Source of the DNA: Aphelidium insulamus
Taxonomy: Eukaryota > Aphelidiomycota > Aphelidea > Aphelidiaceae
DNA length: 64,000 nucleotides
Assembly: GCA_036784855.1 (NCBI GenBank)
Contig: JAZDSV010000005.1
Span: forward strand, 310,001 to 374,000
Direction of reading: 5' to 3'
In this document: piece after piece, positions 1 through 64,000 of the stretch
Layout: each line of letters begins with the position of its first letter
How positions within the stretch are numbered: the stretch's first letter is position 1
The notes under the pieces: generated by a model
Seen by the model: only the letters and a program-made list of their open reading frames with translations
Databases searched by the model: none
Told to the model about the DNA's origin: nothing
Translations under genes and position numbers: made by a program

Positions 1-1182
1 ATCTTGCTCAAATACAGCCACCGCCTCTGGGCCGTCTTTCATCATTCTGTAAAGTCAAATTTAGAATTTGATAAACTACAGGCAACAATAAGGTACCTCT
101 TGAAGAAGAGACCGGTGCCATCAGTGCCCATCTGCAGACAATAACTGAGAGCCAGTGCCCATTTGCATGTCTGCTGTGATTCTTTCTGGCGACCAGCGTA
201 CTCTGCGCGAAAGGCCTTCGCCATCAAATGGTCCGAGTATTCGCGGCTGACAATGCGCGGGTTCAGCTGGATAAACTTGAATGCGTCCTCAAAGGTTTTC
301 AAGCGCGAGAATGACAGCAGCATCTTTTCGTCTGTGGCCTCGAGGTCCTTTCACAGTTATCCTATATTGGAATATCGGACTTTTCTTTACCTGCAGAGTG
401 TCTTCGTCGTCACTGGCGGTGGCCGACTCTGGCGCCAACTTTTTCTGGTGCTCTTTAAAGTTGGGGTTTAGTACTTCGACTGCGGGCTGCGTGGATTTGA
501 CAGTTGCCTTCTTCTTGGCTGCGGCCTTGGGCGCGGTCGCGGCCGGGTTAATTGCCTGTAATGATCACCCAGTCTGGTCCAGTCACTGGCAGCATGCTGC
601 GCGTACCGTCTTGGAGAACTTTTCCGTGAATATGTTCTCGGAGGTGATCTTCTTGTTCTGCTCGGCCTCGGCTTCCGCCACGCTCTTGGCCACTTCCGTT
701 TGACGCTTGTTCAACTTGGGTATCTCGGCCGAGAGAATGGCGGGCATGCTGTGCTCAAACGCCTCCACAGTCAGCGCCACCTTGTTCTCGTCGCACAGAC
801 GCGATATCAGCATGGAGAACACCTCGTCTATGCTGGTGGCCTGCAGGTACTCGGGGCTCTCGGGGTCAAACAGCACCGACTTGCGCTCTTTCTCGTAGAG
901 CTGCGTGTCGTGCACCAGCTTTTCGCGCGCCTGCCGCTTGCCGGCCTCGTCACCACCGGTAAACGTCTTGACGAGCGCCTGGATGCGGTCCATGAGGCCG
1001 GCATTGGTGCCCAGCTCCTGCTTCCACTGGGTGATCTGCAGCTTGCGCTCCTCGCGCTTGCGGTGAATGTCGGACTGCTTCCAGCGGATGAAGGAGGCCT
1101 TGTCGATGTTGGGGTGCACCTCGATGTCCTCATCATCCGACAGCTCCAGCCGGTCCCACTTTGAGTAGTCGAGCTTGGACAT
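1..1182 (-). CDS. CDC37: Hsp90 co-chaperone Cdc37 (3' end beyond window)
   Basis: Cdc37 delivers client protein kinases to Hsp90 in the cytosol. The N-terminus reads MSKLDYSKWDRLELSDDED followed by HPNID, the family's hallmark start with the conserved Ser of the SDDED casein-kinase-2 site. A coiled-coil region follows, and then the Hsp90-binding part, visible as an FEDAFKFI-type segment and a GTGLFFKR segment. I rebuild four exons: 1182-607, 555-391, 347-97 and 46-1. They are separated by GT-AG introns of 51, 43 and 50 nt. The last exon continues off the left edge, so the C-terminal domain is missing from this window. A degraded copy of the first ~45 codons lies at 7073-7216. Confidence 0.93.
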
Positions 1183-2075
1183 GTGCGCAGTTGTCTATTT
1201 GATAGCAGATGAGATGTAATGATGTGCGCGTTGTCTACTGAATAGCATGTATGTATCAACACGCATTCATAGTACTCTATTACATTTCACATCCACGATG
1301 CGCACCTGGGGGGGGGGGGACGGTGTTATACACACCATTTGTTGGGATCCCTGACTGCTCCCCGAAGGCATATTGCAGCCCCGGTATTTTTAGTCAGAGA
1401 TCGTCGCCCAGCGCCTCCACTCTCGGCTATTTTCTCTTGTCTATTCGAATTCGGTTCTTGTCCATCTTGTCCGTCGATATCAAATGGTTCTATGAAGTAC
1501 AAACATATACAAATCATGGCAGACATGGTATAGATACACATACACGGACAAACATCAGCATACGCCGAGTACAACACTGACACATAAACAGACATGTGTA
1601 TCATGGACAGACATATATCCGAGATTACGTATAGCGTGCGATAGTGATAGAGCGCCTGTGTCGCCTGCGAGTCAGCAGCAAGTATAGCAAGCATGTTGCT
1701 GTATGTAGTAGCCTAAGAACTGCCATCCAGCAGCCGCCTTACAGCGGCGATGGCTCATGCCCGTTATCGAGTGCATCGGCGTCGACGTGTCAACGTACTG
1801 GGTCCACGATTCGCACAATTCCTCAAGCTCAGGTGGTAGCAATGTGTGTGCGATAGCGGTGGCAGTATCTATATCTGCCAGTGGTGCCTGCGCCAGCGTG
1901 ACAGCGCCGCTAGATAACACACACTGATTGTTTCATGCCACGCACTTGTATTGTGGCGACCGGTACCTGATAACTGCTCACTCACTAGACGTGCGCGAAT
2001 GCGCAGGTTCCTACATGTACGCAGAGTGCGAGGCCACGTCATCGGTGTGAGCAACCATATATAATGAGTCGATGC
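1031..2075. repeat. Source copy of a ~1 kb segmental duplication (CDC37 5' end plus upstream DNA)
   Basis: This segment covers the first codons of CDC37 and about 900 bp upstream, and is repeated with divergence at about 7073-8105. Matching landmarks are the stretch around GTGCGCGTTGTCTACTGAAT, the block around 1440-1560 that contains CATGGCAGACATGGTA, and GGCCACGTCATCGGTGTGAG near 2031. A run of G residues sits at about 1307-1319. Apart from the CDC37 start I see no gene in 1183-2432. The stretch holds the CDC37 and ASADH promoters and AT-rich DNA. Confidence 0.85.
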
Positions 2076-2432
2076 TTCTGCATGCAGGAAGCTTTCGAGC
2101 GAAATCGACCAGCACACAAGTTTCGGCGCCTCCAGCACAATGCCTCTCGCAAGGAACAATAACATTTAGATCACGCGAAATTTTATCGATCTACATTATA
2201 TATGTGTAACAGTACACCACATGCAAAACATGTGCGACGTTTGTCTGCTAACACGAGTACTTCTACACTAGGGGCTTTCAGTGTCCAAATCTTTGCAATA
2301 CATTAATACCAAAAAACCTAGGAAGGAATGTGACCCATGGGTATGGGCGGGCATGGGCTGCATTTAACAATTCACATGTTGCGCATGTCCATTAACGCTA
2401 TGTCGAATCGCGATGATCAGCCGTCGTTATAA

Positions 2433-3652
2433 ATGCCAACCGTAAATGTCGGCGTTCTCGGCGCCACCGGAATGGTGGGGCAGAGATTCCTACAGCTGCT
2501 AGACAACCACCCCCAGTTTACGGTCACGTGTGTGGGTAAGCATAGAAGCCAGTAGTTGTGGGAGAGGTCTGCTGACCAAATGTAGGTGCATCCAGCCGCT
2601 CGGCAGGCCAAAAGTACCTGGATGCCTGTAATTGGCGGCTGGACACGCCGCCGCCACGTGCTCTGCACACGCTTATTGTACATCCGTGCGAACCGCAACA
2701 TTTTGCCGACTGCCAGCTCGTCTTCTCTGGCCTGGACAGCGCGGTCGCCACTGAAATCGGTGCGTTGCTGGTTGAAACACCAACTATGCGCCTGTTCTGA
2801 TGCCCGCAGAGTCTGCTTTCCGCCAAGCTGAACTGCCAGTCTTTTCCAACGCCAAAAACTACCGCATGCACGCCCTTGTGCCTCTGGTTGTGCCACACGT
2901 CAATGCCGATCATCTGCGACTGGTCGTGGCGCAACGGCAGCAGCTTGGTCTGACGCGTGGCTTCATCGTCACCAATGCCAACTGCTCCACCACTGGTCTG
3001 GCGGTTGCACTTAAACCACTGCACGACGTCTACGGCATTGAGCAAGTCCACGTCACAACCATGCAGGCCGTGTCTGGTATGTGCGCACATTTTTTTTGTC
3101 GAAAATTTTCATATCATGCATGTCGTAGGTGCCGGATACCCGGGAGTGGCATCACTGGACATCATGAACAACATTGTACCGTACATTGACGGCGAGGAGG
3201 GCAAAATCGAGACGGAGCCGTTAAAAATTCTGGGCACTCTCAACAGCACCAGATCTTCTATTGTCCCGGCAGTCATGACCGTGGACGCAAGTTGTAATCG
3301 AGTGCCGGTAATTGATGGTCACACGGAATGTGTGTCGTTAAAATTTGAGCGGCCACCCGCGAATGTGGCCGAGGCGGCGCAAGTGCTGCGAGAGTACTGT
3401 CCCGAAGCATGGACAGCCATATCGCCGCATAGTGCACCTGCACGTGCAATCTATGTGTGTGACCAGGCAGATCGGCCACAACCTCGTCTGGACTTGATGG
3501 CCGGCCAGGGATACAGTGTGTCGGTGGGGCGGTTGCGCTCCGGAAACTACTGGGACCTGCAATTCACGCTGTTCAGCCACAATACCATTCTGGGCGCGGC
3601 CGGCAGCTCCATCCTCAATGCCGAAATGGCCTTGTCAATGAAGCTTCTATAA
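2433..3652 (+). CDS. Aspartate-semialdehyde dehydrogenase
   Basis: This enzyme makes aspartate 4-semialdehyde from aspartyl phosphate with NADPH, the branch-point step to threonine, methionine and (in some lineages) lysine. It is cytosolic and absent from animals. The N-terminus has the Rossmann nucleotide motif [14 protein letters not shown]. The catalytic cysteine is in the NANCSTTG motif of exon 3. The C-terminus carries the [16 protein letters not shown] segment typical of the family. There are four exons: 2433-2535, 2586-2759, 2810-3076 and 3129-3652. Their introns are about 50 nt with GT-AG ends and keep the frame exactly. The length is normal for the fungal/archaeal-type ASADH. It sits between CDC37 (divergent) and the oxygenase gene (convergent, 130 bp apart). 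Confidence 0.95.
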
Positions 3653-3781
3653 ACAGCAGCTATTTTATCTGTAGTGCACTTCATATGTGACTATCCTTTA
3701 TACGGATCAACTTTGCCCTGAGACTGCATGGTGGGGACACACACGCGTACTCTATGTATGCATATCGGCCAAGTCTCTATA

Positions 3782-5305
3782 TTATATCTCATAAATTATG
3801 TCAGTGCGCACAATATACTTGTGGCCTTGCGTTAACGCACTGCCCTCATGCACTAGACCAAATGGTGCAGCATCGCCATGCGGGAACATCAAACAGCACC
3901 CAGCCCGCGGCGTTATTCCCTGCGCATACATATGGTCGCCATTAGCATCCGTACGATAGAAGACGGTTTCGCCGCCGCGAAAATGTTGGCTATCGTCTGA
4001 ATTTTCTAACGCATTCACACTTGGATCGTTCAAGTAGAGAACCAGGGTCATGCGTGACAGTTGTTTGCCGTCCGACACATCAAGTTTGTATGCTCCACTT
4101 GCATCAGTGCCACTTGGCGGCCAAGCGCCGTCAATATGCGGCTTGTAGAGCGCACCAGGCGAATACTTGTACACACGAAACCTCCGATTGATTCCAACAG
4201 CCTCGCCGCGGCCAAGTGGTAAAATGTGACGTCGAATCCGTGCAAATAGTTCCCCGCTCAAAGTCTTGTCCACCAGCCACACGCAGCCGGCCGCCCCGCG
4301 CTGCTGCTTAGATGTCTCACCAGTATTATCGCTGTTCTCAATGCTGGATTCCATAGACTCGCCATCAGATACAAAAGTGTATCCGCTGTTGTCCATGAAG
4401 CCAATTCGCTCGCTGGCAGCGATTATGGCGGCACACTCGCGATGGGACAACACATTGCTCACGGCAACGGCGCCCGGGACGAACGCGATCGTCGCAGCTG
4501 TAGTGCTCTCTGGCGTGTGGCCACTGGGGTCAAGACACCGCGTCGAGACCACATCGCATTGCCACACACGTTGATGTGAGCCCATTGACGCGTCCTCTTC
4601 CTCGGCCACAACGTGGAATGCCTCCTCAACGTTGTCCGAACTAATATTGCCTGCAGCAGTGGCGTCGATGCGCTCGTCCCACTCATTCCAGTCTGGCAAC
4701 CGCGTGATTCCACCACAGACGATAGATAGATTTGCTGCAGACTCATTCGGTGGCGGTGTCCATGGCGGCGGCGCGGCCGACCGCATAATAGCTGCCAACA
4801 ACTGAACAGCCATGGCGCGACGGTCAGCATCGGCGCCCACGGCGTCTTCAGCAGTCAGAGTAGTATTAGAATCCCAGAGGGCGCCACATGCACGCGACAC
4901 CCATCGCTGCACGCTGCCCAGTTTCGCGACTACACCGCGTCGATTGTCGGTCAGGGCGCACATGGCATTGAGCGCAACAAGCGCCTCGCTCCACCGTCCA
5001 TCGGCCAGCGCATCCGACACCAGCTGCGACAATTGGCCAGCGTTGTAGGTGCGCGTGTTGGCAGAGAGTGCCAGTGCGCGCAGTAGTGCATATAGCTGCG
5101 TGCGAGTGTGCTTCAATTCGCGGCGCTGCGCCAGCAGATGCGGTCGGCACAACAGCGTGGCCAGCACGCGGTTTGTCGCGGCCAGATCTTCCGCGCAGAG
5201 TGATATAGCTGCTGGTGTGTCACCCGACGCGTCATTCTTTGGCACAGAATCCACCACGGGCGGCGACGGCGGCGGCATGCAGCGGCGGCGTTTCTTGGCT
5301 GTCAT
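3782..5305 (-). CDS. 2-oxoglutarate/Fe(II) dioxygenase (prolyl-4-hydroxylase-like fold) with long N-terminal region
   Basis: The C-terminal ~230 residues form a 2OG-Fe(II) oxygenase domain. The iron ligands are visible as His and Asp in YKPHIDGAWP and a distal His in LVHEGSAL. The 2OG-binding Arg is in KYIVRTDI. An FRGGETVFY segment between them is typical of the prolyl 4-hydroxylase superfamily. The N-terminal ~270 residues are helical and low in recognisable motifs, starting with a basic stretch (KKRRR) that could be a nuclear signal. I chose the Met at 5305, just before the basic stretch. An upstream in-frame ATG at 5401 would add 32 residues. It is a single exon. The substrate cannot be named from sequence. 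Confidence 0.8.
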   Translation of the reverse strand: MTAKKRRRCMPPPSPPVVDSVPKNDASGDTPAAISLCAEDLAATNRVLATLLCRPHLLAQRRELKHTRTQLYALLRALALSANTRTYNAGQLSQLVSDALADGRWSEALVALNAMCALTDNRRGVVAKLGSVQRWVSRACGALWDSNTTLTAEDAVGADADRRAMAVQLLAAIMRSAAPPPWTPPPNESAANLSIVCGGITRLPDWNEWDERIDATAAGNISSDNVEEAFHVVAEEEDASMGSHQRVWQCDVVSTRCLDPSGHTPESTTAATIAFVPGAVAVSNVLSHRECAAIIAASERIGFMDNSGYTFVSDGESMESSIENSDNTGETSKQQRGAAGCVWLVDKTLSGELFARIRRHILPLGRGEAVGINRRFRVYKYSPGALYKPHIDGAWPPSGTDASGAYKLDVSDGKQLSRMTLVLYLNDPSVNALENSDDSQHFRGGETVFYRTDANGDHMYAQGITPRAGCCLMFPHGDAAPFGLVHEGSALTQGHKYIVRTDIIYEI

Positions 5306-5499
5306 AATGATTACCTTTTGCAGCAGCAGAACGCGTTTGATTGTTTTTTCGCGCTGAACAGTCTGGCATTCTTGCAGGTAAGTGGCATTACAGGCAGGCA
5401 TGCATGAGAAGTCTCAGTTCCATTGCTGTTGGCAACCACAGTGAAAGGCGAGCTAAAAATAATTTGCGCCTTATCGTCCTCGTCTCATCTGCACGCCAC

Positions 5500-5632
5500 G
5501 ACACACACACACACACACACTCTCTCTTTCTCGCGCACTCTTGCTCTTCTCTCTCCTCTCTCCATCTCAGTTTTTGACACGCTCTTTTACTTTCTCTCTC
5601 ACACACACACACACACACACGAACTCTCAACA
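5500..5632. repeat. Two (AC)n microsatellites with a CT-rich spacer
   Basis: (AC)n tracts lie at about 5500-5521 and 5601-5620, separated by CT-rich DNA. They sit just upstream of the start I assign to the next gene. The diverged copy of that gene has an apparent coding exon at the corresponding place (about 8706-8782), so this low-complexity DNA may have replaced or broken an ancestral first exon. Confidence 0.85.
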
Positions 5633-5634
5633 AC

Positions 5635-6900
5635 ATGATGCATCCATCACAGGGGTAATTAGCCATACATACATGTAACATTCTAACTGTGACAACAGAC
5701 ACGCGCCGTACATCAACGGCCAGCTTAATCCGTGCCACGTGGTCGAGTGCTTTAACGCACGTCTCTACAGCTTTGGATTCCGCGACAATTTCATGTACGT
5801 AGCAGTCGGAGGCGGTAGCACTATTCTAACTGATTGATCTCGGTGTTCAGTGAGCCGACGCTGGCTCACGCGCTTTACGAGCTGGAAGATGAAGAACATA
5901 GATACGAGGATGAGCCCCTGGCTGAAGGCCAAGAAGAGCGTCTCATGGATTTTGTTGACCGGTAAGTAACATACTGGCTCTCATGCACAATGCTTACTTT
6001 CTGCCTAGGTTCTGCCACGAGTACAAGGCAAGACTGCGGGCACTTCATCGCTATGCAGCACGAAAAGCCTGCCGGGAAGCGGAGAACAAGCTGCTGGCTG
6101 CGAAGACTTGCTGGACCTCGCCACACACCGATGTGGCGCCGCTCACAGCTCCCCCTTTCCCTGTAGTGGAGGCGGCGTCGGACAGCGCCGAAACGGAGGA
6201 GGTTGCAAATGATGACTGTGACAGCACGACGGGAGATTGTGGCGACGAGTTGTCACAATTTGGCCAAGAAGACAGCGAGGTGGAGCACATCAATTTCCGT
6301 GCCGCCATGACGAGTATAAGAGCTCGCGCCAATCCCTTCTACGCGCCGGTCATACGCAACTTTCATGAAGAGGTGGAATATTATGCGCAAGCAGATCTCT
6401 TCACCGGTTCCCGCGCTCATTGTCTTGAGATCGACAAGGCCAAGCTGATGGATGATGAAGCGTTCTGTCCGTGCGCGGCCGCAAATGACACTGCTGCGTC
6501 AGTCAATCTCGCGCCGGGATCGACAGTGATGCAGAAAAGCTGCTCCGATGCATCGTTAGCAGAGCTGGCACCTAATTTTTCGGCGGAATTGCAACCAACC
6601 ACGGCTGAATTTGCAGCTCGGTGGGCGTCACCGGTTGAGTCCACATTAATATTGCCAAAGGCCGACTGTGCCGCCGACACCGACAATACGCCATGCAGCC
6701 GTGACGTAGCCATCGAGCCGAGATGTCAGCAGTCGTTGAAGTCTAGGCGAAGCGCCGAAAATAAGCGGAACACGCATTTTCAAGCAGCGAGAATGACCGG
6801 ACTGTCAATTCATGACACAGTCAACATTATCCGAGGCGATAACACCTTGCAGAAAATGTGCCGGAAAGTTCGGTCTTTATTTCGACGCGCACGTGCATGA
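5635..6900 (+). CDS. Unrecognised protein, ~372 aa (functional copy of a duplicated gene)
   Basis: I do not recognise this family. Four exons join in frame: 5635-5654, 5699-5794, 5851-5961 and 6009-6900. The early part reads HAPYINGQLNPCHVVECFN, then a segment ending FGFRDNF. After that come an acidic stretch (ELEDEEHRYEDEP), a basic helical stretch rich in Arg, Lys and Ala, a long low-complexity acidic/Ser-Thr middle, and a basic C-terminus ending in FRRARA. Comparison with the copy at 8694-9435 shows many third-codon-position differences and one 3-nt indel in exon 2, so this reading frame was once under selection. The tiny first exon is uncertain, because the copy has extra homologous coding sequence upstream that is missing here. 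Confidence 0.6.
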
Positions 6901-7072
6901 TCATTGGCAATAGATATTCATTTCTTCTGGTTTTATAGCACACGGAGACTCGCGGTCCTCTGATAAACAGCACCGTAATATATGCGCACTCTGTGTTTGA
7001 CCTACGACTTACACTGCGCCCACGGCTTACTATTGCAAGAAAATGAGGCAAGCTGCAGTCATGAGTCCACAG

Positions 7073-7216
7073 ATGGCGCTCTTTGCACTTGTGGTGGATG
7101 ACGGGCTGCGTGCTGCGGATGAAAAGGATGCCTTGTCGAAGATGGGTTGCACCTCGATGTCGTCTCATCCGACACCTCCAGCCGGTCCCACTTTGAGTAG
7201 AGGAGCTTGGACATGT
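7073..7216 (-). pseudogene. CDC37 5' fragment (pseudogene)
   Basis: Read on the minus strand from 7216, this begins like CDC37 (MSKL.YSKWDRLE.SD). It carries a small deletion and substitution in the SDDED region that shift the frame, and the match fades after about 45 codons. No remaining CDC37 exons follow. It is part of the ~1 kb duplicated block. Confidence 0.85.
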
Positions 7217-8105
7217 GCGCAGTTGTATATTTGATAGCAGATGTGATGTAATGATGTGCGCGTTGTCTACTGAATATGCAATTAATGTATCAACACGCAA
7301 TGCGTGTATGTATGCGGTATTAATGGTGTATTAAAAAGCCCCATTTGTAGGAATCCATGATGCCCCCCCCCGAAGTCATATTACAGCCCCAGCATTTGTG
7401 TCAGAGACCGTTACCGCGCATCTCCACTCTCGAATATTGTCTCTTGGCTGTTCGAATTCGGTTCTTGTCCATCTTGTCCGTCGATATCAAATGGTTCTAT
7501 TAATTACACACATATACAAATCATGGCAGACATGGTAGAGATACACATACACGGACAGCATGAGAATACACCGAGAAGAACATGCACGGAAACATACAGG
7601 TGCGCATCAGAAGAGAAAAAGTAACAGAGGATACAAATAGTGGGAAGTGGAGAGAGGGAGAGAGAAGACGCTAGACAGACAAGGCAGCAGACAAGAACAG
7701 CAAGCAAATTGCTGTATGAAGGAGAAAAAGGCGAGCCGACGCGCGAACCCGCCTTTTATAGCCGCCATGACTCTACAGTGGGAGACTCTTGCCCGTTATC
7801 GGTGCCGCGGTGTTGACGTGTTGGGGGCTGGGTCCGCGGATTTGCCGACAAACAAGCTCCTCACTCTACAAAGGTGTGAAATGCAATGGTGTGTGCGGTG
7901 TGTGTATAGCTGCCTGTGGGTGCTGCGCCATGTGACAGGGCCGGTACAGTAAACACGACGTGGATGGCGGCAATGGGTGGCGGCATTACATTCCCACAGG
8001 TTCAATGTCAGCCGCTGTCTCCCTCACGTGGATGTACGAGTGGTCACGTTAGAATGTACACCGGTATTGGTTGGGTCTAAGTGGCCACGTCATCGGTGTG
8101 AGCAG
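7073..8105. repeat. Second copy of the CDC37 5'/upstream segment
   Basis: This is colinear with 1031-2075. Shared tracts include the blocks at 7216-7300 and 7440-7560, the stretch around 7785-7830 (matching about 1745-1800), and GGCCACGTCATCGGTGTGAG near 8083. The copies differ by many substitutions and short indels, so the duplication is not recent. I see no intact gene in 6901-8690 apart from these remnants. Confidence 0.85.
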
Positions 8106-8329
8106 GCTATCATGATTTGGCAATTGTGCGTAGCGTTACGTGAGTAGGGAGTCCCTACTAGGGACTATTTATCACAACCAGCGTATTATAAACATGCTGA
8201 GAATACGCATATAGGAGAGAGAGTTTAAGCTTGAAAGTACTGCTGGACGGCAAATATTGAGTGCCGGAGGATGTATTATAGTCGCAGATGCAGGTGCATT
8301 CAACTGTAACACCGGCTAACTGTTGTTGA

Positions 8330-8366
8330 GGAAGTTATAACTTCCGGGCCAGGAAGTTATAACTCC
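8330..8366. repeat. 16-bp perfect palindrome with a near-copy 6 bp downstream
   Basis: GGAAGTTATAACTTCC at 8330-8345 is a perfect palindrome. The near-copy GGAAGTTATAACTCC follows at 8352-8366. The stretch 8106-8690 otherwise contains no gene I can support. It may be remnant DNA between the two duplicated pieces, or a regulatory site. Confidence 0.7.
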
Positions 8367-8693
8367 AGGCATATATATACGCCTGATCACGCCCGTTTTA
8401 ACTTTCGATGGACAGATCGGTTCTTTGCCACCGGTCGCTCTCCCGGCCGTCCTTGCAAAATTGATTACGTGTCGTCATTGATCTGTTGTCAATCGTTGCA
8501 TCGCACTTACAATTTGCGTCAGAAGTAGCGAAGCGCCTTCTAGTAGCGATGCCGTGCTCATTAATTGTAGTCCCTTATTAATTTTTAACTTAAGACTACT
8601 TAATGGGAAGATTTTGGACTTTGTCTAGTGGGCGCGTTACGTTATGCGGTTTTCTTCCAAAGCAGTTGAACGGCGAGCAGGTGCAGTGACACC

Positions 8694-9435
8694 TTGTCCA
8701 CTCAATCGCTGACGCCACAGGATCCTCATTGGCTAGGCTTCCTGCGGCGGCAAGTCCCACACGATTTGAGCCATCACCACCAGCGTGAGTATGTTTATTC
8801 TACACGCGCCGTACATCAACGGCCAACTCAATCCTCCGTGCCACGTGGTCAAGTGTTTCAACGCGCGTCTCTACCGCTTCGGATTCCGCAACAATTTTAT
8901 GTACGTAGTCGGCGGTGGTATCAGTATTCCAATGATAACAATTTGTGTGTTCAGTGAGCCGACGCTGGTGCACACGGTCAACGAGCTGGAAGATGAAGAA
9001 CCCAGATACGAGGATGAGCCCCCTGGCCGAAGGCCAAGAAGAGCGTCTCATGGATTTCGTTGACCGGCAAGTAACACACCTTATTCATGCATGCCACGTT
9101 CACCATGCTAAATTCTGCCTAGATTTTGCCGGGAATACAAGGCAAGACCGTGGGCACTACACCGCTATGTGGCAGACAAGGCCTGCTTGGAATGCACTGC
9201 TGTCTGCCGCAAGTTGCTGGACCACGCCACAAACTGATGCGCCGCTGCTTACAGTTCCGGTAAACCTGGAACTTGATACCTAGTTGGATTACACAGACGA
9301 TGATGCAGATCGTAACTGCAACAGTACCAGTGGCAACTGCGGTGACGAATTGTCTCAATTTGGCGAAGAAGACCGCGAAGTTGAGCAAGCCAACTTCTGC
9401 GTCGCCATGACAAAGATCAGAGCTCGCGTCGACGT
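8694..9435 (+). pseudogene. Frameshifted copy of the unrecognised gene at 5635-6900
   Basis: Exons 2, 3 and the start of exon 4 of the 5635-6900 gene are recognisable here in order: the HAPYINGQLNP segment at 8798, the acidic ELEDEEPRYEDEP segment at about 8980, and the CREYKAR segment at about 9124. The copy has one extra C in a C-run at about 9019-9023, which shifts the frame. The splice donor after the acidic exon has changed from GTAAGT to GCAAGT. An upstream exon-like stretch (about 8706-8782, reading DPHWLGFLRRQVPHD) may be an ancestral exon that the other copy has lost. Similarity ends near 9435, and the 3' half of the gene is missing. Confidence 0.75.
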
Positions 9436-9598
9436 CCAGCATCCTTCTAGATGTTTATTTGTGTTGAATAGATTTTCTTGGCTTCTGCAGCGCTTACAAA
9501 TTAAGCGGAGGTCATACTAACCCATTTAAAATTGCCCATGTATAAGTTGACACACGCCTGGTTACAAACTTGATCAACAACTGAACAAAACCAAAAAC

Positions 9599-10435
9599 AT
9601 GATGGAGGCAATGTGGGCGGTGATGCTTGTGACGGCACTGGTGCGGCTGGGGGAGTGGTTGGGTTATGCGGTGCTGTCACGTTGGGTATGCCGCATCTCT
9701 CTCTCCCTGGCTGCTAATGCAGTGCACAGCTGTTTGACGCGTTGGGCGCCGGCAGAGAATTGCAACGTGCACGACTGGCCGGAGAAGCCGAAATTGAGCA
9801 GATGCGGGCCGACTTGAAGCAGATTAGCGCCATGGTGCGTATAGCTTGATGCCATACGATGACACAATCTGCTGACAGGTATAGGACGATTTTGCCAGAT
9901 GGGCTCGCCAAAGGCGCTCACTAGACAAGTTGGTGGCCTCGCACGAGAAATCAAGTGGGTGTTATGACTTGTGCGTGTTCATGCATAAATTTAATGCTTC
10001 GTGTAGTGCAACAGTATAGAATGCGTCAGGCGACATTCGTGGTGAAGGCCAACGTGGCGCTCCGGGTCTTTGTCGCCGCTGTGTATGCAACACTGTGGTG
10101 GCAGTACAGCGGCCAGGCAATGTTTTACCTACCAGTTGAATTTACCGCTCCCCTGACGTGGTTGCTCGCCTTTCCCTCTGGACCGTACGGTATGTGTGTG
10201 TATGTGTGTGTGTGTGTGTGTGGTACTACTGCACATACGGTATGGTATTTGCATACTGATCGATTTGAAAGGATCCGTGGGACTTGCCTGGTGGCTGTTG
10301 GTGTGCAGAAGTGCGTGGTCCCAGCTGCTGCCAGAGAGAGCAACGCAGGCGGAAGACCCCGATGCGGGCGTATCAACGACCGCCGCTGTCGATGTTGACA
10401 GCATGGCAAGCAATCTGCAAGCAGACACGCAGTAG
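9599..10435 (+). CDS. GET1: Get1/WRB-type receptor subunit for tail-anchored protein insertion
   Basis: Get1 with Get2 forms the ER-membrane receptor that takes tail-anchored proteins from Get3. There are five exons: 9599-9685, 9730-9834, 9885-9954, 10007-10189 and 10272-10435. They encode a first transmembrane helix, a cytosolic coiled coil (LQRARLAGEAEIEQMRADLK) and the family motif DDFARWARQRRSLDKL. Two more hydrophobic segments follow, with a PLTWLLAFPSGPYGSVGLAWW stretch across the last splice junction that matches the second and third helices of WRB/Get1. All splice phases agree, and the first intron contains a clear CTAAT branch-point-like site. A (GT)n run lies in intron 4. The ~200 aa length is normal. 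Confidence 0.88.
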
Positions 10436-10671
10436 ACTACAACTATTAGCATTTCATTCACGCATTCACGTATATGTTCATCTGTGCTATTTCGGGGCGT
10501 TGCTGGCCTGCTGGAGTGTGTGTGTGTACACAACTATATAAATATCTCTTTATAGCTACAGCCACTCGCTGCGCCGCACAAACAGCGACAGAGATATAGA
10601 GCGTATCGCTGTCTAGGACAAGCACAAACACACACACATACTCCTACATCACCTACATCACCCGAATATAC

Positions 10672-12349
10672 ATGGGCAACTTGCTGTCAGCGTGTGGCGG
10701 TGGCGGTGGCGGTGGCAAGAGTCCCGCGGTGGACGGTGTCATTGCAAAACCCAGCGGTGCTGGGAAGCCGGCCGCCGACGCGCAGAACGCGCCGTCCACT
10801 ACGCGTTTCGGCAAGGACATCCAGTTCAGTGCTTCCTCGCTGGCACTTCCAAAGAAGGCTACCAGTGCTGGGTCGGTGAAGAAGGACGCGGACGCTCCAC
10901 CAGACGCCGTGGCCAAACTGTTTCCCAAAGAGGACGCGTCGGCGGCGCCAGAACAGTCACAAGCGGGTATGTTCGCAGAGCGTGTCATTCGCCGCACTGA
11001 CCGCTATTGTGACAGCAGCTGATAGCGGTATTGGTGGCGGAGGTGAACATGTGGACAGTACACGCGCCAGCGCCACTCAGCACATTCTTACCACTGTCGA
11101 GGTTAGTCCCAGTCCGGACGGGCAGCACTCGTCCAAGGCGCCGTCTGTTGCGGGATCTGCTGGAAATTCTCGTACGGCCGTGTCCGCATCGCAGGAACAA
11201 CATGCTCAGCCACAACAAGTAGCTGCACCTGCTCCGGCACCCGTTCCTACGGTAGCCGTGACCCCGTCACAGCCGGCCACTCCGGTGTTGGACGCGTTCA
11301 TTGAGAAGCTGTTGGCGCAAGACACTGCCGCAGCGGCTGACACGGCGCAAAACACTTTCCCGCTCAAGAATAGCGAAATTGTGTCGATATGCGTGCAGGT
11401 GCGCGAACTCTTTCTCGCCGAACCGGCCATGGTGGACGTCGAAGCCCCGGTAAAGATTGTGGGCGACACGCACGGCCAGTACCATGACTTGCTGCGCATG
11501 TTCCGGCTCTGTGGTTTCCCGCCGCAAACCTCGTACCTGTTCTTGGGAGACTACGTAGACCGCGGCAAACAGGGACTGGAGACCATTCTGCTGCTGTTTT
11601 GCTACAAGCTAAAGTATCGCGGAAAGATTGTGCTCTTGCGTGGAAACCACGAAGCGGCCAACGTGAACCGCGTCTATGGGTTCTTTGACGAGTGCAAGCG
11701 TCGCTGCACCACCAAGATCTGGAAGTCGTTCTGTGATGTGTTCAATGCCATGCCCATCGCGGCGCTGGTGGCCAAGAAGATTTTCTGTGTTCACGGCGGT
11801 CTCTCGCCCGACTTGCAGCGCATCAAAGAGGTGCAGAACATTCGTCGTCCCACGGAGGTTCCCGAGACGGGCCTAATTAATGACCTGCTGTGGTCGGTAC
11901 GTAGTAATGTACAGTAGTTGTTGAATTGCTGCATAATTTTGACTATATATTTATGTGTGCGGAGACACTTATCTCTTATGCAGGACCCCAATGACGCGGT
12001 GGAGACGTGGGAAGAGAATGATCGCGGCGTGTCGTTCTTGTTCGGACGCAAGGTGGTCAAAAATTTCCTGGAGCGAAACGCCCTGGACTTGATATGCCGC
12101 GCGCACATGGTCGTGGAGGACGGCTACGAGTTCTTTGGTGACCGGCAGCTGGTCACCATATTTTCGGCTCCAAACTACTGCGGAGAATTCAACAACTGCG
12201 CCGCAATCATGTGCGTGTCGTCGGAGCTGCTCTGCTCTTTTGAGATACTGAAGCCGGCTGATTATGCGGGCAAATTCTCAGCGAACGGTGGTGCGGCCGC
12301 TTCCGGTACGGGTACACCCGCCAAGAAACCTCTCAACCGCAAGTCATGA
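10672..12349 (+). CDS. PPZ-like serine/threonine protein phosphatase with N-myristoylation signal
   Basis: This is a PP1-superfamily phosphatase with a ~230-residue N-terminal extension, the layout of fungal PPZ enzymes that regulate cation homeostasis. It starts MGNLLSAC, a consensus N-myristoylation plus palmitoylation site, followed by polyglycine and low-complexity Ala/Pro/Ser sequence. The catalytic domain has GDTHGQ, GDYVDRG and RGNHE metal and phosphate motifs, a catalytic His in [13 protein letters not shown], and [14 protein letters not shown]. The exons are 10672-10966, 11016-11896 and 11984-12349. The first acceptor is a NAGNAG site (CAGCAG), so one Ala may be optional. GDTHG in place of the usual GDIHG, and NCAA in place of DNAG, are small departures from PP1. 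Confidence 0.9.
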
Positions 12350-12408
12350 GCAAAAACACAGACACTGGCATCAATTGCACATGCATGATTGTTATTTATT
12401 ATTATGCA

Positions 12409-14726
12409 CTATAGGGGTTCGCGCTTGATGCGGCTAGTTGCTGTCTGCATGGCCGGCTCTAGATCCTCCTAAATGATTCATGATGAGTACGTAAGTACAC
12501 GATTGTCTCGCACACGTACCGCGGCATAGTCCGAATCAGCCTTCCGTTTGCCGCGAATCGTGCCAGATTCCGCACTGGACGCCTAATATGTACAGTTAAA
12601 TAAGTATTAGGCAACTTTTACTATGCCGTAACGAACCTGAAGCCCCTCATAGCACCCGGGATGATACACCTGTAAAAGTCACCAAAGGGAAAATAAACGA
12701 ACGATCAGTACTCACCTGTTCATTGTGTATGGCAGCGTTGCGCATCATCCACTCTTCCTCGTCTTCGTCCCAAAAAGTTTCAAACTTTTCCTTGCACGAA
12801 TAACACTCGGTACTAACACCATCCGTCATTGGCATGCAGGGCTGCTTCGAGGTGTCGACAGCGGCATCATCAGCACCCGATGCCTGCTTGTCACTCTCAA
12901 AGAATGAAGGCGCTATGATCAGGTAAGTGGTTGATCTCTACGTCTATAACATCATAAGATGGTCAAACCTTGCTTGCTAGTCGTGTCGATATTTCTCATC
13001 TCGAGCCAGTCCTATGAGAGGTAAATATATATGATACAAACTGAATAGTTGTGTCATTATTATTGGTGATGCTAACCGCCTCATTCAAGAACCAGTCACG
13101 AGAATCAGATTTGCCCACGCGATCCTTTTGTTTTCTATTCTGGCGAAAATGCCAGTCCAAGTGCGCCGTATTCTTTTCCCTGCCTTCTGGAGAGTCCGGA
13201 AACCGCAATCCACACTGTTTGCAGTGGATAGTGAGTCGTTCATACACGAAAGGTACGAATGTCAGTGTGGAGGCGTTGCTGCGCATTGTTATCAAGTTAC
13301 GGCAATAACACGAAAAAAGATGATGATGATTCGCCGTACTTGTTAATATCAACCGTGTTCAGGTGGACCTTGGGAAACGCTTGCACAGCGGGTACAGTCG
13401 GTGTGTTCTGTACCGACGTGTCAGACGGGGCAGCAAGGCCGCCCACAGCATCGATGCGCTGCCGAAACAGCTCCAACTGGTTCACGTCCAGCACATTATT
13501 CTGGAGAAACATCAAAATCTACAGTCATTAAATAAGCTGGTAGGCTTGCGGGTGACAGATAATGCACGCCTGCAACCTGCTGATATGTATTTAGCTGTGA
13601 GAGGGCGGTGGGACTTGTTGGGTCAAGTGTTAGCAGAGCCTGTTGCTGTGATATCAATGTGCCAAGAGTCTGCATCAGATGGGCAGATATTGCGCGTTGT
13701 TTCACGCCCTCAACAGTATGTTGAGGTGGAGGCGCGTGCACACCATAGGGCTGCTGAGCCACACCACTCGGATTAAATTGGTGGTGGCTGTACAGCGACG
13801 GGGGCGGCGGGGTAATGTGCGATTGTTGCGGGTGATGATGATGTAATTGCTGGTATTGCATGAGAGGCGGCGCCGGCACTTGACTAGTGGGCATGTTGTG
13901 GAGTGCGTATGGTTGGGAGCCGGCAGATGGATAAATTGTCGCGTGCGACTGCGATGGGAAGCCGACATTGACTCCGTACGGTGGCTGCATCATCGGCACG
14001 GCGGGTCCAGACTGCATAACGAAAGCGTTAGACTTTACCTCATTCAAGTTGTAAAACTGCGACGATTTCGCCGCATCTATTTCACGAGTGCTTACGTGGA
14101 ACGGTGCGGGTGGCGCCATAGCAGACCATCCAGGCGGAGGTAACGGGCGTGATGGTGGCTGTTCAAATCGCGCGGGTGGTGGAGCAGACGGAGCTTGTGG
14201 TCGTGCACTGCGAGGTGCAGCAGCGCGTGGAGGAGAGCCTTGCTTATCGGCCAAGAACCGCTTCAATCGCTCCACAAGCTCGGCGGGAAAGTAGGGCGCC
14301 CACAACGGCACCAAACGCTCCAGTGAGCTGCGTGTCACGTTGTCCACGGCGTAGTAGGCTTCCGTGTACACCGTGTAGAGGTGGGCGGCGAAGGCGGGCA
14401 AGTAGTCGCCACCGATATTCTTGACTATAGAGTCCAGCAGGTACATGGCCGGCAGCTTGTACGGCGGTGCGCACTAGGCCGCAATATATTGAGTTCCACA
14501 ACACACACAGACATGAACTACGTACTGTGCGTATACGGTCCACCACTGCGGCGGCAATAGCACTGGCCGCAGTTTTGTTCTCGCGGGCGATTGCAGTCAG
14601 TGTGCCAATTACGGGTGCGGCCGACTGCGTCAAATCTCGCAGTGCAGCACTGTAGTCGGCCTGCACGTCACTCAACAGCTGACTCGCAGCACCAGAGGGC
14701 GGCCGTGAAGCGGTGTGGTCTGCCAT
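12409..14726 (-). CDS. PCF11: Pcf11-like pre-mRNA cleavage/termination factor
   Basis: Pcf11 binds the RNA polymerase II CTD and couples 3'-end cleavage to termination. Exon 1 (14726-14526) and the start of exon 2 (from 14473) build the CTD-interacting domain, with APPYKLPAMYLLDSIVKNIG and a helix ending VERLKRFL. A long Pro/Gln/His-rich linker follows. Later exons carry two zinc-binding elements: CKQCGLRFPDSPEG with LDWHFRQNR, the Pcf11 signature, and CYSCKEKFETFWDEDEEEW with a later His/Cys pair. The last residues, IKREP, look like a SUMO site. I count eight short introns with consistent phase. The stop is only 60 bp from the convergent phosphatase stop. Confidence 0.9.
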
Positions 14727-14824
14727 GTGCGAGGAGGAAGGCGGGCCGGCGACGCAAGAGGCGGTGATGCTGTGCTGCTGACGCGTGTGATTGGAAATTG
14801 CAAGAACTTGGTTACACGAACGGG

Positions 14825-14919
14825 CTCACAATACAATCTACACATCTGTCTTACACCAGCACCTAGTACATTGCTCACAATACAATCTACACATCCGTCT
14901 TGTCAGCACCTAGTACATC
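14825..14919. repeat. ~49-bp direct tandem duplication in a divergent promoter
   Basis: The unit running from about TCACAATACAATCTACACAT to the AGCACCTAGTACA stretch occurs twice in a row (about 14825-14873 and 14874-14919) with few differences. It lies in the 470-bp region between the divergently transcribed PCF11 and DPH2 genes. The rest of 14727-15196 holds AT-rich and T-rich DNA and no further gene that I can see. Confidence 0.85.
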
Positions 14920-15196
14920 ATAGCCACTATATTTTGGTGCAACAAGTGATGTATTCAATTACAGCGGATGATATATATGCATATGAAGTGGTTGGATTTA
15001 TTACTGACTTCCAGAGCCAACATCATCATGGCTGTCACTTGACCATGATGAACGCATTTCGGCAGTTGGCCAGCACTGCAGAAATAAGTATAAGTATGAA
15101 CCAGAGTTGTATTTACTATTTACATAAACTTATGCATTTTGTTCTCCCTTTTTCTTTTTCTTTTTTTTTCTTCTTTCCTGCCTTCCCTCAATTGCC

Positions 15197-16862
15197 ATGT
15201 CGACGTGGCAAAAACAATTCACGTCGCTTGTGGAGCAACGCGGCTTTCAGCGGGCAAGTGTCCACCTTGCATATCACATCATTTCGTCGTCTCATATCGT
15301 GCAGATCGCGCTCCAATTTCCGGATGATATGTTGGATGTTGCGGTGCAGGAGCTGCTGCAGCTGCAGGACGCGCTGGCTCATACTAGCTGTCAAGCATTC
15401 TTACTGGCCGACTCCTCCTACGCGAGGTTGATATTTCTTTGTCTGTAGGTGCAATTCTCGTATTCTTATCTCGCGCATAGCTGCTGCGTGGATGAAGTGG
15501 CAGCAGAGCATGCCGACGCCGATGTAATCGTGCACTTTGGTCACGCGTGCATGTCGCCGTACGTTGTGCAAATAGCTTGATTTGATATGGTCTACATAAC
15601 GATTTTGTGTGTAGAAGCTTGAGGCTGCCAGTCTACTTTGCTGGCGACATTTTATCGGCAAAAAGGACGATATTGCCCTCGGATCAATGTGCGAGCAGTA
15701 TTTCCGATTGTATCACGCAGCGCAGTCATACCGAAGCGATCGTGGTCCTCTACGATCGTGGCGTGGAGTTGCAGGCGCGTCAAATTGTCGGCGTGCTCTC
15801 GGCCGATATGCCGGCAATTAATTTCACAGTTGCGCAACTACGTGAGCCATTTTACGATCCGGCAGCTACCGATTCCCATCAAGACTTTATGCCTGGACGC
15901 TTCATTGACTCTAATGCTAATGGCAATGCCTTGCTGACAGTCGGCAACGACTATACTGTGCTGTATATTGGCAACAGTGCAGCATTTCTGGAGCATTTGC
16001 TGTTTCGTTTCGCCGGCCATTCCGTGGTGTCGTGCGACCCATACACCACCGGATCGTGTCAGATCCAAAGCGCATTTGAGCGACGCCTGCTCCCAAAGAG
16101 GCTAAATACCGTCAAAGCGTTGCGTGAAGCAGCAGTTATCGGCGTGCTTGCCGGCACTCTGGCTGTTGGTAAGCAATGTGTCCGTGCAATTAATTTCTTC
16201 GCTGACCATTATTTAATGTAGCCAGCTACTTGGATGTCATTGAGACGATATCCAGGCGGATTCGTGACGCGGGAAAGCAGAGCTTCACATTTGTGGTGGG
16301 CAAGCTCAACCCGGCCAAACTGGGAAACTTTCCCGAAGTCGATGCATTTGTGCTGGTCTCGTGTCCCGAGTGCGGCATCATCGATACTCGCGACTACTTG
16401 AAACCGGTGGCAACGCCGTATGAGCTGGACATTGCGCTGCGTGCCGAGTCGTTTGCATTCCTGTCCACCGCATATCAGTTTGACTTTGGCGCCGTGTTGG
16501 CGCGACTGGCCGACGTGGAAATTGAAGAGACAGTGGAGGAGGAGGGTCAGTTTGAGGATGGTTCACCATCACTGCTACAAGATTCGGCTGCTGGTATACT
16601 CTCACGAGAGTTGACATGTGCTGCACACCCAAAAGATGTATTTCGCCACGCCGACATGTTCAACTCACTGAACAGTCGGACGTGGAAGGGACTGGACGTC
16701 ACCGAGAGCATGAAGCCGGCCAGTCGAGCAATATCAGGTTGGTGCCATGTATTGTTGTGTAATTATTTATGTTGTCCTAATTAAATTCCTTTAGGTCGCA
16801 GCGGCTTGGCGAGAGGGTACACGCACGAAATCGGTTATGATGACGCCGGGGAGGCCGAGTAG
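15197..16862 (+). CDS. DPH2: Diphthamide biosynthesis protein Dph2
   Basis: Dph1-Dph2 is the radical-SAM iron-sulfur complex that starts diphthamide formation on EF2 in the cytosol. The protein has [12 protein letters not shown], then [21 protein letters not shown] with the cluster-region cysteines, and [10 protein letters not shown]. Later come NYTVLYIGN-like and [13 protein letters not shown] motifs, followed by SCPECGIID and the C-terminal [12 protein letters not shown] tail. The exons are 15197-15426, 15481-15558, 15615-16168, 16222-16737 and 16795-16862, all with consistent phase. The SCCVDE...SCPE pattern and the overall length fit Dph2 better than Dph1. Confidence 0.9.
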
Positions 16863-16991
16863 AACTGCCCACCACCGTACAATATTTTCCAAGTTGATGT
16901 AGTGATGTACTTTCCGCAGGTGCTTACCGCGAGGAAAGCAAGATTGCACAATGAAGACTTTCATGGCATCCAAACAGTGTCAACATTTGCA

Positions 16992-18874
16992 ATGGGCGGC
17001 TTGTGCGCCTGCACGCCGCTGTTATTGCTGCGCCGCAAAAGGCCCGACTACGCAGCAGACAGTTCAGTCGCTGCAGCCGCCGATGTACAGGTGCAGGCCA
17101 GCAGTGTGATGGACAAGCCGGTGGCTGCGTCCGAGGTCATCACGGCGGAAGTGGCGGCCCGACTGTTGCTGTTACAGCCGCCGGAGAAGCGGCGGACGGG
17201 CGGCAGCGCCAGCAACAAGACCACGCTGCAGCTTCCACGCAGCGGCTCCGCATCAAAGGTTCAGACTCCGCTCAAGACTACGCGCGTGGTGCAACAGGTG
17301 GTGAGCTGGTCGTCGGGATCGACGGGCTCCGGCTCCGGAGATGACGAGCGTGACACTGCCGTACAGTCGGACGGCGAGTCGCCACAGTCGCTGCGCAGCA
17401 CCAGCACTCGGCCCGCCCCGTCCGATGACTCGCTGGCGCTGGGTGTAGAGACGGTGGACGGTGAGGTGCCGGCGTCGTTGCAACCCTCGACCGACTCAGC
17501 GACGACAACACCGCGCTTTGGGTACTCGCGGTTTGCCGCCGAGTATATGCGTCCCACCGCGACCGCTGATGGATGGCAGCAGCCACCGCCGCCCGGTGCC
17601 AAGCGTCTATACAAGATTGCCGTACTGGGTACGTGCTGTTCCCTAAGTTATCTACCTGTCTTACGACATCTGGCAGGTCCCTGCAACTCTGGCAAGAGCA
17701 CGCTCATTAAACAGTTCCAAATGATCTTTGCGGACGGCTTGGAGAGCTTTGAGCGCGACATGTACCAGCACACCATAATCACCAACACGCTGCAGTCGTT
17801 CCGAGGCGTCGTGGCGGCGATGCCCGATCTCGGCCTTTTATTCGAAGATCCCACCAACCAGGTATGTGCACAGTGTGTTCTTGCAAACTAGTAATTGACT
17901 GCAACAGAAAGCAGCGGCGATATTTGACGACGTTATCGATTCAAACGCGTTGCAGCAATACTGCTTCAATGACGAAGGCGGCCTCGGAGTGCAGGAGCTG
18001 CTGAGGGTGATGTCTGGGCTGAAGGCAGACGCTGGATTCCAGGCGGCACTAATGCGATCGTCCGAATACCATTTGCTGGAGTCGGCCAAATAGTTCGTGT
18101 GGCATTTCATTCTCATTTACACTATCCTTCTGTACTCATGTGTACACCTTGGCAGCTTGATCGATAATTGTGATCGCATCATCAATGTGGACTATGTGCC
18201 CACCGACATTGATGTGTTGCTGTCACGGAATTCAACGCTGGCTGTCGCTCGTTTTCTCTTCCATCTCGACGATCGTGAATCCATCGAGTACGATTTAGTG
18301 TATACGTATTTATGTTGTCACTCACTCATTAATAAGAATAATGGACTTTGGCGGGTATCGGTATCAGAGGCAAAAGTGGTCCACGGTGTTGGAAGAAGGC
18401 GTTGACTTGGTGGTGTTTGTGGCATCGTTGGCATGTTATGATTTGTGTCTGGAAGAAGATGGCAGTATCAACCAGATGGTGGATGCGCTGGAACTTTTTC
18501 GCATGACAGCCAACGGTATGCGCACGCAGATTAGTATTATATATCTGAGAGATAGAGCCACTGCTGCAGTCAACGCCCATAATGTTGGTACTGAACAAAC
18601 GAGATGTGTTGGAGCAGAAATGCGCCCACATTCCCTTGCGAGATATCTTTCAGGACTTTGCTGGTGAGTGTGAACTTGAACATTTCTGCAGTTGAGCTTG
18701 ATTTGTGTGGCAGGTAACTCATCTGATCCTCAAACATGCATCGAGTATCTGCGCCATGCGTTCTGCTCGCAAAATACATCGCGCCAATTCGTCTCGTATG
18801 CCGTCAACGCCACAGACCGCGACGTGGCTAAAACTCTGTTGAAGGAGATAACACGTGCTGCCATGAAACGATAA
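16992..18874 (+). CDS. Atypical heterotrimeric G-protein alpha subunit
   Basis: Seven exons rebuild a G-alpha: 16992-17628, 17677-17861, 17908-18092, 18156-18305, 18337-18515, 18556-18663 and 18714-18874. It begins MGGLCAC, a dual-acylation site. About 200 residues of low-complexity Ser/Ala/Thr-rich sequence come before the GTPase domain, where normal G-alphas have ~35. The P-loop is LGPCNSGKST (usual GAGESGKST). Switch I has RNST, keeping Arg and Thr. Switch II is DFGGYRYQRQKW, with Tyr where the catalytic Gln of DVGGQR should be. NKRD is intact, but the TCAT motif has become VNAT. The C-terminal helix ends about eight residues early, so the usual receptor-contacting tail is missing. Confidence 0.87.
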
Positions 18875-18926
18875 ACAAGTATGCAACGCGCCAGACACGC
18901 TCAGAAACACACAATGTAGTATAATC

Positions 18927-19434
18927 TCAATATCGTTTGAACCCTGACAGCAGCTTGCGAGCGTTCTTATTGCCAGCCAGCAAAGTTCCGACTACGGCAA
19001 TGTTGGCAGCGACACAGCCGAAATAGTACGTGCGAAATGGTTCTTTTCGCGTCTTGTGTCGGAACGACTGCATGGCCATCTGCGCTTTAAGTGCTAATTA
19101 GCGGGACGACCCTTTGCTGCGTACCATGCCGCCGATCCAACCGCCTGTGCGCGCATTCATTAGTCATCTAGGTTCAGCATGATGCAAATACGTACCCAAT
19201 AGTGCCGACAGCTGAAGCGTCTTCTCGGGAACGCGCCACTGCTTATTGGCTGCCTGGCGCTGCAAGGAGTTGAATAAGGTTTTGGCAGCCATGCGTACAA
19301 ACCTTGTCATAGAAGAAGAGGCCGAATGATGCCACGTTAATTGCGCCAGCACCAGCCAGAACCCGCGATGCACCGGCGCTACCATCACAATGTGAGCGCA
19401 CGTGGAATGATACGTACTCTGATTACTTGGCCAT
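18927..19434 (-). CDS. Small DUF1294 membrane protein
   Basis: Five short exons join in frame from the ATG at 19434. The product has a hydrophobic segment ending FGLFFYDK, then WRVPEKTLQLSALLGGWIGG and MQSFRHKTRKEPF, followed by a second hydrophobic helix and a basic tail. The order DK, RVPE, LGG, FRHKT is the DUF1294 signature. The family is small, membrane-bound and of unknown function. Exon 1 encodes only Met-Ala plus two bases, and the intron after it uses GTAATC. It is tail-to-tail with the G-alpha gene, 52 bp away. Confidence 0.75.
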
Positions 19435-19555
19435 CAAGGAGTTCATTTTTTCCCCTGACAAACGTGCAATGACAAAGACTGTTGTAAACTTGTATTATGA
19501 ATTGCAAGATAACGACGAAATTAAGTATGTCGACGCATGGAACCACGCGCTAGCA

Positions 19556-20181
19556 CTACTCCTCATCCTCCTGCTCTTCCTCGGCTTCTGCCTCCTCCTC
19601 CGGTTCAGCATCCTCGGCGTCATCGGACTTGGCGGCCTGTTCATCAGCCTCCTCAACGGCACTTTCCTCCGACTCTTCGGCCTTGACCTTCTTTTTACGG
19701 CCTCGCTTGGTGGGTGTAGCGCTGGCGGGCACGGGAATCTTGCTGGCCGGGTCGGCGTCCCACGCGGCCTTGCGAACAAGGTAATCCTTCTTCAGTTCGG
19801 CGGCCTCATCTTCAAATTTCTACACCGCGCATTAATATGTATCCGCGAAGCATAAGCAAGGCAGAGATTATATGCAGCTACCCCACAGCAAGAAAATAAA
19901 TATTCATGTCCGTAACTGACCTTGCGGCCTTCGGCATCCAGGGCTTTCCAGCGACGACCCAACTCCTTGGCGACTTCGGGCACCGCAGCACCCGGCATAT
20001 CAGTCTTCAACTGAGGCCGAGTGGCGGATGAGAACAGCAGGAATCCACTGGGTGGGCGCTTGGGAGCTATGCGAGACCAAAGTGAGCATTTATATCATTA
20101 GGGCACCACACAAGCAGTGGCATACGCACCGTTGGGGTTCTTCTTGGCACGCGTACGCTTGACTACGGCTTCTTTCGGCAT
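19556..20181 (-). CDS. HMG-box chromatin protein with acidic tail (Nhp6/HMGB-like)
   Basis: HMG-box proteins bend DNA and loosen nucleosomes. Exons 20181-20130, 20066-19921 and 19819-19556 encode a basic start (VKRTRAKKNPN), then one HMG box (APKRPPSGFLLFSS, VAKELGRRWKALD, and a YLVRKAAWDADP-type helix). A basic hinge (KRGRKKK) and a highly acidic Glu/Asp tail follow. The single box resembles Nhp6, and the acidic tail resembles metazoan HMGB1. The minus-strand start lies 250 bp from the divergent AHI1 start. Confidence 0.93.
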
Positions 20182-20432
20182 TGCTGATTGTGGCTGGGGT
20201 GTATGATTGGCGACGGGGGCGCAGTGAGTGTATGTCTGTGTGCTTGGGCGGCTTGAGTATGGGGTGGCTTGAGTATGGGCAGGGCCGATTATGTGCAAGC
20301 TACTATGAGTGAAAATGTATGCGGTACACGTCACTGACGAAAATGCGAAAATGGCGCACTAGCCCTGACCTACTATGGGTTAAGGTTGCGGGGCTGTTTC
20401 AAATTGATTACTGATTGTCTAATCGAAACACC

Positions 20433-22828
20433 ATGCAGACAGCTGAACCAGCATCAACACAGGCGCCTCCTACCGCAGGTAGACAGCGCAAACGTAGGCC
20501 GACTGCCGCCACAACAGATGATAATATTTTGCCGCCGCCACCTCCACCGCCGCCTTTGCCTGAAGACAGTCGAGAATCATCGCGGACTGAGACTGATTCC
20601 GCTGATAATGCGGGAACAGCAGTTAGCACTGAATCGGAAACGCCTCAGTCAAATAATGGCAGTCGAATAGTAGGATTGCATGTAGTGCGCGCTGACGCAC
20701 TATCGATGAAGTCTGGATTCATATCTCAAGTGTATGTTCGAGCTAGCATCGTCGGTAGGGGCTGCATGTTCACTTGCAGAACTTGATCCGTTCATAGACC
20801 GCGACACTGGACTGTATTTCAAAACGCACTCTGGTCGAGCATTCGAGCCATCTCTCACACAGGTAAAGTTGCGCGTATTGTATATGCGACATTGTAATGA
20901 TACAGCCGTGCTTTCTACAACATATACGATCTGCAGCGCCAGTCTGGGAAGAGCACATATTTCTTGACGTACCGTTTGATATCGTTCAGAAAAAAAATAC
21001 TTTGCTGTTGCTGGAACTACTCCAGCCCGATGAGATGAGGTACCAATCTTTTGGGATAGCGCTTATTGCTGATGTTAAAGTGGTCATTCTCGGCCGCTGG
21101 CTTGGGCTTTTCTGATTTGTCCAGATGTGTCAACTAGCAACCTCCGTAATGTACGTACGTGCTCTTTTCTAGTTTTTCATTTTGTAAACGGTTAGATCAG
21201 GCTGCAATTGTACAAGTTTCTTGACCCGCAATCCAACAGTAATGATCCGTTTTCGGCGTACCTTTCGTGGCGCAAAGGTCAAAGTCATCAGCGCTTCCGA
21301 CGGCGTTACGACTCTAGCATGTATGTGCGCTGCTGCATCATATTGTTACTAAAATATAATAGCTACATTGGAATATATCCCAGCGAGAGTTTTATATTTG
21401 ATAAGCAATTGGATGCTACAAAAGAAAGCCCACTTTCTTTTCCAGAAGTACTTGTCCGCCCACTTGTCTGAGTGGCACGAATTTTACCAAACTCATAGTT
21501 GCTGAAAGCCAACACGGAGTCATCTGGACACAGCCCTCAAGAAATTGTTTCTAAACCGGTTAATAATTAAAATTGTTATCGAAGCGTGTATTAACTTTAT
21601 GCAGATCCCGTGGCGGCGTGTTATGGGCCAGCGTTGCAAGATTCCTAACCGACCAATTCTAGTTATTGATGCAGGCAAAATGTAAGCCTCCGCTGTTTTA
21701 AAGCATACTTATCGCTTAAGGGGTGGCTCCGTAATTGCATTTTCAAGCAGTGGGTTCTACTTTGCCAGTGGATGCGCCATCAACAACGGTTATGGTGTGA
21801 AGGTCTATGATACCATCAGCGGCGAGCGTATCGTGCGACTTGAAGGTCATCAGAAGATCATCACGGCTTTGGTATGGTCTGAAGATGAAAGGTAATCTGT
21901 AATGACATGCGATGTCATCTAAGCTATCTTTAACAGATTTTTAATGTCCTCGTCATTGGATGGTTCCGTGAGAGTTTGGAATGTCCTCAACGAGAAAATC
22001 AACAATCCAGACTTGATTGCCGTGTTTCAGCATCTCAACAATGTATTTGACTGTAAATATGTTCCGAGTAATTCGACCGAAGTACTTCTTGTCGTAACTG
22101 CCGCCGACCAAAAAGACATTTCGATATGGAGTGTGAGTCAAGAATTCGGTGCGTGCACCACGTCAACTGCCCCTGTCGGGACCATCAGTGGACATGAAGC
22201 TTCAGTTTCTGCAATCATATTTAGCCACAGCAAGCGACACATGTTTACCGCGGACGTGCAAGGCACAACCAAAGTGTGGCTCTTCAATGCAGACGATGAC
22301 GGCACATTGCGACTGAACTTTGACTGCATTGCTACCATTCCCGCCATCTCGGTACGCCGCAATACTGTTGGGGTGTAGTGACAATTTACGTAGCCGTCAC
22401 CAGAGGCCATAATTAATTTATCAGTCGATCCCCTGGACAGACGCCTTCTACTGCAAACTCAAAGCGGCAAAACTTTTATCATCGACGTTCGGATTCAAAG
22501 CGTTGTTACTGAATGGAAGCCACCTGGCGGCGAAAGTAGACGTGATAGTGCAGTACCGCCAAGATTATGCGCTGTATTCTCTCCGTGTGGGAACTATGTG
22601 ATCGCCTCGGATGCAGACTGCGGATGCGTTGTGTACGCCGTTGGCTCCACGAAATTGGTTGCAGCTTATACTTCACTGGGGTTTAGCAATGCAGTATCAT
22701 CGATATCGTTTCATCCGTTCGATCATTCCATTGGATTCGCATCGTTGGGCCATGAGGAGCCATTGCTAGTGTACACATGGGACGAAGATTTTCCGCAGCT
22801 CATGATGGATGATGAGCCATCAACTTGA
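20433..22828 (+). CDS. AHI1: Jouberin/AHI1-like ciliary transition-zone protein
   Basis: AHI1 acts at the ciliary transition zone and basal body. Eleven exons give a Pro-rich start, then the jouberin N-terminal C2-like region (RIVGLHVVRADALSMKSGF, DRDTGLYFK, PVWEEHIF, PLAWAFLIC, RLQLYKF). A Trp-containing linker (PWRRVMGQRCKIPNR) and WD40 repeats (SSSLDGSVRVWNVL, GTTKVWLF, SSISFHPFDHSIGFASLGHEEPLLVYTWD) complete it. The order and spacing match metazoan AHI1 through the propeller. The C-terminal SH3 domain is absent. Keeping the C2 region in frame needs a 25-nt intron at 20755-20779. The stop is 89 bp from the convergent RasGAP stop. Confidence 0.85.
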
Positions 22829-22917
22829 CATTCCAGTCATAATTAAAGTCACATTCTATATTTTTAACACTTTCAAAACTTCATCTGCATCTCTACATAT
22901 ACACCTTGTACTACCTG

Positions 22918-25900
22918 CTACCGCTGCAACTGAATCATTGTTTGCTGCAAGCAGCAATTCTGACATAGCGGCTGATCATTCCGTTCCTGAAATGTCATAT
23001 TCACAAGATTCTTCTTGCAAATTGCACAATTAAAGTGTTCTGCGATGGTGAAAAAGATGATTACAACCGAATTGTAAAATTGGTACCCGGGTGAAACTGG
23101 TATTGTTTCTGCAAGGCTACCAAAACTTGACCGTCAATGCGAGAATTGCAGGAGTGGCAATTTATCAATTCAGTGCGATGACTGCTACACAAAACTTGGC
23201 CATTCAGCTTAAAGAAATGCTTTCCCGCCAAAGTTTCTCCGCATTGATCGCATTTTTTGCAGTTGACATGATACTTTTGGCCAAAGATTTCGACATAGTC
23301 TAAACATAGTTAGTTCAGCATCATAGGTTGGATGGCGTGCATACCAGTTTCAATAAATTCGCCACACCCGCCACAAGTCAAACCGCTCTGTCGCAGATAG
23401 CAGGGGCGACAAAATGGTAGTCCATCGAGAGGCAAGTAGTTTGTAGTTAGCGGAATTTCGCAACCTACAATAATGTAGTAGGAAGCGAGAGGAATCGTCT
23501 ATCATCACTAACCTGCGCAGACAAAACAATCCTGGTGCCAGTTTCGGTCCATTGCTTGCACAAAACTATCCGAAATGGGCAATTCACACGCAAAGCACTG
23601 TGGAAGATGCTGCTGGCAAAATAGACCGTCCGATAGCAAGGTAGCTGGTTGCGTCACAAGAGACGTCTTGCATTTACTGCACACAAAGTGCTGCTTGTGC
23701 CACATCTTGCCCTCGAATCGATGAACATCAACAAGCGATGTAACTGCTTGTTTGCACGAATCACAATCTCCAAGACTTTGCAACGATGCATTAGATGCTG
23801 CGGCAAGGGCGAGTTGCAGCTGCATGAGTGCCATCTGTTGTCGGCCCATTGCAGCCTTTTTAGTCGACGTAGTTGGGGAATCGGTTACGGACTGAGTTGT
23901 CGTCGGAGAGCTAGATTTTTGCTCTGCTGGTGCTGTCACCGTGGCCGTCCTACTCGTATCGAGAGATGCCGAGGCTGAGCTGGGGCTTTGAAGCGGCGTA
24001 TCTGAGTTGTCAAGTACTAATCAATGTAAGATTGCAGCAAACCTTCAAACGAGTTGTTGAGCGGTATCGGGTGCTCCGGGATTATAAGCGTCTCCAGCTT
24101 CTTCAAGTGTCCAGCAGCAAGTGCCTCTGCCATTACTACGTCCAATGTATTCATGGGCTCAAACGCTGAAGTTCGTTTTGAAGTGGCCGGCGATGGTTCA
24201 ACGGATTCGCCCAGTGCAGATATTCTGGGAAAGTCTCGAAGCATAGACTGATTTTGAGAATCGATCGTGCCTTCTCGCGATATTGTAGGAGCTCGGGAGT
24301 TTGGCGCAAGTTTCGGAGATCCAGGTAGAGTTGCCGCGCTTTGCGTGGAGAGCGCCGATGGACGACGATCCTACAGGTCAGCAACATGACTGTACACATT
24401 GAATGTGTTTTGAGCGATACCTTTGCCTCCTTCAGCACAGCGGTTACTTCTTCTTCAGATTTATTTGGAGGCATTGCGGAGGCATCGGGTGCAGCATCAG
24501 ATGCATCACTGGTGGATTATCGGGTTGCTTGGTGACAATACTGACACTACCTTGAAAGCTTAATTTTCTGTGTTCCTCGCTTCTGATCGCAACTTATTTG
24601 TTCGATAGCAGATGTAATTTCCGACAGTTGCTGGAGCAAGAGCTTGACGTTTGAACGATTTTGTTCCTGAGCATGAATCGTAAACACCGCACGAAAGAAC
24701 ATTTACATCAGCGTACTTTGATTCCTTCAGTTAAGCCACTGGACGCTTTTAATACCATTTCATACAGACTAGCGCAGCGCAGGCCAGCAGTCTTCTTGTC
24801 GACCTTTGTGCTTTTGGCAGGAATAGGCTGTATTCCTTTCAAGCTCTGAATCGCGTGAGATGCATTATCGTCATCATGTAGGCAGGGACGTACCGACACA
24901 TTATCAATAAAGGCGCGCATATCCTGCATGCGGGCAGTAATCACGGAATTCATATTCAGCATGTATGGTTCCTTTTGTCCAAATTCGACTAAATTGGCAA
25001 GATTTTGCAAGCTCTTAGCCAGCAAGGTAAGAGTTCGACTTGTGCTGGCATCCAAGTACACTGATGATAAGTTGTTAAAGCTAAACAGATCAGCAACGCA
25101 CCGTCCGTCAGTCCAAACAGTTTCGGTCCTAGAACTGCCGGAGCAAAAAACCGCAAGAAAACAAAACCACTGACTGAAACAATGGTGGAGTCTGGATCTT
25201 CTGGGAACCGCTGTTTAACATCTTGCTGCACTCTGTAAAACACTCGCCGCAGCGGCCTGCGAATTAATGCCCATACTGTTTATCATCAAGTAACCATACT
25301 TTGGAAAATCGGCAAGAGATTCGAAAATTCGATCAATCATGACTGAAAAGTAAGAGGTCAGATTCTTCCATGACTGTGACAAGTTGTCCTTCTTTTCTAG
25401 CCGCGTTGGATCAACCTGACAGATCAGAATCATTCTGCGATGTTGCAACAAGCGTACTTCGCAAAACTTTTTCTCGCGGATGATATCGGAAATTAGCGGC
25501 CCTAGGACGGATTGCAAAAAATCAAGCCCGACATGCTTCATAAACACATCAATGGCCTTGGAGGCGAGAGAGTTTGCGCGAAATAGAGTGGGCACATTTG
25601 CTGTGTTTAATGTTAATCCAAACTTTCTGCGACGGGCGGACGACTTGCCTGCTTCTCTAACTTCGCTGCTCACAACCGCCGAGAGGAAAGACTCCACCAC
25701 GCCCATGTAGTCGAATATGTTGATCAGACAGCTAGCATACTCTTCTCGCTCTATTTAATGGTGTTAAGCAGTAAAATATAGGTGCAATCGGTGGTCGCAC
25801 CTGGAATGGACGATCCGAGCAAAATCGCTAGTGAAAAGTCATTTTCAGCCAACAGCTATTGAAAAGCTTTCAAGACATCAATGATAATGATGAACAGCGC

Positions 25901-27369
25901 CTACCTTTATCGTTGGTTCGTATCGTGCAAGCGACAGGATAGGCGTAATCTGACAATGGTGTCACAAGTAGGCAATAGAGCGCACGTGCATCCCTACCTG
26001 GTATTTAACCTTGACTCTAATCATGCTGACGCTGCCGCAGTTGCCGGTGACAAACTTGGCGCATTTTACGTGACAATTGAATTTGCACTCTTTGCACTGC
26101 ATCTGAGCCGACAGCGCCCACATGATACCGGAACAGTGGCCGCAGTACGTGAGCGAGTTCAACTTCGTGTCAACCAGCTTGTGCGGCTTCTTGGCCTTGA
26201 TATGAACGAACCTGCGCATATAAGACGGGAAGTTCCTGGCTATCAATATTAGCCCTCACTTGAATCCGAGCCGGCAGTCTGCAGTGCGTGGACAAAGCGT
26301 CGCGGCTTATTGAGTAGCTGCGTGCTACGACGAGACCACTCTGCAATGGCGTAAGTTGTGACTGCGAGCTGATGTTTAACCTTACTGCTCTGTCCAACGC
26401 CGGACGACAAGTTCTCAATGTGTGCCGGCTTGGAGAGAAGGGTGTACCACCGATCGCTCTTCAGTCCATTCTGCACGTCCCCGATGGGAATGCTACTGTG
26501 GCCCATGAATATGTCGTCGCTTCCCTCGCCGACCGAGTGCCACACGGCAATATGCAGCTCCAAATCGGGGCGCACGTCATCCACCACGCTTGCAATCGTC
26601 AGCCACCGCGAAGGATAACATTTCACCGAACGTACAAGATGAATGTCTCGTTAAAGTGCGGCGATAGAGCGCCGCGCTTCACCGTGGTTGCCTGTGTGGA
26701 CTTTATGCGGCGGTCCGGCAGCAGATGCAGCACCACAAACGGGTCAGCGCTTCCCGAAGCGCTCCTCGGCGACAAGTTGCGCGCCGATATCACTATGAAC
26801 ATTCACATACATTGCCTATGCAGATATACAGCTATGTGCATACCATTCACGGCGTAAGTGTGCGTCTTGATGTCGTCCTTGGGCGGAAAGTAGGCCATCT
26901 TGACACGGACGTCGCCGCTGACCGCGTTCTCCAGATCGCACGGTGTAAGCGCGAACCACTGCTCCTCCTCCAGCTGGCCCGAGATGAGCAGCGGCTTGGG
27001 GAACACCACCTGGCCCAGCTGGAGCGGGGCGGCCTTGCTGTCGGGCAGCCGGTGCTGCACCACCACCGCCAGCTGCGAGAAGTCGGCGCCCAGACTGCCG
27101 AATGTGAACTCCTCGCTCCAGAACGGGTTGTTGTTGTTGTAGACGGTGGGGCTGAGCTGTTCCGCGCCGTCCAGCGCCACGGCGACATACGGGTCGCAGA
27201 TCTCTGTGGGAGGTGCCGGGGTCAGCGTGGTGCCAACATGTCTGTGACACTCACTGGCGCGGTCGGACGACAGGTTCTTTGCCTCCAGCACACGGCAGGT
27301 GATCTTGCGGTCAATGAAGGCGTCGCCCTCACCCGCGCCTCCGCCAGTCTGTGTGCGCGTAATGGTCAT
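22918..27369 (-). CDS. C2-C2-C1-RasGAP-LIM(3) multidomain protein
   Basis: About 20 exons join in frame from the ATG at 27369. In order they encode C2 domain 1 (KITCRVLEAKNL, CDPYVAVALDG, NPFWSEEF) and C2 domain 2 (VISARNLSPRSASGSADPF, HFNETF). A zinc-binding C1 domain follows (HKLVDTKLNSLTYCGHC, CKECKFNCHVKC). The RasGAP domain has TLFRANSLASKAI with the FLR-type Arg, FLRFFAPAVLGP, and LTLLAKSLQNLANLVEFGQKE. A coiled-coil and Ser-rich linker leads to three LIM-type zinc domains at the C-terminus (CDSC, CGGCGE and CHSCNS series). It should turn off Ras at membranes and may bind actin or adaptors through LIM. One intron (26240-26259) would be only 20 nt. Confidence 0.82.
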
Positions 27370-27538
27370 GGCAGATGGGCGAGAGAGACTGTGGACACAC
27401 AAGCACTGTATTTGTTGGCCGCGGCGGTGGTCCCTGTGGTCGTCAATGTCAATGGCAATGCACATATATGTAGATGACAGGGTGTCTATGGATGTGTGTA
27501 TGCATGAGGGTGTCTTGGATGTGTATGTGTGTATGTGT

Positions 27539-29194
27539 CTATGCCCAGTGGCGGTCGGGAAACACCACCGGCGCCACCATGGTCCAGTTGTAGAGCGCGT
27601 AGGCGATCCACGACGTGACCACCTTCACCCACGCCGCCTTCCAGGACTTGCCAATTACCGCGGACTGTTCGGCAGTGCTTCCAGCATGCACGCCCGAGTC
27701 CCAGTTGGTGAGCAGCATGGCCACGTACATGGACGCTATGGCGAATATCACGTGGAAGAAGGCGTAGTTGTATGTGCAGGCGTCGCTCTCGTCGTCAAAG
27801 TCCGAGTCTGTGTCGGCGCCTACGCCGCCACCGCCACCACCATCATCCATGGAGGACAGAGCGAGGTAGTCACGGGATCCCGCGGCAGACGATGAAGTGG
27901 CAAATGTGACAGACTGCACGGCCGTGTTGGACGTGGTGTACACCAGTGCCAAGAAGGTAAGAGCCGCGCCGACTACAATGCTGGCAGTGCGAGGGTGATG
28001 CGTGTCTGCCAGCGGGTTGCACACGTCCTCCGGCTCACTGCTTATACCCGTGGCCACCAGGTACGTGCAGTAGGCTGTCACGTACGTGTGTGTCAGATGT
28101 GGCTGTGACAATGCCGTTACAGTCACGTACCGACAACGAACGCGGCCACCGGGAGACCGCTGGTGGGGTTGGCCTCCTGGACGCGAGGGTGAACGCTGAC
28201 AACGCACGTAATTACCGCCAGCACCAAGTTGAACGCGATGAAGAACTGGTTGAGACTGCAGCCACCGCCGCCAAAGTATCCAAACAGCAACCCGGTGCCG
28301 ACTACCGCGCCCAGCACCAGCAGTATGGTCACCGCTCCTAGAACACGCAGATACTGCACATTGTCCGTCTCCTCGTGCAGCTGTAGCAGCTTTTCACTAT
28401 GTGTAGTAGTTGTGTTAGAAAATACACAACTGTAGACAATATATGTATGTACACATGGAACCATGCACACACCTCCACCGGTAGCCGCAGTCAATGAGCA
28501 GAATCAGCTGGACGAGTAGAAATAGCGCGGCAAACACGGCGCTCCACGATCCGTACGCGATGAATGTTTCGTGCGGTATGTAGAAGGCAGCCACCGCAAG
28601 CGCCACGTACACCATCAGCTTTGGGCCCCACATTCTATTGTGTATGTATGTATGTATGGGCAGTTCGTTGATATAAGTATCGGTGGCTGGACGTACCCGT
28701 TGTGCAGAGGAGCCCGAGGATCGCTGCCAGACCGCACGCCCACCGTCAGCAGGCACATTAACGCGTGGAACACCACCGATACAAACGTGACTCTGCATGC
28801 GGGCGTTAGTGTATGGGTGTGTTGATGTCCATGTCACATGACAGGGACAACACTGTTATACATAGACGTGCCGATAAGTTGCAAGTGGACCGTAGCAGAG
28901 ACCCTCGGGACACTCCAGATGATAAAAGGGGACGCGATCGAAAGACTCGCGCAAGCGCTGCACCGCCCAGTCCGTGAGCATGACCCATGCCACCACTGTG
29001 TTAAGGAGGAATAGTGCCTTCATATATATCATTCATATCTTATTTTCACATGGGTGGCTCAGCACACGAACCGCGTAGGCGACACGCGTGGCCGTGCTCG
29101 CGTTTAGACGCAGTACGGTGTAGCAGCACTTGCACGCCGTGGACCCGAAGCAGCAGGCCAAGTCCGTGGCCACACACGCCAATATCGCGCCCAT
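27539..29194 (-). CDS. SERINC/TMS1 family multipass membrane protein
   Basis: SERINC/TMS proteins are ~10-helix membrane proteins linked to phospholipid handling in fungi and animals. The start MGAILACVATDLACCFGSTA and the Cys-rich CKCC segment are hallmarks. Later landmarks are CPEGLCYGPLATYR, DPRAPLHNGMWGPK, LLIDCGYRW, YNYAFFHVIFAIASMYVAML and the C-terminal SWIAYALYNWTMVAPVVFPD. There are six exons. The intron at 28793-28871 must use a GC donor (CG|GCACGT) to keep the conserved YR-V junction in frame. It lies head-to-tail between the RasGAP-LIM and BICRA-like genes. Confidence 0.92.
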
Positions 29195-29278
29195 ACACCA
29201 CCGCCAGCGAGTGTCAACAAAATGCTGCCATCAACAAACATAAACACTTATACGTAAATACCATACAATCTAATGCCT

Positions 29279-31259
29279 TCAAGATACGGCCGACTCTTCA
29301 TACTCGTCCTCTTCATCTTCATCGTCGTCTTCGTAGTCGTCCTCTGCGCCCTCCGTACCGTCTCGGCTGTCGGTGCTTGCCGACACGGACATTGTGTTCT
29401 CGTTGGCGTCATCGTCGTCCTGATCGCTGAGCTCTTGGTCATTCACGGTTCCGTCGCTGCTGCCCGAGTCCTGTTCGACGGAGTTGCCACCGGGATCCCC
29501 TGGCGTCGAATAATCATCGCGAGATGTGATGTCGATGTGGCTCTGGCCAACTGGTGCCATTTTCGCATTGATACTGTTCTCAGGCAAAGTCTGTTGATGA
29601 AGTGAATGCTGTTCTGGCGATGTCCTTGAAGGCGAAGTGGAACCGTGCGGGACAACTGGACGTGCAGTTTGATAGTGGGTACTGTTACTCCGTGCCGCTA
29701 CTTGACCGGCAGCACGACGCAGCGGCAGTCCATAATTTGGCGGCCGTTGCAAGGGCGACGAAGTAGATGCTGCCGATGACGATGACGCGGACATCATCAT
29801 GCGGGCGTGTTCGGCTTGAAGCGATGCATGTGGTAGCTGACCGTAGCTCCTGGCCGTGATTGCTGATAAAAAGTTATTGTAGCCGGTGCGTAACTTCTGC
29901 ATGAGGGCATTTTCATCGTCGGTTAGCAGGCGATCGCACAACACCGCCAGTTCAGGATCAGCAGGTTGCTTTACAGTAATTAAATGAACGAGTACTAAAA
30001 ATATAAAGATACCTCGGAAATGCGTTTACCCAGCGCCGCTATCCGTTCACAAACTCGTGTCGCCTCCTGGTCAAACTTTGTGACTCCAGCTGCCATTGAT
30101 AAAAACATTATTGTCAATATGAGCATCAACGTACGCTTTAAATCGATTGCGATGCTGGATAGGTCAATATCCGGGTACTGATAAATGTGATACGGAAGCA
30201 GGCGGTCTGCAGCGTCTCGCAGTGACATGAATGGAGATTTTACATCCGGCGTGTGAACACTGCGCTGATCCCTGGCCAATGAAATTGCAAGCCTATACAT
30301 ATATCTGTGAGCAGTTCTATTGTCGCTGCACAGTACATATATGCATTTAGATTAAAATACTTTCATACATGCACTACGTACTTTTTCCGTGTCCGTAGTT
30401 CGGTGAGGACGTTGTCAATGTCGCGTTTGAGTTGATTGTAGTCGGCTTCTTGGAACTGAGGCTGGCGCTGTTGACGCTGTGCTGCCGACTACGGGAGCAA
30501 ACAGTTAGCGAATGCCCAATACATACAACTTTCAGTTCAGTTCAATTCGCTTACCTGCTGTGAGTGATGTGATGCTGTGGTGGCAGAGTTTGGCAGCGAC
30601 TGTTGAGCCTCTCGCGCATGCATACGCATAATCTCATTGGCAATGAACTGTCGTTGCTGCTGGCTGAGACGGTTGGCGGCCTGCGGGTTGGCCAGCTTGT
30701 AGAGGATCTGGTGGCCGCGTTGAACCTTTTGCACGGCGACCCCCGCCACGGACAGCGTCTCCAATAAAATCTCTGTGGCTGTCGGTGCAGTTGGTTGCGG
30801 CCGGTTTTGCTGTTGAGAGTGAGGCTGAGCCTGCGGTTGAGGTCTGGGGTGGTGTTGCGATGTTGGTAGTGCGAGGGGTTGCCGCGGCGGAGACGATGAT
30901 GAGAGTGGCATTGAGGGCGCGTGTCGCCTCAGCCCGGCTTGCGGTTGCTGCGGCATAGATTGTGCCAGCTGCGGTGCGTATGACTGAATGGGTGTCCCAC
31001 CCACACGGGCCAGATGCTGCTGCAGTTGGTGCTGGTGCTGCGCTGCCAGAGACGCGTACTGGCGCATCGCCGCGCCTGTGTTTCCTCCGTGCGACCTCTG
31101 AGCTATGGCTGCGGCCATGTTGCGCGCCGTCGTAGGGGACAATGCACCTGGCTGTTGCTGTTGCTGCGGAGATGGCTGTCTCGGTGACGCTCCAAAGCCC
31201 GACGCTCGCGGCGCATTTGGCGCTTGCTGGGGCGACGATCTGCCGCCATTCTGTGCCAT
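29279..31259 (-). CDS. BICRA/GLTSCR1-like SWI/SNF-associated protein
   Basis: The first exon encodes a Gln/Pro/His-rich low-complexity region (MAQNGGRSSPQQ...). Downstream exons contain the helical GLTSCR-type core: PFMSLRDAADRLLPYHIYQYP, then an amphipathic stretch (TKFDQEATRVCERIAAL) and LAVLCDRLLTDDENALMQKL. The RLLPYH motif is characteristic of the conserved region of GLTSCR1/BICRA, a subunit of non-canonical BAF/SWI-SNF remodellers. A Ser-rich and then strongly Asp/Glu-rich C-terminus ends the protein. Four short introns keep the frame. The family assignment rests mainly on one motif and the general architecture, so it is tentative. Confidence 0.6.
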
Positions 31260-31352
31260 GCAATTATCTACCTGCAATCTATACAATCAAGACAGTGCAT
31301 TGCAGTAGTTTATTTCTTCATCGCTGTGCTTTTGCATTCCAAGGGACGCCGT

Positions 31353-32072
31353 CTAATTGATGGATTTGGGCTTAGACTTTGGCTTGGACTTGGATTTATG
31401 GTTGGCCTTGGGCTTGGGCTTATCATTCTTGTTATTATTCTTTGTCTTCGCTGGCTTCTTCTTTGCCACGTATGTTTGCTTGTTAAACTCATCTGCCGTA
31501 CATTTGTGAGAGCAAGTGCCGGACGCCTCTTTGTCATTCTTGTTCATCGCTTTGGACACACAACATTTCAATAGTGGACCGCACGTGTGGCTTCGACCCA
31601 AAGCATGATCAAAACCGCAGAGTTCGCCCTTTCGCGCTGCAAATGCTCCAAACCAAGCATGGGCATCAGCTTTTCCCAACGGCAAAACTTGGTCACACTT
31701 TCCACTATTTAGACAGAACAAGCCCGCTTTGCATCGCTTCAAACCGACAAAGGGTGCCTGTGTCAACGACTTTTTGCCGCAGTCATCCGTCGTGTCTTTC
31801 ATGATGCATGCTCCTAGAGAAGGGCGACAACCTCGGCTTAACTCGCAGTGCGCATTCGAAGTTCCGCAGTAGCCTCCACTGCTGCAACAAGCACCTTGTG
31901 GGCAGATTTGCGTGCGGGTGTGAATTCCATTCTTAATCTCGCCACATTTACCATCGAGCGGAATGCAAGTGCCAGTACGAATATCGGGACTGCAGATCGG
32001 TGGCTTTGTCGCTGCCAAAGTCCTGGCGGCCGCGGCAGACAAAAACAACAGTGCAACAAGCGCGAATTTCAT
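31353..32072 (-). CDS. Secreted Cys-rich protein with hevein-like motif (paralogue A)
   Basis: Intronless. A signal peptide (MKFALVALLFLSAAAARTLA) precedes a Cys-rich domain. It contains CSPDIRTGTCIPLDGKCGE and QICPQGACCSSGGYCGTSNAHC. The latter resembles the CCS..GYCG core of type-1 chitin-binding (hevein) modules. Further Cys pairs follow in LKRCKAGLFC, SHTCGPLLKCC and GTCSHKC. The C-terminal ~40 residues are Lys/Asn/Pro/Ser-rich. I chose the Met at 32072 because the signal peptide begins there. An upstream ATG would add seven residues. It is a tandem duplicate of the next gene. Chitin binding is possible but not shown. Confidence 0.75.
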   Translation of the reverse strand: MKFALVALLFLSAAAARTLAATKPPICSPDIRTGTCIPLDGKCGEIKNGIHTRTQICPQGACCSSGGYCGTSNAHCELSRGCRPSLGACIMKDTTDDCGKKSLTQAPFVGLKRCKAGLFCLNSGKCDQVLPLGKADAHAWFGAFAARKGELCGFDHALGRSHTCGPLLKCCVSKAMNKNDKEASGTCSHKCTADEFNKQTYVAKKKPAKTKNNNKNDKPKPKANHKSKSKPKSKPKSIN

Positions 32073-32137
32073 TTTCTCTTCGATTTCTATCAATCAATAG
32101 TCGAAAGTTTGATGCTCGTCGCGGTCGCTTTCTGGTG

Positions 32138-32172
32138 GAAATGTTACACAAACTGACATGCCGAATGATTGG
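32138..32172 (-). promoter_or_regulatory. Promoter element shared by the two Cys-rich genes
   Basis: The + strand reads AAATGTTACACAAACTGAC and then, 11 bases later, ATTGG. The same arrangement with a few changes occurs at about 32993-33030 upstream of the paralogue. On the coding strand each includes a CCAAT box 66 to 95 bp before the ATG. Conservation in otherwise divergent flanks suggests a shared promoter, or simply a young duplication. Confidence 0.5.
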
Positions 32173-32274
32173 CCCGCCGCTGTGACATTGAGCGACAAGG
32201 CAGCAGTTAGCAGCAAGACAGCCAAAAGAAGATCACATAGATTTATTGCATTATTTAAACGAATTGGCGTGTCT

Positions 32275-32934
32275 TTAATTATGGCCAGGGCTTTGCTTTC
32301 TGGGTCTGTTCACGGCATCATACGTGGCATCATTAATTTCATCTGCCTTGCACTTGGACGCAGAGCAAATTCCAGACGCCAACGGGTCCTTGGATTTATC
32401 TTTTTTGGACACGCAGCAGTTTAGCGCCGGACCACAAGTGTGACTACGCCCGTCATAAAGGCTAAAACCACATAGATCTTTTTCGCGCGCGAGCAACGCG
32501 CCGAACCAAATGTGACCATCAGCCTTTTCCGATGGAACATACTTTCTGCATGTTCCCTGCTTAGTGCAAAACAAACCATCGGCGCAGCGCTTAAATCCAA
32601 CGAACGGAGCTTCATCCAAGGACTTTTTGCCGCACACTTGATCTGGTTTCGTCATGGTGCACGCTCCCAGAGCAGGGTTGCAACCTTTAGAAACTTCACA
32701 GTGGTTACTGGAGGTTCCGCACCAGCCACCACTGCTGCAGCATGCACCTTGCGGGCAAATCTGAGTGCGGGTGTGAGCTCCATTCTTGACCTCGCCACAC
32801 ACACCATCAAGCGGAATGCAAGTGCCGGTAAGAATATCGGGGCTGCAGATCGGTGGCTTGGGAACAGCCAAGGTTTTGGCGCTTACGGCAGACGCAAAGA
32901 GCAGAGTAGTGAGAGACTTGGCAATCAGTTGCAT
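32275..32934 (-). CDS. Secreted Cys-rich protein with hevein-like motif (paralogue B)
   Basis: Intronless tandem paralogue of the gene at 31353-32072. It has a signal peptide (MQLIAKSLTTLLFASAVSA) and the same cysteine framework: CSPDILTGTCIPLDGVCGE, QICPQGACCSSGGWCGTSSNHC, APFVGFKRCADGLFC, SHTCGPALNCCVSK and ICSASKCK. The Lys-rich tail of paralogue A is missing. Instead it ends about 20 residues after the last Cys. The conserved non-Cys segments (KAD.H.WFGA, GRSHTCGP) show that more than a minimal hevein fold is conserved. Confidence 0.75.
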   Translation of the reverse strand: MQLIAKSLTTLLFASAVSAKTLAVPKPPICSPDILTGTCIPLDGVCGEVKNGAHTRTQICPQGACCSSGGWCGTSSNHCEVSKGCNPALGACTMTKPDQVCGKKSLDEAPFVGFKRCADGLFCTKQGTCRKYVPSEKADGHIWFGALLAREKDLCGFSLYDGRSHTCGPALNCCVSKKDKSKDPLASGICSASKCKADEINDATYDAVNRPRKQSPGHN

Positions 32935-32992
32935 TCTAGTTGACTGTCAGGTGATGTGCAAGTTTCGGTTTCGCAGACTGTTTTATAGTCAC

Positions 32993-33030
32993 AAAATGTT
33001 ACACAAACCGACGAGCCACCTGATTGGTTG
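32993..33030 (-). promoter_or_regulatory. Second copy of the shared Cys-rich gene promoter element
   Basis: The + strand reads AAAATGTTACACAAACCGAC followed by a GATTGG stretch, matching 32138-32172. A further ATTGG lies at 33051. The divergent PMS2-type gene starts at 33259. A short (ATCA)n run lies at about 33064-33087. Confidence 0.5.
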
Positions 33031-33258
33031 TTTCGTATTGAATGACTCTGATTGGTTGTCCATCGATTAATCAATCAATCAATCAATCCGGCAACGATGT
33101 GAAGATATGACTGGAGTGAAATTAAGGTTATCGTTGGTAACCTGTGGTGTCAAATAAGTCTCTCGTATGTAAATACATATGTATGACATTCGGTTGGCTG
33201 CACGGGGCACTTCAAGTATTATTCAAGTAATAAGTGGCTGCTGTTTAGCTTGTAAATC

Positions 33259-35981
33259 ATGGCCGCTCTGCGTCGCCCTGACAGTCAACACGTTCACCGT
33301 CTATGCTCCAACCAAGTTATTGTATCGCTAGCTGTGGCGGTCAAGGAACTGGTGGAGAATGCCTTGGATGCTGGTGCTACTCGCATAGGTACCGTCATTC
33401 TACTGCGCAAACTCATTCACAACAAGCCGCAGAGATCAAGCTGCAGCAGTATGGCGCCGCCAGCATTGAAGTAGCTGACAACGGCCATGGAATCGGCGCA
33501 GAGCATCACGCATCCATCGGTATCTACTAGGATCTCGCAGCCTACTCACACCGTGCTGTGTGCAGCGCGCAAGCACTGGACCAGCAAGCTGAGGCAGTTT
33601 GAAGACTTGGACGCGGTGCGCTCGTACGGGTTCCGCGGCGAAGCCCTCAGCTCTCTGTGTGCCATGAGCCAGATGACGGTGCTCACTCGATGTGCCAAGG
33701 ATTTCGATGCCGGATTCTTACTTGCATTTGACTCCGACGGACAGCTCGAGTCATCCGTGTCGGCACCGCGGCAGGTCAGAACCATACTTGACAGTGTGTG
33801 CTGCACGCTCACATCAACACTTTAGGTGGGCACCACTGTGACGCTAAAGAATCTGTTCAGTCCATTGCCGGTGCGGTTCCGCGAGTTTCAGCGCAACTTG
33901 AAGCGCGAATACGCCAAGTGCATCGACATGGTGCAAGAGTACGCACTGGTGGCTTCACATGTGCGGTTCTATGTCTGCAATACGTTGGCATCCAATAAGT
34001 CTGTGTTGCGTCAAGATATTATATTTTCAGTTGTTGAGTAATGATACATCCACAGACGCAACGTAGTACTGTCTACGAATGGCGGCGGTTCTCTACGAGA
34101 TTCTATTGCGGCCGTTTTTGACCGGAAACTAGCTGCGGCACTGCAGTCCTTCTCGATGGAGTGCACGTATGTCTATATGTAAACTTGATACACTATACTC
34201 ATTGCCGCACAATAGTAATGTTGTTGTGGAGGGGTTTCTGTCTAAAGCAGGCGCTGGAAACGGACGGTCCACTACTGATAGACAATATTGCTTCGTGAAC
34301 GGACGGCCGTGCGAGCTGCCAAAGGTGCGTCAGCTCACCAATTCCTCTTAACTTACTTGTGTATATTCAGGCCACCCGTGCCGTTAATGAGATTTATAAA
34401 ACATACAGCAGTTTACAATACCCCGTGATGTTTCTATCGTTGAAACTGGAACCTGGTACGTTAGTGTTCGGATTTATATATTATCGATATTGATTTTTAG
34501 GTTCGTTCGATGTCAATGTCACGCCCGACAAGCGCACGATATTCATTCATGATGAAGCCGCTTTATTGTCAGCTCTCAAGGTGGGTAGCAAAAATAACTT
34601 CATTGTTATATGTCTCACCTCGTAAGTGTCAAGTAGAAGAGTTTTGTCAGTCATCGGCTGCAAGTTTCGCCATACCGCAACCGCTTTCGTCTTCAGCTGC
34701 GAGTAACAATGCACCAAGCACGAGTGGCATAAAGTCTCCTATTACTGCTCGAGATTCTTCGCTAAAAATGGTGCCATATTCAGCCGACAGCAACATAACC
34801 AGTACATTTCATTCGTCCACTAAACTAGCGGCGAAAGCTGTTCCCTCTTCGCCAAGAAATTCAGTCAATGAGAAGCGGCCCAGCTATCAAATAACGATAT
34901 CCGATGAACCTCTTGACGATAGTAGGCACAAGAGAAAGCTTGTCGCACGCGATGAAGTCAACACGGCGCCACACTTGACTGGAGAATTAAATCTTCCGAT
35001 GGTAACAGATCCTGCACCTCCTTCAAAATTGGAAGCAGATTGTGCGCCTACTTCATTCGTGGAATTAGATTCTGCACCTCCTGCAATCTTTAACACAGAT
35101 CCTGCACCGCTTACATTCTTTACCCGCAAAACTCGACTTATAGAGGTGGACGCTGATCGCGTGAAGCGCAGAACCCGCCACACTTTTCGCACTGCGAGGC
35201 AGAAGCGTGATACCATGGTAACGAAGCAGCAATTGGATGGCGATGACTCGGCCTCAGAGGCGCAGCTTGAACGCATTCTGTGTCGCCAAGATTTTGAACG
35301 CATGACAATAGTGGGGCAGTTCAATCTGGGATTTATAATGGCATCGCTGCGTTGTGGAGACCAGAGCGAACTATTTATAATCGACCAGCACGCTTCCGAT
35401 GAAAAGTTCCGCTTTGAGCAGTTGTCGCAAAATGAAATCACTTCGGCACAGCGGCTAGTATGGTAAGATTATTGCATATAAATCCTATATTGCGCGCTCT
35501 GAAGAACTTACGCAGCCCACTTGCACTGAACCTGAGCCCCACCCAACTTTTGGTGGTTCAAGAAAATCAAAGCGAAATCAAGCGAAATGGATTTGACGTG
35601 GACTTGAGCGAATGCGAGAACAGCGACATGCCGCGGCCCACACTACGCAGCCTGCCTATGTTGAAGGGACGCACATTCGATGTGGCGGATCTGGACGAAC
35701 TCCTGCATCTGATGGCTCAGCGTCCCAACGAAACAGTGCGCTGCTCCAAAGTGCGCACAATATTGGCGTCCAAGGCGTGTCGTACCGCATGGATGGTGGG
35801 GCACGCAATGAACGTGAAGGAAATGGAAGCCGTTGTACGGCAAATGAGCACCATGCATCATCCGTGGGTACGTACTAATATATATATATATATATATAAT
35901 ATATATAATCAATGCGAACTGACCAAATAGAATTGTCCACACGGCCGACCAACAATGCGTTGGCTGTTCTCGACTAATTAA
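33259..35981 (+). CDS. PMS2: MutL-homologue mismatch-repair endonuclease subunit (PMS2 / yeast Pms1)
   Basis: PMS2 pairs with MLH1 to form MutL-alpha, which nicks the error-containing strand in mismatch repair. The N-terminal GHKL ATPase has [25 protein letters not shown], and [13 protein letters not shown]. Then come [21 protein letters not shown] and INVTPDKR-type ([11 protein letters not shown]) motifs. A variable, Ser/Pro-rich linker follows. The C-terminal domain has [14 protein letters not shown], the endonuclease motif [12 protein letters not shown], and the metal-site [12 protein letters not shown] and [10 protein letters not shown] motifs. I rebuild eleven exons. The last intron contains an (AT)n run (~35880-35905). 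The next gene starts only 10 bp after the stop. Confidence 0.94.
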
Positions 35982-35991
35982 TAGAATTTTC

Positions 35992-36462
35992 ATGGAATTC
36001 CCAAAGCGACGACAGGCCGCCGCCGTGGATGCCGCCGGCGCTGAAAATTCCGGCGATGCTGTCCTCGGTGACAAGGCGCAGCTCTCACAGGAGGACATTG
36101 AGTTCCTACGCAGCATTGACGCGCCTACGGGCGAGGCGGACGCTTCACTGGCGCTGACGGACAGCCCAACCGTCTGGGAGCACGTGGTGGCCAAGGTAAC
36201 CCAGCGACCCCTGATAGCCGCCAGCTTTGGCGCTACCTGCGTCGCCATGGCGTTGATGGTGCGTGCGCGCAACAACGCTAATGAAATGAATCGCTGGGGA
36301 CGGTGGCGCTTGGCGCTGCAGGGAATCACGTTCGGCGCCGTGACGTATGCCATGTATATGGACGGCCGACAGTCGCACAACTCGCCGTTCCCGTGGGAGT
36401 GGCAAAAGACTAAAATCGCCGACCAACTACAGCAGCAGCAGGCTAGCACGCAGGACAAATAA
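35992..36462 (+). CDS. HIG1-domain mitochondrial membrane protein
   Basis: Single exon, 156 aa. The hydrophilic N-terminus leads to a HIG1 domain: RPLIAASFGATCVAMALMV, then a basic loop with NRWGRWRLALQGITFGAVTYAMY. This gives two transmembrane helices joined by the QG..T motif typical of Rcf1/HIGD proteins, which associate with respiratory supercomplexes in the inner mitochondrial membrane. The tail is Gln-rich. It lies 10 bp from the MutL stop, and its own stop is 25 bp from the convergent SANT-SWIRM-OTU stop. Confidence 0.82.
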   Translation: MEFPKRRQAAAVDAAGAENSGDAVLGDKAQLSQEDIEFLRSIDAPTGEADASLALTDSPTVWEHVVAKVTQRPLIAASFGATCVAMALMVRARNNANEMNRWGRWRLALQGITFGAVTYAMYMDGRQSHNSPFPWEWQKTKIADQLQQQQASTQDK

Positions 36463-36487
36463 AACAACAACTATATTATACAGCATA

Positions 36488-39047
36488 TCAAGAAGAAGAC
36501 TCGTTCTTGTCCACCTCGCTGAGGCGATACACAGACACATAGTGGTTTGACGTGTCAGTGCGGGTCTTGGACGGCTTCCACGCAATGTTCAAGGAGGGAA
36601 ATGCGCGTTCAGAGTCGTTGCCAGTAGGCAAAAGAAGCTCGTCCAACTTGTTCGAGGGCATGTCCAACTGTTGCGGCTTCCTATCACGTGCTCGCTGACG
36701 AGGACAGAACTCAAAGTGCGCAAGTTTGCCGTTGTCGTTCTCAAAGTACACTCGAACAGTTTGCTGGTAGCGCGCGGCAAATGCAGCTATGCACACGGCG
36801 TCCCCGACCTCTTTGCGCGTTGATATCTTGTCCAGGTACCTTGCCACGTACGTAGGAATTGCGCGATCACTGACAGTACATTGCATCTCCAAGTCTGTCT
36901 GTGAGTCAGTGGAGCCCATCCCAAAGATATCCAACGCGTATTCCGACACATTCTGTCGGATCTCATCCACAATGTGGCCCCGTAATCGATGCGCGAGTTC
37001 ACTTAGAATTTGGCGTCGGGCTGCTGGCCTTGCTTCAGCAAGCGCTGGCCAGCGGTTGTAGCATGAGAGCAGTTGATCTACCAGTGCTTCAAAGAGGCAG
37101 TCGCCATCAGCATTCCCCTCATCCACCACACGGAAACCATTGTCATGCACAAAGTCATTGAACACTTTCTTAACCTCCAGTTGAGATAAAAACTTCCTTC
37201 GTAACTCTACCAAATTTTAATTGATGGATACCCAACTGTAGAACATACCATCCGGCAAATGAGCGAGCCAATTCTCCACCTCGTCCCGGCTAAAATATTG
37301 TGCATTCCGTATCAACAGCCGTGCCTGCTCCATTTCAGGCCTGCCAAGTCTTGGCTTCTTCTTGACATCTCCGTGCACTATAGTCTGACCCTCCAGTAAA
37401 CTCTCCTCGATCCACTGGCCAGTCACATCATCGCGAACCCGCCTACTCCGCTTCTTCACGTTCCATGTACGACAGACAGCAAGCAAGTCATTGACATCGA
37501 TACTCTCGCAATCGCCGAAAGAAAGATCAAGCTTGGCCAGACAAGAAGAGTCAAACTGGCTACGAATATAGGCGAAAAGGTCTGATTCCGACGCAGAGGA
37601 GAGACCAAGTGTCCGCGCCTGCAACCTCCACTCCTTGGTGTCGAGACTCGTACGGCATTTCTGCAGCAGTGTGCTCAACTGCAATTCGTGCTTCTCATCC
37701 CAGGCGTCGGAGTTGGCGTCACTGCGCGGTAAAGGCGGCAGTGTGCGACCCATATCAGATCCTCCATCCGTTTTGTTGATGTAGCCTTCGCGGTCCAGAA
37801 AGTCGAATATGCGGCTCTGTGCGTTCACATCTCCCTCCCTGATACCAGCTCGAGATCCTGCCGATCAATAAGGTGTGGACTAGTACATGAATGTGAATCT
37901 TACGTGACTTTGTCAGTCGGAATGGCTTTGTGGCTTCCCATGCGTTCATAATGTGATTCCGTATGCGCAGATATCGTGATGGTGTCTTTGTGTGCAGCAC
38001 TCGCGGATGAATCTTGGCCAGCTCGGCTGGAGAGTCGGTCAGCAAATGAAACCACTCGGGCAGCGCGGCCATCTCTGCCTTTGTGGGCTGGTCGCGCGGC
38101 AATCGTGGTGGGATGGCACCGGATTCTTCGGAATCCACCACATCAACTTCACCGTCGTCAACATCATCACCACCGTCACTCTGCTCTGGTGACGGTGGCA
38201 GATTGACCAGAGTAGTGGGCACAATGTCGTCGCATCGCATAATGTCCAGGTCTGATGAGTCCGAGTCGTTCGAGTCGCTGACAGCCGCTACACTAGCCAC
38301 AGCATTATCTTCTGTTTTTGCGCTGCTCTCCGTTCCGCTATCAGCACCGTCCACAGGCTTGCTGGAAGGCACACTGGCATCACTGCACTTGCCGACGCGC
38401 TTCAGGTGTCTACCCCGATTCTTGCACTGCACTGTATTCCTCGTCGGTATCCGATCCGATATCAAGGCCCAGTGTCCGTATCCAAACAGCGCTATGCCTT
38501 GCAGTAGGAGTTCATCCTCCTCGGCAGTCCAACGCATGTTGAATGTGGCGGACACTGGCTGCTTGGGCCGCGGCGGTTTCGGCTTTGCAAGTCGAGAACT
38601 ATCATCCGTAGAGACAACTTGTGGCGCTAATAATGCCGTCTTCACATTATAAGGCGTAGTTCGCGGAGAAATTGGCGGGGAGTCGGCAGTAGGCATAGCG
38701 GACACGTCTTGTGGATTACACGTACCCAGCTCTTGGTGCCACCAGTCAGTCGAGTCTGAAAGCGCGGGCATCTCGTTATATGCTGCCACCTCCGCAGTAT
38801 AGTGCGAGGAAGGCGATATGGAAGCCTGTGCACCAGAGTCTTGGTTCAGCAGCGAGACGATGAGGTCACGCGACGCCGCGTCAATCTCGGCGTCGGTGGG
38901 GACAGATTGCCGCAAAGCGGTGGCAAACGAGTTGTGAGCCTCATCTGACGCGTCGTCGTCCACCGTATCCACATCGATAATGGGCTCATCTGCACTGAGC
39001 GCGCTGCTCTCTGCGGGCGCGGCACCGAATCGTTCTTCGGCTGCCAT
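36488..39047 (-). CDS. SANT-SWIRM-OTU protein, predicted chromatin deubiquitinase
   Basis: Three exons (39047-37904, 37857-37249, 37206-36488) total exactly 824 codons including the stop. In order: an acidic N-terminus; a SANT/Myb domain (RWTAEEDELLLQGIALFGYG.W, RNTVQCKNRGRHLK, about residues 170-220); and a second acidic stretch. A SWIRM domain follows (PEWFHLL, KTPSRYLRIRNHIMNAWE, GDVNAQSRIFDFLDREGYIN). The C-terminus is an OTU protease domain with the nucleophile in EGNADGDCLFEALVDQLL and a catalytic His in SNHYVSVYRL. SANT plus SWIRM is the layout of the histone H2A deubiquitinase MYSM1, but here the metalloprotease MPN domain is replaced by a cysteine-protease OTU. Both junctions have clean GT-AG sites and consistent phase. 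Confidence 0.83.
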
Positions 39048-39236
39048 GCGCGTTTTTCTTTTTTTTCCCTTGCTAACACCGAATAAGCTAATGCTGACTC
39101 ATTAAATCCTTTTACTGAACACCTTGCCGCCAACACCTCTCCGCCCCCCAACAACAGCATAAATAGAGTTTGCCCTGACGCCTACACTTAATCGTGCAAC
39201 TTAAAGCCTCTCTGCAACTCTTACTATAATTATACA

Positions 39237-39260
39237 CATATATATATATATATATATATT
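39237..39260. repeat. (TA)n run
   Basis: A simple TA-dinucleotide repeat lies in the 380-bp intergenic stretch 39048-39427. This stretch is the upstream region of the SANT-SWIRM-OTU gene and the downstream region of the ankyrin-like gene. I see no gene there. Confidence 0.9.
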
Positions 39261-39427
39261 TGCATCCTGCTGGAGTAATCGTACAGTAATTATACGTTGA
39301 GTGTGAAATATATATGCGAATTATCTGCGGGAATCTCATCGGCACATCATTACTTTGCAGTTATATATATTGTACTTATACTATACTATCATAAAGTACT
39401 CTTATCATCATCAACGTGCAAGTGACA

Positions 39428-40405
39428 TCATAGCCGGCGAGAGAGCAGTGCCATGTCATCCTCGGATGGATGGGCGGATTGCGCAACAACGTCAGCAAGA
39501 AATGGCTCAGGTGCACCCATGGCTGCGGCCCACTCCTGAATATCGGTGTGGCCATGCAGCGCGGCAAAGTACCGCACTCGATCGTCCCACGGACACCCAT
39601 TGTCCCGGGCCCACTTTAGCGCAGCAAGGTGTCCGCCCCAGGCAGCGGCGGCCGTGACCTCGGCTGTGCACTGATAGCCTCCATGCTTGATAGCCCACTG
39701 CAGTACGTGCAGGTGGCCGCCCTTGACCGCCTTCACCGCGACATCATTGTCACGCGGCGGAAACCCACTGTTGAGCGCCCACTGCAACACATCCAGACGC
39801 CCGTTGGCAGCCGCTATGGAACAGAGAAACTGGTCGCGCGGGCACTTGTTTTCGACGGCCCACTGTAACACATTTAGGTGCCCGTGAGCTGCGGCATTGG
39901 CCAGGTCGGCACGCCGCATGTGCACATCCTTTGTCACGAGCCACTGCAGCATCGGCACATTGCCGCTGGTGGCCGCGATGGAACACGCGTCAGGCGGCAG
40001 CTCAGCATTGCGGTCCATGTACAGATACTCTGCGACATTCGCTTCGCCGCATGCGATGGCGGCCGCGAGAAGTGCCTGCAGTTGGTCTGCAGTCACTGCG
40101 GCGCCGGACTCGACAACATATCTGGTCAGTGGCAGCGATTGTACGGGCACGCTGTACGCGGTACGTCGACTACTGTCAGTGACGCGGTCGTGCACGTCCC
40201 GAAACGGCCGAGATACGGCGCCAAACTGCAGATATCGCGGCATCGGCAGCCATGTCAGGATCTCCGACACCAGCGGCACATTGCGCAACACCGTCGTTGC
40301 GGCATCATTGACATCTGTGACACCGCGGTGTCTTTTGGGTGCTGTGGGTGCCGCGTGACAGCCAGCAGCCGCTACAATAACTGCGCACAGTATTATACTG
40401 TTCAT
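39428..40405 (-). CDS. F-box-like/ankyrin-type repeat protein
   Basis: Intronless, 325 aa. A hydrophobic N-terminus (MNSIILCAVIVAAAGCHAAP) looks like a signal peptide. It is followed by an F-box-like stretch (VPLVSEILTWLPMPRYLQFGAVSR). At least six ankyrin-type repeats have the pattern (A)AA.G(H)L.VLQWA...GCPW, for example AHGHLNVLQWAVENKCP and ANGRLDVLQWALNSGFP. This repeat subtype is common in amoebae, brown algae and giant viruses. GC content and neighbourhood match the host, so I treat it as a cellular gene. The signal-like start conflicts with an F-box role and is unresolved. Confidence 0.7.
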   Translation of the reverse strand: MNSIILCAVIVAAAGCHAAPTAPKRHRGVTDVNDAATTVLRNVPLVSEILTWLPMPRYLQFGAVSRPFRDVHDRVTDSSRRTAYSVPVQSLPLTRYVVESGAAVTADQLQALLAAAIACGEANVAEYLYMDRNAELPPDACSIAATSGNVPMLQWLVTKDVHMRRADLANAAAHGHLNVLQWAVENKCPRDQFLCSIAAANGRLDVLQWALNSGFPPRDNDVAVKAVKGGHLHVLQWAIKHGGYQCTAEVTAAAAWGGHLAALKWARDNGCPWDDRVRYFAALHGHTDIQEWAAAMGAPEPFLADVVAQSAHPSEDDMALLSRRL

Positions 40406-40467
40406 GGAAGAGCGAGTGAGAGATCATTGAATCCCATGTTGGATCTCACTGCATCTTGGTCACGTGT

Positions 40468-40494
40468 CGTCGTCTTCTTCTTCTTCTTCTTCAT
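40468..40494. repeat. (CTT)n microsatellite
   Basis: A run of TTC/CTT triplets lies upstream of the ankyrin-like gene. The stretch 40406-40669 otherwise shows nothing I can name. Confidence 0.85.
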
Positions 40495-40669
40495 GGCGCT
40501 CTATACAGCACATTACTTGCAATATATAAGCGCGCGTATATAGAAAGTGCCAGTCAAATCTGTCAAAGTAATGCAGATACAAGGATAAAGTATAGTTGGT
40601 GGTCAAAAGGAAAACAATTTGTATTGTTGACAGTGTGTGCATACCACACAAGCACATAGAGCCATATAT

Positions 40670-41378
40670 CTACTGCGTGGGCTGAGGCTTGACCAGCGAC
40701 ACCGGACACTTTACATTGTCCAGACAGTACTGGCTGACGGAGCCGAGCACAAATCTGCACTGATTTAACAACACACATCACGTACAACATAACGTATATA
40801 TACATTGATGGCAATAGCAAGCAGAGACACCTACTTGCTTAGGCGGCTCTTTTCGTGCGTGCCCATCATGAGCAGGTCGGGCGAGAAGGCGTCGCTAAAC
40901 TCTTTCAAAATCTCGCCGACAGAGTTCTGACGCTCCAGCAGCACAAACTCGTACCGTATCTAAGTGAGGGGTGGCGGGAGTTAGCTGCCAGTGCACAGAC
41001 CCGGCATGCATGTGCACATACAGTGTCGGCGGCGCACGCATCCAAGTGTGCCAGCAGCAGCTTCATGTCCTGCCGCGCTCCCTCATGCGCCTCCAGATTG
41101 TAGCCGGTTTGCAGGTGGTCAATGTAGGGCAGCGTGCTCGGCGGCGTCTGCGACACTGCGTACACAAAGTAGAGCTTGTACGGGGCCGCGGTGCCCGCCT
41201 CGTCGTCCACGTCGGCGGCGCCATCGGGGGCTGGCACCGGTGCGGCCGGGGTGCTGTTGTCGCCGCGCGCAATCCGCTTGCACACGTCTATGGCGAACTG
41301 GATGGCGGCGTGGCAGGCGTGGTCGTTGTTGACGGCGCAGGCGACCGTGAACGGCGTGCTGGCTGCTGCTGCCGTCAT
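40670..41378 (-). CDS. Universal stress protein (UspA) domain protein
   Basis: Three exons from the ATG at 41378. The first covers the start of a Usp fold (FTVACAVNNDHACHAAIQFAI) with an acidic/Ala-rich insertion, then LYFVYAVSQ. The second has RYEFVLLERQNSVGEILKEF and PDLLMMGTHEKSRLSK. The third has LGSVSQYCLDNVKCPVSLVK, the family's G..S..V....CPV.V motif. The usual ATP-binding G-2X-G-9X-G(S/T) is only partly matched (GTHEKSRLSKCRFVLGS). The divergent gene on the + strand starts 51 bp away. Confidence 0.8.
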
Positions 41379-41429
41379 TGTCCCGTTGTGTACTGTGTGC
41401 TGTGTCTGTGTGTCTGTGACCTGTGTCGG

Positions 41430-43320
41430 ATGTCGCCGTCGTTGCGCTGCGAGTCGTCGTTTGCCGTCGCCTTGTGGCTCTCTGAGCGTGACAAGCGTGT
41501 CCACGGTACGTGCCAGGTGACTCACCTACGGCTACGGGTATGCTAGGTGCGCACGTGCTCACAGGTGCTCGTTGGTAGACAAGGCCGTGACGGCCGCCAT
41601 CAATGCCGTCGTGGGCGGCGCTTCGGCGTGCACCTGCCACCTTCTGCTGCCCAAGCGCATATTCGGCCATGACACTGGCCGCGTGGACAAGCTGCGGAGC
41701 TGGTTGCGTGGTGATGGCGGTGCTGCTGCTACTGTCCGCCCGGTTAGCGTGGAGCTCGTTCGGCACGGACAGGATGCCCCGATGCGTCTGCTGGGTACGC
41801 TGCTCTGTCACACTTGCCCTACATACCGCTGACCAGTGTCTGGTCAGAGTGGCTGATGTCGCTGCTGTATGCCACGGAGGACTCTGATATCTCGGCAACC
41901 CGGGACACGCATTATGTCCTGGCTGCCGATATCGACCTGTTGCCCATCATGCCGATTTTGCGGCTCATTGCACGTCGTCACCGGCTCACCCTTCTCTGGT
42001 ACTCGGAGTCTGAAGTGAGTCTGTGGAGTCTGTGTATTGTCTCTGTGTGCGTGTATAGTTATGCGTGAATGAGCATGATAATAGTAACACGTATGGTAGA
42101 CGAGCTGGCTGAGCGAGAGTATGGAGGGCACGCCGGAGCTAGGGCCGCCCAGTGCTGATGACGATGTAGTGTCACCCGTCCTTCAAAACACCGGCAGTGG
42201 AGCCAATGCGTACGTTACTGAACGGGCTCTCTATATTATACACATTTATCTATTTACGCAGCTATATGGACGCGGCCGACTTGTCGGATGATTTGTTTGG
42301 TGAAACAGAATCGGCGGGCAAAGATGTCAGTAGCGATGCCGCAGGTGAAGTTAGCCAAGTGGCTCCGCATGCTACAGCGGCACCAGGTGATGCAAACAAA
42401 AAGTCTCCTGGAAAGGGTATGTTCTTTCGTGCCAGACTTTCGTTTAATCGCTTGATACAGCACGAGAAACCATGAAGACGTTCTCGTGGCAAAAAACATT
42501 GGATGTCGGGCCACAAGCTCATGTTGGCTGGGGTGAAGGCGGCAGTAAAGAATCAACAATGAAGATATCTATGAGCGGGTCCAGCACCGATGTTCATGCT
42601 GCTGCAACTGACGTCAACTCCGTCACGGATTCTTTAAAGAAAATCGAGCCTTTTGCTTCCAAAGTCGAGCGTTCCGTTGCCGACAATGCTACCACAGTCA
42701 AGCGCACAAAGAACGGCGTGCCGGAAGGATTTGATATTCTGAATACGCTGCCAACGCTGCAGACAATGTATGATCTGACGAGAAACACTTCCGAAGCTTT
42801 TCACCAGGTTACTACGATTAATGGCGCCACCGATGTCGGCCACCGTTTCAAGGCACTCGGATTCGCCAAGCTACATCACATGATTGAGCACATGATCGCA
42901 GAGGGACTGCTGAAAGCGCACTACACCGGCGCAGATCGGGTCGCACTGTCCGTGAAGGGTTTTTGCTTCCTGTTGGAGAATGACGGCGGCAATCGATCGA
43001 TCAGCGCTCTGGATCGGTCCGAGGCTGAAGCTGCACGCTTGCTGCGAGGCGTAATTTTGTCTCACTCGCCGCCGCTTATGCAGGCCCTTCTGTACGCACT
43101 CTTTGACGTTCCCCGCGTTCGCATCCGATTCAATGAACCGGTCAAGGCCACGCAGATCGAGACGCTGTTCGAGTCCTTTATGGGCGAGCGCTTTGTTGTC
43201 TATCTGAAGCGAGCGGTGGCCATGAACGTCATTGAGTTCAACATCACTGATGATGGCGACGATGGCCTGATCACCCTGTCGAAGAGTTTGCTGAAGAAGT
43301 GTGCGAGCAAGCACGCGTAG
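41430..43320 (+). CDS. Unrecognised protein, possibly with an NYN/PIN-like N-terminal domain
   Basis: Six exons join in frame, with introns near 41504-41575, 41796-41849, 42015-42099, 42210-42261 and 42417-42460. The N-terminal ~150 residues alternate hydrophobic strands and helices. The stretch YVLAADIDLLPIMPILRLIARRHRLTLLW recalls the GD.DF.P...L...G...V element of NYN/PIN nuclease-like domains, but the Asp pattern is incomplete. A Ser/Asp-rich linker follows. The C-terminal half is helical and may contain winged-helix-like units (HRFKALGFAKLHHMIEHMIAEGLL). An ATG at 42472 might be read as a separate gene start, but the intron at 42417-42460 joins both parts in frame. Confidence 0.5.
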
Positions 43321-43431
43321 TACTAGTCCGTCACTTTTCACCTGTCAATTGCATCAAATAAACCGCATTTTGGACAAATTGTGCTAAAAACGCTATGCTC
43401 CATGTTCTATTTGTCCGGTGAGCGCCACTAA

Positions 43432-46400
43432 CTACGTCTCCGAGAGCCGAGTTAGTATCTTGCTCTTCAATATTGTTTCAAACGTTTGCATCAGGTCGGC
43501 ACATGATGGCCGCCGTTCCGCCTGATACTCCCAGCAGGACCGGATGGCCCCTTGCCACATTTGCAGATATTCCTCCGTGTCCTGCCGGCGAGCAAACTTC
43601 AACTGGCCTCGGCCGGCGAGCACCTCTTCCGCCACCTTCTCGTCGCTCATGTCCCCGAATGGAACTTTACGCTCCAGCATTTCGTACAGCATCACGCCGT
43701 ACGAGTACACATCCGTCTTGGCCCGCGTGCTGAATGGCTGTCCCGACGGCAGATTAAATAGCGGCAGCATCGCCTGCGCCTTGTAAAACTGTATCAGACC
43801 TTCTGGGCTGGCGTAGCGCACGCTCACGCCCTTCAAATTCGGCACGGCGCGCCCGACTAGCGGCGCCACATTGGCAGAGATGGTGTCCTTGGTGCTGGAT
43901 CGCTCACCGCGCGTACTGGCATCCGGTGTCGATACGCTGGCCAGTCCAAAGTCACAGAATATCGGCGAGTACCGCGCGTCTGGCAACAGTTTGCGGTACA
44001 TGGCAAAGTTGGAGTGGAGCTGCAGTAATGGTATAAGTACAGTACGCATACATATATGCTGTGTGGAATACCTGCGTGCTCGGGGTATTCTTGGTCAGGT
44101 CAATGAGAACATTTGCCGGCTTGATGTCATTGTGGATGACACCGTGCTGATGCATGTAGGTCAGCGCGTCCAATGTTCCCATTATCAGTAGCGCGCGGTC
44201 TTGCACACTCATGCGGTACGTGAAATTCTTCTTTGTCTCCGTCTTGGTGCATGTGTGTATCAGCGCGCGAAAGTCCATCGAGTACAGCGGTGAGACGATG
44301 ATGAAATCGTTTGGAGGCGACTCGGCGAATGCAACAACTCGGATGATATTTGTGTGCGGTGCCAGCGCGTGCATTATGGTGACCTCTTGGCGAAAGTTGT
44401 CCATCATTTCCTTGCAGACTTCCTCGTCCGTAGACTCGACTGGTGCGTGAGCGGGATAATCATGTATGTCACTCACGCACATGTCATCAACTTGACTGCG
44501 GCGTCCGTGTTGCCGCTGTTGCCGCTTATCAGAGCGGGAGTGGCCAGCGTGCCCTTCCAGATCATTCCCAGTCCGCCCTGAGCAATCAGTTTCACCAAGA
44601 TGACATCGTCCAGCGACTGCAGCTGCAAAAACCCAGGCAGAGCAAATACTGCGCGATTATAGCACGGTATACCAGTATTATCACACACACACAAAGCTAC
44701 CTTTGCGGTGGTCGGTGATGGTGGTGGTGCCGGCGCCGCCCACAAACGTGCTGGTTGCGTTGTTCGAGTGGCCCACGACTGTCTTGGACATAAAGTCTGT
44801 CAGCGTCATTGTCTGGTTGGCGTCGATACGCGACAAGTCGTAGCGCCGCATTCCTTCCTGGCCAGCGGCCGGGCTACGGCTGCCAGAGTGGCGCATCTCA
44901 TTCCGGCCCGGAACCAGCTGCGCCTCCTTGACCTGGGTCATGTCCAGCGGCTGCAGCAGTGGCGGGTTCACGATTTCCGCCTCGCCCACATACGTGGACG
45001 AGTGTATGACACTCAGCGCGCCCGTCTGTGTCTGATTACGCGGCTTCGCAGCCACTACGGGCGGTGGCAGCACCGGTCCGGGAGAGGCGGCGGCAAACTC
45101 CCCGCGTATCGAAGCCGCGCCCTTTGTCGTGTCATTGTGCCGGCCGCGGTCCGGTACCTGTTCGCCCGTCTCCACGGACGTGGACCTGGTGGGCGCCAGC
45201 GACGACTGGCCAGACTTGCCTTTGCCACGCGAGTCCGACTTGAAGTGGGACAAGATGGACATTGATCTCGCGGCGGCCAGATGCTGCTGAGACTGTGCCG
45301 GCTGCAGGTTGTTGCGCTGAGACTCGCGGGCGCGCACACGCTGCCAGTACCACCACAGGCACACCGCGCCCAGTATCAGCACCACTGTTGCGGTCACGAC
45401 TGGCGCCACAATCGCGGCCGTGGAATGCTGTGACTGCGCGGAGACATTTGTGGAGTTCATTGCAAGTACGCAGAAAGTGTCTGGCGGGCACCTCGTGGCA
45501 CAGACAAACGCTGCCTGGCAACCGCGACACACTCTATGTATCTATATGCTATGCTATATCTATGCGGAGATCTTGCCAGCCGCTGTCACTACTTGCCAGC
45601 CGTGCCGACATACAAGATGGTGTAGTCCATGTTGAGTAGAATGGTGTTGGGGCTGGAGCCGCTTGCTCGGGTGGCCCCGCCGTGACGCACCATCAACTTG
45701 GCGCCGTCATACCGCGACACCGGCACCATGGCCATGTTTGCGCCCAGCATGCCCGTATAGGCAGTGACAGAGTAGGTGCGCCACGCCGAACCAGCCGTGG
45801 TCCAGTCTGCCGGACTGCTGGTGGGAATGTAGAGCACCTGGCACATTGTTCCCGCACTGGCCTGCGCCGCCAACCCGGAACACGCAGTCAGTTCACGCGT
45901 GGCCACATTCCACCACGTGCTCACCGACACTCGGCCAGTGTTGGTGAGCGTGGGCGAAAAGTCTGGCTGCGACCAGGTGCACTGTGTCTCGCTGCCGTCC
46001 ACGCACACCAGCAACTGGAACGCGATGATGGGCGGGTAGTTGCCGTAGGAGCTGTGGCCGCCGTACGCAATCATCATGGTGTCTCCGCTGCTCTTGTCCG
46101 TGATGAAGGTGGCCGAGTGCGCGTAAGTGGCGATGGTGGCCGCGGCGGCCAGACGGGTAATCGTCATCACATACTTGGTGCCCGACTGGAAGTTGAGTGA
46201 CACCTTGACCGAGTAGGTGCCGCCCTCAATGACGGGCGAGCTGGGCGACTTCAAGTTGACACCGCCTGCACACATGGACATCTATGAGATACATACCCAG
46301 ACATACGCGCATACACGCACGTCACGTACCGTGCACGATGAAGCGATTAGCCACACTGTCATACACGGTTGAATGCTGGCCGACTTGCGGAGCGTTGTTG

Positions 46401-46883
46401 CCAGGATTGCCGACTGCGTACCACGTCAACAGCTGGTAGTCAAACACCCACGCCTCCTTGGAGGTGGAACCATCCGTCAAATGACCGCCATACAGAAACG
46501 CGTACATGTCGGCGTCGTGCTTGGTCCAGGAGTGAAAGGCGCGCACGGAAGGTGATGGTGTCCCGCCAGCAAATGAAATCGTGGACCACGAAGTGGTATT
46601 CATGCTGTAGACGAACACGTCGCTGGTGGCAAATGTTGCCGGAACATTCGAATAGCCGCTGGGTGGTAGAGCCGTCAGCACGTTGTATAAAACAATGGTG
46701 TGTGTCAGGTGACAGCACATACCCAAACATCAAGAAACCATCGCCAGCCAGAGCCGGCACCGCGGCGTGTCCAAATCGCGCATAAGTCGTCGAGTCTGTA
46801 ACAGTGAGAAACTTTTCTGCCAGCGTGCTGCCGGCTAGCACAAGTGCCAGTAGGGCGAGCGTCGTGCCGGTAATCCCACTCAT
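43432..46883 (-). CDS. Receptor-like protein kinase with kelch-type ectodomain
   Basis: Seven exons join in frame. The N-terminus has a signal peptide (MSGITGTTLALLALVLAGSTLA). The ectodomain has kelch-like motifs (GDGFLMFGGYSN, FLYGGHLTDGSTSKEAWVFD, MIAYGGHSSYGNYP, TWW) and a short Cys-rich stem (CRGCQAAFVCATRCPPDTFC). One transmembrane helix follows (AAIVAPVVTATVVLILGAVCLWWYW), then a ~200-residue Ser/Pro-rich linker. The kinase domain has GGLGMIWKG for the Gly loop, AVKL for the Lys, and a catalytic loop HNDIKPANVL that keeps the Asp but has Asn for the usual Arg of HRD. DFG, SPEG and DVYSYGVMLYEML complete it, typical of tyrosine-kinase-like (TKL) kinases. A plasma-membrane receptor is likely. 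The ligand is unknown. Confidence 0.78.
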
Positions 46884-47200
46884 TTTTGCTGATTACACAA
46901 CACCTTGGCACATGGCAACGCGCGCGCACTTATTTTTGGGCAGCACATATGTAAATAATGCAATATGCATTTTTCCATTGCTGTGTAACAGACCGCTGTG
47001 AGAATGCTGGATTTAAGCATTAAACAAGAGATAATTAAACACGCTATGAAATTTAAATCTCAGAAACCTTGACCGATCCTGCCGTGCTGCGATTGGTCAG
47101 CGCTTCGCCGCACATTGTAAACCTGCCGCCGCCGCCAATTCCGCCCGCCCATCCATCCATCCATCCATCCACCCTCACATACACCCATCAGTGTGCAGCC

Positions 47201-47761
47201 ATGGTAGGTGTCTTCGTCTCTATTGGTGTCCAGGACTCACCCGCTGCAGGCATCCAAGAAAAAGAACGCCACCGCCGCGCCAAAGGAGAACATCCAGCTG
47301 GGTCCCCAGGTTCGCGATGGCGAGCTGGTCTTTGGCGTTGCGCACATCTTTGCCTCATTCAACGACACTTTCGTGCACGTCACTGATCTGTCTGGCCGTG
47401 AAACCATCGTCCGTGTCACTGGTAAGTTGAACGCGGTCACCGTAGCCCGTATGTCGTGGACTTGACGCGGCGTATAGGCGGCATGAAGGTCAAGGCCGAC
47501 CGTGACGAATCATCACCATACGCCGCCATGTTGGCTGCCCAGGATGTGGCCGTCAAGTGCAAGGAGGTTGGCGTCACCGCGCTGCACATCAAGCTCCGTG
47601 CCACCGGCGGCACCGGATCCAAGACCCCTGGCCCCGGTGCCCAGTCTGCCCTGCGAGCGCTGGCTCGTGCCGGCATGCGCATAGGCCGCATTGAGGACGT
47701 CACGCCGATTCCCACCGATTCTACGCGCCGAAAGGGCGGTCGTCGTGGTCGTCGTCTGTAG
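47201..47761 (+). CDS. RPS14: 40S ribosomal protein uS11 (RPS14)
   Basis: uS11 is a core small-subunit protein near the mRNA exit. The exons are 47201-47203 (only the ATG codon), 47250-47421 and 47478-47761. An intron immediately after the start codon is common in ribosomal protein genes. The protein reads MASKKKN..., [72 protein letters not shown] and ends [11 protein letters not shown], the invariant uS11 tail. Upstream, 46884-47200 is the divergent promoter shared with the receptor kinase, with a short (CATC)n run at about 47150-47170. Confidence 0.97.
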
Positions 47762-47993
47762 ACGCGCGGTGGTCAATGTTGCCTGTCGGATATGGATGGC
47801 CGTACAATCGTCCTATTGATAAAAACATACTATTTGGCGTCTGTGGCCTTGCTGGCTGCTGCAGTTATTTACTTACTTGCGTACTGTGTCTGTCGTTGTC
47901 TGTCTGCTTGCACGTTATACTTTGAGCGGTCCATTTCTGTGTTTTGTTTTCCATGCAGGTGACGCATTTGTCCCACGGTGCACTCAGATTGCA

Positions 47994-50847
47994 ATGACAA
48001 TCCCGCGCCGGCCCATTCGCAAGATTCTTGTGGCAAACCGTGGCGAGATAGCATGCCGCGTTATGCGCACATGCAAGCTGTTGCACATATCCACCGTGGC
48101 AGTGTGCTCGGACAGGTATTCAAGAGGATAGCTATTCATGCTCTGAATGCTCTGACACTGTTGGTATCCTGCAGCGACAGGGGCAGCCTATTCGTTGAAA
48201 TGGCAGACCAGGCGGTGCGCATTGGTCCCTCGCCGGCCAGCGAGTCGTACTTGTGTGCCGACAAAATAGTACAGGCCGCCATTGATACGGGCTGTGACGC
48301 CATTCATCCAGGCACGGATGATTGTCCTTGATGTAAGGCCGCGCGCATTCTGACTGCTGCAGGCTACGGCTTCTTGTCGGAAAATGCGCAATTTGCTTCG
48401 GAGTGCGGGAAGAAGAATATCATCTTTATTGGCCCGCGACCAGAGAGCATCCTGTCCATCGGTGACAAGGTATACCTGGAGCATTTACACTTGAGGCACT
48501 CGTATATCTACTTGCACAGATATCGGCCAAAAATCTGCTTGCAAAGCGAGCACCGGAAGTTCCTCTCATTCCCGGCTACAATGGAGAAGATCAATCTGTG
48601 CCACGGCTGGTCCGCGAGGCGATTAGGATAGGTATGGGTCGTTTGCTAATATTCATAACATTAACCTACAGGGTTTCCCGTGCTGCTCAAGGCATCGTCT
48701 GGTGGGGGCGGAAAGGGGATGCGAGTTGTGCGCGAAGAGAAAAGGTGTATATGGCTGGCAAGCTATATTTGCATCGCTTATTGGTTATAGTTTGGCACAG
48801 GAAGTTGAAATGGCCAAGGGCGAAGCAAAACGCTCGTTTGGCGATGACAAGCTGTTAATTGAAAAGTACTTTGAAGCGATAAAACATGTCGAGGTACATT
48901 GTTGGTATTTATTAGTCACTTAGTCACGTGTAACGTGCAGATTCAAATAATGGGCGACCAGCACGGAAATATGTTTCACTGTTTTGAGCGAGAGTGCTCC
49001 GTCCAACGACGTCACCAGAAAGTGATCGAGGTTGGTCGTTGTGCAAGTACTTACAAATCAGCTTATTAGTGCAGGAAGCGCCATGTGCGACAATCAGCGC
49101 AGAGCTTCGGAATAAAATGTCTCAAGCGGCGATAAGCATTGGCAAGGCAATTCGATATGAGGGCGCTGGCACGGTTGAATTTATCATCGTAAGTCGATAA
49201 TAATGTGAGTTTGTAGTAGCATTAAATCTTCGCAGGACACTCGGGACCAACAGTTTTATTTTCTGGAGGTGAACACGCGCCTGCAGGTGGAGCATCCCAT
49301 CACCGAAGCAATTACTGGACTCGATTTAGTCCATCTGCAAATACGGGTAGCGTCTGGCGAATCGCTTGCCGGTTGCGGTTTGGACGAGTTGTCAATCAAA
49401 GTACATTGGACACTTCGTGTTCCGCTATCTTACATTACAGGGACATGCTGTTGAGACGCGGCTCTACGCCGAAGATCCAAATAACAACTTTTTCCCATGT
49501 ACCGGGAAAATCCAGCTTTGGTCGCAGCCTGAATCTGTTTCACAAACTGGCAGTCAACAAAGATTCGCCTCGTATCCTCGCTATGATACAGGTGTTCGAA
49601 CAGGCGCCGAAATTTCCGTTTTCTACGACCCGCTAATATCCAAAATAACTACGTGGGCACCCAATCGGGCCGAAGCAATCGCCCAGATGGAGTGGACGCT
49701 AGCAAATACAGTTTGCTTGGGACTCACAACCAACAAAGCGTTCTTGCTGGAGGCTCTACGACATCAGCTATTCCAGAATGGCAGGTATACAACTTCTCTC
49801 GTGGACGTAATGAGCAAGACTCGTCATCAAAAGTCCATTCGACCTTTGATGGTTGACGCCGGCCAAGAAACCGCACTTGTACCACAACTCGTTCACGTTC
49901 CACACCGCAGTATCGTGAACCGTGAAACCGGACACGAAATCGATCTGGACCCTTCAACTGTGTTTCAGACGGGTCGCATATACCGCGACGATGAAGCATT
50001 GTTCATTGGCACAGTGTGGCTGTGGCACAAACGCCAACGAACCCGCCAACAACTCGGAGTGCCATCTGGATTCCGGCTATTGCAGCACCGAGGTCAACGA
50101 GAGATCATTACTGTTGTGAATGAAGACAAGGCTCAATCTCCCAGCGATAAAGAAAAAACAGTCAAGTGCATCGAATACGTTGTAAAGCCAGCCGAAGGAA
50201 GTGTAGAAACGAATTTTCTGTTGCGCTCCATTGAAATGGAGCCACGCCAGATTGTGAAACAAGGTACGGCTGGCAGGAAGGAAGTGCAGCAAGTAGAAAA
50301 GGCTAGTCCATGGACTCGAGTGACACTGGCTGCCGTTAAAGGTAGAGTTCGTACGTATAACTTGCTCCTTCTTAGCCACGATAGATGTTGGACCTCAGGC
50401 AAGCGAGTTGTATTGTGTACTGGACCGCTACAGAAGGAAATATTCAGTGGCTCAAAGCGATGCCAGCAAAACCGACATGTCCACCATTTTGTTTGTTCAC
50501 AACGCGGATTGGGATAACCAGTACAAGTTGCTACGGGAAGAAGCTTGCTACCGCGGCAAGTTGTCTGCACTTGATCCCAGTACGTACATGTGTCTACATT
50601 GAGTGCCACGGAAATGATGATTACCGTAGAGGCGACTTATACGGCGAAAATGCCATGTCGCGTGCTTAAACTGCTGGTTAAAAATGGAGCTATCGTCCAA
50701 GATGGCACGCCGCTAATGACTATGGAGAGCATGAAGATGGAGACGCGTCTCTATAGTCGTCATGAGGGTGTCGTCCACTTTCTCGTTGCGGAGAATGCAG
50801 TCGTCGAATCTGGCACATTGATGCTCGATGTTGTTCAGTCCAAGTAG
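47994..50847 (+). CDS. MCCC1: 3-methylcrotonyl-CoA carboxylase alpha (biotin carboxylase + BCCP) subunit
   Basis: Twelve exons encode a biotin-dependent acyl-CoA carboxylase alpha chain, most like mitochondrial methylcrotonyl-CoA carboxylase of leucine breakdown. Biotin carboxylase landmarks are [85 protein letters not shown] and [13 protein letters not shown]. The C-terminus has a biotinyl domain with the acceptor Lys in MESMKME. The conserved HPG-YGF junction falls on an intron (48312-48362) with a GC donor (CAG|GCACGG). A mitochondrial presequence is not obvious ([11 protein letters not shown]). PCC alpha cannot be fully excluded. Confidence 0.87.
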
Positions 50848-50862
50848 CTGCCATTTCCCTGA

Positions 50863-53096
50863 TCACGCTAAACAGAGCTTCTTCCCGTCAGCCAAACCCT
50901 TCACAATTTCAATCATTGCGCCCAGGCACCATCCAGTCTCGATTGTGTCAATCTTTTTGCGCACCGCAATCGGCTGCGAGTCGGGCAATTGGTAGCCGGT
51001 GGCAAGCAGTTGGTACATGAACGTGAGGTCCATGCACAGCTCGGGAATGTGCTCCACCTCCCCGCTAGCTCCTTTGGTGGCAGCATCAGGTCCGTGCACA
51101 AATTGCGACAGCTGGCGCTCAATGTGTTGCGGCGATTCAAAGTGCGCCAGCAGATGGGGAGACATCTTCAGTACGGCTTGGTGTACAAACGACGAGTCAT
51201 CGGCTTCCTTGCCGCTGGACACATGGCACACTGCTTCGGCCAAGTACTTGAAATCCTTGACTAGCCACTTGTCAGATTCTGTGCCGGGAACATCATCATG
51301 ATCCAGTCCGAGAATGATTCGGGTTCGGTCGTAAAAAAATGAAAATGCAAACAAGTAGGAACCAGATAGGGCAGTGAAGGTGTCGGTCAAACTTGGCTGA
51401 TATATGCCGTTGAATGAACAATGCGGCGGGTCGTAGTGGCACGTAGCGTCGGTGTTGAATATCTTTGATGACAAGGAAAGGCAGCCATGGCCATTGCTGT
51501 CACTACTCCGCTGCGTGCCAGTAAATATGATAACGTCTTTAGCGGCATCGAAAACGCCGTCAGCGCCGTACTGCTCAAGCAGCGCCGGCTTGGCCACATC
51601 ATAGTGCCGATAAGTAGCACATGGGTGTGCAATCAGATAAACTTTGCCCGCCGCCTCATTCACCACCCCTTCAAGCGCCTTGATAGCCGCATTTTTCCGT
51701 TCGGCATTCTGAATTAATATGGCATCGTTTAGCAGTGGCACATCGCCGTCACCGAGCGACTGCTTGGATGCCAGCTTGGCGGCCAATTGAGCGACCAACT
51801 TGCTTTTGATTTGCTGTCTGGCCTCCATAAGGCCGTAGCCGAGATAGCTGTGCTGATAGAGATTGTACTCGTGCGCGCCCAGTTGCTTCAGCTCGTAGAA
51901 CGGTTCGCATACAGGCGGCTTCAAGTTCTCGGCAACTACAGGGCACCGTGGCTGAGACGCTGGATTGAGAGTCGGATCATGAAAGTTGGGCTCAAATACA
52001 ATCTACAACATTGGTTGTCAGTGTATGGATACATCAGGTGCGAGCGTAAACATGCCTGCGTAGATCCGCCGCCCAAATCCATTATCGCGGCAGTGGGCAA
52101 CCGCCGCTCCGAAGGAACAAAACGACGTAGCAGATAATTGACGGTAATCCACGCATACAGCGCCTCGTCTTTCCCGTCCATGACAGTCACGGCACGTCCA
52201 TCGGCATTCTTGTGCAGCTTGAACGGCCACTTGTCCGCCAGTCGCTTCTCAACAGCATCCAGGATGCGATCTGCCTGTCCATCGGGTAGAAGTCGCAACC
52301 CCGCGGTGGCTTTGACAACTATCGGTGTGCAGTGCCACAGTTGCTTTGGAACACGGGAGCGCGCCTTCTCCAGCAACGGATCCAGACTCTTGGCAGCCAT
52401 CTCGGCAAAGTCCTGTTCTTTTGTTGCTGTGCGCGCAAAATGCGACAAGCCCGGCTTCAGTGACTCGAACAGCTCTTCGTGCAGCTCAGGTTCGGCAGAC
52501 TCGCAAAACGTAAATGTGTAGACGTGTATGCGCGATCCAGTGCTTCCCGCATCCATTATAATGCCGTAGGTGGCATTGGGCAGTGTTAGGGGGGAGACTG
52601 AGACGGCACAGCCCTTTTTCTTGCCACTAATAGCTTCGCCGGCACCGCGGAAAGCCTTGTGCAGCGACTATGTAGCAGTTAGCTTACGCAGATATCAGCA
52701 TTCAGACAGCGTTGTGCACACCGTAGGAAGTGAGCCGTGCTGCCAGTAGAGGAGCAGCAAGAGCGAAGAGACTGCGCAGAGAATAATTAGCATTTGCCGC
52801 TGGGCACTCTTGCGCGAGAGCAGGCGCAATATGCGGGCGACCAAGCCGCCGCCGCCGCCAGCTCCGCCACCACCATTCAGCGCCATCGGGTGTCGGTGCA
52901 CGTTAATCGGGCGGCCAATGCGGCCACCGGAAGCGAAAATATCCTCAGACAGCGCTGGCTTCTGCTGGTGCGGCGGCGGCTCGTCGTAGCGGCGCTGCTT
53001 GACGCCGTTTGCCTGCATCGGCTTGCCGTCTGATCTAATGGACTGTAACAACAGTGCTTGAGTTCCACTCTGCCACCACAGCGTAAACAGGCACAT
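50863..53096 (-). CDS. GDA1/CD39 family nucleoside (di)phosphatase, type II membrane protein
   Basis: This family hydrolyses nucleoside di- and triphosphates. Golgi GDPase/UDPase supports glycosylation. A cytosolic N-terminus with a Gly-rich stretch precedes one hydrophobic anchor (LIILCAVSSLLLLLYW). The apyrase conserved regions are ACR1 (MDAGSTGSRIHVY), ACR2 (VVKATAGLRLL), ACR3 (DGKDEALYAWITVNYLL) and ACR4 (IMDLGGGSTQIVFEP). ACR4 is split by an intron (52003-52055) with a GC donor (CAG|GCATGT). The C-terminal half has GYGLMEAR and a paired-Cys region. The start could also be the downstream Met at residue 27. Its stop lies 15 bp from the convergent carboxylase stop. The upstream stretch 53097-53440 shows no gene. 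Confidence 0.92.
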
Positions 53097-53440
53097 AAAT
53101 ACAGGTTTACACAGCTGGCCCTTATGGAATAGAGGTGGTTGAAGGATATTCTTGATGGCCGTGGAACCTAGAACACGACCCTAATAGTTTGGAGCGTAAT
53201 AATATGGACACGTAGATACATTGACATCCGCTCAGAGCTTTGCGCGATGTTCAGTGTCTGCGAGCGTAAACAGGAGCAAATTGGAGCTGTGTATGCGTAT
53301 GCGTACCCTTGTTCAGTGCCTTCTAATAGTTTAGAAATAACGAGCCAACTATAATGTGAGGGCGTAGTGACAAGGGATGATTATGCGTGGGCGTGGGCGT
53401 TTATCATGAGCTACAAACAAATCCCACAATATTGTAATCG

Positions 53441-55908
53441 TTATCTATAATTCAGGGACCGTTTGGTGTCATCAGATGGCGCCTTGATGGCATGCCACTC
53501 AGCCAACAACTGCTGAACCATTTCTGTGTTGTCGTTTAAAATGTCTACACTTATTTCACTGACATGGGACAACGCTGGCTGATGTCGTTGTCGAAATAGT
53601 AAACACAGTGACTCGACTATGGCTGCATCGGGCTTCAGCTCAAGCATCTCCATGTCATCCAGCAAAGACATGGTCCATTCGGGTGCAGTGGGCAGCCGTC
53701 CCACAGCGTGCCGTGTTATCTTTTCGGGAATCCGTTCACCTTTTACCGTCAGTTCATCATTAGCACTGTGTGGTAAATGCCGCCCCAGTCGTAGCATCGC
53801 TGCCATCACCTCTGTCGAGAGCCACGATTTCGGATCGTGATTCTGCCTCAACTCGTGATAGATGCGGTAGACGCCAACCACGTCTGATATGCTATCCGCA
53901 ATCTTTACCAGCTTTAAAAAGGCGCCGCGGCTTTTTGCCAATTCTGCACTGGATAGTTGCCTGGTCTGGCTGTCTGGTGCCAGCAATTGCGCTGGAGTCA
54001 GCTCACGCAACCAGTCTTCAATACTGGTGCCCGAGCGCGTACTGTCAGCGTCATGACTATCGCATTGCAGCGGATATAGCGGCAGAGCAGCACGCCAGAA
54101 GAGAGGTACGGCGGTATGTCCTCCAATTACTCGCAGACAGTCCAGCGCTGCATGGATGTCGCCAAATTCTGGTACAAAGGGGGCAATGTCAACCACATCC
54201 ACACAGCTTCCGCCAGAAACATTGTCGATTGCATGACGATCGCCGTGCAGAGCCCATACGGGGCGCATGCTGAGAGATCGCAACACTTCAGTGAAACGAG
54301 CGCCGGCCGCGTTTGTGTGCAGGAATGCACGCCAGCTGTCTGCGGAATCCGGCAGTCGATGATGGTTCATTGAGCGCATGGCATGATCGAGCGATCGACT
54401 AGTCAGCTCCGGGTGTGGCGTCGCCGAATGTTCAGGAAGCATTGTCCTTGCGTTGATATTTGGTGTATGCTGTTGTTTTTCGGCATCAATCCGGTCACCG
54501 GGTATGCCGCGGAATGTAGAGTAGAATGTTAGGGCATATGTCTCGGGTGTAGCAGCAACACCGCACTTCTCCATCCAATGACGTAGGCGCATCACTTCTG
54601 TATAGCCGTCAGGCTCGCCGCGGTTAAAACGGCGTTTCTGCAAAGCGACGCTCCTCAGCACCGAGTTGAACATGGCCGCTGAGCGCGAATACCCAGCGTC
54701 AACAAACCGCTTGGCCGCACGCTCAGCCGCACTAGACGGTACAACGGACGGCGCAATTAATGAGAAGGTGGCCAGCAGGTCAATATGACCGCAAAGAACT
54801 TGATGGGCAAGCGGCAGATGTCGGGATCTCATTTCTTCCACCAGCCGCCCTATACGCTCCTTATCTTCGGCAATTAGCCGATTAGCGGATATAACATCAT
54901 TCTCCGCCAGACCGTGCGACCACGGTGAAAACCTTGTGTGCTGTGGATATCGCTCCCGCAACATGCGATCCACGGCCCATATCTGAGCCAAGTAGCATTG
55001 CGCCACAAGAAATACATTGGCGTCTCCGCTGCGAATCACCTCGGTGGATAGCTCGCTAGCTTCATGAGGCATACCGGACCGACCGTACATCAGGGCCAAC
55101 CACGTCATTGCTTGAAGTCGGCTATCAGGCGCACGCAAACTTTGCATTAATGACTTGATACGCAAATCATCACAGCCAGATGTGTGTGCCGCCTTCAGAG
55201 TCAGCGCGTGCAACATTGCCAGCGTCAATTGCTCGTTATCGGCGTCACTGGAATCACTGAGTGCCTCGAAGCGCGACCAGCACAACTCTACAGCAGTCCA
55301 TTGTCGAGCCTTTGCCAACAACTAAATCGTTAAAACTATCTTAACATGTGAAAGTAGCAATGCCATACCGGTAATATGGCAGCGAGCAGTGGAGGAGAAA
55401 TGCTATTGCCGGGGCCCAGCTGATGGATCATATCGCGGCATACACCCAGCGCCTCCGCGGCTGCAAAACGGTCCAAATCATCTTCTGCGAGATGTGTGCG
55501 AGCGGGTGGCAAACAGCCGCGCAACACCGTCTCGAACGCATGCACACTCAGCGGCACAGAGTGTTGACAAATATGATCATACAAGTCCAGCATGTCCATT
55601 GGGCGGGTAGGACTTTGCTGAAACGACAGGCTGGCGGCGTCAATTAGCTGAGAGGCCGCTGTGGATACTTCAGCATTGTGCACGGAATTCTTGCGGGCCA
55701 CCATTGCATCGAACCGCTTGATAGCAGATTTAAAGTCGCCACTGAGAGGCGACTTCACGCTTTCATATAGACCCAGCGTCGAGGAACTGACGCGTGGTTT
55801 TATCGCCAGAGATGAGTATCGTCCGCGTGGCCGAAATGATCGCGTCACACGAAAAGCTGCTGCAACCGGCGGCGGACAAGGCATCGCGCGAGCCCACACC
55901 GCCGCCAT
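53441..55908 (-). CDS. PPR-like mitochondrial protein, ~806 aa
   Basis: Two exons (55908-55369 and 55321-53441) join with a 47-nt intron in phase 0. The N-terminus is basic and Ser/Ala-rich without acidic residues (MAAVWARAMPCPPPVAAAFR), consistent with a mitochondrial targeting sequence. The body is helical, with pairs of helices of about 35 residues and local matches to pentatricopeptide motifs (for example MEKCGVAATPETYALTFY). No enzyme motif is visible. A role in organelle RNA handling or translation would be typical but is inference. Confidence 0.6.
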
Positions 55909-55911
55909 TAT

Positions 55912-56215
55912 GAGGAAAGAAAGAAAGAAAGAATGAAGAATGAATGAATGAATGAATGAAGAAAGAAGAAAGAGAATGAAGAAAGAGAATAAAGAAAGAG
56001 AATGAAGAAAGAGAATGAAGAAAGAGAATGAAGAAAGAGAATGAAGAAAGAGAATAAAGAAAGAGAATGAAGAAAGAGAATGAAGAAAGAGAATGAAGAA
56101 AGAGAATGAAGAAAGAGAATGAAGAAAGAGAATGAAGAAAGAGAATGAAGAAAGAGAATGAAGAAAGAGAATGAAGAAAGAGAATGAAGAAGAGAATGAA
56201 GAACAAGAAGGAAGC
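55912..56215. repeat. Purine-strand minisatellite, ~13-bp unit
   Basis: About 18 copies of a 13-bp unit close to GAAGAAAGAGAAT are flanked by shorter (GAAA)n and (GAAT)n runs. All purines are on the + strand. It fills the space between the divergent PPR-like (start 55908) and LLPH-like (start 56237) genes. Reading frames through it (Ser/Phe/Leu-rich on the minus strand) are artefacts of the repeat. Confidence 0.95.
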
Positions 56216-56236
56216 ACAACCACAAAAAAATTGTAA

Positions 56237-56551
56237 ATGGCAAAATCAACGCGGTCAAAGTCGCTGCGCCGCAACAAGGCATTGAAGCGCGCGTCCATAT
56301 TCGGCCCGGTGGAGCAGGAGCGCCTGGACCGTCTGTCAGCGCGACAACGAGTGCTGGTGCCGGTGACTGCGGCGGATGGTGATGTGGCCATGGCGACTGA
56401 CGCGCCCGTGATCGACAGCATGGACGACGTGACCACTGAAGCCACCTCTGTGGGCCACAAGCGCGGCAAGAACAAGACCGCCACACTGAAGCAGCTGGCC
56501 AAGAAGCGCGCCATCCGAAAGCATCGCGGCAAAATGCGCACCACCTTCTAA
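56237..56551 (+). CDS. LLPH/YBL028C-like (DUF2423) nucleolar protein
   Basis: Single exon, 104 aa. It begins MAKSTRSKSLRRNKALKR, the signature start of DUF2423/LLP-homologue proteins, small basic nucleolar proteins associated with pre-60S particles. It ends with a basic segment (KKRAIRKHRGKMRTTF). An acidic/neutral middle lies between the two. It starts just after the purine minisatellite. Confidence 0.8.
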   Translation: MAKSTRSKSLRRNKALKRASIFGPVEQERLDRLSARQRVLVPVTAADGDVAMATDAPVIDSMDDVTTEATSVGHKRGKNKTATLKQLAKKRAIRKHRGKMRTTF

Positions 56552-56624
56552 GCGCGTTCATATATACACTTGGCGATAGATATATATATGTGCACACCTC
56601 CTGGCAGTCAGCAGCAGCTCTATA

Positions 56625-58065
56625 TTAAGTGGAAGTGTGCGCGGACAGGTCGGCGCTGTTGTTTTCAGTGTGAGCACTGTTGTCACTGTTGGCATCGCCG
56701 CCGTACGGAGCCGCATCAGAGACATCTACAGCGCTGCCAGATTGTTGCCGAGACAGCGCCCACTTGAAGTACTCATACACGGCCCAGCTGATGGCCGTGG
56801 CGGGCATGTGCGTCACAACACGCGCCCGTGCCCCGCGAAAGAATCCGCGCCATCCCTCTCGCCTCCATATGACACGGCATGCGGTGCGCACGTCGTGACA
56901 CTCGCGCACGTCGGCACACGTCGACAGCGTGCGTGTCTGCAGCAGGGTCTTTACCACATCAAGCGGTGTGGTAATCAGCGCAGCCAGGGCACCGGCCGCC
57001 CCACCGGCCACCACGTGCGTGCGTGCAGAATATGATCCCCCTTGTCCCACGCCGTCAGTCCCCGCCGTACCCGTGCCGAAACCCAGCCACCGCAGCCCCG
57101 CGGCGTCCGTGTGCAGCAAAAAGCGTCGCAGCTGCTCGTAGGCCGCGAAATGCACCGACTGGAACGGTATGGACATGGCTAGTGTGGCCGGATAGGACAA
57201 GTAAAACGCACGCCAGCCCTCTGTGCGTAGCGTGTACGAGGCACAGTGCAGCAGTGAGCGATAGCGCACGATATTTCCGGTCTTTGTGCGCGTGGCAGTG
57301 GCAGTGTTAGCACAAGGCCGACGATCAGGGCCGCCACCGCACGGAATGGCGGCAGCGTTTGGCACACACGCCGATGTGCTGGCATAGCCAAGTTGCATCC
57401 GCTGCTTCACCACTACACGCAGCATTACGCATGGTAGGTGTAGTGTACATATAAATATGTATATATATGTATATACAGCGTACAAGTATATGTAGTAGTA
57501 TATATAGTATAGTATAGAGTAGAAGGGGTAGCAAACACGCACCGTCAAATGGCGTCATCAGGGCATCGGCGACAATGGTGGCAGACGCGCCAGCCGCCGC
57601 AGATGCCAGCACGTTACTGCGTCCGTGAGCGTTATTCAGCTGGATCGCAGACGCCGCATCGCTGCCCGTCCCATCATCAAAGCCGTACAGCACCTTGCAC
57701 CGCTCATAGGTGGCAAAGTAGAGCGCGTGTGACGGCCCGGCCCCCAATATCACCGAGTTGACACCGCGCCACAGTCCGCCCACACCTTCCGCATGCACTA
57801 TGGACCGCATGGCGTGCAGTATAGAGCTGTTGAGCGGCGCGGGTGCCAACGGCGCTGGCAGCACTTGCATGCGCGTCTGCTCACGGTCAGCAGCACGGCA
57901 AGGCTAGCACTCATGGCCGGCACGTGCCTTTATGGTGTCGACGGGAAAGAGGGCAATGTGCTCCGCGATGCCGGCCATGGCACCGGCCGCCAGATGCGTG
58001 GTGAACGAGTACTCGTCCGGCAGCGACTCAAAGTCCACAACGTCCATCGCCGACTCCTCGGCCAT
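56625..58065 (-). CDS. Mitoferrin-like (Mrs3/4) mitochondrial carrier
   Basis: Mitoferrins import iron across the inner mitochondrial membrane. The three carrier repeats are visible. Repeat 1 has HLAAGAMAGIAEHIALFPVDTIK joined to TRMQ. Repeat 2 ends LMTPFDVVKQRMQ. Repeat 3 has VVAGGAAGALAALITTPLDVVKTLLQTR. The late segment HMPATAISWAVYEYFKW matches the mitoferrin/Mrs3 helix 6. Repeat 1's PxD motif is interrupted by an intron (57877-57927) with a GC donor (AAG|GCACGT). A second intron (~137 nt) contains an AT-rich run. The insertion with several Cys and Gly between helices is longer than usual. Confidence 0.85.
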
Positions 58066-58144
58066 CACACTGTAGAAAAAATATAATTTTCTTTTATACA
58101 GTACAAGTGCGTGTATTTCACAATGCATTATATAGTCGGTGCGC

Positions 58145-58908
58145 TCATCGCTGCTCCAACTCCACCAGCACACCGTGACAGTCTTTTGGGTGCAGAAACA
58201 CTACTGGCTTGCCGTGGGCGCCAATCTTTGGCTCTTTGCTGAGGGCACGAATGCCGTGCACAGTTGTAAGCTCCTTCATCGCCTCCACCACGTTGTCCAC
58301 CTCCAAGCATATGTGCTTCATAATCGGTTATTATATGTGCAGAGGTACTGTTAATATCTGCAACCAACATGAATGCCACCGGTGCTGTTCTTGGCGAGAA
58401 AGTTGGCAATTGGACTGCGGACACCGAGCGGTTCCAGCAGCTCCAGTTTTGTGTTGCCCAAGTTTACAAAGACGGTAGTCACGCCGTGCTCTGGCAGCGG
58501 CTAACGCGTCGATTAATACAAGTATATGTTGTATATTTGTCACGTGTTACATATGGTCAATGCATACTTGGGGCGCGCTCACGTCAGCGTGCAATATGTC
58601 GCGGTAGAAGGCGGTGCTTTGTGCCAAGTTCGGCACCGCAATAGCCACATGGTTCAGAATGCCCAACTTCCACAAGGGGCTCTGCACGAAGCGACTCCGT
58701 GAGTGGTGTAAGCGCACATCTAAGCGCAACTTGCCGTGGAAGGCACCCAAGTGCTAAATCGACGCGTTGCAAGGCATCCAGCAACGCGCAATGCACCACA
58801 ACCACCACCACCACCACGGCCAATGATGCCCGTCACACCACGGCCAGCCAGCATTCGCACCGGAGAAACCACGCCGACGAGCGCGCCATTGCCGAAACGG
58901 GAAAGCAT
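58145..58908 (-). CDS. MCEE: Methylmalonyl-CoA epimerase
   Basis: This enzyme interconverts (R)- and (S)-methylmalonyl-CoA in mitochondrial propionate metabolism. Four exons encode an Arg/Gly-rich presequence (MLSRFGNGALVGVVSPVR...RRFST). The vicinal-oxygen-chelate domain follows, with LGILNHVAIAVPNLAQSTAFYRD, PLPEHGVTTVFVNLGN, KLELLEPLG, GGIHHICLEVDNV and GAHGKPVVFLHPKDCHGVLVELEQ. The metal ligands (NHVAI His, GGIHHI His, VELE Glu) are present. Most of the start exon is low in complexity but clearly mitochondrial in character. It pairs functionally with the acyl-CoA carboxylase gene ~8 kb upstream. Confidence 0.92.
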
Positions 58909-59323
58909 TTTCAGCGCCACAATCACGCGTGCGATCGATCGGGCAATGCGCGGCTATAAAATGCGTGCATGGGCCGCTCTGTTCCGTCTCTGGGTGCGTG
59001 CAACACCGCATCTGCATCGGTTCTTGTCGCGAGGCACCCGCACCGTCACTCCACCAGCCTCACCCTCTAACCCTAAGTGTGTCCAACCTGTCGGGGGTGT
59101 TTTGCACTGGCGCTTTGACCCCGCGTGGACGCTACGGTGCCGTGCTGCGGTGCCGTGCGATCCCGCCTCTGCCACTCAAAGCGCGGTACTGGACCGGTGG
59201 CGGTGGCTCGTCGCGTGCAGTCGCTGTGACAGGCGGCTGTCCGGCGAGGCCTGTGCGGACTCTGGTTGCGTCTAGGCCGCGGTCCACGCATTGGATGTGC
59301 CCGTCTAGAGTGCACCAGATGGA

Positions 59324-59694
59324 TTACACTGACTCGGTTGTTCTGGTCTCGCCAGACAGTGCCGCAGTGAGGGGTTCGCCCCGTACATAGTCTGGTGCCG
59401 GCACGCGTGACTGCGGCAAAGAGTCGCCAGGTGGTGTCTCGGGCAGTGCCCACAATTTTCTTTTTATCCAAAATTTATTGTATTCACTGGGCGCTTCCTC
59501 AAGCGTCCAACTTCTATTAAAATAATCGCTGTCAGCAGAGTAGTTGCTCAAACTGCTATTTAATAGTTGCGTACAGTTAATGGTCGCTGCACCTTTTGAA
59601 ACAGCGCCATGACGTCAGCATCGTTTGATGGCGCACCAATCACACGGCCGCTAAATGACGGAATCATCGCGCTACATATGAGAGCGATGATCAT
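59324..59694 (-). CDS. Possible small secreted or mitochondrial protein (~108 aa), structure uncertain
   Basis: From an ATG at 59694 a hydrophobic start (MIIALICSAMIPSFSG) can be joined, through an intron beginning GTGCGC near 59640, to an open frame containing SADSDYFNRSWTLEEAPSE and KFWIKRKLWALPETPPGD. The exact acceptor is ambiguous. I do not recognise the family. The divergent gene starts 42 bp away. The stretch 58909-59323 shows nothing further that I can support. Confidence 0.35.
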
Positions 59695-59736
59695 CCCACC
59701 ATTCCTGCTAGAAGCGCGGTAGTTAGTGGTGGTCTG

Positions 59737-60177
59737 ATGCGCGAACAAACGGCTCCGGTGCAGTGCCTTTCACGGCCTGCTTGCCTTATGCGTTCTGGGC
59801 TAGGGGGGTGGCGTTGCTTCAGCGGTAGGCAGTCGGCCCCGGATTCGGCACCGTCAGACGCAGTGGACAAGGGTGTCGTCACATCGGAATATCTCACACC
59901 GCACTCCAACTGTGCCATGTTTCCTCACTGTGACCGACTGAAACACCGTTACAAGTCGGTGTTATCCTTTTTCGAGCCGCGTGGCGCATGTATTGCGGAC
60001 GAAGTATATGACACGCCGCGAGCCTACTACGTTGTGGACGGCGAGCTTACCATAACATTGGTGGCAACAAATCGGCATATTACATTGAGGCGTGGACAGC
60101 ATTTAGAAGTTTCTGGCTGCATTGCTTATGCCGCTATTGCGGGCAGTTCAGGTTGTCAATTTATTGTAGCGGAATAA
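59737..60177 (+). CDS. Unrecognised small protein, possibly a cupin fold
   Basis: Single exon, 146 aa. The N-terminal ~50 residues look like a mitochondrial presequence (Arg/Ser-rich). The C-terminal half (YYVVDGELTITLVATNRHITLRRGQHLEVSG) has the strand-turn pattern of a small beta-barrel such as a cupin, with RRGQ.L.V as in many cupins. However, the conserved metal-binding His residues are not evident. Function unknown. Confidence 0.5.
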   Translation: MREQTAPVQCLSRPACLMRSGLGGWRCFSGRQSAPDSAPSDAVDKGVVTSEYLTPHSNCAMFPHCDRLKHRYKSVLSFFEPRGACIADEVYDTPRAYYVVDGELTITLVATNRHITLRRGQHLEVSGCIAYAAIAGSSGCQFIVAE

Positions 60178-60241
60178 AGTGTTTTGATGAAAAATTGGAT
60201 ATATTCAACCAGATGTGTGGAAGCAGACAGACTTTTTTGTC

Positions 60242-60955
60242 CTACGGCTTCTTGCCATCGCCCTGCTTATCATCAGGCTTCTTGCCGTCGCCCTTCTTGT
60301 CATCGCCCTTCTTGCCATCGCCCTTGCTGGCCTTTGCCTTCCGGATTGCTTCTGTTTCGGCCGCCAGGGCGGCGATGTTATCAGTCTCAAACTTTTTGAG
60401 ATCTCCCTTTTTGGTCTGGCAATCTTTCTCTGTGGTACACATATTCCATGCAGTATAGAGTTCTCGTTTCTTTTTCAGCTTGTCGCACGGAATATCGTAC
60501 TTTTTGGCCGACTTGATCAGCTTATTAACTTCACGTGTGTCCTTCAGTCGCTGTTCCTTTTTCGGTCGCTCTGTCTCGGTCGACGTCATGATTCGTTTTA
60601 GAATGTGAGTCAACCGTCCCTTGGCCGAATTGCATTTGTCTTCATCCTTTTTGCATTCCGCCGTGTTATCGATGAAGGTGGTGAGCTTCTTGACCGATGG
60701 TTCGTATTTCAACACTAACACACAGTCGGCTTTCGGTGCATCGCCATTTTTCTTATCCTTCTTCTGTTTGCACGCAGCAACATCGGCTTCATAATTTTTG
60801 GTGGAATCCTTGAGATCGAATGTTTCCGTTGATTTGCCATCCTTGGCAGGTGCTGTTATTCCCGGCCCAGCATTTGCTACGGAGCAAAAGGTGCTACACA
60901 ACAGAGTGGCGCAGACGGCTGCCACTCGGAAAGCAGAGGTCGACTTGAAATACAT
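60242..60955 (-). CDS. Secreted Lys-rich protein with Cys and Gly-Asp-Lys repeats
   Basis: Intronless, 237 aa. A signal peptide (MYFKSTSAFRVAAVCATLLCSTFCSVANAG) precedes a strongly charged mature region with spaced cysteines (VAACKQKK, ADCVLVLKY, AECKKDEDKC, IPCDKLKK, NMCTTEKDC). The C-terminus is built from repeats like KGDGKKGDDKKGDGKKPDDK. No homology is recognised. Like the pair at 31.3-32.9 kb it is intronless, secreted and ends in a charged low-complexity tail, although the sequences are not related. Confidence 0.65.
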   Translation of the reverse strand: MYFKSTSAFRVAAVCATLLCSTFCSVANAGPGITAPAKDGKSTETFDLKDSTKNYEADVAACKQKKDKKNGDAPKADCVLVLKYEPSVKKLTTFIDNTAECKKDEDKCNSAKGRLTHILKRIMTSTETERPKKEQRLKDTREVNKLIKSAKKYDIPCDKLKKKRELYTAWNMCTTEKDCQTKKGDLKKFETDNIAALAAETEAIRKAKASKGDGKKGDDKKGDGKKPDDKQGDGKKP

Positions 60956-61240
60956 GATTGAGATGTGAACTGTTCGATGGTATCAGACACTGACTCGGAA
61001 TGATCTACTTCAATGCAACAAGCGCCGCTTTTATATCTGTCGATATTTCCATTATCCCACACGAAACTCGCCCATTATCACTTGTGCGACTCCAATCAGC
61101 TGCGACGTGGTGAAACGCTCGTTTCATGTTTTGGGCGTCAGGGCAGCAAGCCAAAAATTCAATTTTGCTACATACAAAGCCAAAAAAATATATATTGCAG
61201 TATAGAGACAATGCCATTGAACGGAATTCACATTTGATCA

Positions 61241-62969
61241 TTATGATGCAGTGGCCGGGGTAAGGAAATTGGAAGGAAACCAGCCTTCGCCAGCTGCGGT
61301 CCATTTCGAGTCGCTGTCGCGCCATTCCAGCCGCACTCCGTACCACCAGCCGGAATCGTCGCGCTTTGACACTTTCACTAGGTCTCCGCGATCAAACGAT
61401 GCCTCTCCTCGGCCGCTTGGATGGTACGAGTAACGTGTGTGGTAGTAGACGCAGGGACGCGCATTGATCATGCGTGACAAGCTTTCCGACATACGTGCCA
61501 TCTGGTGGAGCCACACACCTGACGGTCGGATGGTGGCGGCAGCGATACTGTGTCGCCTCACACGTTGCAGGCTTGTCGTGACCGGGGTACGGTCGACATG
61601 CAGATCCGGCGTACCTAGTGAGAGTCGTTTCGGCTCAGGCGTCGTCGACGTAGTCAATGAGGGCGCTGGGGTAGTTCTCGCATCGTTGCTACTTGTAATA
61701 TCGCGCTGAGTTGAATGGTCTGATGGGGATTCGACAACCTGAAAAGTAAACGACATCGTTTTGAAAGTATGCTTCTTAATTATGCTTACCCTTTCTACTT
61801 CGTTTAGGCCCGCCAGCATCTCGGGATCTTTGTTGATCACAATGTCTTTGTCCAGAGACGCAATGACCAGCTTTGTCAAATAGTCATCCACCGTGCACAG
61901 CCCACCGAATGTCAAATTGATCATTTGCAGTTGCTGCTCCTGTCTCCAAAGCATGTTCACCTCTCGAATCAACTTTGAGAACCGATCTTGATCATCCATT
62001 ATATCCAACAGTCGAATAACGCGGATGCTCCATGCTAGAGGTCCGTTCAAGTCGGCCAGAGGCACCTGAATCCCGATTTTCGTTTTAGGCAGCACAAAAT
62101 GAAGTTCGAAACTTGATTCCGATGAGTTATCATTGATTTGCGTGACGTGTCTCAGCGGTACAACATGTGGAATCCGGCCACAAACCGCTACCCACACAGC
62201 TGACGGAGTAATAAGCCAAGCCTCTTTCATGTGTCAGCGTATGAATACATCTCGCAATAACACAATTTTTACCCCAGTCTCCGTGAGTGCCAATATAGGG
62301 AGCGGAATGCCACACTGTTCCGTAATCCGTATGACCTGAATGACGATTTGACGGCCGCAGCAGCTGCAAGTCAGCAAAGTCGCACACGGTACCAAAATTT
62401 GGGAGAAACAATGGCCGAGGTGTTGGCGAATTAGAAGCACCGTCTCGGTTCAGGTACACAATGTACAGCGAGCCGGTACGAAGAGTTTCTGGCTGCGTCT
62501 CGTCAAACATTTGTTGCATGGCTTGATTGAGAGCCACAGATTGTCGGCCAGTGGTGCTCGGAAGTTCGTCGGGTGACACATGCCACGACATTTCAACTAT
62601 ATCTTCCAACGGGACGCGCGTTTTGACGAGGCGAGACGACTTTCCATCACAGTACACAAGGCTCAGGTGCCGCCTATGAATCCACCACTGCATAGACGGA
62701 TCTCTGCCATCCACGTCACCGCCCGATATTTGGCCCTGCCACAAAATCTACATAGTGTTCACGGTACGGTGAACGGCATTCCATCGGCTCACCAGCTCCG
62801 ATTCTTGCTGCAGCTTGATTGCGCGAAGCTGTACGGATGCCCAGGAGCTGTCCAGAATATTGTCTGTATTATTGTCAGTGTCTGCGCTTGCCGATGCCGG
62901 CGCCGGCAGTGAACGTGCGTCGCTCGGCGCCGATGACAAAATCGTGCGCAAGCGGTTTCCAAGTCGCAT
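61241..62969 (-). CDS. SH3-domain protein with N-terminal PH/GRAM-like region
   Basis: From the ATG at 62969, several exons give a Ser/Ala-rich start, then WWIHRRHLSLVYCDGKSSRLVKTRVPLEDI. A region follows that resembles a PH or GRAM fold (SLYIVYLN, AWLITPSAVWVAV, VVPLRHVTQI, SSFELHFVLPKTKIGIQVP), then a helical segment and a Ser/Thr/Pro-rich linker. The C-terminus is a clear SH3 domain (ARYSYHP-like TRYSYHPSGRGEASFDRGDLVKVSKRDDSGWWYGVRL, then GEGWFPSNFL). The splice structure between about 62230 and 62400 has two workable solutions, so the middle of the protein is uncertain. It shares a 92-bp divergent promoter with the NASP-like gene. Confidence 0.65.
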
Positions 62970-63061
62970 TGGCGCGGTTGCTGTGTGAAACAGCTTTTCT
63001 TCTTTCCGCTGTCTTTCTTCGTTTCGCCGTCGCTTTCTTCTTTCCGAAACAAAAAGCCCAC

Positions 63062-64000
63062 ATGACCGTCGTCGACTCGGTGGAAGCGTTGTCGGCGCGC
63101 GCTCGCCAAGCGCTGAACCGCAATGATACGGAGGAGGCGGTGCGCTTATTGGCTCAAGTGGCCGAGCAGTCCACTGCCGCCGTCAGCGGTGACTCGCTGC
63201 ACCCGTCCATGGCCCCGGTGTGGATGCTGTATGGGCGAGCATTGTTGGAGAATGCCCGTCGACAGGTACTTGCGCATGGGTGTAGCTGGAGGCGCAGCAC
63301 TTACGTAACTCTTGCAGTCCAACATCTTTGGACAGACCATATTAGCACAGCAGGCAGACAAGGAAGCGGTGGCATTGACGATGCTCAATGGCGCCAATGA
63401 CTCGAAGCCAGCTGATGATAGCGCGACCTCACCGGAAGCTGTGCCAGTGCCTGATGCTGATGTCGACAAAGTCGCTCACGAGGAGCAAAGCGATGTGACC
63501 AATGGCATTGATGGTGATGAGAATGATGATGATGACGACGACGAACAAGACTACGAAGACGTTGACGAACAGAATGACGAACAGGAGGAAGAGACGGGCA
63601 ACGAGGATCTGGAAGCTGCGTGGGAAGTACTAGAGACTTCAAGGCTTATTTATTCGCGCCTGGTGCCCTCCTCGGCAAACCGCCTAGCCCTCGCTGACGT
63701 GCACTTGCTGCTAGCCGAAGTGTCGCAAGAGAGCGGACGCTACGCCGAGGCTGTTTCCGACGTCCGACTGGCGCTGCAAATCAAGTTGGAGGTGCTGACG
63801 ACCGATGACGCCGCCAGCGAGTGTGCGCCATGTGTACTGGCGGAAGCGCATTACCGGCTGTCATCTGCGTTGGAACTTGACAAATCGGACGTCGCCGAAG
63901 CATTACGACACGCCGAACTTGCACACACTCTGCTATCAAAGTATGTGTGCGACATTCAGGCCGTCATGTCGAATTCTGCGTCGCCGAACGGTGTTTCAGC
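63062..64000 (+). CDS. NASP: NASP/Hif1/Sim3-family histone chaperone (5' part; continues past window)
   Basis: NASP-family (SHNi-TPR) proteins chaperone H3-H4 in the nucleus. Exon 1 encodes ALSARARQALNRNDTEEAVRLL and HPSMAPVWMLYGRALLENARRQ, the split first TPR. After one intron a long Asp/Glu-rich insertion follows (residues roughly 120-180), as in human NASP. The diagnostic motif EDLEAAWEVLETSRLIYSRL then begins the SHNi-TPR region, followed by further TPR helices (LADVHLLLAEVSQESGRYAEA). The ORF runs to the window end. Confidence 0.85.

Follow-up and report, generated by a model that had tools for sequence, protein, structure and literature searches.

Does one gene join SANT and SWIRM, the pair of domains that MYSM1 carries ahead of its metalloprotease, to an OTU cysteine protease, and what would such a protein do? 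The question is raised by a locus on the reverse strand of the window, i.e. the whole stretch of 64,000 nucleotides analysed here (C118:310001-374000 of an 18-Mb, 169-contig eukaryote assembly).

Gene model and relatives of the fusion

The gene spans 36488..39047 (-) from ATG to stop and encodes 823 aa in three exons, a structure based on the spliced frame and on alignment to a homologue, P0001. Exon 1 (37904..39047, -; 1144 nt) covers an acidic/serine-rich N-terminus, the Myb/SANT domain and the first two thirds of SWIRM, and a homologous ORF, P0002, stops at the same junction. Intron 1 (37858..37903, -; 46 nt; GTAAGA...GGCAG) falls within SWIRM. Exon 2 (37249..37857, -; 609 nt) contributes the end of SWIRM, a variable linker with basic stretches and a conserved PEMEQARLLIRNAQYFS...HLP ahead of the OTU. 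It is followed by intron 2 (37207..37248, -; 42 nt; GTATGT...GGTAG) and by exon 3 (36488..37206, -; 719 nt including the stop), which carries the OTU cysteine protease domain. Retention of intron 1 would shift the frame, and retention of intron 2 would bring in an in-frame stop after ...GMFYSWVSIN. The exact frame and canonical splice sites given in the preliminary description were recovered (2472 nt, or 823 codons plus stop; both introns GT-AG). It had placed the junctions at 37857-37904 and 37206-37249, which identify the right introns but are flanking exon bases, the introns proper being 37903-37858 and 37248-37207.

Of the 1672 GT/AG combinations tried around both junctions under a fixed start and stop, 156 stay open, and an open frame by itself is therefore weak evidence for the model. 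The model is singled out by its homology score, as it gives the top alignment among the 156 open models (1095; next 1077) to P0001, an independent homologue with a single ORF. Both junctions align without a gap, KSR/SRAGIREGDVN with KSRARVGIKEGDVN across intron 1 and HLPD/ELRRKF with HLPAEVRKKF across intron 2. Gaps between adjacent JAB-domain pieces elsewhere in the genome (~40 nt at the CSN5 locus, 53 nt at Rpn11, ~102 and 115 nt at Rpn8 and eIF3f) provide a rough check on intron size only, being distances between profile matches rather than mapped introns. Two adjacent genes or a mis-spliced model could be proposed, as the gene is predicted from genomic DNA and many splice combinations stay open. 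Against this, all parts occur in one P0001 ORF, whose continuity across both junctions contradicts a two-gene or artefactual locus and leaves such readings a vanishing probability; the single gene with the order SANT-SWIRM-OTU that was first proposed is upheld. In the lancelet, apparent domain losses in MYSM1 were gene-prediction errors, according to an excerpt of one report (PMC6071037), a caution with less force for a gene whose homologue, P0001, is uninterrupted.

Relatives of residues 150-823 were sought among 5.8 billion proteins, and 17 matched at E <= 1e-3 among 7992 scored candidates, these being the proteins sharing most words, so that distant members may exist beyond the reach of short exact words. 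Two matches belong to the same family, namely P0001 (600 aa, E 6.9e-138) and P0002 (478 aa, E 7.1e-48). A further 13 (P0003-P0015; 722-840 aa) are Myb-SWIRM-JAB proteins, 11 of which have names pointing to MYSM1 (one also "hypothetical protein") and two of which are nameless, while P0016 and P0017 are Myb-type proteins without SWIRM. P0001 carries SANT, SWIRM and OTU in its single ORF, is 50% identical to the window protein and sits on a 7349-bp contig (genomic or cDNA).

A profile of the OTU, including two paralogues from contig C2 of the same genome, found two proteins among 4623 candidates, P0018 (E 6.7e-48) and P0019 (E 1.5e-33). P0018 contains an OTU only and P0002 a SANT-SWIRM half only, which ends in LTKSRT where intron 1 starts in the window gene. 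Because a longest contig of 9594 bp is reported for both, and because of the LTKSRT end, P0002 and P0018 probably represent separate exons of a single gene, a third family member with intron 1 in the same place. No SANT or SWIRM was found in P0019 (337 aa, 1648-bp contig), which counts against it as a fusion; it could be either a piece of another member or an OTU that stands by itself. When the query was the OTU region of P0001, only P0001 itself was returned among 955 candidates. The family thus has a certain second member (P0001), a probable third and a possible fourth.

Domain assignments and probable source of the OTU

The Myb/SANT domain occupies residues 171-211 (38415..38537, -; PF00249, Myb_DNA-binding, E 2.9e-13), and SWIRM, split by intron 1, residues 321-409 (37775..38087, -; PF04433, E 4.8e-14). 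Among solved structures SWIRM is closest to that of KIAA1915, i.e. MYSM1 (PDB 2dce, E 5.9e-9), followed by Ada2 (3.7e-3) and SWI3 (9.3e-3), a comparison of 48 phmmer matches with no LSD1 chain among them, so that the LSD1 SWIRM lies outside it. Pairwise scores are 129-142 with the 13 Myb-SWIRM-JAB proteins, compared with 63 and 59 for the Ada2-like and Swi3-like proteins of the same genome. By these profile and alignment scores SWIRM is firmly assigned to the MYSM1 type, far nearer to MYSM1 than to Swi3 or Ada2.

For SANT, the likeness to MYSM1 does not appear to be specific. The best-scoring PDB rows, e.g. SNAPC4 (E 2.1e-10), add up several Myb repeats; when only chains with one domain are compared, TRF2 (E 4.8e-6) has hardly any lead over the KIAA1915 SANT (2.2e-5). 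The Myb-repeat protein P0016 scores 100 in pairwise alignment, and the MYSM1 set at most 92. The proposal of a MYSM1-like N-terminal pair thus stands for SWIRM but not for a SANT-specific likeness. By eye, the third helix of SANT is basic. No amine oxidase, ZZ or other partner domain of Swi3, Ada2 or LSD1 was detected in the Pfam scan of the 823-aa protein. The AlphaFold prediction for full-length P0001 (mean pLDDT 51.8, pTM 0.39) is of poor quality except in the OTU, and the SANT and SWIRM assignments hence rest on sequence profiles.

The OTU match covers residues 616-748 (Pfam E 1.5e-4) at 22.7 bits on the full protein, 0.6 bits below the curated cut-off of 23.3. The exon 3 ORF alone scores 26.1 bits, 2.8 above the cut-off, and the homologues score 22.5 (full-length P0001), 33.8 (P0018) and 38.4 (P0019). 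The OTU is therefore dropped in both full-length members, a blind spot whereby architecture lists based on the cut-off would show SANT and SWIRM alone, which is also what the precomputed domains of P0001 show. The predicted catalytic residues are Cys621 (37097..37099, -) in DGDCLFEAL, with Asp618 at Cys-3, and His806 (36542..36544, -) in NHYVSVY. The Cys and His, highlighted already in the preliminary description, are common to P0001, P0018 and P0019, and DG-D/S-C and NHY occur in all four sequences, the window protein included. Asp618 and Asn805 are likewise kept in all four and are candidates for the third residue of the triad. Structure prediction, which had been suggested as a check, gave an OTU fold for the catalytic part, nearest to OTUD3, Otu2, OTUD1 and OTUD5 (best PDB match E 9.0e-6; 13-23% sequence identity in the structural alignments). 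No match was obtained with exon 3 by phmmer against PDB up to E 10. By profile, fold and motifs, the protein is an OTU-fold protein.

A catalytically dead OTU that serves as a reader of ubiquitin on chromatin is highly improbable. The sequence is far from OTUs of solved structure, and the Cys, the His and the Asp at Cys-3 are known from sequence rather than geometry, as such a reader would allow. Still, DG-D/S-C and NHY persist in four of four group sequences at 35-49% identity to P0001, the pattern expected of selection on activity.

Within its own genome, the exon 3 OTU has its nearest relatives, 28-29% identical, in a divergent pair of OTU genes on contig C2. These align with scores of 112 and 106, versus 57 and 47 for two other OTU loci and 37 for a third that holds only a partial domain; with 200 shuffles each, the z values are 17.8 and 17.6, versus 5.3, 2.8 and 2.1. 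One of the C2 genes (L045:261-2383 plus L024:864-1310, about 389760-392310) appears to encode an OTU related to that of the window together with a MYND zinc finger, which ends the ORF upstream of the OTU and reaches E 3.7e-11 (PF01753) once joined across a short assumed intron. It differs from the window gene in having this N-terminal MYND finger in place of SANT-SWIRM. The other (L017, equal to L024:4592-5236, -) lies ~3.3 kb away and is 29% identical to the window OTU. Neither has an Asp at Cys-3, unlike the window OTU. Since the window OTU groups with these genes, its probable origin is recruitment from an OTU lineage within this genome and fusion to a MYSM1-type SANT-SWIRM half. Given the upstream MYND finger, members of a small OTU subfamily seem to have been coupled here to more than one module of nuclear type.

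A viral origin of the OTU was considered and set aside. Three scans of viral_contigs (with P0001, A3 and A7) matched patterns, none of which was confirmed as a relative, and OTU-type matches in a viral structure library (many rows nameless) reached E 5.5e-5 at best, compared with 9.0e-6 for the best PDB match. There may be an old viral source. No relative was confirmed in two scans of bacterial and archaeal contigs.

Proposed function and substrate

The layout resembles that of MYSM1/2A-DUB, a Myb-SWIRM-MPN deubiquitinase of histone H2A, in that Myb/SANT is followed by a MYSM1-type SWIRM and then by a C-terminal deubiquitinase-type domain, and in overall length (823 aa here, 722-840 aa in the 13 Myb-SWIRM-JAB proteins). 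It differs in its catalytic domain, here a cysteine protease of the OTU family, and the Pfam scan of the window protein gave no JAB/MPN family match up to E 1. The protein may plausibly work like MYSM1, but is not a MYSM1 itself because the defining JAMM domain is absent. The named OTU enzymes OTUD3, OTUD5/DUBA, OTUD1 and Otu2 are not known to have a SANT-SWIRM half. The claim that the combination is undescribed agrees with a search of open-access literature, in which none of the titles and abstract openings listed describes a SANT+SWIRM+OTU protein.

LSD1-kind demethylases such as KDM1C carry a SWIRM domain. A second point of comparison is the plant OTLD1/KDM1C pair, in which an OTU histone deubiquitinase acts beside an LSD1-kind demethylase (PMC5776116, PMC9845307; both in excerpt). 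In the same excerpts, Arabidopsis OTLD1 interacts with KDM1C and deubiquitinates H2B, which provides a precedent for an OTU acting on this histone, and is described as having no DNA binding of its own (PMC9845307). OTLD1 and KDM1C are two separate proteins, whereas here docking modules and OTU are in one chain.

We regard a nuclear deubiquitinase as the best explanation, with a probability of about 0.6. Myb/SANT and the MYSM1-type SWIRM would bring the protein to DNA and nucleosomes, and the C-terminal OTU cysteine protease would then take ubiquitin off chromatin, the substrate most likely being monoubiquitin on histone H2B or H2A. The nuclear site, DNA or nucleosome binding, catalytic activity and histone substrate are all properties that we infer. 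If correct, the docking and cutting halves of a histone deubiquitinase can evolve as separable units, and the protein would offer a natural experiment on whether the choice of histone mark to be erased lies with SANT-SWIRM.

The histones of the genome bear on the choice of substrate. H2B ends in HAVSEGTKAVTKYTSTAQ and H2A (L036, L042) in VLLPQKSKKGASQEH, with an SQE motif present in the main H2A. We take these ends to be the usual ubiquitin-acceptor regions, with a lysine kept in both; in H2A (VLLPQKSKKGASQEH), Gln stands in place of the first of the two lysines that usually carry ubiquitin. The H2B ligase BRE1 was detected above the cut-off (PF08647, 35.6 bits), although this coiled-coil profile rings weakly in five of 14 prokaryote controls; the RING at the BRE1 locus has BRE1A as its best match (E 8.6e-18). 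The Polycomb RAWUL profile had no match, but its control was silent as well, which leaves the result without weight. As the H2B ligase BRE1 is present, the case for H2B as the substrate appears no weaker than that for H2A, and the H2A target implied at the outset is not favoured over H2B. A divergent histone H3, possibly a centromeric variant, was also noted in several pieces at C1:459996-460440 (L038, L040, L041).

OTU enzymes often cleave polyubiquitin on non-histone targets, and OTUD3, OTUD1, OTUD5 and Otu2, the closest folds, are known mostly for other targets or chains. A chromatin-bound OTU might accordingly trim polyubiquitin on transcription or repair factors, with SANT-SWIRM only delivering it, and MYSM1 itself also takes ubiquitin chains off RIP2 (PMC6220254, in part). 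We consider this unlikely in view of the precedent of MYSM1 and OTLD1 on histones (PMC7312997, PMC5776116; excerpted text).

Origin of the layout and neighbouring genes

The preliminary description proposed that the catalytic domain was swapped. In such a natural swap, the metalloprotease of an ancestral MYSM1 would have been replaced by an OTU cysteine protease while SANT-SWIRM was kept. We regard this as possible rather than probable; if true, chromatin address rather than chemistry is what selection kept. Three SWIRM genes were found in the genome, the window gene and two that we name Swi3-like and Ada2-like from their sequences. A MYSM1 query (P0009) matched the Swi3-like SWIRM (E 1.1e-7), the SANT and SWIRM pieces of the window gene (E 0.004 each), three SANT regions on contig C88 and one JAMM piece (E 0.02) that is part of Rpn11. 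A JAB search gave 11 pieces, grouped into at least seven genes: Rpn8, Rpn11, CSN5, eIF3h, eIF3f, Prp8 and one MPN protein near Rpn8/CSN6/eIF3f, which is probably CSN6, though weakly so (top row Rpn8, E 1.2e-3). No MYSM1-type JAMM was found among these genes by exon-by-exon search, in which counts are lower bounds. A hidden MYSM1 elsewhere in the genome was thus sought with both searches, and this reading was rejected. The results support absence of a MYSM1-type JAMM from the genome, short of proof, and fit a swap without proving it.

It is quite possible, if short of probable, that the OTU was instead fused to a SANT-SWIRM protein lacking a JAMM from the start, with convergence on the MYSM1 layout. 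Such an origin is compatible with the chromatin deubiquitinase function favoured above. The searches made found no JAMM-bearing relative nearer than animal MYSM1, and plants are reported, in an excerpt of PMC3424641, to be without MYSM1-type SWIRM proteins. On the other hand, the SWIRM is specifically MYSM1-like and the order of SANT and SWIRM is identical, which counts against such an origin.

Around the locus, a convergent gene with a HIG1 domain lies on one side, its frame ending at 36462. The upstream neighbour (39428-40423, -) encodes a protein with ankyrin repeats (Ank_4, E 8.2e-15) and, as judged by eye, an F-box-like N-terminus. A probable MutL/PMS-type mismatch-repair gene, apparently split by introns, lies at 34501-35930 (+); its MutL_C match is weak (23.3 bits, cut-off 25).
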